This document shows positions 1 to 64,000 of a stretch of 64,000 bases of DNA, one piece after another (position 1 is the first letter of the stretch; the number at the start of each line of letters is the position of its first letter). Both the position numbers and the translations under genes were made by a program. The notes under the pieces were generated by a model, which saw nothing but the letters and a program-made list of their open reading frames with translations, had not been told where the DNA came from and ran no database searches. Source of the DNA: Desulfobacca sp. GTDB lineage: Bacteria > Desulfobacterota > Desulfobaccia > Desulfobaccales > Desulfobaccaceae. Location of the stretch: NCBI GenBank assembly GCA_020725545.1, contig DYEV01000030.1, positions 62,001 to 126,000 of the forward strand, written 5' to 3'.

Positions 1-49
1 CCCACCCCTCCGTTAGGCAGTTCCCTAACTGCTGCAATAACGCCTTGCA

Positions 50-1378
50 CTAGAGAATAGGCAGATACCGTTCAATCTCGTAGTCGCTGACGTGCATGCG
101 GTAGCGATCCCATTCGATCTTTTTGTTATCCAGGAATTTGGTGAAGATGTGTTCACCCAACGCGTCACGCACGAGTTCGCTCTTTTCCACCTCTTCGATG
201 GCTTCGTACAAGCTGCCGGGCAAGGACTTGATGCCGAGCTGCTCCCGTTCGGCGGCTGACATATGGTAGATGTCCACTTCCACCGGTTCAGGCATGGGAT
301 ATTTATTTTCAATCCCCTTGAGGCCGGCGGCCAACATCACGGCGAAGGCCAGATAGGGGTTGCAGGCCGGATCGGGGGCCCGATACTCGATGCGGGTGGC
401 CGCTTCTTTGCCAGGCTTATACATGGGCACCCGCACCAGGGCGGAGCGGTTGCGCCGAGCCCAGGCGATATAGACCGGAGCTTCGTAGCCGGGCACCAGC
501 CGTTTGTAGGAATTCACCCACTGGTTACAGATGCCGGTGATCTCCCGGGCATGGGTCAGGATGCCGGCGATATATGACTTGGCCACGTCGGATAAATGAT
601 ACTGGTCTTTGGGATCATAAAAGGCATTTTTGCCGCCCTGGAAGAGGGACTGGTGGGTATGCATACCGCTGCCGTTGATACCAAAGATGGGCTTGGGCAT
701 AAAGGTGGCATAGACGCCGTGCTGCCGGGCGATTTCTTTCACGGCCAGCCGATAGGTCATGGTCTTGTCGGCCATCTTCAGACCTTCATCATAGCGGAGA
801 TCGATCTCGTGCTGCGAGTCGGCCACCTCGTGATGGGAGTATTCCACCCGGATGCCCATTTTTTCCAGAGCGAAGATAGTCTCCCGGCGCAGGTCGTTGC
901 CCCGGTCCAAAGGCGTGGTGTCAAAGTAACCGCCCCGATCCAGGATTTCCGTGCTTTCGTTGTCGACGAAATAAAAATATTCCAATTCCGGACCGGTGTA
1001 ATAGGTGTAGCCTTTCTCCGCGGCTTTGGCCAGCATCCGCTTCAACACATAGCGGGGGTCGCCGGGATAGGGGGAGCCATCCGGCAGCAGGATGTCACAG
1101 AACATCCGGGCCACCGGCTGGTCATCGGGGCGCCACGGCAGGATCTGAAAGGTGGTGGGATCGGGTTTGGCGATCATATCGCTCTCTTCAATGCGGGAAA
1201 ACCCCTCGATGGAGGAGCCGTCGAACCCCATCCCTTCGGTCATGGCTTCTTCCAATTCTGAGGGCCGGATGGAAAAACTCTTTAACACCCCCAGGATATC
1301 GGTGAACCAGATCTGAATAAAACTGATCTGCCGATCCTTCACAGCCTGAAAGACATCTTCTACGGTCTGACAATTCAT
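50..1378 (-). CDS. glnA: Glutamine synthetase, type I alpha
   Basis: Makes glutamine from glutamate, ammonia and ATP in the cytoplasm; it is the main ammonium-assimilation step. The 442-residue length matches the GSI-alpha group. Visible motifs include the N-terminal MGFDGSSIEGF block, the GSGMHTHQS substrate region and the NRSALVRVP stretch. The segment where beta-type enzymes carry the adenylylated tyrosine (NLYDLP-like) reads VDIYHMS here, so adenylylation control is unlikely. The ATG follows a GAGG at good spacing. The gene is third after amtB and glnB on the same strand, but a 182-base gap with its own sigma-54-type promoter separates it from glnB. Confidence 0.97.
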   Translation of the reverse strand: MNCQTVEDVFQAVKDRQISFIQIWFTDILGVLKSFSIRPSELEEAMTEGMGFDGSSIEGFSRIEESDMIAKPDPTTFQILPWRPDDQPVARMFCDILLPDGSPYPGDPRYVLKRMLAKAAEKGYTYYTGPELEYFYFVDNESTEILDRGGYFDTTPLDRGNDLRRETIFALEKMGIRVEYSHHEVADSQHEIDLRYDEGLKMADKTMTYRLAVKEIARQHGVYATFMPKPIFGINGSGMHTHQSLFQGGKNAFYDPKDQYHLSDVAKSYIAGILTHAREITGICNQWVNSYKRLVPGYEAPVYIAWARRNRSALVRVPMYKPGKEAATRIEYRAPDPACNPYLAFAVMLAAGLKGIENKYPMPEPVEVDIYHMSAAEREQLGIKSLPGSLYEAIEEVEKSELVRDALGEHIFTKFLDNKKIEWDRYRMHVSDYEIERYLPIL

Positions 1379-1436
1379 ACGCTATTACCTCGCTGGTTAA
1401 AATTAAGATTCGAGCTCTCTATCGAAAATAATCATT

Positions 1437-1452
1437 AGCAAACCCTATGCCA
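1437..1452 (-). promoter_or_regulatory. Sigma-54 (-24/-12) promoter for glnA
   Basis: On the minus strand the sequence TGGCATAGGGTTTGCT differs at one informative position from the sigma-54 consensus TGGCACRNNNNTTGCW, with the correct ten bases between GG and GC. It would start transcription near 1426, about 48 bases before the glnA ATG. A nitrogen-regulated sigma-54 promoter is typical for glnA; the activator is not in the window. Confidence 0.75.
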
Positions 1453-1463
1453 ATCAGATATTC

Positions 1464-1481
1464 ACTAATGATTTCATTAGT
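1464..1481. repeat. 18-bp palindrome in the glnA leader/promoter region
   Basis: ACTAATGATTTCATTAGT is an inverted repeat with 8-bp arms around a TT centre. It lies just upstream of the predicted glnA -24 element, centred at about -46. It has no T-tract, so it is not an obvious terminator for glnB. It could be a second operator. Confidence 0.4.
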
Positions 1482-1508
1482 TATCATTAATATGGGAAAC
1501 AAGCAAGC

Positions 1509-1520
1509 AACAATATTGTT
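1509..1520. promoter_or_regulatory. Palindromic operator candidate upstream of glnA
   Basis: AACAATATTGTT is a perfect 12-bp palindrome centred about 88 bases upstream of the predicted glnA start. The same ACAATATTGT core occurs upstream of amtB at almost the same distance from its predicted sigma-54 promoter. That distance suits an enhancer-binding activator. Confidence 0.55.
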
Positions 1521-1560
1521 AGGGAATTATCCTTTGATTACTTTTTTGTGCTCGAGGCTA

Positions 1561-1965
1561 TTATGTGGGTATGCCGTCATTAATGAAGCGCCGTTTTTTC
1601 CGCTCATCAATATCGCCGGGATACATCACGGCCTCGTGTCCCCGCTCCCGGGTGCGGATGCGGATGGCCTCTTCCACAGCATAGACAAAGATCAGGCCAT
1701 CCCCGGCTTCCCCGGTATAAGCCGCGTCCAGGATCGTTTGGATGGTCTCCTCCAGATTAGCTTCGGAGAGGATGATATTCACCTGGATCTTGGTAAGCAT
1801 ATCCACCTGATAGGTGCCGGAACGGCCGGACAGGCGGATCCCGCCCTGCCGCCCATGCCCGCGGATTTCAAAGATATTCAGGCCGACGATGCCGATGGCT
1901 TCCAGGGCCGACTTGACATCATTGACTTTATCTTCCCGAATAATGGCCTCAATTTTTTTCAGCAT
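1561..1965 (-). CDS. glnB: PII-family nitrogen regulator
   Basis: Small trimeric signal protein that senses 2-oxoglutarate, ATP and ADP and controls AmtB and other nitrogen targets. The fold is clear: KKIEAIIRED start, GRQ before the T-loop, conserved Lys in the MLTK segment, a TGEAGDGLIFV B-loop, and RIRT near the C-loop. The T-loop reads GGIRLSGRSGTYQVD, so the position of the uridylylated Tyr51 is a Gly. The B-loop Lys of GDGKIF is Leu. The protein has 134 residues, with about 20 extra at the C-terminus. It lies 13 bases after amtB, so the two are probably cotranscribed. Confidence 0.93.
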   Translation of the reverse strand: MLKKIEAIIREDKVNDVKSALEAIGIVGLNIFEIRGHGRQGGIRLSGRSGTYQVDMLTKIQVNIILSEANLEETIQTILDAAYTGEAGDGLIFVYAVEEAIRIRTRERGHEAVMYPGDIDERKKRRFINDGIPT

Positions 1966-1978
1966 TTCACACTGCCCT

Positions 1979-3205
1979 TTAAGAGTAAGCCCGTTCGCCG
2001 TGGGCGCTGATGTCTAAACCGACCTCTTCTTCCATGGGGGTCACCCGCAAGCCGATGCTCAGATCCAGCAGTTTGGCCACGAGAAAGGTGATGCCGAAGC
2101 TGAAGACTATGGTAACCACAATGCCCAGGAGCTGCACCCCGATTTGGGCCGGATTGCCGAAAAACAGCCCGTTGGCGCCGGCTCTATTCACCTGCACGGT
2201 GGCAAACAGACCGGTGGCGACCATGCCCCAGGTGCTGGCCATGCCATGGCAGGCCCAGACATCCAGAGATTCATCAAGCCCCCGCTTATCCCGGAAGCGG
2301 ATGGCATAGTAACTCAAGGGCGCCGCTACCGCACCGATGACCAGAGCCGCCAGCGGCTTCACAAAACCGGCGGCCGGCGTCACCGCCGCCAGACCCACGA
2401 CCATGCCTGTGGAGATGCCCAAAGTGCTGGGCCTGCCGTCCAACCAACTCAGCACCATCCAGACCAGGCCGGCCATAGCCGCCGAACTGTTGGTCGTCAG
2501 CAGGGCATTTACCGCCACGCCGTTGGCCGCCAAGGCACTGCCGGCATTAAAGCCGAACCAGCCGACCCATAAGAGTCCCGCGCCCAAGACCGTGAGCGGG
2601 ATGTTATGCGGTTCCATGGTAAATCTGCCGTAACCCTTGCGCGGGCCGATGACCAAGGCAAAAGCCAGAGCCGAAAACCCGGCGGCAATATGGACGACCG
2701 TGCCGCCGGCGAAATCCAAAAGTCCCATGGTATTGAGCCAACCGCCTTTGCCCCAGACCCAGTGGCACAACGGGTCATAGACCAACGTGGCCCACAGGAT
2801 GCTGAAGAGAAGGAAACTTTTAAATCGCACCCGCTCCACAAAGGCCCCCGTGATCAGGGCCGGGGTAATCACCGCAAACATCATCTGATACGCGGCAAAC
2901 AAACCATGGGGAATGGTCGGGCCGTAGTCTGGGCTGGGTGCAGCCCCGACACCTTCGAAACCCAAATAATTCAGCCCCCCGATGAGACCGCCGATATCCT
3001 CTCCAAAGGCCAAGGAATAGCCATACAACACCCACTGCACCCCGATGAGCGCCATGAAGATAAAGCTGAGGGTCAGGGTCGACAGAATATTTTTCCGGCG
3101 CACCATGCCGCCGTAAAAAAAGGCCAAGGCCGGCGTCATGAGCAATACCAGAGAACAGCAGACCAGAATCCAGGCAGTGTCGCCGGCGTTGATGGCAACC
3201 TCCAT
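1979..3205 (-). CDS. amtB: Ammonium transporter
   Basis: Polytopic Amt/MEP/Rh-family channel that conducts ammonium across the inner membrane. Family blocks include FFYGGMVRRKN near the N-terminus, the DFAGGTVVHIAAG pore region and a late DVWACHGMASTWG segment. The two pore histidines of the family are represented by VVHIAAG and ACHG. I prefer the ATG at 3205 over the longer ORF because it follows GAAGGAGG at ideal spacing, giving 408 residues. It is followed directly by glnB, the usual pairing in which PII blocks the channel. Confidence 0.96.
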   Translation of the reverse strand: MEVAINAGDTAWILVCCSLVLLMTPALAFFYGGMVRRKNILSTLTLSFIFMALIGVQWVLYGYSLAFGEDIGGLIGGLNYLGFEGVGAAPSPDYGPTIPHGLFAAYQMMFAVITPALITGAFVERVRFKSFLLFSILWATLVYDPLCHWVWGKGGWLNTMGLLDFAGGTVVHIAAGFSALAFALVIGPRKGYGRFTMEPHNIPLTVLGAGLLWVGWFGFNAGSALAANGVAVNALLTTNSSAAMAGLVWMVLSWLDGRPSTLGISTGMVVGLAAVTPAAGFVKPLAALVIGAVAAPLSYYAIRFRDKRGLDESLDVWACHGMASTWGMVATGLFATVQVNRAGANGLFFGNPAQIGVQLLGIVVTIVFSFGITFLVAKLLDLSIGLRVTPMEEEVGLDISAHGERAYS

Positions 3206-3356
3206 ACGCTTGCCTCCTTCGGGGGCGCAAATATATTTGCCGTGCAATAAGACCGGAGAGCAAGAGTCTCGAGAAACTTCTCAAATCAAAGTAGGCAGAA
3301 TGATTCGCTCTCGGACTCCTCTTTTCCCACAGTAATAAAGTTGACCGTTATCTTAG

Positions 3357-3372
3357 ATCAAAGATCGTGCCA
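3357..3372 (-). promoter_or_regulatory. Sigma-54-like promoter for amtB-glnB
   Basis: Minus-strand TGGCACGATCTTTGAT matches the -24 element perfectly and the -12 TTG, but has A where consensus has C. Spacing is correct. The predicted start is near 3346, leaving a leader of about 140 bases before amtB. The weaker -12 makes this less certain than the glnA promoter. Confidence 0.6.
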
Positions 3373-3383
3373 AGTAATAAAAT

Positions 3384-3471
3384 TAACAATATTAAAATGT
3401 TATAAAAATACCCCAAAGATTGACGTTACAATATTGTCTATTCTATCGGATGAATAATTACAACATTGTAA
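3384..3471. promoter_or_regulatory. Cluster of ACAATATTGT-type operators upstream of amtB
   Basis: Three related sites occur: ACAATATT at 3386-3393, within a looser TAACA...TGTTA inverted repeat at 3384-3402; ACAATATTGT at 3428-3437; and TTACAACATTGTAA at 3458-3471. Their centres are about 42 and 32 bases apart, close to whole helical turns. They lie about 44, 86 and 118 bases upstream of the predicted amtB start, as expected for activator binding at a sigma-54 promoter. Confidence 0.55.
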
Positions 3472-3479
3472 ATCTGGGC

Positions 3480-3810
3480 AGGTTGCCGCGGTCGTCGGAG
3501 GCCCACAAGAGGTCTGGGTCCCTCTAAGGCTCCCCCGAAAACCGCTTTTAGATCCGAGACCCTCTGTGGGCGGTTCCCGCTCTCCCCCGCGTCCAAAGGA
3601 TTTGCGGTTATCCCTAAGTCTGTGGGGAAGTCCGCCCGAGATGCAGAAGCGCGGCTCGCTCACAGGTCCGTGGCGGGGAAGAAAGGAAAAGGGTCTTTGC
3701 CGGTCGGTTGCCAGACCGGGGGCTCCCTCCGATCATTTGGCTATGCTGACATATCTGTCAGGTTTCTGATGGTGACGGTACTCCGCCCCTTGGCGGCTCG
3801 ATTTTGATTT
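3480..3810 (+). ncRNA. Possible structured RNA, unidentified
   Basis: This stretch lacks a convincing gene but can fold extensively. At 3568-3637, GGGCGG pairs with CCGCCC and TTCCC with GGGAA. A large internal bubble follows, then an apical hairpin (CCGC/GCGG plus GTCC/GGAT). Further hairpins include CCGGTC/GACCGG near 3700 and CCGCC/GGCGG at 3783-3796 followed by ATTTTGATTT. The rod-with-bubble shape is loosely 6S-like, but I do not recognise the sequence. Strand is uncertain. Confidence 0.3.
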
Positions 3811-3982
3811 ACCTGAATTAATTCTAAGATGACAAGAACAGAGGTTTTGCAGCAACTTGCAGAGATTCAGTGGAGAGGCGCGTTGCCGATCAAGAAAAAC
3901 CGGGCGGCGAGGTCTTGTTTGGGGTATAAAAAGGTCTTAATTTATTCATCAAGGGAGACGGTTAATTCCTGTTCAGGAGGTT

Positions 3983-4147
3983 ATGACGTTGGCAACCTTT
4001 TTTTATGTGGTCCTGTTGGTGGCGGTCTGGGTGGCCCTTAATGCCTGGATCCTACCCAAATTTGGCATTCGCACCTGAATGAGTAAGGACTCCTGCGCCG
4101 TGCCGCGCCGGGAGGAAATAGCAGAGAAAGACAGACCCAGCCGTTAG
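3983..4147 (+). CDS. Probable small membrane selenoprotein (TGA read as Sec)
   Basis: An ATG or, better spaced, the TTG two codons later follows AGGAGG. The reading frame gives one transmembrane helix (FFYVVLLVAVWVALNAWILP), then GIRT, then an in-frame TGA at 4076-4078. The frame continues for 22 codons as MSKDSCAVPRREE... to TAG. Reading TGA as selenocysteine gives 54 residues with a U-M-S-K-D-S-C redox-like motif just past the membrane helix. A hairpin placed like a bacterial SECIS follows the TGA, and a strong terminator follows the gene. Without read-through it would be a 31-residue membrane peptide. No ORF-track entry covers it. Function unknown; a membrane-anchored thiol/selenol role is inferred. 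Confidence 0.6.
4090..4114 (+). promoter_or_regulatory. SECIS-like hairpin
   Basis: CTCCTGCGC pairs with GCGCCGGGAG (nine pairs, one wobble, one bulged C) around the loop CGUGCC. The loop begins 20 bases after the TGA and has G at its second position followed by U. Both fit bacterial SECIS elements, which lie inside the coding region just after the UGA. GC richness makes chance pairing possible. Confidence 0.5.
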
Positions 4148-4200
4148 AGGCTGACTGCAGCGGTCATTAGGTCAACCGGCAGCGGTTGCCAAAAAAACAG

Positions 4201-4230
4201 CGTCGGCTTAAAGCCGGCGCAGTTTTTTTT
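4201..4230 (+). terminator. Intrinsic terminator after the small selenoprotein
   Basis: CGTCGGC TTAAA GCCGGCG forms a 7-bp stem, followed after three bases by eight T. It closes the plus-strand unit and supports transcription of the small gene upstream. Confidence 0.85.
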
Positions 4231-4299
4231 CCGGCAAAACCTTAGGGCTGATGTGGCCCTGGCATTTTTCCGGTCGGCAATCGGTCCGCAGCCAGCGTT

Positions 4300-5130
4300 T
4301 TATTTGCGTTTTGCCTGGCGTTTATCGGTTTCGATATAGGCATAGGCAGAATGGTTGTGGATGGATTCAAAATTTTCCGAGTCCACGGAGAACCAGGTAA
4401 AATTATCATCACTGTCCAGCTTCAGGGCTATTTCCCTGACTATATCCTCCACAAACCGAGGATTGGCATAGGCCCGTTCGGTGACGTATTTTTCATCCTG
4501 GCGCTTCAGGAGCGAATAGACTTCGCAGGAGGCGGAGTCCTCGATCAGCCTGATTAAATCCTCAATCCAGAAGAATTTTTTAAAGCGCACATTGACCCGC
4601 ACCTCGCCCCGCTGGTTGTGGGCCCCCACCGAGCTGATCTCCTTGGAGCAGGGACACAGGGTGGTCACCGGCACTTTGACACAGGCTACCAAGTCAATAT
4701 GGCCGTTTTCATTCAAGGAGCCTTTGATGGTGCAGATATATTCCATCAAAGCACTGGCCTTAGAGACGGGAGCCTGTTTTTCGATGAAATAGGGAAAAGT
4801 CATCTCAATGTGCGCAGATTGGGCGTGCAACCGCCGCCGGGTCTCTTCCAGAATCTGGGGGATATTGCGAATGCTGATATGCCGGCGAAATTCACTGAGA
4901 ATTTCAATAAACCGGCTCATATGGGTGCCCTTGTGGCGATAGGGCAGGTTTACATAAACGTTAATGCAGGCAATGGTGTGTTGTGTGCCGTTGAATTTGT
5001 CCAACACCACGATGGGATAGGAAATATTTTTCACCCCGACCTTGTCGATATCGATCCGCCGATGGTCCGGGCGGCTCTGCACGTCAGCAATGTCGGCTAA
5101 AACGGCAACAGTGGCTTCCCCTTGGTGCAC
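4300..5130 (-). CDS. folE2: GTP cyclohydrolase FolE2 (type IB)
   Basis: Converts GTP to 7,8-dihydroneopterin triphosphate, the first step of folate and queuosine-type pathways. It is the metal-flexible alternative to FolE. The 276-residue protein shows the family blocks VGVKNISYPI, KGTHMSRFIE and PVTTLCPCSKEIS; the last holds the metal-binding cysteine. The ATG follows AAGGAG. It lies about 200 bases downstream of hisD on the same strand, so cotranscription is possible. The C-terminus is Lys/Arg-rich. Confidence 0.93.
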   Translation of the reverse strand: MHQGEATVAVLADIADVQSRPDHRRIDIDKVGVKNISYPIVVLDKFNGTQHTIACINVYVNLPYRHKGTHMSRFIEILSEFRRHISIRNIPQILEETRRRLHAQSAHIEMTFPYFIEKQAPVSKASALMEYICTIKGSLNENGHIDLVACVKVPVTTLCPCSKEISSVGAHNQRGEVRVNVRFKKFFWIEDLIRLIEDSASCEVYSLLKRQDEKYVTERAYANPRFVEDIVREIALKLDSDDNFTWFSVDSENFESIHNHSAYAYIETDKRQAKRK

Positions 5131-5334
5131 ACCCGTTCTCCTTGTGAGAGTTGAACCGCGCCTTGGTGGCAGAGAGGTTGGCGGCGGTTCGCCGCCCCGA
5201 GAAATAGCTCAGCACAGGGCTGCTTTTGCAAGTGTAGCCGATTTTTTTGGTATTCACAAGTAGCCGCCCATAAAAAGCCTGTGGCTGTATCCCGCCGTAA
5301 GCATCGGCCAGGCTCAGCCCAGGCGTCAGTTCGC

Positions 5335-6645
5335 TTAGACATAGCGAAAGCGTTCCGCCACGGCCCGGGCGTGGAGGGGCAGACCCTCGGCTTCAGCCAT
5401 GAGAATGACCGCGTCCTTGAGGGATTCCAGGCCCTCTTTGGTCAAATGCTGAAAGGTCGGTTTTTTAAGGAAATCGTCGACCGAGAGGCCGGAAAACATC
5501 CGGGCTGTCTGGCCGGTGGGCAGGACGTGATTGGTGCCCGAGGCATAATCGCCCACGGGGACCGGGGCATAGCGTCCCAGAAAGATGGAACCCGCGTGGC
5601 GGATGCGCGGCAGGATTGCAAAAGGTTCCCGGGTGACAATTTGGAGGTGTTCCGGGGCATAGAGATTGACAAAATCCATGGCTTCGTCGAGATTCTGGGC
5701 CATGAGCACCGCCGAGTGATGGTTGATGGCATTGAGGAGGATCTCTCGCCGGGGCAGGCTTGGCAGCTCCTCTTTGATAAAGTCGATTACCTTATGGGCC
5801 AGAGGCTCCCATGTGGTGACCAACACTGCGGCAGCGTCCGGATCATGCTCCACCTGGGAAAGGAAGTCCAGGGCCACCATGCGGGCTTCGGCGGTCTCAT
5901 CGGCCAAAATCAGAGTTTCGCTGGGTCCCGCCGGATTATCGATGCCCACCTCCCCGAAGACCAGCAGCTTGGCCGCGGTGACGTATTTATTGCCAGGTCC
6001 GACGATTTTGTCAACCTTGGGTACCGTGGCGGTGCTGTAAGCCATGGAGGCCACGGCCCAAGGGCCGCCGATCTTAAAGATGCGGTGGGCGCCGGCCAGG
6101 TGTGCAGCTGCCAAAGTCGTCGCGTTGGCGGTCATCCCTTGATCCGGGGGAGTACAAGCAATGATTTCCCCGACTCCGGCTACGCGGGCGGGGATAATCG
6201 TCATGAGCACCGTGGAGGGATACTTGGCCAGCCCACCGGGAATATAACAGCCGACCCGATCCAAGGGTCGCAACAGCCGGCCCGCCAGGATCCCGGGCTG
6301 GACTTCAATGGCCCACATCTCCCGATCCAATTGCGCCCGGTGGAACTTTTCGATATTGCCGGCCGCAATCTTGAGGGCAGCCAGAAGTTTGGGGTCCAAA
6401 CTTTCATAGGCCGCCTTAATCTCCTCAGGTTTGGCCTCTAAATCGTTGGCGCTGATCTGGGCCTTAAACTGCCGGTGATACTCCAGGGTAATGCGGTCGC
6501 CGTATTGGCGGACATCTTGGACGATTTTGCGGATATCCTCAAAGACGGCGGACACATCCACCGCCGACCGCTTGACGATGGCCTCGCGACGCTCCAGCGT
6601 GAGACCGGCAACGGTTTCAACCATTAATTTTATCATGGTAGACAT
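5335..6645 (-). CDS. hisD: Histidinol dehydrogenase
   Basis: Catalyses the last two oxidations of histidine biosynthesis, histidinol to histidine, with two NAD and a zinc ion. The 436-residue length is typical. VDKIVGPGNKYV, DNPAGPSE, SQVEHDPDA (zinc-binding Gln and His), YAPEHLQ, VPVGDYASGTNHVLPT (zinc Asp) and the late LPLHARA (zinc His) are all present. The usual GGAQAIAALAYGT block reads GGPWAVASMAYST, a small departure. No other his genes lie nearby. The start is one of three closely spaced ATG codons. Confidence 0.95.
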   Translation of the reverse strand: MSTMIKLMVETVAGLTLERREAIVKRSAVDVSAVFEDIRKIVQDVRQYGDRITLEYHRQFKAQISANDLEAKPEEIKAAYESLDPKLLAALKIAAGNIEKFHRAQLDREMWAIEVQPGILAGRLLRPLDRVGCYIPGGLAKYPSTVLMTIIPARVAGVGEIIACTPPDQGMTANATTLAAAHLAGAHRIFKIGGPWAVASMAYSTATVPKVDKIVGPGNKYVTAAKLLVFGEVGIDNPAGPSETLILADETAEARMVALDFLSQVEHDPDAAAVLVTTWEPLAHKVIDFIKEELPSLPRREILLNAINHHSAVLMAQNLDEAMDFVNLYAPEHLQIVTREPFAILPRIRHAGSIFLGRYAPVPVGDYASGTNHVLPTGQTARMFSGLSVDDFLKKPTFQHLTKEGLESLKDAVILMAEAEGLPLHARAVAERFRYV

Positions 6646-6808
6646 CCCGATTAGAAGGTTGGCTGCTCAAGCTACGGCAATGTATCAGCATAACAGAAGA
6701 TTGCGAAGGAACCAGATTCAGGTCCTACTAGGTCGCGCCAGACTCGCGGTGCTGCTTTTCTGCAGCCGGCTGCGACATTCCTTGGAGCCACCGCCAGTGC
6801 TCCTGGCT

Positions 6809-7387
6809 TCAGGGCGTGGCCAGGGTCCGGGCTCGGAGGCGATCCCGGCGGGCTTCCACATCGCAGACCATAACAATCATGTCGGCGTTATTGCCATATT
6901 GATCTTTGACCAGATCTTCAAAGACTGCCTTGACCCCAAAGCCCGCCCTCTTAAAGGCCGCCAGGGCTCCGGGAGCATGAAAATATATCTCCGAGACCAG
7001 CTTTTCCAGGCCGAATTCAGTGGCCAGTTCGGCAATTTCATTGATCAACAGGGTTCCCAGGCCGCGGCGTTGATATTCTTTGGCCACAACCACCCGGACA
7101 TTGCCCAGATGGCGTTTCCAGCCGGAGCGTCGCATGTGCAAGGTGGCGTCACCGATGATTTTGTCATCCACCTCAGCCAGGAGGGGAAAGACCTTGTGGT
7201 AATCGATGTTATTCACCCACGTATCAATGACCTTGGGATCACGCACATTGTTCCGGAGGAATTGACGGTCCTCATCGGCCACCCGGCTGAAAAAATCGAT
7301 GAGCTTGTCCCGATCTTCCCGGACCATGGGGCGCAAAATCACTCTGGTGCCGTCTTTGAGTGTGCCCTCTTTCCGAAATCCTCGCAT
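6809..7387 (-). CDS. GNAT-family N-acetyltransferase
   Basis: A 192-residue protein of the Gcn5-related acetyltransferase superfamily, which transfers acetyl from acetyl-CoA to an amine. The acetyl-CoA loop appears as VVVAKEYQRRGLGTLLINEI, with the N-terminal DGTRVILRPMVREDRD typical of family members that resemble the catalytic domain of protein acetylases. The substrate is unknown. I chose the ATG after GGGAGG. A longer form begins at 7429, where ATG overlaps the upstream stop (TGATG), so translational coupling to the phosphoesterase gene is also possible. Confidence 0.85.
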   Translation of the reverse strand: MRGFRKEGTLKDGTRVILRPMVREDRDKLIDFFSRVADEDRQFLRNNVRDPKVIDTWVNNIDYHKVFPLLAEVDDKIIGDATLHMRRSGWKRHLGNVRVVVAKEYQRRGLGTLLINEIAELATEFGLEKLVSEIYFHAPGALAAFKRAGFGVKAVFEDLVKDQYGNNADMIVMVCDVEARRDRLRARTLATP

Positions 7388-7428
7388 AATGGTCCTCCCT
7401 CTCAGGTGCCGTTCTGCCAGCCCCGCCA

Positions 7429-8175
7429 TCAGACGCCCTCGGCAAGGCGTTCGGCCAGATAAGTGGGCAATTTGGCGGCTAAAATCTTTCTTTGGGCCGC
7501 ATCGATATTGTATGGGACCAGCTTAAACTGCAAGACAAACTCAGAGGTATCAAAAATTGCCCAGGAAGCCAACGGAATCCGATTGCGGGGCTGACCGACG
7601 CTCCCAGGATTAATCAGATACAAGTTTTCCTGATCCAAACGGATGGGGTCCTCGGAAATAGATAATTGGGCCACTTTCCCCCGGACATCCCGATACCACA
7701 CGGCCCGGCGATGGGTATGGCCGAAAAAACAGACGGTGGCCGGATTAAAATCCCGGCGCAGCATATTCAAGACGTGTTTCCCCTGAAAATGATGAGAAAT
7801 ATAGGCATCCGGATTGATGGGGTTGCCATGGCAGACCAGGAAACGGTCCTGGATAATCCGATTCAAGGGCAATTGCTGCAAAAAAAACCGGTGCTTCTCG
7901 GTCAATTGCTGTCCGGACCAGATCACCGCCTGATAGGCCAAGATATTAAAATCTTCGGCCAGAGTGGGGTCCAGAACCGCCCGATCATGATTGCCAGCCA
8001 CACAAACAATCTGATGCTCGAGAATAAGATCGATGCACTCCCGGGGATTGGCATTATAGCCCACCAGATCGCCCAGATGTAGGATAATGTCCACGTCCTC
8101 CCGGGTCAGGGCCTGTAAGACGGCCTCCAAAGCCTCCAGATTGGCGTGTACATCTGAGATGAGGGCCAGCTTCAT
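7429..8175 (-). CDS. Metallophosphoesterase, YfcE/MJ0936-like
   Basis: Cytoplasmic dimetal phosphodiesterase-like protein of 248 residues. The ligand motifs of the superfamily are present: SDVHAN, LGDLVGYNANP, GNHD, a late GHTHRRAV and NPGSVGQPRN. The exact substrate cannot be read from sequence. I moved the start to the ATG that begins MKLALISDVHAN, since the track ORF adds 28 residues with no family counterpart. The gene directly precedes the GNAT gene. Confidence 0.88.
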   Translation of the reverse strand: MKLALISDVHANLEALEAVLQALTREDVDIILHLGDLVGYNANPRECIDLILEHQIVCVAGNHDRAVLDPTLAEDFNILAYQAVIWSGQQLTEKHRFFLQQLPLNRIIQDRFLVCHGNPINPDAYISHHFQGKHVLNMLRRDFNPATVCFFGHTHRRAVWYRDVRGKVAQLSISEDPIRLDQENLYLINPGSVGQPRNRIPLASWAIFDTSEFVLQFKLVPYNIDAAQRKILAAKLPTYLAERLAEGV

Positions 8176-8362
8176 GCCGCCTGTCGTCGGCCTCCCGAGA
8201 TCATGGAACTTCGGTATCTTAGAAAATATTATTATATCAAGCGGCCAAAAGGTTGCCAAGGGAAAGCTGTATTGCCGACAGGCGCCGGTGATTGCAATTT
8301 ATAAAAGTTATCCTGATTGCAAAGTGAATTCTCACCCCTCCTTTCCCTCTCCCACTGTCCTT

Positions 8363-9028
8363 CTACCCCCAGACAATGCCTGATTTCGTATATGGTTTGG
8401 TGTTCAGCCGCCGCAGGTTCTGTTGGGCCGGACCATAAGCAGGGTCGATCTTTACGGCCACCTGGTAGTGGGTCAAAGCCTCCTTGCGCTGGTCCCGATT
8501 TTCATAGAGTCCGCCCAGGATATTAAAGGCCTCCGGCCGGTGTGGGTCCACTAAAATGGCCTTATGGGCATAGACAAAAGCGGCGCTAAATTTCTTCTGG
8601 GCAATACTTTTTTGAGCCAGGCCGAGATACTCATCGTACGAGAAAGCCAGCGGGCCGCCCTCGGGCCGGTCCAGCGCCCGGCTGACGATCTCCCGTACCT
8701 CGGGGGGCTCGAAGGGTTTTTGCAGGAAATCCACCGCTCCCAATTGCATGGCCTCCAGGATCGCCTCCACCGTGCCATAGGCCGTAATAATGATGACCCT
8801 GGTCTGGGGGTAGCGCGCCGTCACCTGCCGCAGGACGGTCAGGCCATCCATGCCGGGCAGCCGTAGATCCAGGAGCATGGCGTCGTAGCGGCTGTCGCTC
8901 AGCTTCTGCAGGGCCTCCTCCCCTTGAAAGACTGCGTCCGCTTCGAGGCCAATGGCCTCTAAAGCGCCCTTCAGGGTGAGGCGGATATTGCGTTCGTCAT
9001 CCACGATCAATACTCGTGGTGTTGCCAT
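8363..9028 (-). CDS. Response regulator: receiver plus TPR output
   Basis: Residues 1-120 form a CheY-like receiver with VDDE, phospho-acceptor Asp in MLLDLRLPGMDG, T in IITAYG and K in LQKPFEPP. After a linker, residues about 135-205 look like two to three TPR-type helical repeats (AFVYAHKAILVDP, AFNILGGLYENRDQRKEALTHYQVAVKIDP). There is no DNA-binding domain, so output is probably through protein contact. It overlaps the sensor kinase gene by 32 bases and ends the potassium cluster. Confidence 0.88.
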   Translation of the reverse strand: MATPRVLIVDDERNIRLTLKGALEAIGLEADAVFQGEEALQKLSDSRYDAMLLDLRLPGMDGLTVLRQVTARYPQTRVIIITAYGTVEAILEAMQLGAVDFLQKPFEPPEVREIVSRALDRPEGGPLAFSYDEYLGLAQKSIAQKKFSAAFVYAHKAILVDPHRPEAFNILGGLYENRDQRKEALTHYQVAVKIDPAYGPAQQNLRRLNTKPYTKSGIVWG

Positions 9029-10880
9029 CGGTTTCTATCTCCTTGCTCTGGTCAGCCAGGGGCAGGGTGAAGGTAAAGGCGCTGCCCTGGCCAGGTTCCG
9101 ATTCCAACCAAATAACGCCCCGGTGAGCCCGGACGATCTCTTTGCTGATGGCCAGACCCAGGCCGCTGCCAGGAGTCTCCCCCTGATCAAGACGGACAAA
9201 TTTGTCAAAGATGCGCGACTGCATGTCCCAGGGTATACCGGGGCCGTTATCCTGGACGGTCAGATGGACCTTGGGGCCGAGCTGGGCGCCCCGCAGATGA
9301 ATATGACCGCCGGCCGGCGTAGAGCGCACTGCGTTGGCCAGCAGATTGACCAGGACCCAGACGATCTTGTGGGGATCGACCAGGACCTCCGGGAGATTTT
9401 CCGGGACCTCCAGAGATACGGCAATCCCCTTGGCTTCAGCCTGAGTTTTTATTACCATCCAGGCCTGCTGGCCAAGGAAGGCGGGGGCAACTGGCTCCAG
9501 GGCCAACTCCAATCTGCCTGCTTCAATTTTTGACAACTCCAACAGATCATCCACCAGAGCCTTAAGGCGCAGCACTTCTTCGTGGCAGATATCCAGCAAT
9601 TGCCGTTCCTGTTCGCTGAGCTTGGCCGCCGCTGATTCCTTGAGCATACTCACCGACATGCCGATACTGGTCAACGGCGTCCGCAGCTCGTGGGATGCGG
9701 TCATGACAAACTCGCTTTTTAACCGGTCCAACTCTTTCAGCCGGGTGACGTCCCGCAGAACCAGGACGGCGCCGGGGATGACCCCGGCCCGGGAATGTAT
9801 CGGCAGGATGGCTGTCTGGTAGTGCTGCACGACTTCCCCCTGTGACACTGTCAGAATATTTTCATCTGCCTCATAATGCGGTTCCTGACCGGTAGCGATG
9901 GCCCCTTGCAGAGACCGATAGATCGTTTCATCCCGCACCACTTCCAGGATATGTTTGCCCAGGGACGCAGCCGCCTCAACATGGAAGATGGCCGCGGCTT
10001 TGGGATTCATATTGGTAATGATGAGTTTCTCGTCCACCACCACCAACCCGTCATCCACACTCCGAATAATGGCGTCACTCTTGCGTTTTTCCGCCAGGAT
10101 CTGGTCAATGTCCAACTCATGAAAATGCTTTAATTTATTGGCCATGCTATTGAAGGCCGTGGCCAGGAGGGCCAATTCATCCCGGCCTTGCACCGGCACC
10201 TGGACGCCATAATTACCTTGGGCCAGGGAGGCCACAGCCTGGTTAATCTCGGTGACCGGCCGGGAGAGGCGCTGGGCCAGCATGACGCTGAAAGAAATCC
10301 CCCCAAGAATGGTCAGAGTCCCGATGATGGAGATGAACCAGACCGCCTGTTCGGCGATGCGACGGGCCCTCTTGCTGGCGGCAAACATCACTTCGTGATT
10401 GAGGTTGCGCAGCTTCAGACAGGCATCCCGCACGGTCCAGAATCGAGGCAGCACTTGATCGTGGTAACGGCTGGCCAGTCGCGTCCCATCGTCCCGACTG
10501 CCGAGGTGCAGCTGCTGGATTTCCTGGAGATAGAGCGTATAATTTTTCTCGATGGCCGCGACAATCTCCTGCTCCCCGGTGATGGTGACGTTGTCTTTGG
10601 CACGCCCCAGCCACATAAGAAAACTGACTTCGCTCTCCCGCATCTCTTTAAAGCCCAATTCGGGGAAATTCAGCAAAACCAGCAGCAGCCCAGAATCCTG
10701 CCGTTCGATGTCATTGATCATATTCTCGGCCGCCAGGGTGCTCAGGTAATTCTCCTGCAGGATGGCGTCGGAAGCCCGGCCCAGGCGTAACAGTAAAACG
10801 ATGCCCAGGATAAGAATCAGGGCCACAATAAACAGACTGGCGCCGAAGCCCAGGAGGATTTTGGCTCGCAAGGTTTTCAT
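8997..10880 (-). CDS. Membrane sensor histidine kinase (HAMP-PAS-HisKA-HATPase)
   Basis: 627 residues. TM1 is at about residues 8-30, a periplasmic helical sensor at about 31-175, and TM2 at about 178-200. HAMP, a PAS-like domain (about 265-380), HisKA with ASHELRTPL (phospho-His) and an HATPase domain (NLLANAV, DNGPGIP, GSGLGLAI) follow. The architecture is KinB/PhoR-like. Its position directly after ktrA and its overlap with the receiver-TPR gene suggest that it monitors potassium, turgor or membrane state; this is inference. The sensor region has a decayed copy next to kimA. Confidence 0.93.
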   Translation of the reverse strand: MKTLRAKILLGFGASLFIVALILILGIVLLLRLGRASDAILQENYLSTLAAENMINDIERQDSGLLLVLLNFPELGFKEMRESEVSFLMWLGRAKDNVTITGEQEIVAAIEKNYTLYLQEIQQLHLGSRDDGTRLASRYHDQVLPRFWTVRDACLKLRNLNHEVMFAASKRARRIAEQAVWFISIIGTLTILGGISFSVMLAQRLSRPVTEINQAVASLAQGNYGVQVPVQGRDELALLATAFNSMANKLKHFHELDIDQILAEKRKSDAIIRSVDDGLVVVDEKLIITNMNPKAAAIFHVEAAASLGKHILEVVRDETIYRSLQGAIATGQEPHYEADENILTVSQGEVVQHYQTAILPIHSRAGVIPGAVLVLRDVTRLKELDRLKSEFVMTASHELRTPLTSIGMSVSMLKESAAAKLSEQERQLLDICHEEVLRLKALVDDLLELSKIEAGRLELALEPVAPAFLGQQAWMVIKTQAEAKGIAVSLEVPENLPEVLVDPHKIVWVLVNLLANAVRSTPAGGHIHLRGAQLGPKVHLTVQDNGPGIPWDMQSRIFDKFVRLDQGETPGSGLGLAISKEIVRAHRGVIWLESEPGQGSAFTFTLPLADQSKEIETDGNTTSIDRG

Positions 10881-10952
10881 GGGAAAATATCGGAGAGGCT
10901 CAGACCCCCGGCTGATTTTTACCGGCGCATCTGCTGGGAATCACCACAATTA

Positions 10953-11618
10953 TCAATCAGACACTTTCTGTAGCTTGGCCAAATGTTCTTCCCGGCCGAT
11001 CATCACTAAAACATCACTGGGTTTGATCACGAAGCTGGGATCCGGCAGAAAGACGAACCGTTCCGGAATCAGTTCTTTGACGGCCAGGACAAAGACCCCG
11101 TATTTTTTTCGCAGTTCCAACTCCATGAGGGTCTTGCCGTAAAAACTATTGGGTGGGGCCACATCCATGACCCGGTAGCCGGCCTCCAAGGGTATATAAT
11201 CCAGGAGGTTGGGGTTGACAATCTGGGCCGCCAAGCGCCAGGCCGTCTCCCGTTCCGGGAAGATGACCTCCTGCACCCCCAGAGAGTGGAGGATGGCGGC
11301 GTGGTCTTCGCTGATTACCTTGGCCCGGATCATTTTGATGCCGATTTTCTTGAGATGCAGGGTACAGAGGATACTGGCTTCCAAGCTTTCCCCCAGGCTG
11401 ACCACCACTTCGTCAAAATCAGCGGTCACCACCTGTTTCAGGCTGGCATAATCCCGGGCATCCACCACCAGGGCCCGTTGGACGTCGTCAGCAATGCTAT
11501 AGACCAGGTTTTCGTCTCTGTCCAAGGCCAGCACTTCACAATTTCTGGCCAGTTCCCGAGCCAATTCCATGCCAAACTGGCCTAAGCCGATGACGCAGAT
11601 ATACTTCTTTTTTTTCAT
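10953..11618 (-). CDS. ktrA: K+ uptake regulatory subunit, single RCK (KtrA/TrkA-like)
   Basis: Cytoplasmic 221-residue subunit with an RCK_N Rossmann domain (CVIGLGQFGMELAREL, ALDRDENLV) and an RCK_C domain after about residue 140. It forms the nucleotide-binding ring that gates KtrB; RCK_C domains of this type are also known c-di-AMP binding sites. Only one RCK unit is present, so KtrA rather than the double-unit TrkA. The ATG overlaps the ktrB stop (ATGA), showing tight coupling. The track ORF's 38 extra residues run back into ktrB and are not used. Confidence 0.92.
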   Translation of the reverse strand: MKKKKYICVIGLGQFGMELARELARNCEVLALDRDENLVYSIADDVQRALVVDARDYASLKQVVTADFDEVVVSLGESLEASILCTLHLKKIGIKMIRAKVISEDHAAILHSLGVQEVIFPERETAWRLAAQIVNPNLLDYIPLEAGYRVMDVAPPNSFYGKTLMELELRKKYGVFVLAVKELIPERFVFLPDPSFVIKPSDVLVMIGREEHLAKLQKVSD

Positions 11619-13018
11619 CCGATCATAATCCTGGCTTTGGGATACCGTATGCTCACGTGCCGTTCCGGGATAATCCACATGGCCACGGTCAATGGTCCCA
11701 CCCGGCCGACAAACATGGTCAGAATAACCCACAGGCGACCGGCCACGGAGAGTTTCTCGGTGAGACCCGTGGACAGACCTACTGTGCCGAAGGCGGAAAT
11801 CTGTTCAAAAATGACATCATGCAGGCCGATGTCGGGATGGGTTTCGGTAAACAACAACAGGAAGATACCCAAGATGTTCCAGGCCGCAGCCAAGCGGATC
11901 AGAATGGTGTTGCGCCATAAAATTTCGGCGGGCACCTGCCGACCGGAGATATTCACCTCCCGGAAGCCTCGCAATTTGGAACGCATCTCCACCAGCCAGA
12001 TGGCAAAGGAAGTGGTCTTGATCCCCCCGGCGCACGACCCCGGCGATCCGCCGATGAACATGAGAAAGATGATGATCAGAATGGTTCCCAAGGGCAGAGC
12101 CCCGCAGTTCACCGTATTAAATCCTGCGGTCCGGGCCGTGACCGATTGAAACAGGGCCCCCATCAGTTTCTCCCCCCAACCCGTTTCCTCGGGAGTGAGG
12201 CCGAACACCAGGATTGCCAGCGCCCCACCGCTGATAAGGAAGATGGTCATTCTCCAGACGACCTTGGCGTGCGTGGACAAGACCCGTTGCGACAGCACCG
12301 TTCCATTTCTGTCTACCTTACTCGAGAGCCAACGCCAGGTCTCCAACAAGACCGCGTGGCCCAGGCCGCCGGTGACGATCAGGAGCATGATCATGAAGAG
12401 GATGACCGGATTATCCCGGATATCCATGAGGCTATTCCGATAGATGGAGAAGCCGGCGTTGCAGAAGGCGGAAATGGCATGGAAGACGGCGCTATAGAAC
12501 GATTGCCCCAGATCGCCGGTCCGGACCAGCAGGGCCAGAGCAATAACGACTATCCCCACCGCCTCGATAATCGCCGTGGTCAATAAGATCCGATAAAACT
12601 GGCGGCGGAAGTCTGAACCGATATCCTGCTGAAAGAAAGAATCGTGCAGCACCATCTGGGATTGCAGTGACAGGCGCCGCCCCAACATCTGAAAGGTCAG
12701 GGCGGCAAAGGTCATGACACCCAAGCCCCCGGTCTGGATCAACAGCAGGATAATGATCTGACCGAAAGGCGTGTAGGCCGTGCCGGTATCCACGACGATC
12801 AAACCGGTGACGCAGACTGCCGACGTGGCGGTAAACAGGGCGGTCAGATAACTCACCTGCCCGGCTTGATGGGCCCAAGGCAGCCACAAGAGCATGGACC
12901 CTGCGAAAATTACGCCGGCAAAGCCGCCGATCAGGAGGAATTGGGGCGATTTCAGAAAGGGCAGGACCTTTTTCGGCAAGGCTTTCTTGGCTTCGGAGGA
13001 TGGATAGGACACGTTCAT
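11615..13018 (-). CDS. ktrB: K+ translocating subunit (KtrB/TrkH)
   Basis: Inner-membrane K+ channel-like subunit of 467 residues built from four membrane-pore-membrane repeats. The four selectivity-filter segments are visible: TSAVCVTGL, SAFCNAGFS, TARTAGFNT and SAFGTVGLST, each with its conserved Gly. It pairs with the adjacent ktrA. It begins 57 bases after the kup stop, so all three K+ genes may share a transcript started at the kup riboswitch. Confidence 0.94.
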   Translation of the reverse strand: MNVSYPSSEAKKALPKKVLPFLKSPQFLLIGGFAGVIFAGSMLLWLPWAHQAGQVSYLTALFTATSAVCVTGLIVVDTGTAYTPFGQIIILLLIQTGGLGVMTFAALTFQMLGRRLSLQSQMVLHDSFFQQDIGSDFRRQFYRILLTTAIIEAVGIVVIALALLVRTGDLGQSFYSAVFHAISAFCNAGFSIYRNSLMDIRDNPVILFMIMLLIVTGGLGHAVLLETWRWLSSKVDRNGTVLSQRVLSTHAKVVWRMTIFLISGGALAILVFGLTPEETGWGEKLMGALFQSVTARTAGFNTVNCGALPLGTILIIIFLMFIGGSPGSCAGGIKTTSFAIWLVEMRSKLRGFREVNISGRQVPAEILWRNTILIRLAAAWNILGIFLLLFTETHPDIGLHDVIFEQISAFGTVGLSTGLTEKLSVAGRLWVILTMFVGRVGPLTVAMWIIPERHVSIRYPKARIMIG

Positions 13019-13074
13019 GCAGACCTTGCTTCCGGCTTGGCGGTCACGTATTTACCAGCAGCGTTGTTTGCCCC

Positions 13075-15039
13075 TTAAATTTCCACCTGGCTGCCCAACT
13101 CTACTACCTGCCCAGGCGGGATGCCGAAAAAGGTGGAGACGTTCCAGGCGTTACGGCTCAGGAAGGCAAAGAGGGCCTTGCGCCAGGCGGCCATCTTGGT
13201 GGGGCCGCTGGTGAGCAAAGACTCCCGCCCCAGATAAAAAGAGGTGGCGTAAATATCAATGTCCAGGCCCTGTTCATTCAACATTTCGATAATTTCAGGC
13301 ACTCGGGGCGTTTCCATAAATCCATAGGAGGCCACCACCCGGTAGAAGCCATACCCTTTGTCGGTCACGTCCAACTTTTGCTCTCTGGGCACATGCGGCG
13401 TATCGGTGGAGACGATGGAGAGGATAAAGACCCGTTCCGGCAGGGCATCAGTGTGTTTCAACAGGTGCAGCAGGACGATGGGGGTGCCGAGGGGGGAGAC
13501 GGACAGAAAGAAGGCCGTGCCGGGGGTGCGCACCAATTTATAGGTGGCGATGTCATACATCAGAACATCCAGCGGCACCTGGGCTTCCTCAAAGCGCTTG
13601 CGCAACGCGGCCCGCCCGTCCCGCCAGGTGACCATGATGGTAAAGAGCACTACAGCCACACTGACGGCAAACCAACCGCCGTCGATAAACTTCAGTAAGT
13701 TGGCACTGAAAAAAGAAAAATCAAAAAAGAAAAAGAGGCCCGCCAGGGGGAGGGCCTGCCAGAGGGGCCAGTTCCAATTATAACGGCAGATATAAAAATA
13801 AATAATGGTGCTGATGCACATGGTGCCAGTGACCGCGATGCCATAGGCCGCAGCCAGGTTGCTGGATTCTTTAAAAGCCAACGCCAGACCCAGGCAGCCG
13901 ATCATCATAACGCTGTTGATCCAGGGCAGATAAATCTGCCCCTTGGTCTCCCCCGAGGTGTGGATAATGCGCAGGCGGGGGGCGTAACCGATCTGGATGG
14001 CCTGCTGCATCAGGGAAAAGACCCCGGAGATCATGGCCTGGGAGGCAATGACCGTGGCAGTGGTGGCCAGGGCCACCATGGGATAGAGGAGAAAGCGGGG
14101 CACCAGACCATAGAACGGGTGGACCGCGGCCTGAGGTTGCTCCAAAAGCAGAGCCGTCTGGCCCAGATAATTGAGCAGCAGGGCCGGAAAGACCAACACC
14201 AGCCAGGAAAAGCGGATGGGCCCCCGGCCAAAATGACCCATGTCGGCGTACAAGGCCTCGCAGCCGGTGATGCACAGGACCACCGCGCCCAGGACGAGGA
14301 CGCCGTGCAAACGATTCTCAATAAAAAAAATAATGGCGTGGCGGGGATCAAAGGATTGCAGAATGATGGGCGTGCGGATGATTTGGGCCAGCCCCAGGAG
14401 GGCCAAGGACACAAACCAGACGATCATGATGGGGCCGAAGACCTTGCCGATGCGCTCCGTACCTTTGCTCTGCACCAGAAACAGTCCCAGGAGAACGCCG
14501 CAGGCCAGCGGCAGGACAAAGGGCTCGGCCGCGTGGGTGGCCACATTCAGGCCTTCGATGGCCGAGAGCACCGAGATGACCGGAGTGATCAGGCCTTCGC
14601 CGCAGAGCAGGGCCGCCCCAAAGATGGCCAAGAGCATGAGGCGGTTCACAACTTTCGGGTTCACCCGCTCCCGGCCTTTGCTCAGGAACAGGGCCGCCAG
14701 GGCATAAATCCCGCCCTCGCCGTGGTTGTCGGCCCGCAGAATGAAGATGACATATTTTACCGTCACCACCATGGTCAAAGACCAGAAGATCAGGGACATG
14801 ACCCCCAGGATGTTGCTGGTGCTGATGATCATGGCATGGGGGCCGTGAAAACATTCCTTGACCGTATACAACGGGCTGGTGCCGATGTCGCCATAGACCA
14901 CCCCCAAAGCCCCCAAGGCCAGAAGCAGTTTCTTAGAAGGGGCGGATTGCGCGTTGGGCTCGGTCTGAGATGGAGAAGCAGGCGGAGGTGGTGCGGATTG
15001 AGGCGAGGCTTCGGCCTCAGAAGTGGAAGACGAACTCAT
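13075..15039 (-). CDS. kup: KUP-family potassium uptake protein
   Basis: Proton-coupled K+ importer with about twelve transmembrane segments and a C-terminal cytoplasmic domain. Diagnostic blocks include GALGVVYGDIGTSPLYTVKE near the first helix, LCGEGLITPVISVLSAIEGL, and CEALYADMGHFG. I use the ATG after GGAGGGGGGAGT, giving 654 residues. The first 40 are Ser/Pro/Ala-rich and likely disordered. A ydaO-type c-di-AMP riboswitch sits directly upstream, so high c-di-AMP should turn the gene off. Confidence 0.95.
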   Translation of the reverse strand: MSSSSTSEAEASPQSAPPPPASPSQTEPNAQSAPSKKLLLALGALGVVYGDIGTSPLYTVKECFHGPHAMIISTSNILGVMSLIFWSLTMVVTVKYVIFILRADNHGEGGIYALAALFLSKGRERVNPKVVNRLMLLAIFGAALLCGEGLITPVISVLSAIEGLNVATHAAEPFVLPLACGVLLGLFLVQSKGTERIGKVFGPIMIVWFVSLALLGLAQIIRTPIILQSFDPRHAIIFFIENRLHGVLVLGAVVLCITGCEALYADMGHFGRGPIRFSWLVLVFPALLLNYLGQTALLLEQPQAAVHPFYGLVPRFLLYPMVALATTATVIASQAMISGVFSLMQQAIQIGYAPRLRIIHTSGETKGQIYLPWINSVMMIGCLGLALAFKESSNLAAAYGIAVTGTMCISTIIYFYICRYNWNWPLWQALPLAGLFFFFDFSFFSANLLKFIDGGWFAVSVAVVLFTIMVTWRDGRAALRKRFEEAQVPLDVLMYDIATYKLVRTPGTAFFLSVSPLGTPIVLLHLLKHTDALPERVFILSIVSTDTPHVPREQKLDVTDKGYGFYRVVASYGFMETPRVPEIIEMLNEQGLDIDIYATSFYLGRESLLTSGPTKMAAWRKALFAFLSRNAWNVSTFFGIPPGQVVELGSQVEI

Positions 15040-15047
15040 ACTCCCCC

Positions 15048-15071
15048 CCTCCAAACTCTGATTCCTGGAGG
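15048..15071 (-). promoter_or_regulatory. Possible Shine-Dalgarno sequestering hairpin in kup leader
   Basis: On the minus strand CCTCCA (15071-15066) can pair with TGGAGG (15053-15048), the kup ribosome binding site, around a 12-base loop. No T-tract terminator was found between the riboswitch and kup, so the switch may act on translation. This contrasts with the kimA leader. Confidence 0.4.
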
Positions 15072-15094
15072 TCAGGCCTCCGGGCATGGAGTCC

Positions 15095-15232
15095 GGAAGG
15101 TCTTTCCCCATCGACGCCGACGAGGTTAGCTGCAGGGCTCGGACCGATGAGGTTGTCCTACGCCCGCTGGCGATGCGCCCCTAATGCCCGGGTCCCCCGT
15201 TTCCGCGACTAGTGCAGAATTAGGCATTGGGA
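15095..15232 (-). promoter_or_regulatory. ydaO/yuaA (c-di-AMP) riboswitch upstream of kup
   Basis: The minus strand carries hallmark ydaO segments: CGGGGGACCCGGG, then GTCCGAGCCCTGCAGCTAACCTCG, with the invariant CAGCTAACCTCGT block followed by GGCGTCGATGGGGAAAGA. The class senses c-di-AMP and usually controls K+ transport and osmotic genes, which fits kup. Boundaries are approximate. Confidence 0.88.
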
Positions 15233-15288
15233 AATGTTTACTCTATTTTTGCGGCTTCGGCAAGCTTTGGGCGGCATTTTATTGGAAC

Positions 15289-15690
15289 TTATTGATCCCC
15301 AACGATGAGCAAGAGGTCGGCCGCCTCAGCAATATACCGGGCATATTCCTTTTTAAGATCACGAAGAATGTCTTCTTCTCCGGGAACGGTAACATTATCT
15401 TTGGCGCGGCCTAGCCACTGCCAGAAAACCGCCTCCTGGGAATGAAACTCCTGCAGCCATGGTTCTTGAAAACCCAACAAGAGCAGGAGAATTGACGAAT
15501 CCTGCCTCTCCAAGGCATCTATCAGGTGCTCTGCTGCCATGATACTGCGCTAATTGTCCCGCAGAATGGCTTCCGAAGAGCGCCCCAGCCTGAGAAGGGC
15601 CAGGGCTGACCAGGTCAGGACCAGAGGTATCAAAAGGAGACTGGGAGCATACCCCAAAAGGATCTTATTGCGAAACGTTTTTATTGTCAT
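15289..15690 (-). pseudogene. Decayed sensor-kinase gene, N-terminal sensor only
   Basis: An ATG overlapping the kimA stop (ATGA) opens a frame reading MTIKTFRNKILLG and on through a first membrane helix to ILRDN. A TAG follows where the intact kinase has Tyr (ENYLS). After the stop the same frame continues with AAEHLIDALERQDS and WLGRAKDNVT, closely matching the intact kinase, then ends after about 83 codons at another stop. HAMP, PAS and kinase domains are missing. The reading is of a paralogue once coupled to kimA, now truncated and nonsense-mutated. Confidence 0.75.
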
Positions 15691-17543
15691 GGTATGAGAT
15701 TACCGGTTTTACCCGGATAGGACATATTAAAGCGGAATTGGGGGAAGAGCCGGGGCAAACGCATGAGATTGAAGACCATGACGCCGATGGCCAGGCGATC
15801 CAACCAGGAACTCATGGGCCAACCAAAGGTTACTGTCACGGTCCGGTCGGGAAATTCATATTCAACCACTTTGAGCAAGCCGATCATGTCATGGAATAGG
15901 CCTGCCTTGGTTAGGACGAAACGGAAGTGATTGGGGGCTAACTTGGCCGGGGCCTTCTCTCTGGGATTATAAAAAGATATGAAGACCTCATTATCTCGAA
16001 CCGTTTGCAATGTCTCCTCTTTAGGACGGCGAAACACGAGGTGTAACTCAGGGGCATCTGATTGCGACAGGTATAGGACCAGGTCCATCTGGGCGTCGGT
16101 CTTTTGCCGCTCCATGATTTCTGGGGCTCTTTTTTGGGCCATCAGGATACCAGCCAAGAGTACCACCAGCGTTACCGAGGCCCATAATAAGGTGCCGTGT
16201 GGCTTGTCCAGGGCTAGGAAAATAAAGCAACTCACAAGAATTACCCAAAGAACCAGAGTGCCTAGCCGGCTGGTAAAGTAGGCGATTACCTCTTTAGTCC
16301 CTTTGGAATAACGGTAAATGAGCAGGGCTCCCAAGTTGATACAAAAACTGGCCACCAAGCCGATGGCATACATATCCGCCAGGATTTGCTGACTGCCATG
16401 GGTAATGAGAATAATTATGGAAAAAAACAGGGCGCTGATCAGGTGAATGCGGTACAAGGATTGGCGTTTATTGGTAGCAATGAGCCAGAAAAAACCATAC
16501 CGGTGGGCTACTCTCTCCAGGAGTTCGCTGGAGGCGACAAAGGCTGTATTGACCGCCATGGTGAGAGTAAAACTGGCCAGAGTTGCCACCAGAATGCCAA
16601 AGGGAACCCCATTAAGCAGAGAGGCATAGTGAGTAATGAGGTCTCCTTCATGCTGCTTAAAATCAATGGGTGCCGAAAGAACCAGAGCGGCAATTAAGGG
16701 AGTGCTGATGCCCACCGTAAGAGCCAGGAACCAATAAGCCCGGTGGATCTCCCGCCAGCTCCGAAGCAGACCGGCTGTTTGCAATACAGACTCAACGCCG
16801 GAATAGGCCAGGATACAAAAAGCAATGTTGGAGACCAGATTGCCATAATTCGTCAACCAGGAATCGGTGGTTAACTCCTTGGCGGCATAATGCACCGATT
16901 CTTTCAGGCGTGTTAATGATGGTGCATCCAGGGCAAGGATTCCCGAGGCAATGAGATTAACCATGATAAATGCGGCAAAGATGAAAATGCCGAACGTGAA
17001 GCGGGCATTTTCCCGAATCCCCAAAATATTCAAACCGGCCACCAGCCAGATAATGGACAGCACCAGGCTAATTGTTAACGGGAAGGAAGCAGACAGTCCG
17101 GGAAAAAACGAGAGGGCGTTGGCAACGGCGCTCACCGCCGAGATGCAGGCCGTGAGAATATAATCCACCATAATGGAAGACACGGCGATGAAAGACACTA
17201 CCGGTCCCAGGACGAGGTACGAAAATGAATAGACGCCCCCACCGATGAGGTTGTGATGCTCCAGGATCTCGGCGATTTCAGTGAGTCTGGTAGTCAGAAA
17301 CCGCACCAACAGGCTGGTTAGTGCTATGAAGACAATGGCGCCCACGCCAATAAAACGATAGGATTCTGCCGGCACATAGAAGATGGAGGTAAACTCATCC
17401 ATCAACGTAATAACTGCCACGGCCAGCCAGGTAAGCCAGACTCGACCCCCCTCAGAAAAGGAGAGAAGGCCTGGCCGGCGCAGGAGATAAAAAAAGAGGA
17501 CCAGCAGACCTAGGTTGAGAACCGTTAAGATGGCAAATTTCAT
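15687..17543 (-). CDS. kimA: APC-superfamily permease, KimA-like potassium importer
   Basis: 618 residues with about twelve transmembrane helices and a roughly 130-residue C-terminal soluble domain. N-terminal features include the helix-break region HHNLIGGGVYSFSYLVLGP. The family is amino-acid permease-like, but B. subtilis KimA (YdaO), the K+ importer behind the original ydaO riboswitch, has this layout. Here too a ydaO riboswitch is immediately upstream, and the gene sits beside kup and ktrAB. Potassium as substrate is therefore a context inference; an amino-acid substrate is the alternative. The ATG follows AAAGGAGC. The longer track ORF runs into the leader RNA. Confidence 0.8.
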   Translation of the reverse strand: MKFAILTVLNLGLLVLFFYLLRRPGLLSFSEGGRVWLTWLAVAVITLMDEFTSIFYVPAESYRFIGVGAIVFIALTSLLVRFLTTRLTEIAEILEHHNLIGGGVYSFSYLVLGPVVSFIAVSSIMVDYILTACISAVSAVANALSFFPGLSASFPLTISLVLSIIWLVAGLNILGIRENARFTFGIFIFAAFIMVNLIASGILALDAPSLTRLKESVHYAAKELTTDSWLTNYGNLVSNIAFCILAYSGVESVLQTAGLLRSWREIHRAYWFLALTVGISTPLIAALVLSAPIDFKQHEGDLITHYASLLNGVPFGILVATLASFTLTMAVNTAFVASSELLERVAHRYGFFWLIATNKRQSLYRIHLISALFFSIIILITHGSQQILADMYAIGLVASFCINLGALLIYRYSKGTKEVIAYFTSRLGTLVLWVILVSCFIFLALDKPHGTLLWASVTLVVLLAGILMAQKRAPEIMERQKTDAQMDLVLYLSQSDAPELHLVFRRPKEETLQTVRDNEVFISFYNPREKAPAKLAPNHFRFVLTKAGLFHDMIGLLKVVEYEFPDRTVTVTFGWPMSSWLDRLAIGVMVFNLMRLPRLFPQFRFNMSYPGKTGNLIP

Positions 17544-17607
17544 TCTTGCCGCTCCTTTCTTGCCGCTCTTAATCTGAAACATCCAGGAGAGCAATCGCCA
17601 GGAGGAC

Positions 17608-17634
17608 AAAAAAAACCGCTGGCAAAGGCCGCGG
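17608..17634 (-). terminator. Leader terminator between riboswitch and kimA
   Basis: On the minus strand CCGCGGCCTTTGCCAGCGG forms a GC-rich hairpin with one mismatch, directly followed by eight T. It lies between the riboswitch and the kimA ribosome binding site, so it probably acts as the off-state attenuator. Confidence 0.7.
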
Positions 17635-17644
17635 CAAGCGTTCC

Positions 17645-17772
17645 GGAGCGGTTGCCCTTCCAAATGCCTACGAGGTTAGCTGTCGGGCTCGGGCTTGGAA
17701 GTGCCCTATCCATAGTGGAATTCGCCCCAAAAACCTGGGTCCCCCGCACCCGTGGCGAGGCACGGGTTTCGG
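17645..17772 (-). promoter_or_regulatory. ydaO/yuaA (c-di-AMP) riboswitch upstream of kimA
   Basis: The minus strand begins with an ACCCGTG/CACGGGT hairpin, then GCGGGGGACCCAGG, TTGGGGCGAATTCC, ATAGGGCACTTCC and CCGAGCCCGACAGCTAACCTCG, then TAGGC. These are the ydaO consensus elements in order, including the GGGGNGAA block. It is the better match of the two in this window. Boundaries are approximate. Confidence 0.93.
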
Positions 17773-17789
17773 CTGCACATATAAATTTT

Positions 17790-17817
17790 ACTGTAACTCT
17801 TGTAAGGAGTTTGTCAA
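17790..17817 (-). promoter_or_regulatory. Sigma-70 promoter for the kimA leader
   Basis: TTGACA (17817-17812) and TACAGT (17795-17790) are separated by 16 bases on the minus strand. The predicted start, near 17783, lies just before the riboswitch aptamer, as expected. Confidence 0.6.
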
Positions 17818-18091
17818 CCCGGATTTTTTCCCTGCGCTACCACTCTGTCTGGATCGGGGGCGTGCCTCTCTCCTTGCCTTGAGGCTGCACTTTAACTTCA
17901 GCCGCTCCACCGCTCCACCCGTTATCATTCTAAAGCTGGCAAAGCACCATGACTCTTGGTCAGGCGGCATTAAGCGACGTATTCGAATTTCAATCAGAGA
18001 TTCATGGCATTGCTTCAATCCTGGCGCAATGGGTTGGTATTTGAAATATTATATGATAAATTCTACTAGTTCTTAGGTTAAGGAGAGGGAT

Positions 18092-19087
18092 ATGTGGGGG
18101 AGGTCGGAGCATGCCAGCTTTGGCTTGGCGCCTGGCATGGTAGAGCGGGCCCAGGGCTGTCTGCTGAGTCAACTGGCCGGGGATGCTTTGGGGGGTCTGG
18201 TGGAATTTCGGAGCCCGCGTGACATCCAAAAAGACTATCCCAATGGCGTCCGCTTGCTGCAAGACGGCGGTACCTGGGGAACAATCGCCGGGCAGCCCAC
18301 CGATGATTCAGAGTTGGCCCTGGCCCTGGCCCGTCTGTTGGCCGCCCAGCGGCGGTACGACCTGGCTTTGGCACGGGCTGCCTATCAGGAGTGGTTGGCC
18401 TCCAACCCCTTTGATTGTGGCCATACCATCCGCCGGGGCTTGCGGGGGCAGCCCGATCCTGACAGCCAGGCCAATGGTGCCCTGATGCGTATCAGCCTCT
18501 TGGGGATCTTCGGCGCCAGGTATCCCCCGGCCCAGGTGGCCGAGTGGGCCCGCCAGGATGCGGCCCTGACCCATCCCCACCCCATCTGCCAACAGGCCAA
18601 TGCCCTCTTTGCCATGGCCATCGCCCAAGCCGTGCGCACGGGGTGCGGCCATCAGGAGTTGTATCAGCAGATTTTGAGCTGGGCTGAGGAGATGCAGGTT
18701 GACCCAAGGCTGCTGGCGGCCAGCCGCCGTGCCCAGGAGGCGCCTCCCCCTGATTACCGCCGCCATCAGGGCTGGGTCCTTATTGCTTGGCAAAACGCCC
18801 TTTGGCAGCTGCTGCATGCCCCCAATTTAGAGGAAGGGGTGGTCCATACCGTCATGCAGGGCGGCGATACGGATACCAACGCTGCCATTTGTGGGGCCCT
18901 TTTGGGCGCCGCATATGGCCGGAAAGATATTCCCCTCCAGTGGCAAGAGGCACTCCGGCAGTGCCGTCCACTGGCTGGCGATCCCCACGTCCGCCACCCC
19001 CGCCCGCCCTGTTATTGGCCGGTGGATGCCCTAAAATTAGCCGCACAGTTGTTGGCCCCAACCGGAGGCGAAGACTATAGCGACTAA
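18092..19087 (+). CDS. ADP-ribosylglycohydrolase family protein (DraG-like)
   Basis: 331-residue protein of the ADP-ribosyl-acceptor hydrolase family, dinuclear Mg/Mn enzymes that remove ADP-ribose from proteins or small molecules. Signature segments are GCLLSQLAGDALGG at the N-terminus, GQPTDDSELALALAR (metal site), and late GGDTDTNAAICGALLGAAYG (second metal site). The start follows GGAGAGGG. It stands alone between divergent and convergent neighbours. No DraT or nitrogenase gene is visible, so a nitrogenase role is not supported. Confidence 0.9.
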   Translation: MWGRSEHASFGLAPGMVERAQGCLLSQLAGDALGGLVEFRSPRDIQKDYPNGVRLLQDGGTWGTIAGQPTDDSELALALARLLAAQRRYDLALARAAYQEWLASNPFDCGHTIRRGLRGQPDPDSQANGALMRISLLGIFGARYPPAQVAEWARQDAALTHPHPICQQANALFAMAIAQAVRTGCGHQELYQQILSWAEEMQVDPRLLAASRRAQEAPPPDYRRHQGWVLIAWQNALWQLLHAPNLEEGVVHTVMQGGDTDTNAAICGALLGAAYGRKDIPLQWQEALRQCRPLAGDPHVRHPRPPCYWPVDALKLAAQLLAPTGGEDYSD

Positions 19088-19252
19088 CCACCAGCTCCTG
19101 GAGCAGTTTCTGGCGGAGAGCATCATCAATCTGCGCTTGGGCGTCATTTTTACTGGAGTACCCAGATCTCTTGAATCGAAGCGGATTTCCCCCTGGATAG
19201 AAGGGGGTTGCCGAGGGCGGGAATAGTATGATCGGGTGAGAAGAAAAACCTG

Positions 19253-19280
19253 GGGCGGGTCTCAGACCCGCCCGTTTTTA
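19253..19280. terminator. Bidirectional terminator
   Basis: GGGCGGGT CTCAG ACCCGCCC is followed by TTTTTATT on the plus strand and by a T-rich tract (CAGGTTTTTCTT) on the minus strand. It sits between the convergent ADP-ribosylglycohydrolase and coiled-coil genes and should end both. The 19088-19252 gap before it holds nothing else I can support. Confidence 0.85.
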
Positions 19281-19304
19281 TTATCCTCCCCGTCGAGAGG
19301 GGTC

Positions 19305-20120
19305 TCAGGCTGCCAGGCGCCGCTTCAACTCTGCCAGGTCCTGCTCCAAGACCCGGAGGCGCGACGCTAAGTCAAAGTGCTCCTCTTTCCTGACGACGAC
19401 TCCAAAGAGATTATCCAGGCGTTTGTTGGCACCCTCGATGAGCCTGTTCAAATCGGCCCGCACCCCATCACTACGACCGGTCAATTCTTCCCGGACGGCG
19501 TCGATGCGTTTGTTCGTCTCGTCAATACGGCTAGTCAGCTTCTCCCGGACGGAGTCGATGCGGGCAGTCAGCTCTTCTCGAAAAGCGTCAATGCGTTTGT
19601 TGGTTTCATCAATGCGACCGGATAACTCCTCCCGAACGCTGTCAATGCGTACGGACAACTCCTCCCGGAGGGTGTCGATGCGATTATTGGTTTCATCAAT
19701 GCGATCGGATAACTCCTCCCGGACGCTGTCGATGCGTGCGGACAACTTTTCCCGGACGGCGTCGATGCGATTATTGGTTTCATCAATGCGACCAGATAAC
19801 TCCTCCCGGACGGTGTCGATGCGACCGGATAACTCCTCTCGGACGGTGTCGATGCGACCGGATAACTCCTCCCGGACGCTGTCGATGCGACCGGATAACT
19901 CCTCTCGGACGGTGTCGATGCGTTTGTTGGTCTCGTCGATGCGGCGGCTCTGATCAACCAAATGCGTGTTCATGTCGTTAAGACGTTGGTGCACATCATC
20001 CAGACGCTGGCTCACCAACTGTAGTTTGGTGTCAATTTGACCCAACTCCTGCCGCATTACTGCCAATTCCGGCAGGATGACTTCTTTCAGGGCGCCAAGC
20101 ACCGCTTCTTTGATTTCCAT
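19305..20120 (-). CDS. Tandem-repeat coiled-coil protein
   Basis: 271 residues, no signal peptide and no membrane helix. The centre, about residues 58-215, is built from two interleaved units: an 11-residue unit RIDxVREELSG and a 7-residue unit RIDETNK. Both lengths are coiled-coil periods (hendecad and heptad). The N-terminus (MEIKEAVLGALKE...) and C-terminus (ASRLRVLEQDLAELKRRL) are non-repetitive helices. I do not recognise a specific family; similar proteins are often annotated only as coiled-coil or DUF-type. The ATG follows GGAGG. Confidence 0.8.
   Translation of the reverse strand: MEIKEAVLGALKEVILPELAVMRQELGQIDTKLQLVSQRLDDVHQRLNDMNTHLVDQSRRIDETNKRIDTVREELSGRIDSVREELSGRIDTVREELSGRIDTVREELSGRIDETNNRIDAVREKLSARIDSVREELSDRIDETNNRIDTLREELSVRIDSVREELSGRIDETNKRIDAFREELTARIDSVREKLTSRIDETNKRIDAVREELTGRSDGVRADLNRLIEGANKRLDNLFGVVVRKEEHFDLASRLRVLEQDLAELKRRLAA
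19462..19935 (-). repeat. 33-bp and 21-bp tandem repeats within the coiled-coil gene
   Basis: Near-identical 33-bp units of the type GACCGGATAACTCCTCTCGG + ACGGTGTCGATGC occur at least four times in tandem around 19795-19925. Further diverged copies are spaced by 21-bp units. They encode the 11- and 7-residue protein repeats. DNA-level similarity suggests recent expansion or gene conversion. Confidence 0.85.
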
Positions 20121-20271
20121 TGTCCGCCTCCAAGTCCCGCTGAAGTCATTTTACTGCGTTATTTAAAAAATCGCAAGGCGCCCTCTCTGGGCTCAAACCC
20201 CGATGGGTTGAGGCGTGGCGTTCTTTCCCTTTTTGCTGCGCGGTTCTTTCAACAAGCAAATGTCCCATTCA

Positions 20272-22020
20272 TCATCTCATCAGCACCAAATAAGCCCCAC
20301 TGATACCGACCGTGAGCAGCATGGGCAGGAAACAGGCCCGGGCGTAATCCAGGAAAGAGATGGGGTGTCCGGCCCTTGCTGCCAAGCCCACGGTGACGAC
20401 GTTGGCCGAAGCGCCAATGAGGGTGGCGTTGCCGCCCAGGCTGGCGCCCAGGGCCAGGGCCCACCACAACACCCCGCGCTCGGCCCCAGGCAGGGTGGTA
20501 CTTAAAGAGGAGATAACGGGCAGCATGGTCAACGTAAAGGGGGTGTTGTCGATGCATGCCGACAACAGGGCCGAGACCCAGAGGACCAGCAGGAGGGCCA
20601 GAGTCAGATTCCCCTGGGACAGGTTTCTCACCTCTTGGGCGATGAGCTGCAACACACCGGTGGCCTCGACCCCGGCGATGAGCATAAAGAAGGCCATGAA
20701 AAAGATCAGGGTGGGCCACTCAATTTCCTCGGTTAGGAGGGTGGCGACGTTGACTCGAGAAACAGCCACCAGGACCGTGGCCCCCATGAGCGCCGCGATG
20801 GAGGGTTCCATCCCCAGGAAGCCATGGCAGATGAACAGGAGGACCGTCAACCCCAGAATGGTTAGACAGAGGCCGAGCAAACGCCGGTCGGTTATGCGGT
20901 AGTGCCGCCGCAGGCCGGCAATGGCGGCTCCCACATCGGTTATCGAGGTCCGGACATAGTCCCGACGATAATACCAAAGGAAAAAGCAGGAGGATGCGGC
21001 CATGCAAAGGAGCAAGACCGGAGTCAGATGCATGACAAAATCACCGAACGTCAGGTTGGCATACGAGCCAATAATGATGTTGGGCGGATCACCGATCAGC
21101 GTTGCGGTACCCCCAACATTGGCGGCAAAGACCTGGGGAATCAGGAGGGCCATGGGATTCATCTGCAGCGTTTTGGCCAACTCCAGGGAGACCGGGAGCA
21201 AGAGCAGCATGGTGGTGACATTCTCCAAAAAGGCGGAGACCACCGCCGTCACCCACATGAGGAGGAGCACCAGGATAACCACCCGCCCCCGGACCCAAGC
21301 AAAGGATTTATAGGCCAGCCATTGAAACAGACCGGTTTTTTTGGTGACGCCCACCAGTAACATCATGCCCAACAGCAGCAGGATGACGTTCATATCAATG
21401 GCGGCAATGGCCTCGTCAAAAGAAATAATAAAGAAATTATCGGAAAATTGCCCAATGGTATAGGAAAGGAATAACATTAAGGCCGCGCCCAGGAGGGCCG
21501 CCAGGGCGCGATGCAGCCATTCCAGGACAATGATGAGATACACAGCCAACAGGATGCCGGCGGCGAGCCAAAAGGCCGGCGTGCTCTGACGATTCAGGGT
21601 GATAACGCCCATCGCCTGGTAGACCCGCTCGGCTGGAGCCGGTTGAGGCGATGATGGCAGCGTAATCCGTGCTGACTGCGGTTGCCAGGAGGGTTTGCTG
21701 GCCTGCAACACCACCTCACCGGGGGGCTCCATCTCGGCCGCCAGGAGAAAACTGCCGTGGAACCGCCCCTGTTTATCGGTGACCAGCGGCTCCTCTATCT
21801 CCGGCGCCAGCGGCTGAGCCGACAGCTCAACCTTTATCCGGACCCCGGCGATGCCCCGCCCCTGGATGTCCTGGACTGCACCCACTACCTTTAGGACCGG
21901 GCCATTTTCGGCTGCGCCCACCTGGCTGCATCTCAATAACCACCATAGCAAGAGCGCGACTATCGGCCAGACTTGCCAGCCTGACCGGCCAACCGTGGCG
22001 AACCTATTAAGGCAAGACAT
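20272..22020 (-). CDS. IT-superfamily permease (ArsB/NhaD/SLC13-like) with N-terminal extracytoplasmic domain
   Basis: About 582 residues from the ATG that opens a signal-like segment ending near CSQVGAAENG. Next comes a roughly 110-residue domain that resembles an Ig-like/carboxypeptidase-regulatory fold (DIQGRGIAGVRIKVEL, TDKQGRFHGSF), then about 11 transmembrane helices. The transporter repeats show paired motifs: NVGGTATLIGDPPNIIIG in the first half and LGGNATLIGASANVV in the second, as in NhaD/ArsB proteins. Substrate may be Na+/H+, arsenite or an organic anion and cannot be fixed. The TTG-initiated longer ORF is less likely. Confidence 0.82.
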   Translation of the reverse strand: MSCLNRFATVGRSGWQVWPIVALLLWWLLRCSQVGAAENGPVLKVVGAVQDIQGRGIAGVRIKVELSAQPLAPEIEEPLVTDKQGRFHGSFLLAAEMEPPGEVVLQASKPSWQPQSARITLPSSPQPAPAERVYQAMGVITLNRQSTPAFWLAAGILLAVYLIIVLEWLHRALAALLGAALMLFLSYTIGQFSDNFFIISFDEAIAAIDMNVILLLLGMMLLVGVTKKTGLFQWLAYKSFAWVRGRVVILVLLLMWVTAVVSAFLENVTTMLLLLPVSLELAKTLQMNPMALLIPQVFAANVGGTATLIGDPPNIIIGSYANLTFGDFVMHLTPVLLLCMAASSCFFLWYYRRDYVRTSITDVGAAIAGLRRHYRITDRRLLGLCLTILGLTVLLFICHGFLGMEPSIAALMGATVLVAVSRVNVATLLTEEIEWPTLIFFMAFFMLIAGVEATGVLQLIAQEVRNLSQGNLTLALLLVLWVSALLSACIDNTPFTLTMLPVISSLSTTLPGAERGVLWWALALGASLGGNATLIGASANVVTVGLAARAGHPISFLDYARACFLPMLLTVGISGAYLVLMR

Positions 22021-22215
22021 CAACACTACCCGGAGAAAATTTTCTTGTTCCAAAAGATTGGCCCAAAATGCCTGAGCCCGCAGTCGGCCTCCCAAAAAAC
22101 CTGACTCTTATTGTATCCATCTTGATATTTAGAAATAAAGCATAATTATATAAGGTAAGCTCTCTGAACCGCAAAGCGGTTATACAGAATGATTCATAGA
22201 TTAAGGAAGACCAAG

Positions 22216-23352
22216 ATGTCCCTCTCGAGAAAAAACCCTTGGTGGGTCGCAGTGATGATGCTTAGCCTCGCCCTGCTGGCCGGCCCGGCCGTTGGCAGCC
22301 AACCCCACCAAACCAAGGAGAAAGTCAAACCCATGGAAAAAAAACCGCAACTCAAGCTGGCCACCTTTGCCGGCGGCTGTTTTTGGTGCACCGAAGCGGA
22401 TTTTGCCAAACACGAGGGTGTCGTAACCGTCACCTCGGGCTATACCGGGGGCCAGAACCCCAACCCCACCTATGAGGAGGTCTGTTCCGGCCAGACCGGC
22501 CACCTGGAAGCGGTGCAGATCCAATATGATCCGGTCAAGATCACCTATGAACAACTCTTGGACATCTTCTGGCGCAGCATCGACCCCACCGATGCCGGCG
22601 GCCAATTCGTGGATCGGGGCAGTCAGTACCGCCCGGCCATCTTTTATCACGATGCTGAGCAGCAGCGGTTGGCCGAGGCCGCCAAGGCGGCTCTGGCCGC
22701 CTCGGGCAGATTCAGCAAACCCATTGCCGTGGCCATCTTGCCGGCTCAGACCTTTTACCCGGCGGAAGAGTATCACCAGAAGTATTACCAGACCTGCCCC
22801 CTCAGGTACCAGACCTACCGGAGTCACTCCGGCCGGGACCAGTTTCTGGCCAAGGCATGGGGGGAAGAGGCCAAAATGAAAAAACCAGACCCAGGCTCTG
22901 GCCAGCCCCGCCAATTTACGAAACCGGATCCCGCAGCTCTCAAACAAAAACTGACGCCCCTGCAGTACCAAGTCACCCAGAAGGAGGGCACCGAACCGGC
23001 CTTCCAGAATGAATACTGGAACAATCATCGAGAAGGTATCTATGTGGACATCGTCAGCGGCGAACCGCTCTTCAGCTCCCGGGATAAGTTCGACTCGGGC
23101 ACCGGCTGGCCGAGCTTCACCAAACCCCTGGAGCCGCAGAACATCATCGAAAAGATTGACCGCAAACTCTTCATGACCCGGACCGAGGTACGCAGCCGCC
23201 ACGGCGACTCCCATTTAGGGCACGTCTTTCCCGACGGCCCGCCACCCACCGGGCAACGCTACTGTATCAATTCCGCCGCCTTACGCTTTATCCCCAAGGA
23301 AGACCTGGAAAAGGCAGGTTACGGCGAGTACCTTAAATTATTTACTGATTAA
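22216..23352 (+). CDS. msrAB: Secreted methionine sulfoxide reductase MsrA-MsrB fusion
   Basis: Signal peptide ([15 protein letters not shown]), then an MsrA domain with catalytic [11 protein letters not shown] and the GYTGG and HYEAVQ-like blocks. The C-terminal MsrB domain carries [20 protein letters not shown] and the catalytic RYCINS. MsrA repairs the S and MsrB the R sulfoxide of methionine; secretion points to envelope protein repair. The two CxxC zinc motifs of many MsrB proteins are absent, as in zinc-free MsrBs. Start chosen after AAGGAAG. A terminator follows immediately. Confidence 0.93.
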
Positions 23353-23378
23353 GATCAGATTAGCCCCAATTTCTGACG

Positions 23379-23410
23379 TTCCCAAGCTCCGGCTTGGGAA
23401 TTTTTTTTTT
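23379..23410 (+). terminator. Intrinsic terminator after msrAB
   Basis: TTCCCAAGC and GCTTGGGAA pair around TCCG and are followed by ten T. Confidence 0.93.
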
Positions 23411-23537
23411 GGGGAGTCCACGGCCTGTTGGGGATGAAAGCGGACCCAGCAAGCTGGCGTTATTTACGAGGAAGCCGGAAAATGATTTAAGGCAAAAAAT
23501 TCACGAAATAAAAAATCTATCGGATTTGTTTCAGTGC

Positions 23538-23566
23538 TTGACAATGGGTTTTGGGCTTGCTATATC
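23538..23566 (+). promoter_or_regulatory. Sigma-70 promoter of the nuo operon
   Basis: TTGACA and TATATC are separated by 17 bases. The expected start near 23573 leaves about 43 bases before the nuoA GTG. It follows the msrAB terminator, so nuo appears to be transcribed independently. Confidence 0.65.
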
Positions 23567-23615
23567 GATAGAGAATGTTTTCACATTTTCTTCAGCCCTC
23601 GCTGTGGAGGTAAAC

Positions 23616-24008
23616 GTGGACATTACGCCGGTTCTCCGTGACTACGGCTATGTGCTGATCTTCCTGATCGTCGGTGCCCTCTTTGCCGTGGGCCCCCTGA
23701 TCATTGCCCATTTTGTGGCGCCCCGCAGTTTTGGTCCAAGCCGGGATGAAATCTATGAATGTGGTATCCCAACCTTCGGCAGCGCCTGGGTCCAGGTGGC
23801 TGTCCTCTACTATCTCTTTGCCCTGATCTTTTTGGCCTTCGATGTGGATGTGATCTTCCTTTTCCCTGTCCTCTTGGCTTATGGCAAAGGGTATGTGTGG
23901 CGTGATTTCATCGAAATCGTCATTTTCATCGGCATCCTGTCCCTGGTGATTGTTTATGCTTGGTGCAAGGGGGTTTTTGCGTGGAAAAGAAAACCGGAGA
24001 GCCGCTGA
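23616..24008 (+). CDS. nuoA: NADH-quinone oxidoreductase subunit A
   Basis: Small membrane subunit of complex I with three transmembrane helices. The quinone-loop block [12 protein letters not shown] and the second-helix acidic stretch [10 protein letters not shown] identify it. I start it at GTG 23616 after GGAGGT, giving 130 residues; the track ORF extends 74 codons into the promoter region. It opens an 11-gene operon and overlaps nuoB by 28 bases. Confidence 0.95.
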
Positions 24009-24469
24009 TTCATCTGGCGGTACTCGAAGACGTTTTAAATCTCTGTCGGGCCAACTCGCTCTGGCCGTTGACCTTTGGTCTTGCCTGCTGTGCCATTGAG
24101 ATGATGGCGGCCGGCGCGGCCCGATTCGACTTGGACCGTTTCGGGGCCGGCGTCTTTCGGCCCTCGGCCCGCCAGTCGGACCTGATGATCGTGGCCGGTA
24201 CCATCGCCAAGAAAATGGCTCCAGCAGTGCAGCGCCTCTATGATCAGATGCCGGCCCCCAAATGGGTCATTGCCATGGGCAATTGCGCCATATCCGGGGG
24301 GCCGTTCATGTATGAGGGTCAATATGCCATCGTGCCTGGGGCTGATTTGATCATCCCGGTGGATGTCTATGTCCCCGGCTGCCCGCCCCGGCCCGAAGGT
24401 CTCATTGAGGGCATTTTGCAACTGGAAGAAAAGATTACCAACCGACCCAGGTTAAGAAAGTATAGATAA
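23981..24469 (+). CDS. nuoB: NADH-quinone oxidoreductase subunit B
   Basis: Peripheral-arm subunit that holds cluster N2, the last Fe-S centre before quinone. The ligands appear in [21 protein letters not shown] and [12 protein letters not shown] 23981 follows GGGGG at suitable spacing and gives 162 residues. It overlaps the end of nuoA and is followed after one base by nuoC. Confidence 0.94.
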
Positions 24470-24470
24470 A

Positions 24471-24911
24471 ATGCCTGCGCAGACTGTTATCGAAAAGGTT
24501 ACGCCCATAGTCGGCCCTGAGAAGGCGGCCGCGGTGGATTATGCCACCACTGGCTGCCACGTCCGGGTGGAGGCCCAGCCCGAGCAGATGCCCACCTTGG
24601 CCGCGGCCATGTTAGAGCAGAAGTTTTTCCTGGAATCCCTCACTGCTTTGGATCTTCAGGAATCCTTCGAAGTGGTTTACCACTTTGCTTCTTATTATGA
24701 GTTGTGTCGGACCGTGGTGCATGTGCCATTGCCGGTGGGCACGGAAGTTCCTACCATCAGTACGATTTATCCCGGTGCCGATTGGTTCGAGCGGGAGGTT
24801 TTTGAGATGTTTGGGATCATTTTCAGCGGTCATCCCAATCTGAAGAACCTGATTCTCCCTGAAGATGCCGATTTTCATCCGCTGTTAAAAGACTTTGTGG
24901 CGAGCAGTTAA
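24471..24911 (+). CDS. nuoC: NADH-quinone oxidoreductase subunit C
   Basis: Connecting-arm subunit of 146 residues, at the short end for the family. The signature PGADWFEREVFEMFGI is intact, followed by the HPNLKNLILPEDA segment. It is separate from NuoD, unlike the fused form of enterobacteria. Confidence 0.94.
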   Translation: MPAQTVIEKVTPIVGPEKAAAVDYATTGCHVRVEAQPEQMPTLAAAMLEQKFFLESLTALDLQESFEVVYHFASYYELCRTVVHVPLPVGTEVPTISTIYPGADWFEREVFEMFGIIFSGHPNLKNLILPEDADFHPLLKDFVASS

Positions 24912-24912
24912 C

Positions 24913-26028
24913 ATGATGCTGGAAAAAGGCCTTGAAGAAAAGACGTTTTATCTGAATCTGGGGCCGCAGCATCCCAGCACTCACGGCGTCTTGCGCATCG
25001 TGCTGGAGATGGACGGCGAATTCATCGTGACGGCGGATCCGGTCATCGGCTATGGCCACCGGGCCCACGAAAAGATGGCTGAACTGCGGACCTACCAACA
25101 ATACCTTCCCAACATGGGGCGGGTGGACTACCTGCACGCCCTGGCCTATAATCAGTGCTATTGTATGGCGGTGGAGAAGCTGGCCGGGATCGTGGTACCC
25201 GAGCGGGCGGAGTTTATCCGGGTGATCACCAGCGAATTGAACAGGATCTCTTCCCACCTCCTCTGGTTCGGGGCCTACCTGCTGGATTTGGGGGCCTTCA
25301 CACCCTTTCTTTACTGCTTCGACGATCGGGAGCAGATCCTGGATCTGTTGGACCGCCTGACGGGTTCCCGGTTGACATACTGTTTCTACCGCTTCGGTGG
25401 TGTGCCGGTGGATATTGACGATGACTTCATCGCCGGTTGCCGGGCTTTTATCCAACGATTGCGGAGTCGCTGGGACGATTATGACAACCTGGTCACCAAG
25501 AACGTCATTTTTATCCACCGCACCCGGGATGTGGGCATTCTGCCACCCGAACTGGCGTTAAAATATGGCGTCACCGGCCCCACCCTGCGAGGCAGCGGCA
25601 TCCCCTACGATATCCGCAAAAGCGAGCCATTCTCGGTCTATCCCCTCTTCGATTTCGAGATCCCCATCGGCGAACGGGGCGATGTCCTGGACCGGTATCT
25701 GGTCCGGCTGCGGGAGATGGAGCAGAGCCTGCGGATTATCGAACAAGCCCTGGATAAGCTGCCCGCCGGCCCCATCATGGCCGAAAAGGTGCCCAAGCGG
25801 CTCAAGCCGCCGGAAGGGGAAGTGTATACCGCGGTGGAGACGGCACGCGGCGAGTTCGGCATCTATCTGGTGAGCAAAGGCGACGTCAAACCCTACCGGG
25901 TGAAACTCCGGGTCCCCTGTTTCTCCAACTTGAGCGTCCTGCCGGAACTCATCAAAGACACCATGGTGGCCGATGCCGTGGCCATCTTGGGCTCCATTGA
26001 TCTGGTCATTCCGGAGATCGACCGGTAG
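24913..26028 (+). CDS. nuoD: NADH-quinone oxidoreductase subunit D
   Basis: 49-kDa homologue that forms the quinone-binding cavity with NuoB. GPQHPSTHGVLR near the N-terminus (quinone His) and a PAGP/PPEGEVY region near the C-terminus are present, and the protein ends in the family tail (...PEIDR). I start at the first of two adjacent ATG codons just after the nuoC stop (about 371 residues). A 78-base gap without recognisable signals precedes nuoH. Confidence 0.95.
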   Translation: MMLEKGLEEKTFYLNLGPQHPSTHGVLRIVLEMDGEFIVTADPVIGYGHRAHEKMAELRTYQQYLPNMGRVDYLHALAYNQCYCMAVEKLAGIVVPERAEFIRVITSELNRISSHLLWFGAYLLDLGAFTPFLYCFDDREQILDLLDRLTGSRLTYCFYRFGGVPVDIDDDFIAGCRAFIQRLRSRWDDYDNLVTKNVIFIHRTRDVGILPPELALKYGVTGPTLRGSGIPYDIRKSEPFSVYPLFDFEIPIGERGDVLDRYLVRLREMEQSLRIIEQALDKLPAGPIMAEKVPKRLKPPEGEVYTAVETARGEFGIYLVSKGDVKPYRVKLRVPCFSNLSVLPELIKDTMVADAVAILGSIDLVIPEIDR

Positions 26029-26106
26029 CCGGGCCGGTTTCTTGGCGGTCTCTAAAGCATAGACGCGTTTCTGTCTCCCGGACTTTGTGATGATGAGGTT
26101 TTTGCC

Positions 26107-27072
26107 ATGCAGTTCTTGTTAGCCGAAGGGGCACGCCTCGGCCTGAGTCTGATCGGCGTGATCAGCCTGGTGGCCGTTAACGCCCTGTTTCTGATCTGGA
26201 TGGAGCGGAAGGTGTCAGCCCACATCCAGCTCCGGCCCGGCCCCATGGAAGTGGGCTTCCACGGTGCCTTGCAGACCATCGCCGATGCCCTGAAGTTGAT
26301 CGGCAAGGAACTGATTACGCCGGAGGATGTTGACAAACTGATCTACCTGTTAGCCCCCATCGTCATGTTCCTGCCGGTGTTGGTCAGCTTCCTGGTGATT
26401 CCCTTCTCGCCGACGCTGCTCATCCGGGACCTGAATGTGGGCGTGCTGCTCATCTTTGCCTTCAGCACGCTGACAGTCTTGGCCATCCTCATGGCCGGTT
26501 GGGCCTCCAACAATAAATACGCCTTGCTGGGGGCCATCCGCTCCGTGGCCCAGAACGTGGCCTACGAAATTCCCCTCTTGCTCACTGCCATGAGCATCAT
26601 TATTATGGCCGGGTCTTTCCAACCGTCGGTCATTGTGGCCCAGCAGGGATTGGTCTGGAATATCTTTGTCCAGCCCCTGGCTTTTATCCTCTTTATTATC
26701 TGCGGCACGGCGGAGACCAACCGGGCCCCCTTTGACATTCCGGAAGCGGAATCTGAACTGGTGGCTGGTTTCCACACGGAATATTCGGGTATGCGTTTCG
26801 CCATCTTTTTTCTGGCCGAATATACCAATATGTTCATCGTCTCGGCTGTGGCCACTATCTTCTTCTTGGGAGGGTGGCAGGGACCATTCCTACCGCCGGT
26901 GGTCTGGTTCCTCTTGAAAGTTTATGCCCTGATCTTCCTGATGATGTGGTTCCGCTGGACCTTTCCGCGGCTGCGCTTTGACCAACTCATCACCTTTGCC
27001 TGGAAGATCTTGATCCCGTTGTCTCTCGTAAATCTCATCGTGACCGCGTTCGTGCTGAAGCTGGTGCGCTAA
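26107..27072 (+). CDS. nuoH: NADH-quinone oxidoreductase subunit H
   Basis: Membrane subunit of 321 residues with about eight helices that links the quinone site to the proton pumps. [16 protein letters not shown], the first cytoplasmic loop, and the signature [17 protein letters not shown] are both intact, including the acidic residues at the quinone channel. Confidence 0.96.
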
Positions 27073-27127
27073 GTGCGGTGGCCGGTATCATGCCTTGTTA
27101 TGGATTTTTAGATAAAGGTTGGCGGCA

Positions 27128-27658
27128 ATGAAGGCATACGTAAAGGAAACCTTAACTGGATTTTACAGCCTCTTGGCGGGGTTGGGCGTGACGATCCGCT
27201 ATTTTGTCAAGCCCATCGTGACGGTCCAATACCCCCGGGAAAAGCTGGACATGAGCCCCCGCTATCGGGGTCATACCGAATTTCTCATCGATCCGGAAAC
27301 CGGCAGTCATCGCTGCAATGCCTGCGAGAATTGCGCCCGCACCTGTCCTTCCGGGGTCATCACCGTCACCGGCGTCAAAGTGCCGGGCACCAAGAAAAAG
27401 CGGGCGGTAACGTATAGCATCGATTACTCCCTCTGCAGTCTCTGCGGCCTCTGTGTGGAGGTCTGCCCCACTCATGCCCTAAAATTTTCCAACGAATACC
27501 GCCTGGCCGGGTATTCCCGGCAGGACATGATCATTGATATCATGGCCCGACTCAAGGCTCAGCAGCGGGCCCTGGGGTTGCCTGAAGAAGTGCCGCCGGC
27601 CCCTGAGGCCGAGGCCGCGGCGCCGGAAGCGGCCGCGAGCGGGGAGGCAGAGTCATGA
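27128..27658 (+). CDS. nuoI: NADH-quinone oxidoreductase subunit I
   Basis: Ferredoxin-like subunit with two 4Fe-4S sites, CNACENCARTCP and CSLCGLCVEVCP. The ATG at 27128 is preferred over an in-frame TTG three codons earlier, giving 176 residues. The last about 25 residues are Pro/Ala/Glu-rich and likely disordered. The stop overlaps the nuoJ start (ATGA). Confidence 0.95.
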   Translation: MKAYVKETLTGFYSLLAGLGVTIRYFVKPIVTVQYPREKLDMSPRYRGHTEFLIDPETGSHRCNACENCARTCPSGVITVTGVKVPGTKKKRAVTYSIDYSLCSLCGLCVEVCPTHALKFSNEYRLAGYSRQDMIIDIMARLKAQQRALGLPEEVPPAPEAEAAAPEAAASGEAES

Positions 27659-28176
27659 GTGAGTTGTTCAGCCTGGCGGGTCTCAGTTTTCTCCTCGTTG
27701 TGGGCATGACCCTGGGTGGGGCTTTTATTGCGGTGGGTGCCAGAAATATCTTCCACAATGTTCTGGGCCTGGCCCTTTCCCTCTTCGGAGTTGCCGGTAT
27801 TTTTCTCTATCTCAACAGTCCGTTCCTGGCGATGATGGAAATTCTGATTTACGTGGGGGCCATCTGTATCGCCATCTGTTTTGCTATCATGCTCTCCGAA
27901 CCGCTCTATCGACCGCGGCCCCCACGTAAACCCATCAAGCTTTTGGGGGCGGCCGTAGGTGCTGGCCTGGTCTTTGTGGTCTTCGCCGCCTTGGTCAAGA
28001 AAACGGCCTGGGTACCCGCGGCCATGCGCAGCGATGATTGGTCCGTGACCACCATCGGCCATTACCTGTTGACCCGCTATGCGCTCATCTTCGAGGCCAT
28101 CTCCCTTATCCTGCTGGTGGCCATGCTGGGGGCCATTGTCAATGCCAAAAACGGGCGCGGTCGGGAAGAATCTTAG
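27655..28176 (+). CDS. nuoJ: NADH-quinone oxidoreductase subunit J
   Basis: Five-helix membrane subunit, 173 residues. The mid-protein MMEILIYVGAICIAICF segment is the family hallmark, containing the pi-bulge helix implicated in coupling. Translation appears coupled to nuoI. Confidence 0.94.
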   Translation: MSELFSLAGLSFLLVVGMTLGGAFIAVGARNIFHNVLGLALSLFGVAGIFLYLNSPFLAMMEILIYVGAICIAICFAIMLSEPLYRPRPPRKPIKLLGAAVGAGLVFVVFAALVKKTAWVPAAMRSDDWSVTTIGHYLLTRYALIFEAISLILLVAMLGAIVNAKNGRGREES

Positions 28177-28200
28177 CGACTGTGGGAGTGAGAACTGACC

Positions 28201-28512
28201 ATGTATAACAATTTGCAGACCTTTCTCTTGCTTGCGGCCCTCCTCTTTGCCATCGGCCTCTACGGCGTCCTGGCCCGGCGGTCCCTCATCGCCGTCCTCA
28301 TCTCCGTGGAGTTGATGTTGAACGCCGCCAGCATCAATTTCATGGCCTTTAACAGGTTTCTGATCCCTGAGCCTGCCGTCGGCCAGATCATTACCCTCTT
28401 TATTATGGCCGTGGCGGCGGCGGAAGCGGCTATTGCCTTGAGCATCATCATCGCGGTCTATCGGAAGCTCAAGTCCATCAACGTTGAACATGTGAATGAA
28501 CTGCGAGGATAA
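28201..28512 (+). CDS. nuoK: NADH-quinone oxidoreductase subunit K
   Basis: MrpC-like membrane subunit of 103 residues with three helices. Both buried glutamates are visible, in ISVELMLNAA and in AAEAAIALSI. It is followed two bases later by nuoL. Confidence 0.95.
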   Translation: MYNNLQTFLLLAALLFAIGLYGVLARRSLIAVLISVELMLNAASINFMAFNRFLIPEPAVGQIITLFIMAVAAAEAAIALSIIIAVYRKLKSINVEHVNELRG

Positions 28513-28514
28513 GC

Positions 28515-30443
<1,929 letters not shown>

Positions 30444-30496
30444 TAGGCTGCAACGAATAATCGGCTATCTTATCTTACGTTTGAGGACGGCTTTCT

Positions 30497-31969
30497 ATGG
30501 CTGAGCATCTCACCAATTTTCCGTATCTGACCTGTATGGTGCTGTCGCCGGTGATCGGCATTGCCATCATCCTCTTTCTGAAAGAGGAACAGAAGTTTCT
30601 GATCCGGGCTGTGTCCCTCGTTTCTGCAGGCATATCCTTAGGTTTTTCCATTTACACCTTTGTGGCCTATGATCGGGCCCTGGGCGGCCTGCAATTTGTG
30701 GAAAAATATGAATGGGTGAAAGGCTTCGGCATTTCCTATTTCGTCGGGGTGGATGGCCTCAATGCTCCCCTGCTCCTGCTTACCGGCATCGTCATTTTTA
30801 CCGGCGTGCTGACCATGTGGGAGTTGGAACTGCGGGTCAAAGAATATTTTGCCTTCATGCTTTTTTTGGTCACCGGCGTTTTCGGCGTCTTCATGTCCAT
30901 GGACATGTTTTTCTTTTTCCTTTTTTATGAAATCGCCGTGGTGCCCATGTATGTCCTGATCCTCATCTGGGGGTCCACCCGCAAAGAGTATGCCGCTATG
31001 AAGCTGACTTTGTATTTGATGGCGGGCAGCGGCCTCATCATCCCGGGTCTGTTGTTACTTTATGCCACCTCCGGCCTGTACACCTTTGATCTCCTCAAAC
31101 TGCACGGGGTGCATTTTTCGCCTTGGGTGCAGAAACTGACCTTTGTGCTTTTGCTGTTTGGCTTCGGGGTCTTGGCAGCGATGTGGCCGTTCCATACATG
31201 GTCGCCGGTGGGCCACGTGGCTGCACCCACCGCCGTCAGTATGCTGCACGCCGGCGTGCTCATGAAGCTGGGATCCTATGGTATCTTACGGATTCCCATG
31301 TATCTCTGTCCGGAAGGCTTCCAATACTGGTCCTCGCTTTTCGGGCTCTTGGCCATCTGTGGCATTGTCTACGGGGTTTTTGTGGGCTTGGCCCAGACCG
31401 ATTTGAAATACGTCATCGGCTATTCCTCCGTGTCCCACATGGGCATCGTGGCCCTGGGTTTGGCCACCGGCACGGTGGATGGCTTGAACGGCTCCGTTTT
31501 CCAGATGTTCGCCCATGGCATCATGACGGCCCTCTTCTTTTCCGCGGTGGGCTATATCTACGACCGGACCCATACCCGGGAGATTCACGAATTGGGGGGG
31601 TTCTGCAAGATCATGCCGGTGGCCTCGGCCTTTTTCATCACTGCGGCCTTGTGCGGCGCCGGCGTCCCGGGTTTTGCCAGCTTCTGGGCCGAACTGTTGG
31701 TCTTTATTGCGGCGGTGCGGGTCTTTGGCATCGGCGGGCTCATTGCCTTGGCTTCCATCGTCGTCGGCGCCCTCTTTGCCCTGCGGGTGGTGCAAAATTC
31801 TTTCTATAACGAACCGAACCCGAAATTTACCCATTTGGAGGATGTCAGTCCTTTTCTGGGACTGCCCCGGATGATTCTCATTGCGACTCTGATTCTCTTT
31901 GGGATCTTCCCGAGTCTAATGTTGGATCTTATCAAAACGGCGGTGGTGCCGTTCATCAGTGGGTTGTAA
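30497..31969 (+). CDS. nuoM: NADH-quinone oxidoreductase subunit M
   Basis: MrpD-like proton-pumping subunit, 490 residues, about 14 helices. FYEIAVVPMYVLILIWG carries the conserved pump Glu, and AAMWPFHTWSPVGHVAAPTAVS the Lys/His channel region (Ala-Met where many family members have a Lys). It starts after GAGGACGGC, 53 bases after nuoL. Confidence 0.96.
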   Translation: MAEHLTNFPYLTCMVLSPVIGIAIILFLKEEQKFLIRAVSLVSAGISLGFSIYTFVAYDRALGGLQFVEKYEWVKGFGISYFVGVDGLNAPLLLLTGIVIFTGVLTMWELELRVKEYFAFMLFLVTGVFGVFMSMDMFFFFLFYEIAVVPMYVLILIWGSTRKEYAAMKLTLYLMAGSGLIIPGLLLLYATSGLYTFDLLKLHGVHFSPWVQKLTFVLLLFGFGVLAAMWPFHTWSPVGHVAAPTAVSMLHAGVLMKLGSYGILRIPMYLCPEGFQYWSSLFGLLAICGIVYGVFVGLAQTDLKYVIGYSSVSHMGIVALGLATGTVDGLNGSVFQMFAHGIMTALFFSAVGYIYDRTHTREIHELGGFCKIMPVASAFFITAALCGAGVPGFASFWAELLVFIAAVRVFGIGGLIALASIVVGALFALRVVQNSFYNEPNPKFTHLEDVSPFLGLPRMILIATLILFGIFPSLMLDLIKTAVVPFISGL

Positions 31970-31972
31970 GCC

Positions 31973-33397
31973 ATGAAAGCTGTTGCGCTCTTTTTGCCTG
32001 AATTGTATTTCCTGTTGATGGCTTTGGTCCTGTTTTTCTGCTCCCTGCGGCGGCAGACCGAGCCCAGCAAAGATTTTCGCCTCTTTCTGGCCATGTCCGC
32101 CGGTGGCATCCTGGTGGGCGCTCTGAGTCTGTTCCAGCAGGGGTCATTATTCTTTGCCTCCTATCAGGTGGACCTTTTTAGTCAGGTTTTCAAGCTGGCT
32201 CTGGCGGGAGGGGTCTTTCTGGTTGCCCTCATCTGCCACCGTCTGCCCGGGGTGGAAGACCGTTTTCATGCGGAATTTTATCTCTTCTTGACCACCTGCA
32301 CGGTGGGGATGATGATGTTGGTCAGTGCCGTGGAACTGCTCACCATCTACATCTCCTTGGAATTGGCCTCTTATTCTCTGTATATCTTGATACCCATGCG
32401 CCAAGGGGACGGCATCGACGTGGAGGCGGGGGTGAAATACCTCTTCATCGGCGCGGTGTCATCCTGCTTCATGCTCTTCGGCTTAAGCTACCTGTTCGGC
32501 GCGACTCATAGCACCTACCTAGTGGATATCCTTCCAAAGATGCCAGCTCTCCTGGCCAGTCCGGTGGGTCTGTTGGGTCTCATCCTGTCTCTGGCCGGTT
32601 TCTTCTTTAAATTATCGCTTTTTCCAATACACTTCTGGGCGCCGGACGTTTATCAGGGTGGTGCTAACCAATTGGTGGCCTATATTGCCACCGCCTCCAA
32701 AGTCGCGGCCGTGGCCATTCTGCTGCGCTTTGCCGCATTGGGCAGCTCCTATGGCTATTCCTTTGCCCAGATTCTGGTCTTCCTGTCCATCGTCTCCATG
32801 ACCTTGGGAAATTTGGTAGCCATTATCCAGAAAGATTTCAAACGCATGTTGGCCTATTCCTCCATTGCTCATGCCGGTTATATTCTCATGGGGGTGTTGA
32901 CTTTAAGCGAGTCCGGTTATACCAGCGTCATTTATTATGCGGTAGCCTACCTCATCATGAATTTCACCTGTTTCATGGTGCTCTCGGAGGTGGCCGACGA
33001 TGGCCGTGATCTGCAGATCGCCGAATTTGCCGGGCTCTACCACCGCTCCCCCCTCTTGGCCCTGGCCTTGATGATGGGCCTTTTCTCCCTGGCCGGGGTG
33101 CCGCCCTCCATCGGTTTTACCGGCAAACTGCTTATTTTTACGTCGGCCATGAACCAGGGCTACTTCTGGCTGGTCCTCATCGGCGCCGTCAACGGCACCA
33201 TCTCCCTTTATTACTATCTCCGGGTGGTCTATGCTGCCTACTTCATGGACCCGGGGGACCTGCCGAAAGTGGTCCCTTCGCCTGCCATCCGGTGGACGAC
33301 CTACGCCCTCATCTTGATCATTATCGGCTTCGGCGTCTTTCCCATGCATGTCGTTGATTTGGCCCGAACAGCCGTTAAGTTTGTCTTGTATACCTAA
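31973..33397 (+). CDS. nuoN: NADH-quinone oxidoreductase subunit N
   Basis: Third antiporter-type subunit, 474 residues. LELASYSLYILIP and FKLSLFPIHFWAPDVYQGG are the diagnostic channel motifs, and KRMLAYSSIAHAGYILMG the later broken-helix block. It is the last gene of the operon. No nuoE, nuoF or nuoG lies in the window. Confidence 0.96.
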   Translation: MKAVALFLPELYFLLMALVLFFCSLRRQTEPSKDFRLFLAMSAGGILVGALSLFQQGSLFFASYQVDLFSQVFKLALAGGVFLVALICHRLPGVEDRFHAEFYLFLTTCTVGMMMLVSAVELLTIYISLELASYSLYILIPMRQGDGIDVEAGVKYLFIGAVSSCFMLFGLSYLFGATHSTYLVDILPKMPALLASPVGLLGLILSLAGFFFKLSLFPIHFWAPDVYQGGANQLVAYIATASKVAAVAILLRFAALGSSYGYSFAQILVFLSIVSMTLGNLVAIIQKDFKRMLAYSSIAHAGYILMGVLTLSESGYTSVIYYAVAYLIMNFTCFMVLSEVADDGRDLQIAEFAGLYHRSPLLALALMMGLFSLAGVPPSIGFTGKLLIFTSAMNQGYFWLVLIGAVNGTISLYYYLRVVYAAYFMDPGDLPKVVPSPAIRWTTYALILIIIGFGVFPMHVVDLARTAVKFVLYT

Positions 33398-33425
33398 CAA
33401 TCTATCCTTACTTTTCTCTCCCCAG

Positions 33426-33466
33426 CAGAGCGCTCGGCGACGGCGGCCGCAGCGCTCTGTTTTTTT
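33426..33466 (+). terminator. Intrinsic terminator of the nuo operon
   Basis: CAGAGCGCT and AGCGCTCTG form a 9-bp stem around a GC-rich loop, followed by seven T. Confidence 0.9.
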
Positions 33467-33569
33467 GACATGGCATGGCAAATTGATAAAATAACAGGCA
33501 AACGATGGCGCGATCTGTTTTGCTGCTATAAGAACTGCTGTTCTCTTCATGGCTTAGAGAGGTACGTCC

Positions 33570-36500
33570 ATGGCCTTCACGGATTTTTTTTCCAGAAAGA
33601 AGACCTGTGATTTTGTCGTCAATGCTGACGAACGGATAACCAAAAAATATCAGAAGTATCGTGAGTTTTTAGAATATAACCGGGATACCTTGGAGATGTT
33701 GGCCGAGCTGGAACAGCTCTACTACGGCAGCCGGATCAACCTCTTGGCGGTTCGCAGGCAGGTCGAGGAGTTACTGGCCACGTTGCGTCGCTTGGTACAA
33801 GCACTGGACGAATTGGGAGGCGGCCGCTATGGGCAGCTGGAGCAGGCCTGTCAGCGGGTGGAAGAAGAGTTGGCCCTGGCTTTTGAAGCGGGGCCTACCT
33901 GTCTCATAGGGGATCTGGTCCTGCCCTTGGAGGCCCTACGGCCGGAGACCATGATGGAGGCGGGTGGCAAGGCCACCAACCTGGCCACCATTGCCCGCTT
34001 TTTGAAGCTACCCATACCCCCTGGATTTGCCATTACCTCATATGCGTTTGAACGTTTTTTAGAGGAGAACAAATTAGCAGTTCCCATTGAACTGATCCTG
34101 ACCTCCTTAAAGCCGGATGATCTGGCCGATCTGGAGGTGCAAAGCAGCATCATCCAGGAGAGCATCAGAAAAGCGCCGGTGCCGCCATTCCTGGCGGCCA
34201 AGATTATCCAGGCCTACGAGGAACTGGAGGCCAAGACTTGGAAAAACGTGCGCATTGCCATGCGGAGCAGCGCCGTGGGTGAGGATACGGAAGCATCCTT
34301 TGCCGGCCAACATCTCACCGTCCTGAATGTCACCCGCGACGACCTCTTGGAGGCCTATAAAGCCGTGGTGGCCAGCAAGTATTCGCCCCGGGCCATCCTC
34401 TACCGCCTCAATTTCGGTCTGAACGATCGGGAAACCCCCATGTGCGTGGCCGGCATTACTATGATCGACTCCCGGGCCAGCGGGGTCATGTATACCGTGG
34501 ATCCCACCGATCCTACCTCTGGTCTCCTCAAGATCAGTTCTATCTGGGGCTTGGGAGAACACCTGGTAAGCGGTGAAGCCTCCCCTGACGAGTTTTTTGT
34601 GGACAAATCTACCGGCCGGATCGTGCAACAGACCATTGGCCAAAAAAAGGAAAGGCTGGTTAACCGGCCGCAGGGTGGCATCCAACTTGTGGCCGTGCCG
34701 GAGGCAGAAATTTCCCAACCCTCTCTTACCCCGGCCCAGCTCCAGACCCTGGCCTTCTATGGCCAAAAATTAGAGGGGTATTTTCAAGCCCCGCAAGATG
34801 TGGAATGGGCCATTGACCAGGAAGAGCGGCTTTACATTTTGCAGAGTCGGCCGTTGGGAGTAGTGCACAGTAAAGCCGGTGCCGAGGTTCTGATGGTTGA
34901 TGCCAAGAACCATCCGGTACTGTTATCCCGGGGCAAGATGGCCTCCCCGGGCATTGCCGTGGGCCAGGTGGTGTTAGCCAGCGCTCAACCGGCATCGTTG
35001 CCAGAAAACGCCATCCTGGTGGCCCGGACAGCTTCCCCCGACTATGCGACCCTTATGGCCCAGCTCAAGGGTTTGATCACAGATTTGGGGAGCATCACCA
35101 GTCACTTGGCCTCCGTAGCCCGGGAGTTTGGCGTGCCGGCCATCGTGGACGCAGGGAATGCCACCGAACTTTTGAAACCTGGCCAGGAAGTTACTTTAGT
35201 TGCCAAGGCCACCACTGTCTACCAAGGTATTGTGCCGGAATTAGCCGAGCAGATAAGGCCTGCGAAAAAACATTTGTTTAACAGTCCGGTGCATGAACGC
35301 CTTCGCAAGGTTTTGGACCGGATTTCCCCTCTCAACCTCACGGATCCGCAGGCGGCCGATTTTAACCCGGAAGGTTGCCGGACCGTCCATGATATTATCC
35401 GCTATGCCCACGAAAAGGCCATGCAGGAGATGTTCGGCCTCACCAAGCTCGGCCCTCAGGGGATCAATGTTGTACAAATGAGGAGCAACATTCCTCTGGT
35501 GCTGCATCTCATCGATCTGGGCGGCGGTTTACGAGCCGGCCTGACGACTTGCGATACGGTCACACCGGACGATGTGGAGTCCATCCCCATGAAAGCTCTC
35601 TGGCGGGGTTTTAGTCATCCTGGGATTACCTGGAAGGGAGTGATACCCTTTGATGTTAAAAATTTTATGACTTTAATGGCCCAGAGTGCCATGCAAACCG
35701 AGGATAAACTGCCGGGCGGCGACAGCTTCGCTTTGGTGGCCCGGGACTATCTGAATTTAAGCGCTAAATTCGGCTACCATTTTGCCAATCTGGATACGTT
35801 TGGCAGCGATGACCCGATGCAGAATTACATCAATTTACAATTTGCCGGTGGAGTGGGCAGCTATATGGGCCGTTCCCTGCGCCTCGCTTTTTTGGGGGAG
35901 GTCCTCCATCGGCTGGGGTTTACCCTGAAGATGACCGGCGATCTGCTGGAGGCCTCCATCACTGGGCTAAGCCGAGCGGTGCTGGAAGAGGCACTGGATC
36001 AGGTAGGCCGGTTGCTGGCTTCCAGCCGACTCCTGGACATGGCCATTACCGGCGAAGCTGATATTCCGCCGATGGTTGAGGCCTTTTTTCATGGTGACTA
36101 TGATTTTTTACAGCAGTCAGAAAGCATCCATCTGCCCGGATTTTATACCCATACCGGCAACTGGCGCTTGGCAACGGCACAAGGGCAAACCATCATAGTT
36201 CAGGATGGCTCCAATTATTTGGGGAGGTTTTCGGCACGCTTGGCAGGTATGCTGACCACCATGATCGGGGAAACCTATTTAGAGATTCTGGATAATATCG
36301 GCGCCTATTTTTATTTTCCGTTAGCCATTGCCAAGGAGAGCTATTTGCCGGCCGGGTCAGGCCAGGTGCGGGTCCGACCGGTCTCCGGTCGCATTGATCA
36401 GGCGGCGGGGCTGGCTTTTGGCATTCGCAACGTGGGGAATTATTTCGTCTTTCGGGTGAATACCTTGGAAGAGGATGTGGCCCTCTTTGAATTTGTCGAC

Positions 36501-36731
36501 AATAAAAGATATAAGCGGTCCTCGGCCTCGGCCAGCCTCACCCCGGGGCATTGGTATGAATTGCGCGTCGACTTTGCGGGGCAACAGTGTCTCTGCTGGC
36601 TTGATGGCAAACCGCTGATCGATTACACTGCCCTGCGCTCCCTGGATGGCTATGTGGGGCTGTGGACTAAGGCCGATGCCGTGAGCCATTTCACCGACCT
36701 GAAAATTGCGGGGCAGAGGGAACCGGCATGA
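33570..36731 (+). CDS. PEP-synthase/PPDK-like protein with atypical C-terminal half
   Basis: 1053 residues. Residues 1-125 are a helical N-terminal extension. About 125-430 form a PPDK_N-type ATP-grasp domain (GGKATNLATIARF, AMRSSAVGEDTEASFAGQH, DVEWAIDQEERLYILQSRP). About 450-560 form the swivelling phosphohistidine domain with TSHLASVAREFGVPA. The PEP/pyruvate TIM barrel of true PEP synthase and PPDK is not recognisable. In its place lie about 290 residues of unknown fold, then a C-terminal segment (about 870-1050; YFVFRVN, GHWYELRVDFAG, LDGKPLIDY, GYVGLWTKAD) resembling LamG/DUF1080-type beta-sandwich domains. It may phosphorylate an unknown acceptor. No signal peptide. Confidence 0.8.
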   Translation: MAFTDFFSRKKTCDFVVNADERITKKYQKYREFLEYNRDTLEMLAELEQLYYGSRINLLAVRRQVEELLATLRRLVQALDELGGGRYGQLEQACQRVEEELALAFEAGPTCLIGDLVLPLEALRPETMMEAGGKATNLATIARFLKLPIPPGFAITSYAFERFLEENKLAVPIELILTSLKPDDLADLEVQSSIIQESIRKAPVPPFLAAKIIQAYEELEAKTWKNVRIAMRSSAVGEDTEASFAGQHLTVLNVTRDDLLEAYKAVVASKYSPRAILYRLNFGLNDRETPMCVAGITMIDSRASGVMYTVDPTDPTSGLLKISSIWGLGEHLVSGEASPDEFFVDKSTGRIVQQTIGQKKERLVNRPQGGIQLVAVPEAEISQPSLTPAQLQTLAFYGQKLEGYFQAPQDVEWAIDQEERLYILQSRPLGVVHSKAGAEVLMVDAKNHPVLLSRGKMASPGIAVGQVVLASAQPASLPENAILVARTASPDYATLMAQLKGLITDLGSITSHLASVAREFGVPAIVDAGNATELLKPGQEVTLVAKATTVYQGIVPELAEQIRPAKKHLFNSPVHERLRKVLDRISPLNLTDPQAADFNPEGCRTVHDIIRYAHEKAMQEMFGLTKLGPQGINVVQMRSNIPLVLHLIDLGGGLRAGLTTCDTVTPDDVESIPMKALWRGFSHPGITWKGVIPFDVKNFMTLMAQSAMQTEDKLPGGDSFALVARDYLNLSAKFGYHFANLDTFGSDDPMQNYINLQFAGGVGSYMGRSLRLAFLGEVLHRLGFTLKMTGDLLEASITGLSRAVLEEALDQVGRLLASSRLLDMAITGEADIPPMVEAFFHGDYDFLQQSESIHLPGFYTHTGNWRLATAQGQTIIVQDGSNYLGRFSARLAGMLTTMIGETYLEILDNIGAYFYFPLAIAKESYLPAGSGQVRVRPVSGRIDQAAGLAFGIRNVGNYFVFRVNTLEEDVALFEFVDNKRYKRSSASASLTPGHWYELRVDFAGQQCLCWLDGKPLIDYTALRSLDGYVGLWTKADAVSHFTDLKIAGQREPA

Positions 36732-36763
36732 GGCAAAGGAACCCCCTGTTCTGCCTAACCCCC

Positions 36764-36792
36764 GGGCCGCCTCTGGGGCGCGCCCGCGGCCC
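36764..36792. other. GC-rich hairpin between convergent genes
   Basis: GGGCCGC and GCGGCCC flank a self-complementary GGGGCGCGCCC core. It lies between the convergent PEP-synthase-like gene and uppP. There is no T-tract, so termination by this hairpin alone is uncertain. Confidence 0.35.
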
Positions 36793-36797
36793 AGCGG

Positions 36798-37610
36798 TCA
36801 GCGGGGCAGGACGTGCCAAAACTCCAGGGCCAGCACAAGCAGGGCGACTGCCAAGCGATAGACCACAAAAATGAGAAAGCTATGGCGCTGCAGGAATTGC
36901 AGAAGATATTTGATAGTAAGATAACTCGAGACAATGGCCGCCAGGAAACCCAGGAAATAGGCAAGATTGAACGATACCGGCTCCGTGTTTTTTAGCAGCT
37001 TGAGGGCATGATACAGCCCGGCCCCGAAAATGATGGGGGTGGAGAGGAGAAAGGAGAACCTGGCCGCGGTTTCCCGGGTAAAGCCTAGGAACAGGCCCAT
37101 GGTAATAGTGCTGCCGCTGCGGGAGACGCCGGGCATGATGGCCAATGCCTGGGCACAGCCGATGAGAATGGCGTCACCCAAAGTAATGCCCGGCAGCCGG
37201 CGTTGATGCCGGGCCAGACGGTCGGCCAGAAAGAGGAGAATGCCCATAACCGCCAACAGGACGGCGATGCGGGTCGGGGTCCGGAAGACGGTCTCGGCCT
37301 GCTTCTCCAGAAAGAAGCCGGCCACGGCGCCAGGGATGCTGCCCACCACCAAGTACCAGAACAGCCGTCGCTCCAAACGGTTGAACCGCTCCGGCCGGAG
37401 CAGGGCCCGGCCCATATCCCACCAATCCTGCCAGAAATAGGTAATCAGAGCCAACAAGGTCCCCACATGCAGGAGGACGTCAAAGGCCAGGCCGGCCTCC
37501 TGAACATGGAAATAATGTTCCAGGAGGGCCAGATGGCCAGAACTGGAGATGGGCAAGAATTCCGTCAGCCCTTGAATGAGGCCGAGAAAAATGGCGTGCA
37601 GGATATCCAT
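36798..37610 (-). CDS. uppP: Undecaprenyl-diphosphatase (BacA/UppP)
   Basis: Membrane phosphatase of 270 residues that recycles undecaprenyl pyrophosphate for cell-wall synthesis. GLTEFLPISSSGHL near the N-terminus and PGVSRSGSTITMGL in the middle are the two catalytic motifs. The ATG of MDILHAIF is used; the track ORF extends 30 residues back into the gatA end. It lies 43 bases after gatA on the same strand. Confidence 0.95.
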   Translation of the reverse strand: MDILHAIFLGLIQGLTEFLPISSSGHLALLEHYFHVQEAGLAFDVLLHVGTLLALITYFWQDWWDMGRALLRPERFNRLERRLFWYLVVGSIPGAVAGFFLEKQAETVFRTPTRIAVLLAVMGILLFLADRLARHQRRLPGITLGDAILIGCAQALAIMPGVSRSGSTITMGLFLGFTRETAARFSFLLSTPIIFGAGLYHALKLLKNTEPVSFNLAYFLGFLAAIVSSYLTIKYLLQFLQRHSFLIFVVYRLAVALLVLALEFWHVLPR

Positions 37611-37653
37611 AGGCAAAGTCTCGCTTTCGGGGCTTAGGGGATGCGGCCGCGCT

Positions 37654-39120
37654 TCATTCCACAGGCGGTTTGAGGCGATGAAACGCCGTCGTCCGTTCAA
37701 AGGCGTAAGCGGCGGTCAGGAGCGTCAGTTCGTCAAATGGCCGGGCCAGAAGCTGGAGACCGATGGGTAGTCCCTGCGACGTGAGGCCACAAGGCAGCGA
37801 TATGCCGGGAATGCCGGCCAGATTTGCTGATATTGTAAAGATATCAGAGAGATACATGGTAAGCGGGTCGGCTGTCTTTTCCCCCAAGCGGAAGGCAGCC
37901 GTAGGCGCCACCGGGGTGGCAACCACCTGACAGGTCTGAAATACCTGGTCAAAGTCCCGGCGGATGAGGGTCCGGACCTGGGAGGCCTTGCGATAATAGG
38001 CATCATGATATCCGGCGGAAAGGGCATAGGTGCCCAACATGATGCGGCGGCGAACTTCGGTCCCCAGCCCCTGGGAGCGGCTGGCGGTATACATCTCCAT
38101 TAATTCTCTGGCATTGGGGTCGCGCCAGCCGTATTTCACCCCGTCATAGCGGGCCAGATTGGAGCTGGCCTCGGCCGTGGCAATGAGATAATAGACAGCC
38201 ACGGCATACTCCGTATGGGGCAGGCTGACTTCCACCAGTTGGGCCCCCAAGCCTTCGTAATGGTTCAAGGCAGCCTGGACGGCCTGTTCCACCTCCGGGT
38301 CCAGACCGGCCTGAAAATACTCCCGGGGCACGCCGATCTGCATCCCTTTGACATCTTTCTCCAGGGCCTGGCTATAATTGGGTACGGGCAGCGGCGCCGA
38401 AGTGGAATCCTGGGGATCATGGCCGGCGATGGCTTGCAAGAGCAGGGCACAATCGGTGACATCCTTGCTTAAAGGACCGATTTGGTCCAAAGAGCTGGCA
38501 TAGGCCACCAGACCGAAGCGGGAGACCCGGCCGTAGGTGGGTTTGAGCCCCACGACGCCGCAATGGGAGGCGGGTTGACGGATGGAGCCGCCGGTATCGC
38601 TGCCCAGCGCCGCCAGGCAGAGGTCCGCGGCCACCGCCGCGGCCGAACCACCACTGGAACCGCCGGGAATGCACTCCAGGTGCCATGGATTACGGGTGAC
38701 GCCAAAGGCGGAGTTTTCCGTGGAAGAGCCCATGGCAAACTCATCCATATTGACCTTGCCCAAGATCACGGCCCCGGCCTGGCGCAGTTTCTGCATCACC
38801 GTGGCGTCATAGGGCGGAATGAAGTTTTCCAGATATTTGGAGGCACAGGTGGTCCGCAGGCCTTTGGTGGCAATGACATCTTTTATGGCCAGGGGCATGC
38901 CGGTGAGCGGGGTGGCTTGGCCGGTGGCCAGCCGTTTGTCCGCCTCCTGGGCCTGAGCCAGGGCTCCCTGGGCGTCCACGGTCAGATAACAATGGAGCAT
39001 GCCATCCAACGCGGCAATTCGCTCCAAAAAGCCGTGGGTGAGCTCCACGGCCGAGATTTCTCTTTTTTGCAGCAAAGACTGCACCTCATGCATGGTGAGA
39101 TGCTGCCAGGAAGAGGTCAT
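37654..39120 (-). CDS. gatA: Glu/Asp-tRNA amidotransferase subunit A
   Basis: Amidase subunit of GatCAB, which turns Glu-tRNA(Gln) and/or Asp-tRNA(Asn) into the amidated forms. 488 residues. The catalytic Lys ([13 protein letters not shown]) and the Ser-cisSer region ([26 protein letters not shown]) are intact. It starts 17 bases after gatC. gatB is not adjacent. Confidence 0.97.
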
Positions 39121-39137
39121 AACGCCACACTCCGGAC

Positions 39138-39422
39138 TTAGATGATTTTGGGGACCACAAAGGCCTGCCGCTGTTGCTGGGGTGCATTGGCCAGGGCCTC
39201 GTCGGGAGAGAGACCGGCGCCCACCGCATCCGATCGGAAAGCGTTGGTCAGGTCCAGGACATGGGTCATGGGGGGGACATCAGTGGTATCCAATTCGTTG
39301 AGTTTGGCCACATACACCAAGACATCGTTCAACTGCCGGGTAAACGTCTCCACCTCCGTGGCCGAGAGGCGCAACCGGGCTAACTGGGCGATTTGGGTGA
39401 CAACTTCCGGGGTCAAAGACAT
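39138..39422 (-). CDS. gatC: Glu/Asp-tRNA amidotransferase subunit C
   Basis: Small 94-residue stabilising subunit of Gat[24 protein letters not shown], a [15 protein letters not shown] segment and the FVVPKII end match the family. The ATG follows AAGGAG; the track's longer start lies in upstream DNA. First gene of gatC-gatA-uppP. The 39423-39752 gap upstream contains only the csrA terminator-like hairpin. Confidence 0.95.
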
Positions 39423-39682
39423 GCTTGCTCCTTCTTTCGTCAGGAGACGAGCGGGTGTTTGCTCAGCTTTATAAATTTTTGATTGTATCTCATTGCCGCA
39501 AAAACGCAATGTTTGAATTAACCAAGAAAATACCTTTGCCAGTTGTTAGAAAATATCGTCCCGAGGATTGGAAGGGGGCCCCGCGTGTCCGGCCGCCCCG
39601 GGCTGCATAAATTCGGCCCGCTGCCCTGGACCTGACCGGGGTATTGCCCCGCTACCGGAGAGGAAGGGGGTAATCTCAGAAA

Positions 39683-39701
39683 CCACAGCGCGGCGCTGTG
39701 G
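39683..39701 (-). terminator. Hairpin after csrA
   Basis: CCACAGCGC and GCGCTGTGG form a 9-bp perfect stem with a one-base centre, followed on the minus strand by TTTCT. The T-tract is short, so terminator function is likely but not certain. Confidence 0.45.
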
Positions 39702-39752
39702 CCGCCAGATGGTGTGAGGCCGGGAGTGTTGCAGAGTTAGGGGAGATTTACC

Positions 39753-39986
39753 TCAGTCGAGGGCATCAATGGCTTTCAAAGGGGCACGGACCGGAGGATT
39801 TGGCTGTTTTTCCTCTGACTGACCGGCTTCATTGATCCGCCGGTAGATTTCCTCCCGATGGATGATGACCTCGGGAGGGGCTTCGATACCCAGGCGAACC
39901 TGTTTCCCTTTAATATCGATAATTCTCAATCGAATGTCATCGCCGATGCGAATTTCCTCCCCTATCCTGCGTGTAAAGATGAGCAC
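39753..39986 (-). CDS. csrA: Carbon storage regulator CsrA
   Basis: RNA-binding dimer that represses or activates translation by binding GGA motifs. It starts at GTG 39986 after GGAAGG, giving LIFTRRIGEEIRIGDDIRL, the canonical N-terminus, and RLGIEAPPEVIIHREEIY with the RNA-contact Arg. The 77-residue length includes about 18 extra residues (KQPNPPVRAPLKAI). The track ORF's extra N-terminus is not coding. Confidence 0.95.
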   Translation of the reverse strand: MLIFTRRIGEEIRIGDDIRLRIIDIKGKQVRLGIEAPPEVIIHREEIYRRINEAGQSEEKQPNPPVRAPLKAIDALD

Positions 39987-40090
39987 GGGTACCTTCCTCG
40001 TCGGCCTCCCTCGCAAAGCGATGTGCCTTGGTGATCTCCACCGGTTGGCAGGGTAGACCTACTTTCTGCTAGCATTTTCTGCTGGTTCTT

Positions 40091-40120
40091 ATTGTAGAGC
40101 AATTAACCGGAAAAAGACAA
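40091..40120 (-). promoter_or_regulatory. Candidate sigma-70 promoter for csrA
   Basis: TTGTCT (40120-40115) and TACAAT (40096-40091) are separated by 18 bases on the minus strand, about 100 bases before the csrA GTG. Confidence 0.45.
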
Positions 40121-40251
40121 TGAGAAATTTCGCCTTCGGGGCTATTTTCCAGGAAACTGAGCTGGCTGGATTTCCGGGAGGATTGTATCGAAATATTTTG
40201 ACCATGAAGACAGAGATCTTGCCAGATTCATGAGAAATGTGATAAGTTGCC

Positions 40252-40551
40252 ATGAGGGGTGTAAGAGAAATGCGGCCGTATAATCGCTGGCTTTTTTATG
40301 AACACTTTGAGTTGGTAGTCACCATCAGCTCTCTGTATAAAAGTCTGCCCACGGCCAAATTATTGGAGATCATCAATCTGCATTTTGCCAAGCCGGTGCC
40401 GCCGCCGGATTTGACTTCGCCTCTGAATCTGCCGCCCTGGTCCAAATACGACATTGACTCCCTGGCCGAGGATTTTCGCCTCCTGTTTAGCCGTTTACCA
40501 TCTGCGGAAAAGATTGAGCCTCAAGCTAACGGGCCCCAGGCGCGCGGCTGA
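40252..40551 (+). CDS. Small conserved-looking protein, unknown function
   Basis: 99 residues, or 93 from the second ATG at 40270, which lies downstream of AGGGG. The composition is protein-like and codon use resembles the neighbours: aromatic N-terminus (RPYNRWLFYEHFEL), a helical middle (TAKLLEIINLHFAKP) and a Pro-rich stretch. No signal peptide or membrane segment. It overlaps the 3' end of the convergent ROK gene by 26 bases. I do not recognise a family. Confidence 0.5.
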   Translation: MRGVREMRPYNRWLFYEHFELVVTISSLYKSLPTAKLLEIINLHFAKPVPPPDLTSPLNLPPWSKYDIDSLAEDFRLLFSRLPSAEKIEPQANGPQARG

Positions 40552-41512
40552 CCTCCCTAGCCAGTCTGGCGGCGCCCACCAAGCCGGCATTGTCGCCCAA
40601 GCTGGCCGGGCGCAGGCGCAAGGCCTGGCGGGGAAAAAAGGTCAGACGGCGGCTTAGTTCTTCTTCCAAGGCCGGGATGAATTGCTCCCAGGCGTTGGCA
40701 AAATTCCCTCCCAGGATCACCGTCGGTATCCCCAACAAATGAACCACGTTGGCAATGGCGATACCTAAGGCCCGGCCGACCCGGGCCAAGGCTTGCTGAG
40801 CCAAGGCATCACCAGCTGCCGCCGCCTCAGAGAGGCGCCGGGCGGTGAGTTCCTGGGGGGATTGTCGCCAGAGCGGCGCCAGGCTGGAGGGTGCCCCCTC
40901 CTCTAAACGGGCAAGCAACCATTTGACCGTCCAAGTGGCCGACGCCAGGGTTTCCAGACAACCGGTATTGCCGCAGTTGCAGCGTTCGCCGTCTGGTTCA
41001 ATGGTCATGTGACCGATCTCAGCGGCAGTGCCGCCGCTGCCGTGCCAGAGTCTGCCGTCCAAAACCAGGCCGCCGCCGACACCGGTGCCGAGGGTGATAC
41101 CCAGGAGATTAGGCTCACCCTGACCGGCGCCCAGATAGGCCTCCCCCCAGACAAAGAGATTGGCATCGTTATCCAACACCACCGGCCACGGCAAGAGGCT
41201 CTCCAGGGCCGGACCCAAAAGAAAGCCATCTAATGCCGGAATATTGGGGGCTTTGACGACCCGCCCCGGTTGCAGTTCTACCAAGCCCGGTATACCCAGC
41301 CCCACGGCGGCGATGTGGTCAGCCGCGATGCCAGCCCGTTGGGGGATGGCCATAATGCCATTGGCCAGGCGTTGCACCAGGGTGTCGCGGCCGTGTCCCG
41401 GAGCGGTGGCTTCGGACTGGCGATGCACGATGTCACCGGCGGCGTTGAGCAAGGCAAAGCGCAGGTTAGTGCCACCCAGATCTACGGCAATGACGAAAGA
41501 TTCCCTTGCCAT
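40526..41512 (-). CDS. ROK-family sugar kinase (glucokinase-like)
   Basis: 328 residues. The ATP motif AVDLGGTNLRFAL, the catalytic region DNDANLFVWGEAYLGAG, GTGVGGGLVLDG, and the ROK zinc motif CNCGNTGCLE with preceding EIGHM are present. This places it among ATP-dependent hexokinases of the ROK group; glucose is the likeliest substrate, N-acetyl sugars an alternative. It starts 19 bases after tsaC on the same strand. Confidence 0.9.
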   Translation of the reverse strand: MARESFVIAVDLGGTNLRFALLNAAGDIVHRQSEATAPGHGRDTLVQRLANGIMAIPQRAGIAADHIAAVGLGIPGLVELQPGRVVKAPNIPALDGFLLGPALESLLPWPVVLDNDANLFVWGEAYLGAGQGEPNLLGITLGTGVGGGLVLDGRLWHGSGGTAAEIGHMTIEPDGERCNCGNTGCLETLASATWTVKWLLARLEEGAPSSLAPLWRQSPQELTARRLSEAAAAGDALAQQALARVGRALGIAIANVVHLLGIPTVILGGNFANAWEQFIPALEEELSRRLTFFPRQALRLRPASLGDNAGLVGAARLAREVSRAPGAR

Positions 41513-41531
41513 CGCTCTCTTTCCCGCTTGA

Positions 41532-42197
41532 TTAGCCAAGGTCGTGGTCTGGGGCAGGGGCGACCAAGTTGCCGAGGTATGGTGCCAATACTGCCGCGGT
41601 GAGGATACCGGCCCGAAGGATGCGGGGCGGCTGGTGCACCACATCCACAATGGTTGACGGCAGGCCGCCCGGGCAGGGGCCATCCTGCAGAATTAAATCA
41701 ACTTGGGCCCCCAAGGCGGCCTCCACCTGAGAAGCTGTCTGCAAGGCTTCCTGGCCGGAAAGATTGGCGCTGGTGCCGGTGATGGGCCTGCCAAAGACCT
41801 CCACCAGCCGCCGGGTCAATGCCAACCCCGGTTGCCGGACGCCGATGGTGCCGCTGCCCCCCGTCAGGGGGAACGGCAAATCCGGTCGGGCTGGCAGGAT
41901 GAGGGTCAGCGGCCCGGGCCAGAAGCGGGCCATCAAGGTCTCGGCCAGGGGTGGTATGGCCGCAGCCACTTTACCCACCATACCCTTATCGGCCACCAGG
42001 ACAAGCAGGGGCTTGGACGCGGGCCGACCTTTGAGGGTCAGGATCCGGGCCAAGGCCGTTTCATTGCCGGCGTCCACAGCCAGGGCATAAAAGGTTTCGG
42101 TGGGGCAGGCTACCAAACCGCCGGCGGCCAAGACCTGCGAGGCTTGCCGCAGGACCTGGTCATCCTCCGGCCCGCGCCAGGAAAAGATATCAGCCAT
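41532..42197 (-). CDS. tsaC: L-threonylcarbamoyladenylate synthase (TsaC/Sua5/YrdC)
   Basis: Makes threonylcarbamoyl-AMP for the t6A37 tRNA modification. The 221-residue YrdC-type protein shows GLVACPTETFYALAVDA, LKGRPASKPL, FWPGPLTLIL and PITGTSANLSG. It is longer than TsaC alone but lacks the full Sua5 C-terminal domain. First of a two-gene unit with the ROK kinase. Confidence 0.93.
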   Translation of the reverse strand: MADIFSWRGPEDDQVLRQASQVLAAGGLVACPTETFYALAVDAGNETALARILTLKGRPASKPLLVLVADKGMVGKVAAAIPPLAETLMARFWPGPLTLILPARPDLPFPLTGGSGTIGVRQPGLALTRRLVEVFGRPITGTSANLSGQEALQTASQVEAALGAQVDLILQDGPCPGGLPSTIVDVVHQPPRILRAGILTAAVLAPYLGNLVAPAPDHDLG

Positions 42198-42341
42198 GGC
42201 TCATCTTATCCTGAGGTGATCGTCTTGACAAGTGAGGGCGCCGGTTTTTTTGTCCGGCCCTGGCTGGCCGGGGCCTCTTGACGTGGCGGGGCGCCGGGGT
42301 CACAATAGTATGGTCGTTCCCATTGACTTCCAAGGTGATCT

Positions 42342-43199
42342 ATGTCCGCCATGTCTATCCGGCAGGAATGTTATACCTGCCTGACGAAACTCATTGAGCA
42401 AACCGCGGCTCAGGCAACTGCTGATCCGGCTCTGCAGGCGGCCGCCCGGTTCCAGGCTCAGGCCATCTTGGCGGCGGCCTTCACGCCGCAAGCTATCCCG
42501 GCCGTCATTGCCAATCGCTTTCACCGGGTCATCAAAGAGGTGACCGGCAATCCTGATCCCTTCCGGGCCCGCAAACAACGGGAAACGGAACTGGCCCGCC
42601 ATCTGGCGGCGCGGCTGCTGGACCGGCAGCCCAACGAGCCGGCCAACCTGGTGGCCCTGGCAGCCACAGGCAATGCCTTGGATTTCTTCCGGCCAGAGGC
42701 GGACATCAGCCGGGATATGGTCGCGCCGGCGGTCTTTGTCCGTGCCGATCTGGACGCCTGGTGGAGCCGTTTGCAAGGCGGTCCTGGTTTACTCCTTTAC
42801 TTGGCCGATAACGCCGGGGAGCAGTTTTTTGATCTACCTCTGGTCCATCTCTTGCGGGATATGGCCTGGCAGGTATATTATGTGGTCAAAGGCGGTCCCA
42901 TTCAGAATGATCTGACCCGGGAGGATCTGACATTCTCAGGCGTGGCCGCGGACTTGGCCCCGGTGGTGGATACGGGGGCCGAAACCGTCGGGCTGGAACT
43001 GGAGTTGACCAGTCCAGAGTTTCAACGCCTGTTCCGGCAGGCTGATCTGATCCTGGCCAAGGGCATGGGCCATTATGAGACGCTGGCCCATCTCTCTGAT
43101 TCCCGTCTCTTTTTCCTGTTTCAGGCCAAATGTGCGCCAGTGGCGGCCTCCCTAACGGTGCCCCTGTGGTCCTTTGTCCTGTGCCAGTCCGGCAGGTGA
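42342..43199 (+). CDS. DUF89/ARMT1-like metal-dependent phosphatase
   Basis: 285 residues. YLADNAGEQFFDLPLV is the characteristic metal/catalytic block, with a nearby VKGGPIQNDLT and late ADLILAKGMGHYETL. Two N-terminal cysteines (ECYTCL) match the bacterial and archaeal DUF89 group. Members are Co/Ni/Mn-dependent phosphatases thought to clear damaged phosphometabolites. The natural substrate here is unknown. Confidence 0.87.
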   Translation: MSAMSIRQECYTCLTKLIEQTAAQATADPALQAAARFQAQAILAAAFTPQAIPAVIANRFHRVIKEVTGNPDPFRARKQRETELARHLAARLLDRQPNEPANLVALAATGNALDFFRPEADISRDMVAPAVFVRADLDAWWSRLQGGPGLLLYLADNAGEQFFDLPLVHLLRDMAWQVYYVVKGGPIQNDLTREDLTFSGVAADLAPVVDTGAETVGLELELTSPEFQRLFRQADLILAKGMGHYETLAHLSDSRLFFLFQAKCAPVAASLTVPLWSFVLCQSGR

Positions 43200-43300
43200 G
43201 ACCTTCAACAGTTCTATGCGTGTCAATTCAGGAAAAGCCAGGGCCATAAGCCGATGTTGCCGGTGGCTCAGCTCCTCGAGGTTGAGGAGATAAGGCAGCC

Positions 43301-44014
43301 ATGGCAATTCCCATCCGCGGCCAGGCTGCCCAACGAACCTGGCCCTTCGCCACCCTCGGGCTCATCGGCCTGAACCTCATCATCTTTTTCGGCCAACTAC
43401 AGCTGGGCGAAGACGCCACCTTGAAGCTCTTCTGGCAGGGGGGGGCCATTCCCGCCAAACTGTCCCAGGTGAAGCTCTTCGGTTCCTGGCAGTCCCTGAA
43501 ATTGGTGGCCACCATGTTCACCTCCCTCTTTTTGCACGCCGGGTGGGTCCACCTGCTGGGCAACCTCTTATTTCTCTGGGTGTTTGGCGAAGCCTTGGAG
43601 GATGAGCTGGGTCATTGGCGTTTTCTGGGATTTTATCTTTTTTGCGGCTTCTTTTCCCTGTTGCTGCATACGGTGGTGGCCAGCCGGTTGTCGGTGCCCA
43701 TCATTGGGGCGAGCGGCGCCATTGCCGGCCTGCTGGGGGCGTATCTCATCCGCTACCCCCAGGCGCCGGTGCAGACCCTGGTCTATCTTCTCGTGCGCTT
43801 TCAGATTGTGGCCGTCCCGGCCTATGTCTGGCTGGGCTTATGGCTCCTTTTGCAATTCTACGGCCTGCGTCAGGGAGGGCCGGTGGCTTGGTTTGCTCAC
43901 CTGGGCGGCTTTCTCACCGGCCTGCTGGGGGTCGGCCTGTTCGTGCCGGCCACAGCTCCATCAAGGTCAACCAAGACCAGGAAAGCCCCGGTCCGGAAAA
44001 AAAGCCGCCGCTGA
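43301..44014 (+). CDS. Rhomboid-family intramembrane serine protease
   Basis: 237 residues with six to seven helices. The catalytic Ser lies in GASGAIAG, the catalytic His in WFAHLGGF and the oxyanion-type motif in HAGWVHLLGNLLFLW. The protein has the long loop between the first two helices and a basic C-terminal tail (RKAPVRKKSRR). Its substrate is unknown. It starts about 100 bases after the DUF89 gene. Confidence 0.92.
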   Translation: MAIPIRGQAAQRTWPFATLGLIGLNLIIFFGQLQLGEDATLKLFWQGGAIPAKLSQVKLFGSWQSLKLVATMFTSLFLHAGWVHLLGNLLFLWVFGEALEDELGHWRFLGFYLFCGFFSLLLHTVVASRLSVPIIGASGAIAGLLGAYLIRYPQAPVQTLVYLLVRFQIVAVPAYVWLGLWLLLQFYGLRQGGPVAWFAHLGGFLTGLLGVGLFVPATAPSRSTKTRKAPVRKKSRR

Positions 44015-44148
44015 CCCCCAGAGTTGCCAACTTTCGCCATTCTCAGGGGGTAGTTGCCGCCCCCCATATGCGGATTTTCAGTTCCCGGTGAGGCAAAAAT
44101 CTGCCATAATGAGGCAGAATATTCGAGAGCAAGGACAATCAGTCTCCC

Positions 44149-44937
44149 ATGCTGAATCTCCAAAGAGCTTTGTCATGGCGCAACGCGGCCGGCAAGGCCT
44201 GCATGCTTTTCTGTCTGCTGGCCTCCCTGGCCGTGTTGGACGGCGTGGTCGCCAAGTTCTTAGAGCCGACCAACGTCTTCCACGTTCTGGCCGGGGAGTC
44301 CGTGGAGGCCAACGGGCCGCTGCCGGAGAACATCAAACGGACCGATGAGTTGCAGTATGCCAGCGATTCCCCCCAGCTGCGCCTCGCTTTTGACGCTATT
44401 CATGCCGGCTATTTTCTGGGCGGCAACATGTGGCGGGGCCGGATCCTGACGGGCGAGACCCTGGCTCCGGGAAAATATACCATCAGCATCCGCCCCAAAG
44501 ATTATCCGCCGGAGAAACCGGGCTATCAAATCCGGGTAGTGGTCCACCCCGATCAGTTGAGTCAGCGGACAGGATTCGCCTCCATCATCAAACGCCAGAC
44601 CGGCCGCTCTCCCTATTTGGTTGCCCTGGCCTGTCTGCCCTTGATCGGCCTCACCTTGGGGGTGGTCTTTTTTCTATCCCGGCGCATTGACGAGCTCGAA
44701 GCGGCCAGCGGTATGGCGGAAATCTACCATGTGGCCAAACAGGAAGGCTTGTATCGGGTCACCTTTGGATTGGGGTTGCGCCACGGCGTCCACGTAGGCG
44801 ATCAAGTCACTCTCCTGGACCCCGACGGCCAGTATGTGGGGGCCGGCCAGGTGGTGGAGGCCTCAGAAAACGACGCCGCTGCTGTGGTCGCCATCGATCA
44901 GATTATTCGCCCCGGGTATTTCATTTCGCGAAACTAA
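44149..44937 (+). CDS. Two-helix membrane protein, unknown function
   Basis: 262 residues. TM1 is near residues 15-35; a periplasmic domain of about 115 residues follows (an APGKYTISIRPKDYPPEKPGY stretch looks beta-rich). TM2 is near 165-185 and a cytoplasmic C-terminal domain follows (VHVGDQVTLLDPDGQYVGAGQVV, beta-barrel-like, with ENDAAAVV). I do not recognise a family. It is followed by a small terminator. Confidence 0.75.
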   Translation: MLNLQRALSWRNAAGKACMLFCLLASLAVLDGVVAKFLEPTNVFHVLAGESVEANGPLPENIKRTDELQYASDSPQLRLAFDAIHAGYFLGGNMWRGRILTGETLAPGKYTISIRPKDYPPEKPGYQIRVVVHPDQLSQRTGFASIIKRQTGRSPYLVALACLPLIGLTLGVVFFLSRRIDELEAASGMAEIYHVAKQEGLYRVTFGLGLRHGVHVGDQVTLLDPDGQYVGAGQVVEASENDAAAVVAIDQIIRPGYFISRN

Positions 44938-44982
44938 CAATCCGTTGAGAAGAATCTTCCCGCAGAGTTTCCTCCCAGGTAA

Positions 44983-45009
44983 TTGCGACGCGTTGTCGCA
45001 ACGTTTTAG
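44983..45009 (+). terminator. Intrinsic terminator
   Basis: TTGCGAC and GTCGCAA pair around GCGTT and are followed by CGTTTTA. The rest of the 44938-45198 gap also has a GAGAATGCC/GGCATTCTC hairpin at about 45093-45119 without a clear T-tract, and nothing else I can support. Confidence 0.65.
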
Positions 45010-45198
45010 ACTGGCCCCCATGGTCAGACTTGAGCGGGTGCCGAGGCTCGCCCTCCAGAAGATCATGGCAAGAGGGCCAGAGTGAGCAGCCCGGAGAATG
45101 CCTGCCCGTTGGCATTCTCTTGGCGCGCCGGCCGCGAAAGCACTTGCGCCTCCCGTTGATATTGGATAGATAGTAGTGGCTGAGGAAAGGAGCAGATC

Positions 45199-45822
45199 AT
45201 GGGGATTTATGCCAAATCTCTGAGCTTTACCCGTTATTTTGTTCGCGGGGAGACGCCTGCTGATTTTTATAGTTGGGTGGATGAACGGCTGCAGGCCTTT
45301 CTCTTCCGGGAAATCGACGATACCACCGACGAAAAGGCCTGGGGTTGGGTGGAATTGGACAACCTGCTACAGACCTCCTTTGGGGGCGGTCAGGCCCATA
45401 AGGGCGAATACCTGGCCTTTTCCCTGCGGGTGGATACCCGCAAGGTGCCGGCCGCGGTCTTTCGCAAACATTTCCTCCTGGCGGAGCGCGCTCTGCTGGC
45501 GCAGCAGAAATTCCGGCGTCTGAGCCGGAACCAGAAATTGGAGTTGAAAAAGACGGTGCTGCAGGATCTCCTCCGCCGGCAGATGCCGCAGCCGAGCCTC
45601 TTTGACGTGGTCTGGCATCCGGGCCGGCAGCGCCTCTGGCTCTTTGCCACCAGCCCCAAGGTCCGGGAGATCTTTGAGACCCTGTTTCGGGAAACCTTTG
45701 AGATGGATCTCTATCTCCTCTTTCCCTATACCTTGGCCCAGGATATTTTGGATCCGGCGGCTTTGGATAAACTGGAGCTGCTGGAGCCGGCAGTCTTTGC
45801 CTTAGGAGGGGTGAGGTCTTAG
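45199..45822 (+). CDS. RdgC-like protein, N-terminal part
   Basis: 207 residues. The layout (FTRYFVRGE start, LAFSLRVDTRKVPAAVFRKHF, RNQKLELKKTVLQDLLRRQMP, VVWHPGRQRLWLFATSPKVREIFETLF) matches the first two thirds of RdgC, a ring-forming DNA-binding protein that restrains RecA. The match is from memory of the family pattern, not an alignment. The rest of the family appears in the next gene. Clear ribosome binding site GGAAAGGAGC. Confidence 0.6.
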   Translation: MGIYAKSLSFTRYFVRGETPADFYSWVDERLQAFLFREIDDTTDEKAWGWVELDNLLQTSFGGGQAHKGEYLAFSLRVDTRKVPAAVFRKHFLLAERALLAQQKFRRLSRNQKLELKKTVLQDLLRRQMPQPSLFDVVWHPGRQRLWLFATSPKVREIFETLFRETFEMDLYLLFPYTLAQDILDPAALDKLELLEPAVFALGGVRS

Positions 45823-45952
45823 AGTGGCCGGGTTGGCCAAGCCTTGCCGGTGGGAGCTTCCGACGGCACAGTCCTCTAATAGGCTGTTGCCAGGCATTGT
45901 TATAACAACTTGCGCAAGTTGCACTCTTGACGCTGCACAAGAAGGATAGATC

Positions 45953-46483
45953 ATGCGGGATCTGGTGGAATTACTGTTTGCGTATCGCTTTTTGGGCCGG
46001 GAGTTCCTCGCCTGGCTTTGGTTTCAGAGCGAAACCAGCGGCGATGAACTGATCTCGGTGCCCGAGCAGGAACCGGTCAACCTCATGGTTGGCGACAAGA
46101 TGGTTCTGGAAACAGGGGATGGCGAGTATCGGGAGACGTTGGTCCTACAGGGCAGCCATTCGGAGCACCGGGAGGCCCGCTTGGGGCTAGTGCAGGGCAA
46201 ACTGCCGGAGGAGATGCAGCTCAGGCTGCAGCGGGGCCAGGACGAATGGCAGTTTACCCTTAAAGCCGCGACCCTGGAGATCAAGGGTCTGAAGAATAAG
46301 AACGCTCCTGGGCCTCAGGAAGGTGACGACGACCAGGAAGGGTATTTTTTTGATCAGATGTATCAGGTGGAAGCGGTGTCGGCCATTCTGGACGGCCTCT
46401 TTCGTTCCTTTCTGCAGATCCGTTTGTCGCCGGCCTGGGAGGAGGAGGAGATGCCCCGACTGCTGGATTGGCTGGAGGCCTGA
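45953..46483 (+). CDS. RdgC-like protein, C-terminal part
   Basis: 176 residues beginning MRDLVELLFAYRFLGREFLAWLWFQSE. The WLWF block, the GDKMVLETGDGEYRETLVLQG stretch, GKLPEEMQLRL and the closing IRLSPAWEEEEMPRLLDWL match the C-terminal half of long RdgC-type proteins. It has its own AAGAAGGAT ribosome binding site and is 130 bases downstream of the first part. No single base change joins the frames, so this looks like a natural two-gene form. Confidence 0.55.
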   Translation: MRDLVELLFAYRFLGREFLAWLWFQSETSGDELISVPEQEPVNLMVGDKMVLETGDGEYRETLVLQGSHSEHREARLGLVQGKLPEEMQLRLQRGQDEWQFTLKAATLEIKGLKNKNAPGPQEGDDDQEGYFFDQMYQVEAVSAILDGLFRSFLQIRLSPAWEEEEMPRLLDWLEA

Positions 46484-46573
46484 AGGGGGCGCCGCGGCCG
46501 GAGCGGCTCAGGGAGCGAGGCGAGGAAGGGGCCCATGACCAGAGGCAGGATATTATCAGGAAAAATCTAAAAA

Positions 46574-47440
46574 ATGCCTGAGCTACCTGAAGTGGAGGTT
46601 ATTCGCCGGGGGTTAGCCAAAAAACTCATCGGCCAGACCTTTCGGGAAGTCTGTCGGAATGACCAGCGCCTGCGCCGCCAATCAGAGGCGCCGGCCCTGG
46701 CCGGCCTGGTCGGTCGAACGGTGAGCCGCCTGACCCGGCGGGGGAAATATCTGCTCATCCACCTCGATGATGGCCAGACGTTCCTGGTCCATCTGGGCAT
46801 GACCGGCCGGCTGTTTCTCCTGCCCGCCGCCTGTCCATTGCCCTCCCATGTCCATCTGCTCCTCGAGTGTCAGAGTGGCCAACGGCTGATTTACCAGGAT
46901 GTGCGCCGTTTCGGCCAACTTATCCTGTATCCTGCCGGGGTCACGCCGGCGGAACTGCGGCAGGTGGGTCTGGAACCCTGGTCAAGGCGTCTGACGCCGG
47001 AGTGGTTGGCCCAGAAGAGTGCCGGACGGACCCGGCCCATCAAAAACTTCTTGCTGGATGGGCGCTTTATCGCCGGCATCGGCAATATCTATGCTTCGGA
47101 AATCCTCTTTGCCGTCGGCCTGCACCCGCAGAAACCGGTGGGCCAGATCAGCCTGATGGAGTGGGCCGCGGTGCTCCAGGCCTGTCGCCGCATCCTGGCT
47201 CGAGCCATCCGGGCCGGCGGCACCACTATCGCCAATTTTGCCGATTGCGAAGGGCAAGCGGGTCTCTTTGCCCTGCAGCTGCAGGTCTATGGCCGGGCCG
47301 GGGAACCCTGCCCGGTTTGCGGCACGTCCATCGAACGCCTGGTTTTGGCCGGTCGCAGTACTTTTTGGTGCCCCCGGTGTCAGCCGGCAACGTTGGCCAC
47401 GCCAACCGAGGGCAGGAATTATCAATCAGTTAGAGGATAA
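46574..47440 (+). CDS. mutM: Formamidopyrimidine-DNA glycosylase
   Basis: Removes 8-oxoguanine and ring-opened purines and nicks the site. The PELPEVE N-terminus supplies the catalytic Pro1 and Glu2. LTRRGKYLLIHL holds the conserved Lys, and the C-terminal zinc finger reads CPVCGTSIERLVLAGRSTFWCPRC. 288 residues, slightly longer than usual. DUF3124 follows after four bases. Confidence 0.97.
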   Translation: MPELPEVEVIRRGLAKKLIGQTFREVCRNDQRLRRQSEAPALAGLVGRTVSRLTRRGKYLLIHLDDGQTFLVHLGMTGRLFLLPAACPLPSHVHLLLECQSGQRLIYQDVRRFGQLILYPAGVTPAELRQVGLEPWSRRLTPEWLAQKSAGRTRPIKNFLLDGRFIAGIGNIYASEILFAVGLHPQKPVGQISLMEWAAVLQACRRILARAIRAGGTTIANFADCEGQAGLFALQLQVYGRAGEPCPVCGTSIERLVLAGRSTFWCPRCQPATLATPTEGRNYQSVRG

Positions 47441-47444
47441 AGCC

Positions 47445-47927
47445 ATGGAGCAGAGGTTGCCTAACTGGCTGCGCAACAGCTTTTTGGTGCTGGGGATCAT
47501 TCTGGGGCTGGCCGGACCGGCAGCAGCCCTCAAACTGGTCAAAGGCCAGACCATCTATATCCCCAGTTACGCCAACATCATCAGCGGCACGCAGCGCATT
47601 ACCTTAAGGGCCAACCTCATCATTCATAACACCGATCCGAGCCGCGCCATCGAAGTCCTGCGGATCGACCATTATGATACCAGCGGCCAGTTGGTGGAGC
47701 ATTATCTGCAGCAAGCTCTGAAACTGCCGCCATTGGGAGCAACGCGGGTCATTGTCAAGGCGCCGCGGCCAGGCGATGAGGGGGCGGGGGCCAATTTCAT
47801 CGTGCAGTGGCGGGCTGACGCCAAGGTTACCGAGCCTCTGATGGAATGCGTCATGGTGGGGGCTGCCGGGACCCACAGCTACTCGTTTTCTTCTCTCGGG
47901 CGGATTATCCAGGAAGACGGTGAGTAG
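47445..47927 (+). CDS. DUF3124 exported protein
   Basis: 160 residues with an N-terminal signal (SFLVLGIILGLAGPAAAL) and a beta-rich body starting GQTIYIPSYANIISG, the recognisable opening of DUF3124. The function of the family is unknown. It starts at an ATG after AGAGGAT, four bases past mutM, so cotranscription is expected. Confidence 0.8.
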   Translation: MEQRLPNWLRNSFLVLGIILGLAGPAAALKLVKGQTIYIPSYANIISGTQRITLRANLIIHNTDPSRAIEVLRIDHYDTSGQLVEHYLQQALKLPPLGATRVIVKAPRPGDEGAGANFIVQWRADAKVTEPLMECVMVGAAGTHSYSFSSLGRIIQEDGE

Positions 47928-47989
47928 ACAAGTAGCGCGGTGTGAGATTGAGGATGCGGATTCCGCAACTTTTTGATATTTTTGCGACT

Positions 47990-48988
47990 ATGCCTTTTGT
48001 AAAGCGCCCCGTTCGGGCTCTAGGCTTGTTTTCCGGCGGGCTGGACAGCATGTTGGCGGCGCTGGTGCTGCGGCAGCAGGGCATCGACGTCACCGGCCTG
48101 GTCTGGGTGACGCCCTTTTTCACGGCGGCGCGGGCCCAAATTTCAGCGGCTGCCATCGACCTCCCTATCCGCATCGAAGATTTGACGGACCGTTATCTGC
48201 ATCTTCTTTACGCGCCGCCCCGGGGGTTCGGCAAATGGATGAACCCCTGCATCGATTGCCATCTCCTCATGCTCCGAGAAGCGGGGCAGATCATGACCGC
48301 CGAAGGTTACGATTTCCTTTTTACGGGGGAAGTGGTAGGGCAGCGGCCTTTTAGTCAGAACAAGGGGTCTCTGAATCTCATTGCCAAAGGATCTGGATAT
48401 GGCGACGTCTTGTTGCGGCCGCTCAGTGCTCGCCTCTTGAAAATGACGAAGCCGGAGCGGGAAGGATTGGTGGATCGGGAGCGGCTCCTGAACATCAGCG
48501 GCCGGGGCCGCAAACGCCAGATGGAGTTGGCTGTCCAGTTTGGCATCACCGACTACCCGGCCCCGGCCGGCGGCTGCCTGCTCACCAATCCAGGGTATGC
48601 CGCCCGCCTCCGGGATTTGGTCCAGCATCTGCCCCAGGCCGAGCTGACCCGGGAGGACCTGGAACTCCTCAAACATGGGCGGCAGTTCCGCCTGAGCCCG
48701 ACCCTGAAAGTACATGTGGGCCGGGACCAACGGGACAATGAGGCCATGGAACAATTAGTCCGCGACGGAGACCTTCTCCTCAAAACGGTGGGCTACCCCG
48801 GCCCCCTGGTCCTCATCCCCCGGGCCCCCCGGGACGCGGACCTGACCCTGCCGGCGGCCTTATGCGCCAGTTATAGCGACGCCCCTCTGGGAGCCAGGGT
48901 TGTGGTCCAGGTGGAAGGCCGGCCCCAGATCAGGCAGCTGGTCAGCCAACGCCAACCGCGGGAAAATTTTCAGGAATTCTTGTTATAA
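47990..48988 (+). CDS. PP-loop ATPase, tRNA thiolation-like (MnmA/ThiI group)
   Basis: About 332 residues from ATG 47990; GTG 47942 and ATG 47954 are alternatives. The PP-loop LGLFSGGLDSMLAA binds ATP. NPCIDCHLLM and PAGGCLLTNP provide cysteines in positions like those of tRNA 2-thiouridylases. The rest (ADLTLPAALCASYSD near the C-terminus) is not a classical MnmA C-terminal domain. A role in tRNA sulfur transfer is plausible, but the exact family is uncertain. Confidence 0.75.
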   Translation: MPFVKRPVRALGLFSGGLDSMLAALVLRQQGIDVTGLVWVTPFFTAARAQISAAAIDLPIRIEDLTDRYLHLLYAPPRGFGKWMNPCIDCHLLMLREAGQIMTAEGYDFLFTGEVVGQRPFSQNKGSLNLIAKGSGYGDVLLRPLSARLLKMTKPEREGLVDRERLLNISGRGRKRQMELAVQFGITDYPAPAGGCLLTNPGYAARLRDLVQHLPQAELTREDLELLKHGRQFRLSPTLKVHVGRDQRDNEAMEQLVRDGDLLLKTVGYPGPLVLIPRAPRDADLTLPAALCASYSDAPLGARVVVQVEGRPQIRQLVSQRQPRENFQEFLL

Positions 48989-49083
48989 AAGGTTGTTCCA
49001 GAAGTACTTTTAGGAGGGGGGCAGAACCCCTATCCCCTCGCCCAAAAACCCAAGGCTGTTGAATGAAGCAGGGCTTTTATGGG

Positions 49084-49164
49084 TGTCATTCTAAGCGAAG
49101 CGAAGAATCTAAACTAGTATAATAGGTTAAATCCTTCGCCGCCTGCGGCGGCTCAGGATAACGA
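49084..49164. repeat. Short palindromic intergenic repeat (REP/MITE-like)
   Basis: It starts TGTCATTCTAAGCGAAGCGA and ends ...GGCTCAGGATAACGA. The ends form imperfect inverted repeats (GTCATTCT.AG against CT.AGGATAAC), and a CCGCCTGCGGCGG hairpin is internal. Elements with TGTCATTCTGAGCGAAGCGAAGAATC recur in many bacterial genomes as intergenic repeats. It occupies the 48989-49256 gap, which otherwise holds nothing I can support. Confidence 0.6.
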
Positions 49165-49256
49165 AGGGATGCAACGCCTTATTTCAGGAGAATTGTTTTA
49201 AAAACCCCTCCCCCAACCCTGCCTTTCGGCTGCGCCCCCAGGCAAGAAACCAGGTC

Positions 49257-49874
49257 TTACGCCGCCACCTTCACCGCCAAGGCCAGGCCGTCCTGCTCCG
49301 GCGAATGCTGGGGTAGGAAGGTAAGGAGATGCACCGACCGCCAGCGGTGGTCCTGGCGCAGAGCCGAGTTAAAATCAGCCGCGCCTTGGAAGCCGGTGTT
49401 GTCCACCACCAAGAGACCGCCCGGCCGCAGGAGACGATGAATACCGGGCAGGGCCGGCAGGTAGCTTTCCTTGTCAATATCCATGAAGACCAGGTCAAAG
49501 GGTCCTATCATGCCGGCCAAGAGTTCCTGAGCATCCCCCAGCCGTACTTCGGCGTGCGCCGCCAATCCGCCTGCCACCAGATTTTCCCGGGCCCGGCGGG
49601 CCATGTCCGCATCCCACTCCAGGCTGATGACCCGGCCGCCCACGGCCGCGGCAGCCTCGGCCAGGTAGATGGCTGAATAGCCGGTGGCCGTGCCTAACTC
49701 GAGGATGTCCCGGGCCCCCATGGCCGTGGCCAGGATAAAGAGCAGCTCCCCCACCACCGGCCCCACGATGGGGATGCGCTCTTGGGCCGCCTCTTCCTCC
49801 AACCGCCGCAGCAGCTCTCGCCGGGGCGGTACCAGGCCTCGAAAGTGGCCTTCTAAATCTGTGATCATTGCCAT
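49257..49874 (-). CDS. SAM-dependent O-methyltransferase (COMT/family 3 type)
   Basis: 205 residues from the MAMITD start; the track ORF's 33 earlier residues overlap apgM and have no family counterpart. PVVGELLFILATAMGARDILELGTATGYSAIYLA is the SAM-binding entry. VISLEWDADMA, DLVFMDIDKE (metal Asp) and RPGGLLVVDNTGF complete the pattern of metal-dependent catechol-type O-methyltransferases. The substrate is unknown. The ribosome binding site is poor, so the start is tentative. Confidence 0.87.
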   Translation of the reverse strand: MAMITDLEGHFRGLVPPRRELLRRLEEEAAQERIPIVGPVVGELLFILATAMGARDILELGTATGYSAIYLAEAAAAVGGRVISLEWDADMARRARENLVAGGLAAHAEVRLGDAQELLAGMIGPFDLVFMDIDKESYLPALPGIHRLLRPGGLLVVDNTGFQGAADFNSALRQDHRWRSVHLLTFLPQHSPEQDGLALAVKVAA

Positions 49875-49965
49875 GGAGGTAGTGTACAAGGAAAAGGGCG
49901 ACGGGAAAAGGAGAAAATGGAGAGGGCGGCGATATGGGGTGAGGAAAGGATTCGAAAGCCTTTTT

Positions 49966-51297
49966 TCAACCACCTTTCAGGAGCGGCGTGGCCGGCCCCG
50001 GCGTATAGGGCTGGTCCACCGGTGCGTCCCTGAGGCCAAAGAGTTTACCCCGATCCAAGAAATTGAGGATCAGGTACATGAGTTCGGCGCCCCGCACCAG
50101 ACTGAAGGCGCCGCTGGCACAACTGACCTCATCAAAACGGTTGACTCCATCTCGGCGGGTAAAGGCCCCGACCATGGTCAGGGGCACGGTTTCGCCGGAG
50201 TGGATCATGGCCCCGGCGCTGTTGGTGGAGTGGTCTGCGGTGATGACCAAGAGCAGGTTGGGATCGGGCACGATGGCTTGGAGGGCATAGGTGAAGGCCC
50301 GGTCCAATCGGGCGATGAGCCGTTGTTTGTGCCGTGGATCTTTCGTGTGGGCCGCTTCATCCGGGGCCTTGGTGTGGATATAGACAAAATCAAAATCAGC
50401 CAACTTCCGGGCTAGTTCCAGGCGTTTCCTCAGGTCAACCTCCGGATGGGCGCTGTCGGTGACCGGTAGCAGGGTCATCCCCAGATACCGGCTCAAGCCC
50501 CGATAAAGGGGGCCGGTGGCCAACGCCAAAGGTTGCAGCCCCCATTTTTCGGCAAAGGGCGGAATGGGTTTATAGCGCCCTGGCCGCTGCAATCTTATGG
50601 CATTGAGGGGCAACAGGCCCAGGGCCTGCCGCCGTCGGTTCAAGGGGTGCTGGGAGAGGACTCGATGGGACCAAAGGAGATAATCGTTCAGAGCCCGGCA
50701 GGTCCGCTGCACAGCCAGGTCAGCTTCTCGCCCGGCGAGAGGCAGGACCTGCATGAGCGGCCGGCCTTCCTGGATGGGGTTGCTGTCGGTGATGTCAGGT
50801 GAGACTTGCCCCCGCAGGCGCACCAGTCCCTGGATGCTTTTGGTAGGGATAAACTCCACTTCGACGCCGTGCGCCTGAAAATGTTGGATCTCCCGGTGCA
50901 GTGTCAGACAGGTGTCATCATCAACTTGGGGGTCTTCCACCGTCAGGATGAGCTGGCCCGCCTCCTCCTGGACGCAGAAAAGCCGCCCCAACAAAGCCAC
51001 GTCATTATCGGCCAAGGTAATGTTGGCGCCCAGGGCCTCCAGATAGCTCCGACCGGGAAAGTCCGCCAAGTTATATCCGAACATGAGGAAATGGGCGATC
51101 TCGCTGGGCAGCGCCACCCCCTGCAAATAGGCATGATACAGGCCGTTCATGCCCAAAGCTGCCAAACGGTCCAGGTTGGGAGTAGGGGCCGCCATGAGCG
51201 GTGTGCGCCCTTGCAGCATGGTATGGCCGTGGTCACCCAGGCCGTCCAAGATGACCAGAATACAGCGTCGCAGTGTCAGCGCCTTGCCGGTCCCCAT
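49966..51297 (-). CDS. apgM: 2,3-bisphosphoglycerate-independent phosphoglycerate mutase, archaeal type
   Basis: Interconverts 3- and 2-phosphoglycerate in glycolysis and gluconeogenesis. The 443-residue alkaline-phosphatase-superfamily protein shows VILDGLGD, the nucleophile Ser region LPSEIAHFLMFGY, SPDITDSNPIQEGRPL, IHTKAPDEAAHTKDP and VITADHSTNSAGAMIHSGE. These are the apgM metal ligands. It lies 11 bases after the upstream peptidase gene. Confidence 0.92.
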   Translation of the reverse strand: MGTGKALTLRRCILVILDGLGDHGHTMLQGRTPLMAAPTPNLDRLAALGMNGLYHAYLQGVALPSEIAHFLMFGYNLADFPGRSYLEALGANITLADNDVALLGRLFCVQEEAGQLILTVEDPQVDDDTCLTLHREIQHFQAHGVEVEFIPTKSIQGLVRLRGQVSPDITDSNPIQEGRPLMQVLPLAGREADLAVQRTCRALNDYLLWSHRVLSQHPLNRRRQALGLLPLNAIRLQRPGRYKPIPPFAEKWGLQPLALATGPLYRGLSRYLGMTLLPVTDSAHPEVDLRKRLELARKLADFDFVYIHTKAPDEAAHTKDPRHKQRLIARLDRAFTYALQAIVPDPNLLLVITADHSTNSAGAMIHSGETVPLTMVGAFTRRDGVNRFDEVSCASGAFSLVRGAELMYLILNFLDRGKLFGLRDAPVDQPYTPGPATPLLKGG

Positions 51298-51308
51298 GTC
51301 CTCGCCCT

Positions 51309-52079
51309 TTATTGCAAAGAAAACTCCAGACCTACCTGCTTCAGAAAGGTCAAGACCGCCAACTGCTGCAGGTCGATCCGCCGCAGCAGGTCAAAGGCCC
51401 GCCAGGTCTCCACAGCAAAGCCCCCTTTCAGTCTGAGCTCCCGGACCATAACATCGGTGGCGCCGTATTCCTGAGGGCAGTAGTAATGGCAAAACTTTTC
51501 CTTTATGGGCAGATCCTTGTTTAAGGCTTGCAGCCAAGACCACAGGAGGCGGGGCGGCGGTTCGATGCCGTAAACGATGGTCTGGCCAAAGGATTTGTAT
51601 CGCAGCGGGTTATGCAGGGTCCGGGCTTCGTGCAGAGTCAGAGTATATTCAATCCGGTTATCTTTCACGAGGTTATAGATTTCCCGGGCTAGGGCGAATT
51701 CATAGGGGTCGGGCACCGGCACACCGGGAAAGACCCGGTTTAAATCGATATTAAAAAAGCGCCGGTTGATGGCAATGGCCGGCGGATTCATCCGAGGGAA
51801 GATGATCAGGAGGCCCGAATGCACCCGCAGGCGGGGGAGGAGCTGCTCCAGGGCATAGATCCCGGCTATTTCATCGCCATGGATGCCGGCCTGTATCAAG
51901 ATCCTGGGGCCAGGTCGGCCGCTGTCAAAGATATAATAGGGTGTCTGATAAAACTGCTTAAGGCCGATGAGACCCCGCTGCCGTGTGGCTGCATTCTCGG
52001 CGGCCACGCCAGCGGCTGTAATGATCAAGGATAACAGGCCAAAGAGCAAGAAAACCGCACTGCCAGACAATCGCTGCAT
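51309..52079 (-). CDS. Periplasmic M14/AstE-like zinc carboxypeptidase
   Basis: 256 residues with an N-terminal signal (VFLLFGLLSLIITAAGVAA). Zinc ligands look like IHGDEIAG and a later His in LTLHEARTLHNP, with the arginine motif DLNRVFPG. This is the succinylglutamate desuccinylase/aspartoacylase-type fold; exported forms (M14/M99) often trim peptidoglycan peptides. That role is inferred from export. Cotranscribed with apgM by position. Confidence 0.78.
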   Translation of the reverse strand: MQRLSGSAVFLLFGLLSLIITAAGVAAENAATRQRGLIGLKQFYQTPYYIFDSGRPGPRILIQAGIHGDEIAGIYALEQLLPRLRVHSGLLIIFPRMNPPAIAINRRFFNIDLNRVFPGVPVPDPYEFALAREIYNLVKDNRIEYTLTLHEARTLHNPLRYKSFGQTIVYGIEPPPRLLWSWLQALNKDLPIKEKFCHYYCPQEYGATDVMVRELRLKGGFAVETWRAFDLLRRIDLQQLAVLTFLKQVGLEFSLQ

Positions 52080-52201
52080 ATCTCAATGATTCCTTGGAGA
52101 AAAACACAAGAAGGTCAAGGGTCAAGGTTAGGAATTTTGACAATTCCTTTTTTCTTATCCGCCTCGCCGACAACTGACAACCGGCCCCTGAGCGCTCCTG
52201 G

Positions 52202-53158
52202 TTAGCGGAAAAAGCCAATAATATAAGTTCCGGCCAGATACAACAAGATGGCCGCCAGGATGATCTTGATGATCTTGGCCGAGACGAATTTCTGTGTCCG
52301 GGCACCCAGATACATACCGGCCATGCCGCCCAGGCCGAAGAGCAGACCCAAAAGCCAATCCGGGGCGATGGCCTGCTGGGGATACCAAGGGGCGATGAGC
52401 ATATAGAAGAGGACGCCGGCGACAGAGGTAATGAAGGTCCCCATGAGGGCGGCGCCGGCCACGGTGTAGACCGGCAGGCCGAAGACCGCCACAAAAAAGG
52501 GCGCCACAATGGCCCCGCCGCCGATGCCATAGGTGCCGCCGACGATCCCGACGATGAAGCTTAAGGCAAAAATGCCCCAGGTGGAAAATTCAAAGGTCTC
52601 GCCATAAAATTCATAGGCAATGCGGGTGGGGGTGAATTTCAAGGTGCGGACCACCGCCTCCGGCGGAAGACCGGACGCCAGCCGGCTCTGGCTGGCCTGT
52701 TTCAAGGCCGCCACCCGTTCGTTGAATTTGGCCTCCAGGGCCTTCATGCCCGGCCGCGGCCGCCAGAGGTCATAGAGGAGCCGGACCCCGATATAGAGCA
52801 GCACAAAGCCAGCAAAGAGTTTAAAGGCTTTGGGATCGGGCAGGTATTTGATGCGCAGGAAGGCCCCGATGAAGACCCCGGGCAGGGTGCCGACGATGAC
52901 CACCCAGGTCAGCGGCCAGGCCATGCGGCCTTCCCGAATATACCGGTAAACGCCGCTGGGAATGGCCACCACATTAAAGACCAGGTTGGTGGGGCTAACC
53001 GCTGGACTGGTAAAGCCTAAGACGCTCACCTGAAATGGCAAAAGCAAAAAGGCACCAGAGACGCCGCCCATGGAGGTGAAAAAAGAAATTACCAGAGCCA
53101 CGAGAAAGGGTACCGCCGGATGAACTACGACACCGCTGACCGGAAAGAGCATGCGCAC
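52202..53158 (-). CDS. TSUP (TauE/SafE) family anion permease
   Basis: 318 residues, about eight helices in two halves with a cytoplasmic insert around residues 135-185. SMGGVSGAFLLLPF and GGTYGIGGGAIVAPFF are the two repeat motifs of sulfite/sulfonate exporter-type proteins. TSUP members move sulfite, sulfoacetate, thiosulfate or other anions; the substrate is not determinable here. The ATG follows a perfect AGGAGGT. Confidence 0.88.
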   Translation of the reverse strand: MRMLFPVSGVVVHPAVPFLVALVISFFTSMGGVSGAFLLLPFQVSVLGFTSPAVSPTNLVFNVVAIPSGVYRYIREGRMAWPLTWVVIVGTLPGVFIGAFLRIKYLPDPKAFKLFAGFVLLYIGVRLLYDLWRPRPGMKALEAKFNERVAALKQASQSRLASGLPPEAVVRTLKFTPTRIAYEFYGETFEFSTWGIFALSFIVGIVGGTYGIGGGAIVAPFFVAVFGLPVYTVAGAALMGTFITSVAGVLFYMLIAPWYPQQAIAPDWLLGLLFGLGGMAGMYLGARTQKFVSAKIIKIILAAILLYLAGTYIIGFFR

Positions 53159-53308
53159 CTCCTACAGAACCGCTGCCACCAAAGACAACAAGGGCTGTGA
53201 CCAGGGAATGGGTCCCAGGTAATGAGAATAGTTTCATTATATCAAGGTGACCGAGGCTGTCAAGGAGGTTAACTGACTTGGGTAAAACGAAGATATCCCT
53301 GCCGGCCG

Positions 53309-53893
53309 TTAGGCTTGGAAATACGGGGCCAGCTTCTGGCGCAGGGTCTGGCGGGCCCGTTTTATGAGGCCGTCCACCGCCTGAGGGCTGAGGTCCATGA
53401 GGGCGGCGATTTCCTGATAGGAAAAATCCCCGAAACGCTTCAAGAGCAAGGCCTGGCGCTGGTTTTCGGGCAAAGCTGCCACTGCCTGCTCAATCTGCCT
53501 GGCACATTCCTGGCCGGTGAGCTCTGCCAGAGGATCAGGAGCGGCCGGATCGGGCCGGCAGGCCGCCGACCCGGTTCCGGTTCCCCCCTCCAGGTCGTCC
53601 CAAGCCACTTCCCGGCGGATCTTCCGGGCCCGGAGGAGATTTAAGCAGTGGTTCGCGGTGATGCGATTGAGCCAAGCCGCCACCGTGCCCGTGGGCTGGA
53701 AACGGCCGGCGTTTTGATAGGCCTTCAGAAAGACTTCCTGCACCGCATCTTCAGCCTCCTGGGATTGCCGCAGGAGGCGCAGAGCCAGACGATACACCCG
53801 GTCCTGATGGCGGCGCATGAGCTCAACGAAGGCCTGCTCGTCACCCTTGCTGACCCGCCGCAGCAGGGCGTAATCCACATCAACGGTCATCAT
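53309..53893 (-). CDS. ECF-type RNA polymerase sigma factor
   Basis: 194 residues. Sigma region 2 (AFVELMRRHQDRVYRLALRLL, DAVQEVFLKAYQNAGRF) and region 4 (LPENQRQALLLKRFGDFSYQEIAALMDLSPQAVDGLIKRAR) are joined by an Ala/Pro-rich linker. This is the RpoE/SigW layout for envelope or stress responses. No anti-sigma membrane protein is adjacent; the downstream same-strand gene is the TSUP permease. Confidence 0.93.
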   Translation of the reverse strand: MMTVDVDYALLRRVSKGDEQAFVELMRRHQDRVYRLALRLLRQSQEAEDAVQEVFLKAYQNAGRFQPTGTVAAWLNRITANHCLNLLRARKIRREVAWDDLEGGTGTGSAACRPDPAAPDPLAELTGQECARQIEQAVAALPENQRQALLLKRFGDFSYQEIAALMDLSPQAVDGLIKRARQTLRQKLAPYFQA

Positions 53894-54262
53894 GCCGGGC
53901 CTTGGTTTCCCGTTTGTGGCTGCTCATGCCGTTAGGCAAGTCGCCAAAGGCACCCGCCACTGTGTTGGGGGGCTACGCCGCCCAATTGCCAGCGGCAGCA
54001 GGCCTCTGAGGCAACGAGGGCCGCTCCCCGGCAATTGCCAAAACAGCCCCTGGTCCACAAGACGGGGGCCCGCCGGACTCCGATAACCCGATTATTTGCT
54101 GGCTACCCCCGGCCACCGAGGCAACGGCCAGACCCTGTTTCCCTGGACCTGAGGCGGCAGTTCCAGGTGGCTGCTTGCCTGCCCAGGCAGATTACAAGAT
54201 TTTCCTGCTAGTTGAGCGCTTGTCCCGCGTGGGCCGGCAGTGGGTGCTGTGGCGGTGGCGGT

Positions 54263-54436
54263 TTAGGGATTGCTGGAACTACGGCTCAGCTCGGCTTCCA
54301 GCTTATTGATGTGCTGCTCCAGCAGGGCAATTTTTATCATGGACTGGTGCCAGGCCTCTTCCAAAGCCAGTATATAGCCCTGCACTTCTGGAAGAAGCTG
54401 TTCCCAAACCTCTGGTCCAAAAAGTCTTGTTTCCAT
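54263..54436 (-). pseudogene. IS66-family transposase N-terminal remnant
   Basis: A 57-codon frame reads METRLFGPEVWEQLLPEVQG then LLEQHINKLEAELSRSSSNP and stops where IS66-type transposases continue SSNSSKPPS. Beyond the stop, to about 54100, fragments in shifted frames (AGKQP, LELPPQV) resemble the next IS66 segment. No inverted repeats or catalytic domain are present. This is the only candidate coding trace in the 53894-54837 gap. Confidence 0.5.
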
Positions 54437-55041
54437 GGGATCAGTATTACTAAATCAACAACAAAAATACAAGGGTATAGGGCATCTTCTTGGAAATTTT
54501 TTGCTTCCCGACAGCGCCTGACCGTTTGCCGAAACAGGCCGGCCAGCAGGCAACGGTGGCAAATTATCCCGTGCTCACCACCTGGGGCTAGCCGTGGCGG
54601 CAGTAAGCCCTGATCTCAATTAAGCAGCTGGAAAGATTAATCTTGTGTCCATCCGGAAACGCGGTTCAAGGGAATATGGGGCAACGCCAGGCCAAACTCC
54701 CGCACTGCATAACTCTAAGGAAAAATAATTATTAGCCCTCACCCCAAACCTCTCCCCTCATAGCACTTTGGCAACAACCGGCTGAGGCCGACGCGCCGCA
54801 CTTCGCCCGTTTTAGAGCGGCTAAGGCGTAAAAAGGCTTGAAAAATGACCGACCGTGCGATATAATCGCTTCACCTACAAGTGTATACCTGCCGGACTTC
54901 GGTCCATGTCGTTGGCCGCCGCGGCCTCTGGCGTCTTCCCATGTTCCAAACCGTCTTCCTCGAGGAAAGATTTGCCGCTCCCAGCAGACGCCCGACGCCG
55001 CCGGCAGACTTATGAGGGACACTCACAAAGGTAGGCCTTAC

Positions 55042-55878
55042 ATGAAAACACCTCGGGGCTTCCTCCCCCTGCTTCTCCTGGCAATCGTCTTGCTGCCCAC
55101 CCTGGTTGCCGCCCGGGCCAGTTCTTTCAAACCCATCTATGTGGAAAGCATCTTTAATCAAAACCCAGGACCCACGCTGCCGCCAGGGGCGGTGCCGGAG
55201 CCCCAAAGCAGCCGGATACAGGTTTTCATTTTCAAAAAGGGCACGATTTTATGGGCCCAAAAACCGGCCCTGCTGCCGGCTCTCGTTCCCGGGGTGACCG
55301 CGCGGCGGCTGCCCCTCTTGGCCACTGATCCCCGCCTCAGCAAAATTATCAACAAATACGCCAGTCAGCAAGGGGTTGACCCCAGGCTCGTGCAGACCGT
55401 TATCCGCCATGAATCGGGTTTTGATCCGGTGGCCGTCTCTCCCAAAGGCGCCATGGGGCTGATGCAGCTCATGCCCGAAACCGCCGCCTCGCTGGGGGTG
55501 GAAGACCCCTTTGATGTGGAGCAGAACATCAAAGGGGGGGTTCGCTTCCTGAAGATCTGCCTGAACCGGTTTGATCAGAATCTTCCCTTGGCTCTGGCCG
55601 CCTACAATGCCGGGCCCGGCCGGGTCGTGGAACACCAGGGCATGCCGCCCTTTAAAGAGACCCAGGACTACGTGAAAAAAGTGGTCCAGGATTACAACGG
55701 TCAAAGCCTGGATTTGGCCCAGATCAAGCTCCAGGACGCCGCGGCCGTGCCCGCGCCGCCTGAGGCAGCCGCGGCGTCGGCAACGCCGCCCCCGGCGGCC
55801 ACGTCCAAGCCGTTAAACCTGCTACCCTTATTTCTGCCGCCCGCTCTCAATATGCCCAGCGGCAGCGTCGTCCCTTGA
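55042..55878 (+). CDS. Lytic transglycosylase, SLT family (exported)
   Basis: 278 residues: signal peptide (LLLLAIVLLPTLVAARA), a short linker domain, then a GEWL/SLT domain (IINKYASQQGVDPRLVQTVIRHESGFDP with catalytic Glu, SPKGAMGLMQLMP, ALAAYNAGPGRV) and a Pro/Ala-rich tail. It cleaves peptidoglycan glycan strands to 1,6-anhydro ends. Start at the ATG after AAAGGTAGG; an upstream in-frame ATG at 55012 is possible. Followed within 35 bases by a paralogue. Confidence 0.92.
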   Translation: MKTPRGFLPLLLLAIVLLPTLVAARASSFKPIYVESIFNQNPGPTLPPGAVPEPQSSRIQVFIFKKGTILWAQKPALLPALVPGVTARRLPLLATDPRLSKIINKYASQQGVDPRLVQTVIRHESGFDPVAVSPKGAMGLMQLMPETAASLGVEDPFDVEQNIKGGVRFLKICLNRFDQNLPLALAAYNAGPGRVVEHQGMPPFKETQDYVKKVVQDYNGQSLDLAQIKLQDAAAVPAPPEAAAASATPPPAATSKPLNLLPLFLPPALNMPSGSVVP

Positions 55879-55910
55879 GCCCTCATTCAAGGAAATGCCC
55901 CGGTCGGTCG

Positions 55911-57089
55911 ATGTCAACAGAAAATCCACCGATTACAATGCCTGCGGGAGGTGAGGTGGCGGCAACCACCAGCAAACCATATCTGTTCTTGACCTGGCTG
56001 GCCTGGCTGCTGGGGGTCGGGGTCTGTTTTGCCGTTTTGTTCTGCAGCGATAATGGTGGCGGACCGCCGCTGGTCAGTCATCATTCGGTAATCACTGATC
56101 AATCTGCCCAATCGCCAGAAGTGCCCCGGCCGCTTCAAGGCCCCCCAAGTCTCCTGACGCCGCCGGAGGTCAACGCCCTGCTCCCCACCCTCAACAACCG
56201 TGGCCAGGTGGTGGTCGCACCGGAAAATGACGCGGACTTGTTGGCGGCCTTCCACCCGCCGCCGGCCAAGCAGGCTGAGGCACCGACCCTGAGCCTAGCC
56301 CCCAATCCGGAAGAAGTGCATCGGAAGATCGTAGCCAAACAGCAGGAGATGATGGACGACGCCGCCTTCCAGGCGGCCTTAAAAAAATACGAAGCGGCCC
56401 TGGCCCAGCGGCAGGCCAAGAAGCCGCCTGAGCAGGTGCCCGCAGCCGGCTGGGGGCCACTCATCAATAAATATGCCCGGCAGCATGGGGTCGACGCCCG
56501 CCTGGTTTGGGCGGTGATGCGCCACGAATCAGGCTTTAACCCCAATGCGGTTTCGCCCAAAGGAGCCATGGGGCTGATGCAGCTCATCCCCAGCACCGCG
56601 GCACTCCTGGGCGTCACCGATCCCTTCAACCCCGAAGAGAATATCAGCGGCGGCGTCCGCTACCTCAAGATCTGTCTTACCAAATTCAATAACAATGTGG
56701 TCTGGGCCCTGGCCGCCTACAACGCCGGACCCGACAACGTCAGCAAATATCAGGGCTGCCCGCCCTTTGCCGAAACTCGGACCTATGTTCTCAAGGTCAT
56801 GCGCGACTACACCGGCGCCTGGATAGACCTGCCGCTGCCGCCCCAGACCGCTGGCATGGCCCGCCGGGCCGGCACGGACTCCAGCACCACTCTGGGGCAA
56901 GCGGTTGCCGCGCCACCCTCGGGGTTGGATTGGAAGATTCCCACCGCCACCTTTAAAGTGGCCAAACCCTCCTGGAAAATTCCGTTGGCCGCCACCATCA
57001 TGGCCAACCGCTTGCCTGTGGACGTGCGTCAGCATCCCGAAGTGATCCGGCTACTCGCCAAAAAGGCCAACCAGAAAGCAGGACCTTGA
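55911..57089 (+). CDS. Lytic transglycosylase, SLT family (membrane-anchored)
   Basis: 392 residues. One N-terminal helix (YLFLTWLAWLLGVGVCFAVLF) is followed by about 130 residues of Pro/Gln-rich linker, then an SLT domain very like its neighbour (INKYARQHGVDARLVWAVMRHESGFNP, SPKGAMGLMQLIP, ALAAYNAGPDNV) and a C-terminal extension ending in basic residues. The two genes look like a tandem duplication with diverged anchoring. The track ORF's TTG start overlaps the upstream stop. Confidence 0.9.
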   Translation: MSTENPPITMPAGGEVAATTSKPYLFLTWLAWLLGVGVCFAVLFCSDNGGGPPLVSHHSVITDQSAQSPEVPRPLQGPPSLLTPPEVNALLPTLNNRGQVVVAPENDADLLAAFHPPPAKQAEAPTLSLAPNPEEVHRKIVAKQQEMMDDAAFQAALKKYEAALAQRQAKKPPEQVPAAGWGPLINKYARQHGVDARLVWAVMRHESGFNPNAVSPKGAMGLMQLIPSTAALLGVTDPFNPEENISGGVRYLKICLTKFNNNVVWALAAYNAGPDNVSKYQGCPPFAETRTYVLKVMRDYTGAWIDLPLPPQTAGMARRAGTDSSTTLGQAVAAPPSGLDWKIPTATFKVAKPSWKIPLAATIMANRLPVDVRQHPEVIRLLAKKANQKAGP

Positions 57090-57162
57090 CCGGTTCCGGT
57101 ACAATTCCTGGCCCCTTCCCCTCAAAAACTCCTACCCCACATTTTCTCTCAACCCGGGTTTC

Positions 57163-59790
57163 CTATTGCTCGTCGGGCTCGGCTGGCATGATCACCAGTG
57201 GGGCCGGGATGGGGGGTGGGGGCGGCGCCGGCATGGTGCGCAGATGCACATCCAACTGCGGATACGGGAATTCGATGCCCCTTTCCCGGAAGATGTCAAA
57301 AATGGCCGCATGTAATTCATGGGTGGCCGGCACCCGGTCTGCCGGGCTGCGCAGGAAGACCCAGATGGTAAAGTCCAGGGAGCTGTTCCCATAGGCGCTG
57401 AAAAAGATCTGGGGCGGCGGTTCCGACAGAACCCGATGGTTCCGGCGACAGACCTCGGCAATGATTCGGGTGACTTGGTGAACATCCGAGCCATAGGACA
57501 CGCCCACTTTTAAGGCCAAGCGGTTGGCGCCCTGGCCGTAAAAGGTCCAATTGAGGATTTTCCCGGATAAGAGATCCGAGTTGGGGATGATGAGCACCGA
57601 ACGGTCGGAGTTCTCAAAGACCGTGCTCCGGACCCGAATGGCCTTGACCGTGCCCCATTGGCCGTCGATGACCAGCAGGTCCCCCACCTTGATGGGCCGT
57701 TCAAACAAAAGAATGAGGCCGCTGAAAAAATTGTTGACGATGTTTTGCAGGCCGAAACCGATGCCCACCCCCAAACCGCCGACGATGATGGCCAGGTTGG
57801 CAAAATTGATTCCTAAAAACCCCAGGGCCACAAAGACGCCCAGGGTCATCAGGGCATAATGCACCGTATTGGCAATGGTATGCTGGATGCCCAGGTCCCA
57901 CTGGCGCCGGCGAAAGATGCCGCTTTCCAGGGCCAGACGGCTGAACTGGGAAAGTTTGCGGGCAAACCACAAACTGGCCCCGGCCAGAAAGACGGCCAGC
58001 GGGGCCAAGGTTACCGGTCCGATTGACGGCCCTTGGGACAGGGCCGCCAGAATCTTTCTAATATCCCGCCAGTCTACCCCCCAGCTCAAAAAGATACCGG
58101 CGGCTATGGCCAGAACGATTAGAATATTAAGGGAATAGTTCAGAAAAAAGCGGACCCCCTCCAGGGTCTTGGCCTCCCATGACAGGCTGGTGGCCAAAAA
58201 ACCCTTAGGAGCCGTAAGAAAATTGATCAGGTCTTGCCCCAATTGTTTCAGCAGCCAGCCGCCGGCCAACACCAGGGCGCTCAGGAAGGCAGCGCCGGCC
58301 AGATACAGGGCCAGATTCTGAAACCCCAGCAGGTCGATGATAATAATGAAGCTGAGCCCCAGGAGGACGAGAAGCCGGAGGGTGCGGATAGACCCTGCCC
58401 AACGTCGGGGCAGCGTCGTTTCCTCACCGAGGAGGAGAATCTCCAAGTGTGGTTTGCGCAGCAGCCAACCGAACCACAGGATGACCACAAGCATATAGAA
58501 CAGAACGGCAAAGGTATAGCCGGAACCTTCCAGGCCCACCAGGCGCAGACACCAGAGGAGGTAATAACCCACCAGGAGAAATATGGCGGCCGCCAAGCCG
58601 TAGCGATAATAAAAGCGCGCCGTGGCGTCGGGCAGGCGCAGGATGCCCTCAGCCGGTTTGCCGGGAGCAAACATGGCCCAAAGGAAATGTTTCAGGAGGC
58701 TGATGCCGGTGGCCACCAGGAGGCCGCCCAGAACGATCTGGGCCGGGGTTCGGCCCAGAACCTTCATAACTCCCAAGGTTAGGCCGAGCCAGATAATCAT
58801 GGCCAATAAATAATAGTTATGGGCCAAGGCATTGACCACGGCCATGATCAGTTTCAGGCTGAAGGTCTGGGCCCTGGCCGCCAGGTTTTGTCGAAACTCT
58901 CGGCTGGCCCGGCGCAGCAGCCACATACTATACAGCAGCAAGACGAGAAAGATAAAGAGGCCGAGGAGTTCACTGCGATACGCCCGCAGCAGCCGGGCGG
59001 CATTGCCGGAAGCAATGTTTTCCTGAGCCATGGCCACAAGCTTCTGCGGCAAGGCCAGACCGGCGTCGATGCCCTCCAGGGCCAAGGCAATGATATCCGT
59101 GGGCTTCTGGCGCTCCAAGAGCTGCTGCCGGGATTTTTCCGCCACGAAGGTTTCCAGTTGCAGGGTAAAATCCCTTAGGAGCTCTTTTTCCTGGTTCAGT
59201 AGATCCAGGTGTGTTAGGAAGGTTTTTTGGATTTCCTCCAGCCTGCTGATGGCCGTGTTGGCCAAGGTCTGATACTGCTGCCGCTGCTGCTCCAGAGCCC
59301 GTTGGGCCGGGGTTTTGGCCGGGGGCTGATCAGCTTTTGGCAAAGCCGTTTTTTTGCTGGCCTCGGTCAATTCGCTGAGAATTTTGCCGAATTTTTCCTG
59401 CTCCTGCTCCAGGGTGGTGGCAGCCTTAACCCGCTGCTCTAACAGCCGGGCATAGTACTGCTGCAATTCTTTGGCCTGCTCCACGCTGACTTTGTCCAAA
59501 GAGAGGGCCGTTTTGTGCGTGCTGACGGCCACGGCCAAAGATTGGAATTCCTCCTGAGCCTTGGCCAACCGGCGTTGCAGTATCTCTCCTTGGGCCGTGA
59601 GCTCCTGGATCTGCTCCTGCAGGGTCTTGGTTATATCAGGGAGTGTGGTGCTCGGCGGCGGCGCCGGCAGTGGTGTGGTCTTGGGCTGCGGCTTTGGTGG
59701 GGCCGCCACTGCCGCCGCCTTTCCCAGGGTGCAACAGATCAGGATAAGGAGGAAAATCGTCAGAAATTGCTGAACACGTTTTTTAGGCAT
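57163..59790 (-). CDS. Large mechanosensitive channel of the MscS family (MscK/YbiO-like)
   Basis: About 875 residues. A signal sequence and a Pro-rich segment lead into a long periplasmic coiled coil (about residues 50-240), about ten membrane helices, then the MscS core (ANLAIIVGGLGVGIGFGLQNIVNNFFSG pore helix, FERPIKVGDLLVIDG, VRSTVFENSDRSVLIIPNSDL beta domain). It opens under membrane tension to release ions during osmotic downshock. Convergent with the lytic transglycosylase pair and divergent from mgtE. Confidence 0.92.
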   Translation of the reverse strand: MPKKRVQQFLTIFLLILICCTLGKAAAVAAPPKPQPKTTPLPAPPPSTTLPDITKTLQEQIQELTAQGEILQRRLAKAQEEFQSLAVAVSTHKTALSLDKVSVEQAKELQQYYARLLEQRVKAATTLEQEQEKFGKILSELTEASKKTALPKADQPPAKTPAQRALEQQRQQYQTLANTAISRLEEIQKTFLTHLDLLNQEKELLRDFTLQLETFVAEKSRQQLLERQKPTDIIALALEGIDAGLALPQKLVAMAQENIASGNAARLLRAYRSELLGLFIFLVLLLYSMWLLRRASREFRQNLAARAQTFSLKLIMAVVNALAHNYYLLAMIIWLGLTLGVMKVLGRTPAQIVLGGLLVATGISLLKHFLWAMFAPGKPAEGILRLPDATARFYYRYGLAAAIFLLVGYYLLWCLRLVGLEGSGYTFAVLFYMLVVILWFGWLLRKPHLEILLLGEETTLPRRWAGSIRTLRLLVLLGLSFIIIIDLLGFQNLALYLAGAAFLSALVLAGGWLLKQLGQDLINFLTAPKGFLATSLSWEAKTLEGVRFFLNYSLNILIVLAIAAGIFLSWGVDWRDIRKILAALSQGPSIGPVTLAPLAVFLAGASLWFARKLSQFSRLALESGIFRRRQWDLGIQHTIANTVHYALMTLGVFVALGFLGINFANLAIIVGGLGVGIGFGLQNIVNNFFSGLILLFERPIKVGDLLVIDGQWGTVKAIRVRSTVFENSDRSVLIIPNSDLLSGKILNWTFYGQGANRLALKVGVSYGSDVHQVTRIIAEVCRRNHRVLSEPPPQIFFSAYGNSSLDFTIWVFLRSPADRVPATHELHAAIFDIFRERGIEFPYPQLDVHLRTMPAPPPPPIPAPLVIMPAEPDEQ

Positions 59791-59930
59791 AGCGGCCTTT
59801 CCGTCTATTTCTACCGACCTTTGGCCGGTTGGCAGAAGCAAACAAAATTCTAACAATATTAGGTTACTCTTGGAGATAAAAAGATTATATCATAGGTATT
59901 GACCAGACTGTTGGCAAAACCGGGGGGCAA

Positions 59931-61271
59931 ATGGATGACTTGGCGGAAATCTTAAAAGATTTGCTGGCCCAGCAGCGGTGGGACGAATTGAAGGCCTTGT
60001 TGAGCCAGAAAAATCCCACTGACCTGGCCGAGGTCCTCCCTTCTTTGCCAACCTCCGAATATGCCCTGTTTTTCCGGCTCCTGGAAAAGACCAAGGCAGT
60101 AGAAGTCTTTGAAAATTTGGAATTGGAGGATCAACAGAAGCTTTTGGCCGGCTTTCGGGATGAACAGGTGCGGGATCTGGTGGAACACATGTCCCCGGAC
60201 GATCGGGCCAACCTTCTGGATGAGCTGCCAGCCCGGGTAGCTAAACGGCTCCTCAAAATGCTCAGTCCGGCGGAGCGCGAGGCCACTTCCCTCCTCCTCG
60301 GCTATAAAGAACATACCGCCGGGCGCATCATGACCCCGGAATATATCTCCTTCAAGACGCATCTCCGAGTCAGCGAGGCCTTGGACAAAATCCGGCGCAT
60401 CGGCCTGGATAAAGAGACGGTCTACTATTGCTATGTTATCGATGAACAGCGACGCTTGCTGGGCATGGTCTCCCTCAAAGACCTGGTCCTGGCCGCGCCG
60501 GAAACCAGGATCGGCGACATCATGCTCCGGGAGGTCGTCTTTGTTCATACCGATGACGATCAGGAAGAGGTAGCCCGGCAGATCAGGAAATACGACCTCC
60601 TGGCCATTCCGGTGGTCGACCGGGAGGACCGGTTAGTGGGCATCATCACCCACGACGATATCATGGACATCATGGAGGAGGAAACTACCGAAGATATCTA
60701 CCGGTTGGGGGCTGTGCCCGTCCAGGAACAGAGCTATTTCAAAGCCCACATGATAACGGTGGCCGCCCGCCGGGTGGGGTGGCTGTTGGTGTTGCTCCTC
60801 ACCAACACCATGACCGGCTCCATTATCATGGATCAGAATACCCTGCTGCAGTCGGTAGTAGCCTTGGCTGCCTTTGTGCCTTTGCTCATCGGCAGCGGCG
60901 GCAACATCGGCTCCCAGACCTCCACGGTTATTGTCCGGGGGCTGGCTCTCAAGGAAGTGACCTTTGGCAATGCCTTCAAGATCCTACTCCGGGAAGTGGG
61001 GATCGGCTTGCTGTTGGGGAGTTTTTTGGGGGTGATCGTCGTTTTCTGGTCCCACTGGCTCCAGGGCAATTGGCTGGTGTCCCTGGCCGTGGGATTGAGC
61101 CTGGTGGTCATCTCCACTATGGCCACATTTTTTGGCGGCCTCCTGCCCCTGGTTTTCGTCCGCCTGGGCATCGATCCGGCCGTGGTCTCTGCGCCGTTTA
61201 TCTCCACCATGGTGGATGTCCTGGGGGTCTTCACTTATTTTCAGATCGCCCGGCTGATTCTTTCTCTGTGA
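59931..61271 (+). CDS. mgtE: Magnesium transporter MgtE
   Basis: 446 residues: an N-terminal MgtE_N helical domain, two CBS domains (about 130-250), the plug helix and five transmembrane helices. PLLIGSGGNIGSQTSTVIVRGLAL is the pore signature and the later FISTMVDVLGVFTYF the last helix. The CBS/N domain gates Mg2+ flow by Mg2+ binding. No M-box riboswitch is visible in the 75-base gap upstream. The 3' end overlaps the convergent unknown gene by 41 bases. Confidence 0.96.
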   Translation: MDDLAEILKDLLAQQRWDELKALLSQKNPTDLAEVLPSLPTSEYALFFRLLEKTKAVEVFENLELEDQQKLLAGFRDEQVRDLVEHMSPDDRANLLDELPARVAKRLLKMLSPAEREATSLLLGYKEHTAGRIMTPEYISFKTHLRVSEALDKIRRIGLDKETVYYCYVIDEQRRLLGMVSLKDLVLAAPETRIGDIMLREVVFVHTDDDQEEVARQIRKYDLLAIPVVDREDRLVGIITHDDIMDIMEEETTEDIYRLGAVPVQEQSYFKAHMITVAARRVGWLLVLLLTNTMTGSIIMDQNTLLQSVVALAAFVPLLIGSGGNIGSQTSTVIVRGLALKEVTFGNAFKILLREVGIGLLLGSFLGVIVVFWSHWLQGNWLVSLAVGLSLVVISTMATFFGGLLPLVFVRLGIDPAVVSAPFISTMVDVLGVFTYFQIARLILSL

Positions 61272-62214
61272 GGAATCTGCTCACGAGATTATTGGCCTGG
61301 GCCGAAGGCGCCTGCTTCAGGAGGGGATAGAGTTGGGCGCAGTCCTCGTAGGTCAGCCGACACATGAGGGTGCTGAGACGCAACTCCTCATCCAAATGGG
61401 GGGTCGGCGAACCGGAGGCGGGCACTTCGTCTTTGCCCAGCAATTTAATATAGATCAGGCTGCGGGCCGCGAGAAGCTTCTCGGTCTCCGGGGCAATGGG
61501 CCGCCGGAACAGGTAAGCAAAGGTCAATTCATCGCCCGGACCAAAGACCCGGGGGCGGTGGGCGCGCTGCCGGGCTACGGCGCCCAAAAGAAAATGGGGC
61601 CGCACCTCGCCCCGGCCATGTAATGCCCGTCGCAGTTCGCCGGGCAGAGACAGGTGCATGTGCCCGGTTTCCACATAGACCGACTCAAACTGGCCGGTCA
61701 GGGCAGCCAGGGCCTGCGCCCGCATGGCATCCCGCCAGCGGAAGCGGGCTGCATCACGGCGGGCAAATTCCAGCACCGTCTCCACCACCCGAGGGAACGG
61801 CGCCTGCATGGACACCTCATAGAAACGTAGCAGCGCGGCTGTCGCCTCCCGTTCCATATCATAGACCTGCCGCAGCTCCTCCCTGGACCTGACCTCCTCT
61901 GGAGGAACTTCCTGGGCAAAAAGTTCATGAATGGTCACTAGGCGTTCCAGGTAGGGTTCAATCTGCAGGATAGTCCGCCCCTCGTGCCAGAGCTCCTGCA
62001 GGATGGCCAACTGCTGCCGACTGAACTCCGGGAACTCGGCGTCCAGCTCCCAGAGATAATCCTCTATCGGGGCGGTGCCTTGCAAAACCCGGGGAAGGGT
62101 TGGAGATGGGGGTTCCTCCAAAACAATGGCCTGGTGGTTGCTCATGGCCGCCCGCGCATACGGCAGGGACTCCAAACGGTGAGTCGAGAAAGCGATGGTA
62201 AAAGTGGTGTTCAC
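61231..62214 (-). CDS. Conserved-looking protein coupled to bioC, unknown function
   Basis: About 327 residues from GTG 62214, which overlaps the bioC stop as GTGA; the track start (62253) lies inside bioC. No signal or membrane segment. Distinct segments are NTTFTIAFSTHRLESLPY at the start, AIVLEEPPSP, a helical centre rich in Glu/Arg, VYVETGHMHLSLPGELRRAL, and LARSLIYIKLLGKDE-like strands. I cannot place it in a family. The stop-start overlap suggests it is made together with BioC. Confidence 0.75.
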   Translation of the reverse strand: MNTTFTIAFSTHRLESLPYARAAMSNHQAIVLEEPPSPTLPRVLQGTAPIEDYLWELDAEFPEFSRQQLAILQELWHEGRTILQIEPYLERLVTIHELFAQEVPPEEVRSREELRQVYDMEREATAALLRFYEVSMQAPFPRVVETVLEFARRDAARFRWRDAMRAQALAALTGQFESVYVETGHMHLSLPGELRRALHGRGEVRPHFLLGAVARQRAHRPRVFGPGDELTFAYLFRRPIAPETEKLLAARSLIYIKLLGKDEVPASGSPTPHLDEELRLSTLMCRLTYEDCAQLYPLLKQAPSAQANNLVSRFLTEKESAGRSENK

Positions 62215-63086
62215 CGCGCCCCCCGGGACACAGGTTTCCTGCCCTGGAGCCACATCACCTCATAGGTCACCCGAATGCCGCCGGCCTGGGAGAAATTACC
62301 GTAATAGTGGTCCGCCATGGTGGCCAGGAGACGCCGGGGAAGGAATTGCGGCCGGCTGGACGTGGCCCCCATGCCCCGCACCGCCCGCAGAAAGGCCCAC
62401 AGATCTGGATAGACTTCCGGCCAAACTTCCTGGCGCCGGCTGATGTCCTCAAAACCTGTTTTTTCTAAAAATTCCTGCCAATCCTGGCCGCTGGCAAAAT
62501 GCCGGGCCGGAATGTCCGGGACGGCGAGTCCCGGCCAGAACCTCCCGGCTTGGGCAAAACTCTGGGCCAACTCCTGAAAGGTCAGAGGTCCCAATGTGGC
62601 AAAGGCTAAGACCCCGCCGGGCGTCAGGGCCTGGTAATAGCGCCGGCAGGCCAGATCCGGTCGGCTGAACCACTGAAAAACGGAGCTGCTGGTAATCAAG
62701 TCATACCGACCCGGCACCTCCTGTTCGCCATCGGCCACCAGCCAGGCAATGCCGCCGGCACCAGCCAAGCGGGCCTGCGCAGCCTGCAGCGCGGCCGGGG
62801 CCAGGTCCAAGGCGGTAATCCGGGCCTGGGGAAAGGCCCGGCGCAACAGACCAGTGAGATAACCGGTGCCGCAGCCGATCTCGAGGATGCGGTCAAAGGG
62901 CTGCCCCGACTTGGCCAGGCTGTCCACCAACTCTTCCGCCAAACGCCGCTGCACCACGGCAAACTGGTCGTAGCGGGCCGCCTGTCGGCCAAAGTTATGC
63001 CCCAGACGGATTTTGTCAACACTTTCAGGGATTACCTCCCTCCTGATCCATTTCAGGGCACAGACGCCTGCCGCTAACTGTCTCAT
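62211..63086 (-). CDS. bioC: Malonyl-ACP O-methyltransferase BioC
   Basis: SAM-dependent methyltransferase of 291 residues that masks malonyl-ACP so fatty-acid synthesis can build the pimeloyl chain of biotin. It has NFGRQAARYDQFAVVQRRLAEEL, the BioC N-terminal signature, and ILEIGCGTGYLTGLL for SAM, ITALDLAPAALQAA, DLITSSSVFQWF and TPGGVLAFATLG. The 25 residues before the signature are unusual, so the start is uncertain. Order on the strand is bioF, bioH-like, bioC. Confidence 0.88.
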   Translation of the reverse strand: MRQLAAGVCALKWIRREVIPESVDKIRLGHNFGRQAARYDQFAVVQRRLAEELVDSLAKSGQPFDRILEIGCGTGYLTGLLRRAFPQARITALDLAPAALQAAQARLAGAGGIAWLVADGEQEVPGRYDLITSSSVFQWFSRPDLACRRYYQALTPGGVLAFATLGPLTFQELAQSFAQAGRFWPGLAVPDIPARHFASGQDWQEFLEKTGFEDISRRQEVWPEVYPDLWAFLRAVRGMGATSSRPQFLPRRLLATMADHYYGNFSQAGGIRVTYEVMWLQGRKPVSRGAR

Positions 63087-63140
63087 TTTCTTATCCCTTT
63101 TTGCTTTTTCCTGCCAAACCTTGAAAAAAATATGCAGCCC

Positions 63141-63833
63141 TCAGACCAGGTATGGTTCCAACAGCTCTGTGATGTCCTGGCTCCGGCTTGCCATGGGAGC
63201 ATGGCCGGCGTCCGGCAGCAGCACCAGGCGGGCCGCCGCCAGCTGTTCTGCCAAAAAATGGGCCTGAGCCACCGGCGTAATCCGGTCGGCGGTCCCATGG
63301 ACAAGGATAATGGCGTCGGCGGCCACTTGGGGCAGCTTGGGCCGCAGGTCTGTATGCCTTAGGTAATCCAACCCCGCGGCCAGCCAACCGGGGTCCTGGG
63401 CCTGAGGCAGCACGGCCGTCAAAGGCTCCCGGGCGGCGGCTTCCCGGGGGCCCAGGAGCTGCTGGTGAAACTCCTGGACCACCTGTTCCGGATCGGTGCG
63501 CAGGCGTTGGCGCATTCCCCGCACCACCGCCACCGGCCAGCCTATTTGATAATCCGGCCGCATGCAAAAACTGGCACACCCGGACAGGACTACCAGCGCG
63601 GCCGGCCGAAACCCTCGGGCACAGACCTCCAAGGCCAGCATCGCCCCCAACGACCACCCCACCAAGACGGTCTGGGCCGGAGCCAGTCCCTGGAGGTGGT
63701 TCCACAGCCAATCGGCCTCCCACACCGGCAAGTTGGGCGTCCAGAGCTCGGCGCAGGCGGCCAGCGCCCTCCGCTGATACGTCCAGATCCGGCTGTCCGT
63801 GGCCCAACCATGCAGCAATACCAAATGCTTCAC
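63141..63833 (-). CDS. bioH: Alpha/beta hydrolase, BioH-like pimeloyl-ACP methyl esterase
   Basis: 230 residues. HLVLLHGWATDSRIW supplies the oxyanion HGW, LVGWSLGAMLALEV the nucleophile Ser, ILVHGTADRITPV the Asp and LPDAGHAPM the His. Between bioF and bioC it is well placed to remove the methyl mask after chain elongation. BioG, BioV and other unrelated esterases can fill that slot, but the BioH fold is evident here. It starts 22 bases after the bioF stop. Confidence 0.85.
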   Translation of the reverse strand: MKHLVLLHGWATDSRIWTYQRRALAACAELWTPNLPVWEADWLWNHLQGLAPAQTVLVGWSLGAMLALEVCARGFRPAALVVLSGCASFCMRPDYQIGWPVAVVRGMRQRLRTDPEQVVQEFHQQLLGPREAAAREPLTAVLPQAQDPGWLAAGLDYLRHTDLRPKLPQVAADAIILVHGTADRITPVAQAHFLAEQLAAARLVLLPDAGHAPMASRSQDITELLEPYLV

Positions 63834-63855
63834 GGCAGTTTCCTGTTGTCCGTGG

Positions 63856-64000
63856 TCAGCGGTCCTTTATCTCTGCCCCGAGCCGTTTACTCCCGACCTC
63901 TGACCCCCGACTAATCTCCAACTCCCGACCTACCTGGACGATCGTGGCCACGGCCTGCGCCAACTCATCGGCCTGATGGGCCGCGGACAGAGAAAAACGC
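63856..64000 (-). CDS. bioF: 8-amino-7-oxononanoate synthase, C-terminal end (partial)
   Basis: Only the last 47 codons are inside the window. They read RFSLSAAHQADELAQAVATIV and end in a hydrophilic tail (...LGAEIKDR). FSLSAAHT-type strings close the PLP-dependent KAPA synthase family, where BioF condenses pimeloyl-ACP with alanine. The 5' part lies beyond the right edge. The identity is supported by the adjacent bioH- and bioC-like genes. Confidence 0.75.
   Translation of the reverse strand, partial: RFSLSAAHQADELAQAVATIVQVGRELEISRGSEVGSKRLGAEIKDR

Follow-up and report, generated by a model that had tools for sequence, protein, structure and literature searches.

A response regulator with a predicted TPR output module encoded beside potassium uptake genes in Desulfobacca sp. 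and other bacteria

A potassium uptake cluster that ends in a response regulator gene

The window analyzed here, a 64,000-nucleotide stretch of Desulfobacca sp. DNA, carries a minus-strand gene cluster in the order KimA-like transporter, relic of a kinase sensor, Kup, KtrB, KtrA, histidine kinase and a response regulator whose C-terminal half is predicted to consist of TPR repeats, hereafter RR-TPR. The RR-TPR gene is the terminal gene of the kup-ktrB-ktrA-kinase-regulator operon. It starts with ATG and, according to the list of open reading frames, overlaps the kinase gene by 32 bp. The features of the cluster are as follows.

8363..9028, minus strand: RR-TPR response regulator gene, 221 amino acids (ORF list, Pfam, AlphaFold)
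8366..8404, minus strand: C-terminal tail of RR-TPR, PYTKSGIVWG, with the motif I-x-[LWFM]-[GDE] (family conservation)
8405..8638, minus strand: TPR module, residues 131-208, with full repeats at 131-164 and 165-198 and a capping helix at 199-208 (TPR_2/TPR_19, model pLDDT 91, Foldseek)
8672..9016, minus strand: receiver domain, residues 5-119, with phospho-acceptor D54 (Response_reg 1.9e-29, residue conservation)
8997..10880, minus strand: partner histidine kinase, 627 amino acids, extracytoplasmic sensor followed by HAMP-PAS-HisKA-HATPase (Pfam; the family recurs beside RR-TPR)
10953..11618, minus strand: KtrA gating-ring subunit (RCK_N and RCK_C), start at 11618 (TrkA_N, TrkA_C; PDB KtrC/KtrA 2.6e-38)
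11615..13018, minus strand: KtrB potassium channel subunit (TrkH family; PDB KtrB 2.8e-71)
13075..15039, minus strand: Kup potassium transporter, probable start at 15039 (K_trans 9e-182)
15100..15236, minus strand: c-di-AMP riboswitch (ydaO/yuaA leader) before kup (Rfam RF00379, 81.2 bits, E 4.5e-18)
15307..15684, minus strand: degraded duplicate of the kinase sensor domain, interrupted by a TAG (sequence comparison, frame reading)
15687..17543, minus strand: KimA-like potassium transporter (AA_permease_2), probable start at 17543 (Pfam; PDB)
17650..17784, minus strand: c-di-AMP riboswitch before the KimA-like gene (Rfam RF00379, 94.3 bits, E 1e-21)

The longest open reading frames of kup and the KimA-like gene overlap the two riboswitches, and so their true starts should lie downstream, probably at the positions given above. 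The presence of two c-di-AMP riboswitches within one potassium gene cluster is itself of note, and the genome also encodes a diadenylate cyclase. The ktrB and ktrA genes overlap by 4 bp and encode a TrkH-family channel, the sole TrkH-family protein of this genome, and a single-RCK ring subunit with a C domain, the combination that defines KtrAB. The only PDB match of the KimA-like protein is KimA (6e-7); its orthologue comes directly after the RR-TPR gene at another locus (L121). The partner kinase has two membrane segments, as read from its sequence, and the relic between kup and the KimA-like gene is 48% identical to kinase residues 1-126, interrupted by one stop. No KdpD domain was found in the genome, the partner kinase included. 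Elsewhere in the window (19305-20120, minus strand), we observed a gene for a coiled protein with many near-identical repeats of the 'RIDxVREELSGRIDETNKR' type.

The receiver of RR-TPR matches the Response_reg profile at residues 6-115 (1.9e-29, Pfam). In the 20 homologues first aligned, D10, D11, D54 and K104 are identical throughout, and position 82 is Thr in 19 and Ser in one. With its acidic pair, phospho-acceptor Asp, Thr/Ser and Lys placed in a predicted (beta-alpha)5 fold, the protein is a response regulator whose receiver is intact, as the initial annotation had read it.

That annotation had also taken the C-terminal half for TPR repeats and had found no DNA-binding or enzymatic domain in the protein. 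TPR repeats are 34-residue helix-turn-helix units with consensus positions 4, 7, 8, 11, 20, 24, 27 and 32. Pfam places TPR_2 at residues 165-197 (1.3e-5) and TPR_19 at 142-206 (1.2e-3); the single-repeat matches fall slightly under the gathering scores, so that Pfam alone would be borderline, and we therefore used structure as a second test. The AlphaFold model of the full protein, with six homologues as input, shows the (beta-alpha)5 receiver followed by five antiparallel helices at 131-208 (mean pLDDT 88.7), and phmmer against the PDB aligned residues 140-208 with consensus TPR proteins. Because the receiver dominates a Foldseek search with the full protein, which leaves the output half uninformative, the C-terminal 99 amino acids were also modelled alone (pLDDT 91.3, pTM 0.83). 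The best 50 Foldseek matches listed for this model are all TPR or TPR-like designed repeat proteins, none of them DNA-binding. Thus, profile matches that are below cut-off but consistent, least variation at the structural positions, and the predicted fold together identify a TPR module of about 2.5 repeats. Neither the Pfam profiles nor the Foldseek search with the C-terminus revealed a DNA-binding or enzymatic domain, and an output of the OmpR, NarL/FixJ, NtrC or LytTR type is ruled out by the profiles and the TPR fold. Both readings of the initial annotation therefore stand, and prediction of the full structure, which it had proposed as a check, returned no known DNA-binding fold.

An RR-TPR family associated with potassium uptake genes

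One contig scan and whole-genome searches of the window's phylum yielded 39 full-length RR-TPR proteins, the window's own included. They come from Thermodesulfobacteriota, with one each from Synergistota, Planctomycetota, Elusimicrobia and Cloacimonadota; the protein from Desulforhabdus is 77% identical. The distribution is patchy, with RR-TPR in at least 13 of 395 genomes of the phylum and at least 21 of 292 genomes of the order searched, both counts being lower bounds because a limited number of candidates was scored per genome. None was found in three congeners (1e-35) or in three other genomes of the family. In a receiver tree the RR-TPR receivers lie apart from the potassium-linked NtrC regulators and form nearly one clade, with one sequence (L019) outside it on a long branch. 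Kup of the window and of Desulforhabdus are 81% identical, whereas HisD of the two is only 44% identical, a difference suggesting that the cluster has moved from one lineage to another. The Desulforhabdus locus also has an Rfam SECIS_4 match upstream of kup (L016, 1322-1359, minus strand), possibly marking a selenoprotein gene nearby.

A single family of histidine kinase lies beside RR-TPR at nearly all loci and is its most constant neighbour. Of the 39 RR-TPR genes, 35 have genes for Kup, KtrAB, TrkAH, KdpABC or a KimA-like protein no more than about 8 kb away, including those from Synergistota, Planctomycetota and Elusimicrobia as well as Thermodesulfobacteriota. This compares with 6 of 75 control loci from the same scan, in which only the receiver is matched. 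All six of these controls are NtrC-type regulators in kdp operons. The difference is significant by Fisher's test (p 1e-18), a value that serves as a guide only and overstates independence, since related loci are not independent. Three of the exceptions (L097, L029 and L169) lie on short or ending contigs, and L114 alone truly lacks potassium genes, with none visible in 11 kb. At most Trk loci, the gene right after RR-TPR encodes a subunit with TrkA_N only. We also observed that TrkA can be split, just 3' of RR-TPR, into one protein with TrkA_N but without TrkA_C and another with both domains (L115, 9073-10166; L117, 7539-8746; and many of L156-L171). By its full-length REC-TPR homology, neighbouring kinase and potassium uptake genes, the window's protein belongs to this potassium-linked family, and the link to potassium uptake is far stronger than could be known when the initial annotation proposed it from the window alone.

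The TPR module is conserved in a way that does not follow the transporter. Three residues at concave positions of the module, N169, E176 and R207, are identical in 36, 38 and 38 of the 39 proteins, respectively, whichever transporter adjoins, and presumably depart from the TPR consensus. Between L108, a kdp locus, and L109, a trk/ktr locus, the TPR modules are 73% identical. A groove that stays constant beside very different transporters argues for one common partner rather than a particular channel subunit, and this partner could be the kinase or another potassium regulator. The tail motif I-x-[LWFM]-[GDE] occurs in 32 of the 39 proteins, where shuffled tails would give 0.7; more speculatively, the groove may bind this tail of RR-TPR itself, holding the protein autoinhibited or as a dimer.

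Transcriptional control and loci without RR-TPR

Transporter transcription is controlled separately in two classes of locus. In the first, which includes the window, this falls to the c-di-AMP riboswitch; RF00379 also precedes the potassium genes of the NtrC-less, Kup-led operons L016, L098 and L099. In the second, an NtrC regulator linked to potassium genes lies upstream, as at 21 RR-TPR loci. These neighbours and the NtrC proteins of kdp operons form one clade (support 100/99), which takes in 21 of the 22 NtrC neighbours and leaves out that of L114. At 13 of the 21 NtrC-bearing loci, a sigma-54-like site scoring 10 or more of 12 falls in the 150 bp that precede the kinase start, compared with 16 of 1688 background bins. 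Rfam found no c-di-AMP riboswitch before the RR-TPR operon at any NtrC-bearing locus; at L019, one precedes a separate operon on the opposite strand. All seven distinct sigma-54 activators examined from the window's genome, its four best matches among them, fall outside the potassium-linked NtrC clade. L113 and L017 are among a few loci where neither form of control appears in the DNA covered. Because both classes have dedicated transcriptional controls and RR-TPR has no DNA-binding domain, RR-TPR is most likely a non-transcriptional arm.

The congener G003 has riboswitch-kup-ktrB-ktrA without the kinase or RR-TPR, and two others have riboswitch-kup (G001) and riboswitch-kimA-riboswitch-kup (G002), both without RR-TPR. 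Since transporters are kept in its absence, the kinase/RR-TPR pair looks like an addition to them, and a role for RR-TPR as an obligate transporter subunit is ruled out. A second G003 cluster, NtrC-kup-KdpD(short)-kinase (L179), includes a kinase of the RR-TPR-partner family, here with NtrC alone and no RR-TPR. At L175, which holds a close relative of the system, a receiver-only regulator of 130 amino acids (5655-6047, minus strand) takes RR-TPR's place between the kinase and ktrB, about 10 bp before ktrB, which indicates that the TPR module is not always required. Three loci also have short proteins with KdpD and Usp domains but no kinase domain, beside a separate HAMP-PAS-type kinase (L019, 6790-7968; L118, 10136-11320; L179, 10234-11385), a split of KdpD sensing that resembles DVU3336/DVU3335 of Desulfovibrio vulgaris.

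Function of RR-TPR and its relation to known systems

We consider it probable that RR-TPR is the output of a two-component system for potassium homeostasis and forms a post-transcriptional accessory arm that acts by protein contact. The membrane kinase would sense an extracytoplasmic or membrane signal, presumably tied to potassium or osmotic state, and, judging from the operon coupling and the intact motifs, would phosphorylate D54 of RR-TPR. The receiver switch would then expose or orient the small C-terminal TPR module, allowing it to bind another protein and so to adjust potassium uptake outside transcription, while transcription of the transporters would be run separately, by c-di-AMP riboswitches in the window and other Kup operons and by the potassium-linked NtrC at sigma-54 sites elsewhere. 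The partner would be a factor that all these cells share, be it the kinase itself, a further potassium regulator or some general factor, and not a single channel subunit. Output by protein-protein contact, as first suggested in the initial annotation, is thus supported by the predicted TPR fold and the absence of a predicted DNA-binding domain. Against this explanation, a module of 2.5 repeats is small for a TPR domain, L175 has a receiver-only regulator and L114 has RR-TPR with no potassium genes in view. An indirect effect on transcription, with the kinase or a transcription factor as the thing that RR-TPR modulates, is another possibility.

The first alternative is direct gating: once phosphorylated, RR-TPR would attach to a transporter or its gating subunit (KtrA/KtrB, TrkA/TrkH or Kup) and thereby open or close it. 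This would fit the operonic coupling at 35 of the 39 loci and the TrkA_N-only subunit gene just downstream at most Trk loci, and there is precedent in the sensor kinase KdpD, which phosphorylates KdpB (PMC11018627). We nevertheless think it unlikely, because Kup, KtrAB, TrkAH, the P-type ATPase KdpFABC and the KimA-like transporter are structurally unrelated, yet the groove beside them is nearly invariant, and because the three congeners retain their transporters and riboswitches without the pair. Contact with the channel subunits, the initial annotation's suggestion as to targets, is disfavoured on the same grounds. Equally doubtful overall is a role for RR-TPR as a phosphate sink that competes with the potassium-linked NtrC, or as a TPR-bound modulator of the kinase's kinase/phosphatase activity, with NtrC-driven transcription as the final output. 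In its favour, many loci have a single kinase between the NtrC gene and RR-TPR, no neighbour is more constant than this kinase, whose family occurs with NtrC alone in a congener, and the regulator at L175 consists of a receiver only. In NtrC-bearing species this account is nearly as good as the one we favor, but it is weaker for the window, where the sigma-54 activators that match best include no potassium-linked NtrC with which to compete, and a sink has no need of a conserved TPR groove and tail.

TPR modules can work in transcription complexes, and RR-TPR might therefore control transcription indirectly, through RNA polymerase, an anti-terminator or a DNA-binding protein. Since both classes of locus already have transcriptional controls of their own and no DNA-binding fold was predicted, this seems quite improbable. 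Least credible of all is that RR-TPR is an unrelated orphan regulator found near potassium genes by chance; the lone L114 would fit this idea, but it is contradicted by the neighbourhood counts in RR-TPR and control loci.

Like KdpD/KdpE, the system we propose would place potassium uptake under two-component control encoded with the transporter, and some RR-TPR loci share with KdpDE systems a truncated KdpD sensor (KdpD and Usp domains) and kdpABC. KdpE, however, is an OmpR-type DNA-binding regulator, whereas RR-TPR ends in TPR and its partner kinase has a HAMP-PAS architecture of its own. Membership in the KdpDE family is ruled out, as the kinase has no KdpD sensor domain, the genome encodes none and the output is TPR rather than winged helix. 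The kdp genes DVU3334-DVU3336 of D. vulgaris encode a KdpD and UspA protein, a separate kinase and a regulator of their own kdp operon (PMC3333781). Their split sensing looks like that of the NtrC-bearing RR-TPR relatives; however, their regulator binds DNA, the portion of that study considered here describes no TPR regulator, and the window's cluster lacks NtrC. Control of potassium uptake by c-di-AMP acts on the ydaO riboswitch, KtrA/TrkA, Kup, KimA and the Usp domain of KdpD (PMC10243994), a transporter set that recurs in the window, where the riboswitch precedes two of them. The window differs in that its c-di-AMP-controlled operons would also receive a phosphorylation signal, from the kinase/RR-TPR pair.

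The initial annotation had regarded such a coupling as new, which holds in part. Fusions of receiver and TPR in one chain, REC-PAS-TPR and TPR-TPR-TPR-REC, are known from an archaeal census, although with another domain order or extra domains and, in the portion of the census considered, no stated link to potassium (PMC5847659). The novelty therefore lies not in the fusion but in a family dedicated to potassium, which appears undescribed: nothing direct was found in the open-access literature searched. As a more tentative proposal, RR-TPR may be the first recognized member of a response-regulator family that sets potassium uptake post-translationally. Its phosphorylated TPR module would bind potassium transporters or their shared regulator, so that a fast phosphorelay would complement transcriptional control by c-di-AMP riboswitches or NtrC/sigma-54.

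Known two-component control of potassium uptake acts mainly through transcription, as in KdpDE, and the serine phosphorylation of KdpB by KdpD is a recent exception in which control is post-translational (PMC11018627). A conserved kinase/RR-TPR pair that recurs with five types of transporter, in cells with c-di-AMP riboswitches or NtrC already in charge of transcription, suggests that potassium homeostasis has a signalling layer of its own at the level of proteins. With its 221 amino acids, three conserved groove residues and short tail motif, RR-TPR offers a defined and testable target for what may be a little-noticed, non-genetic control of potassium uptake in bacteria.
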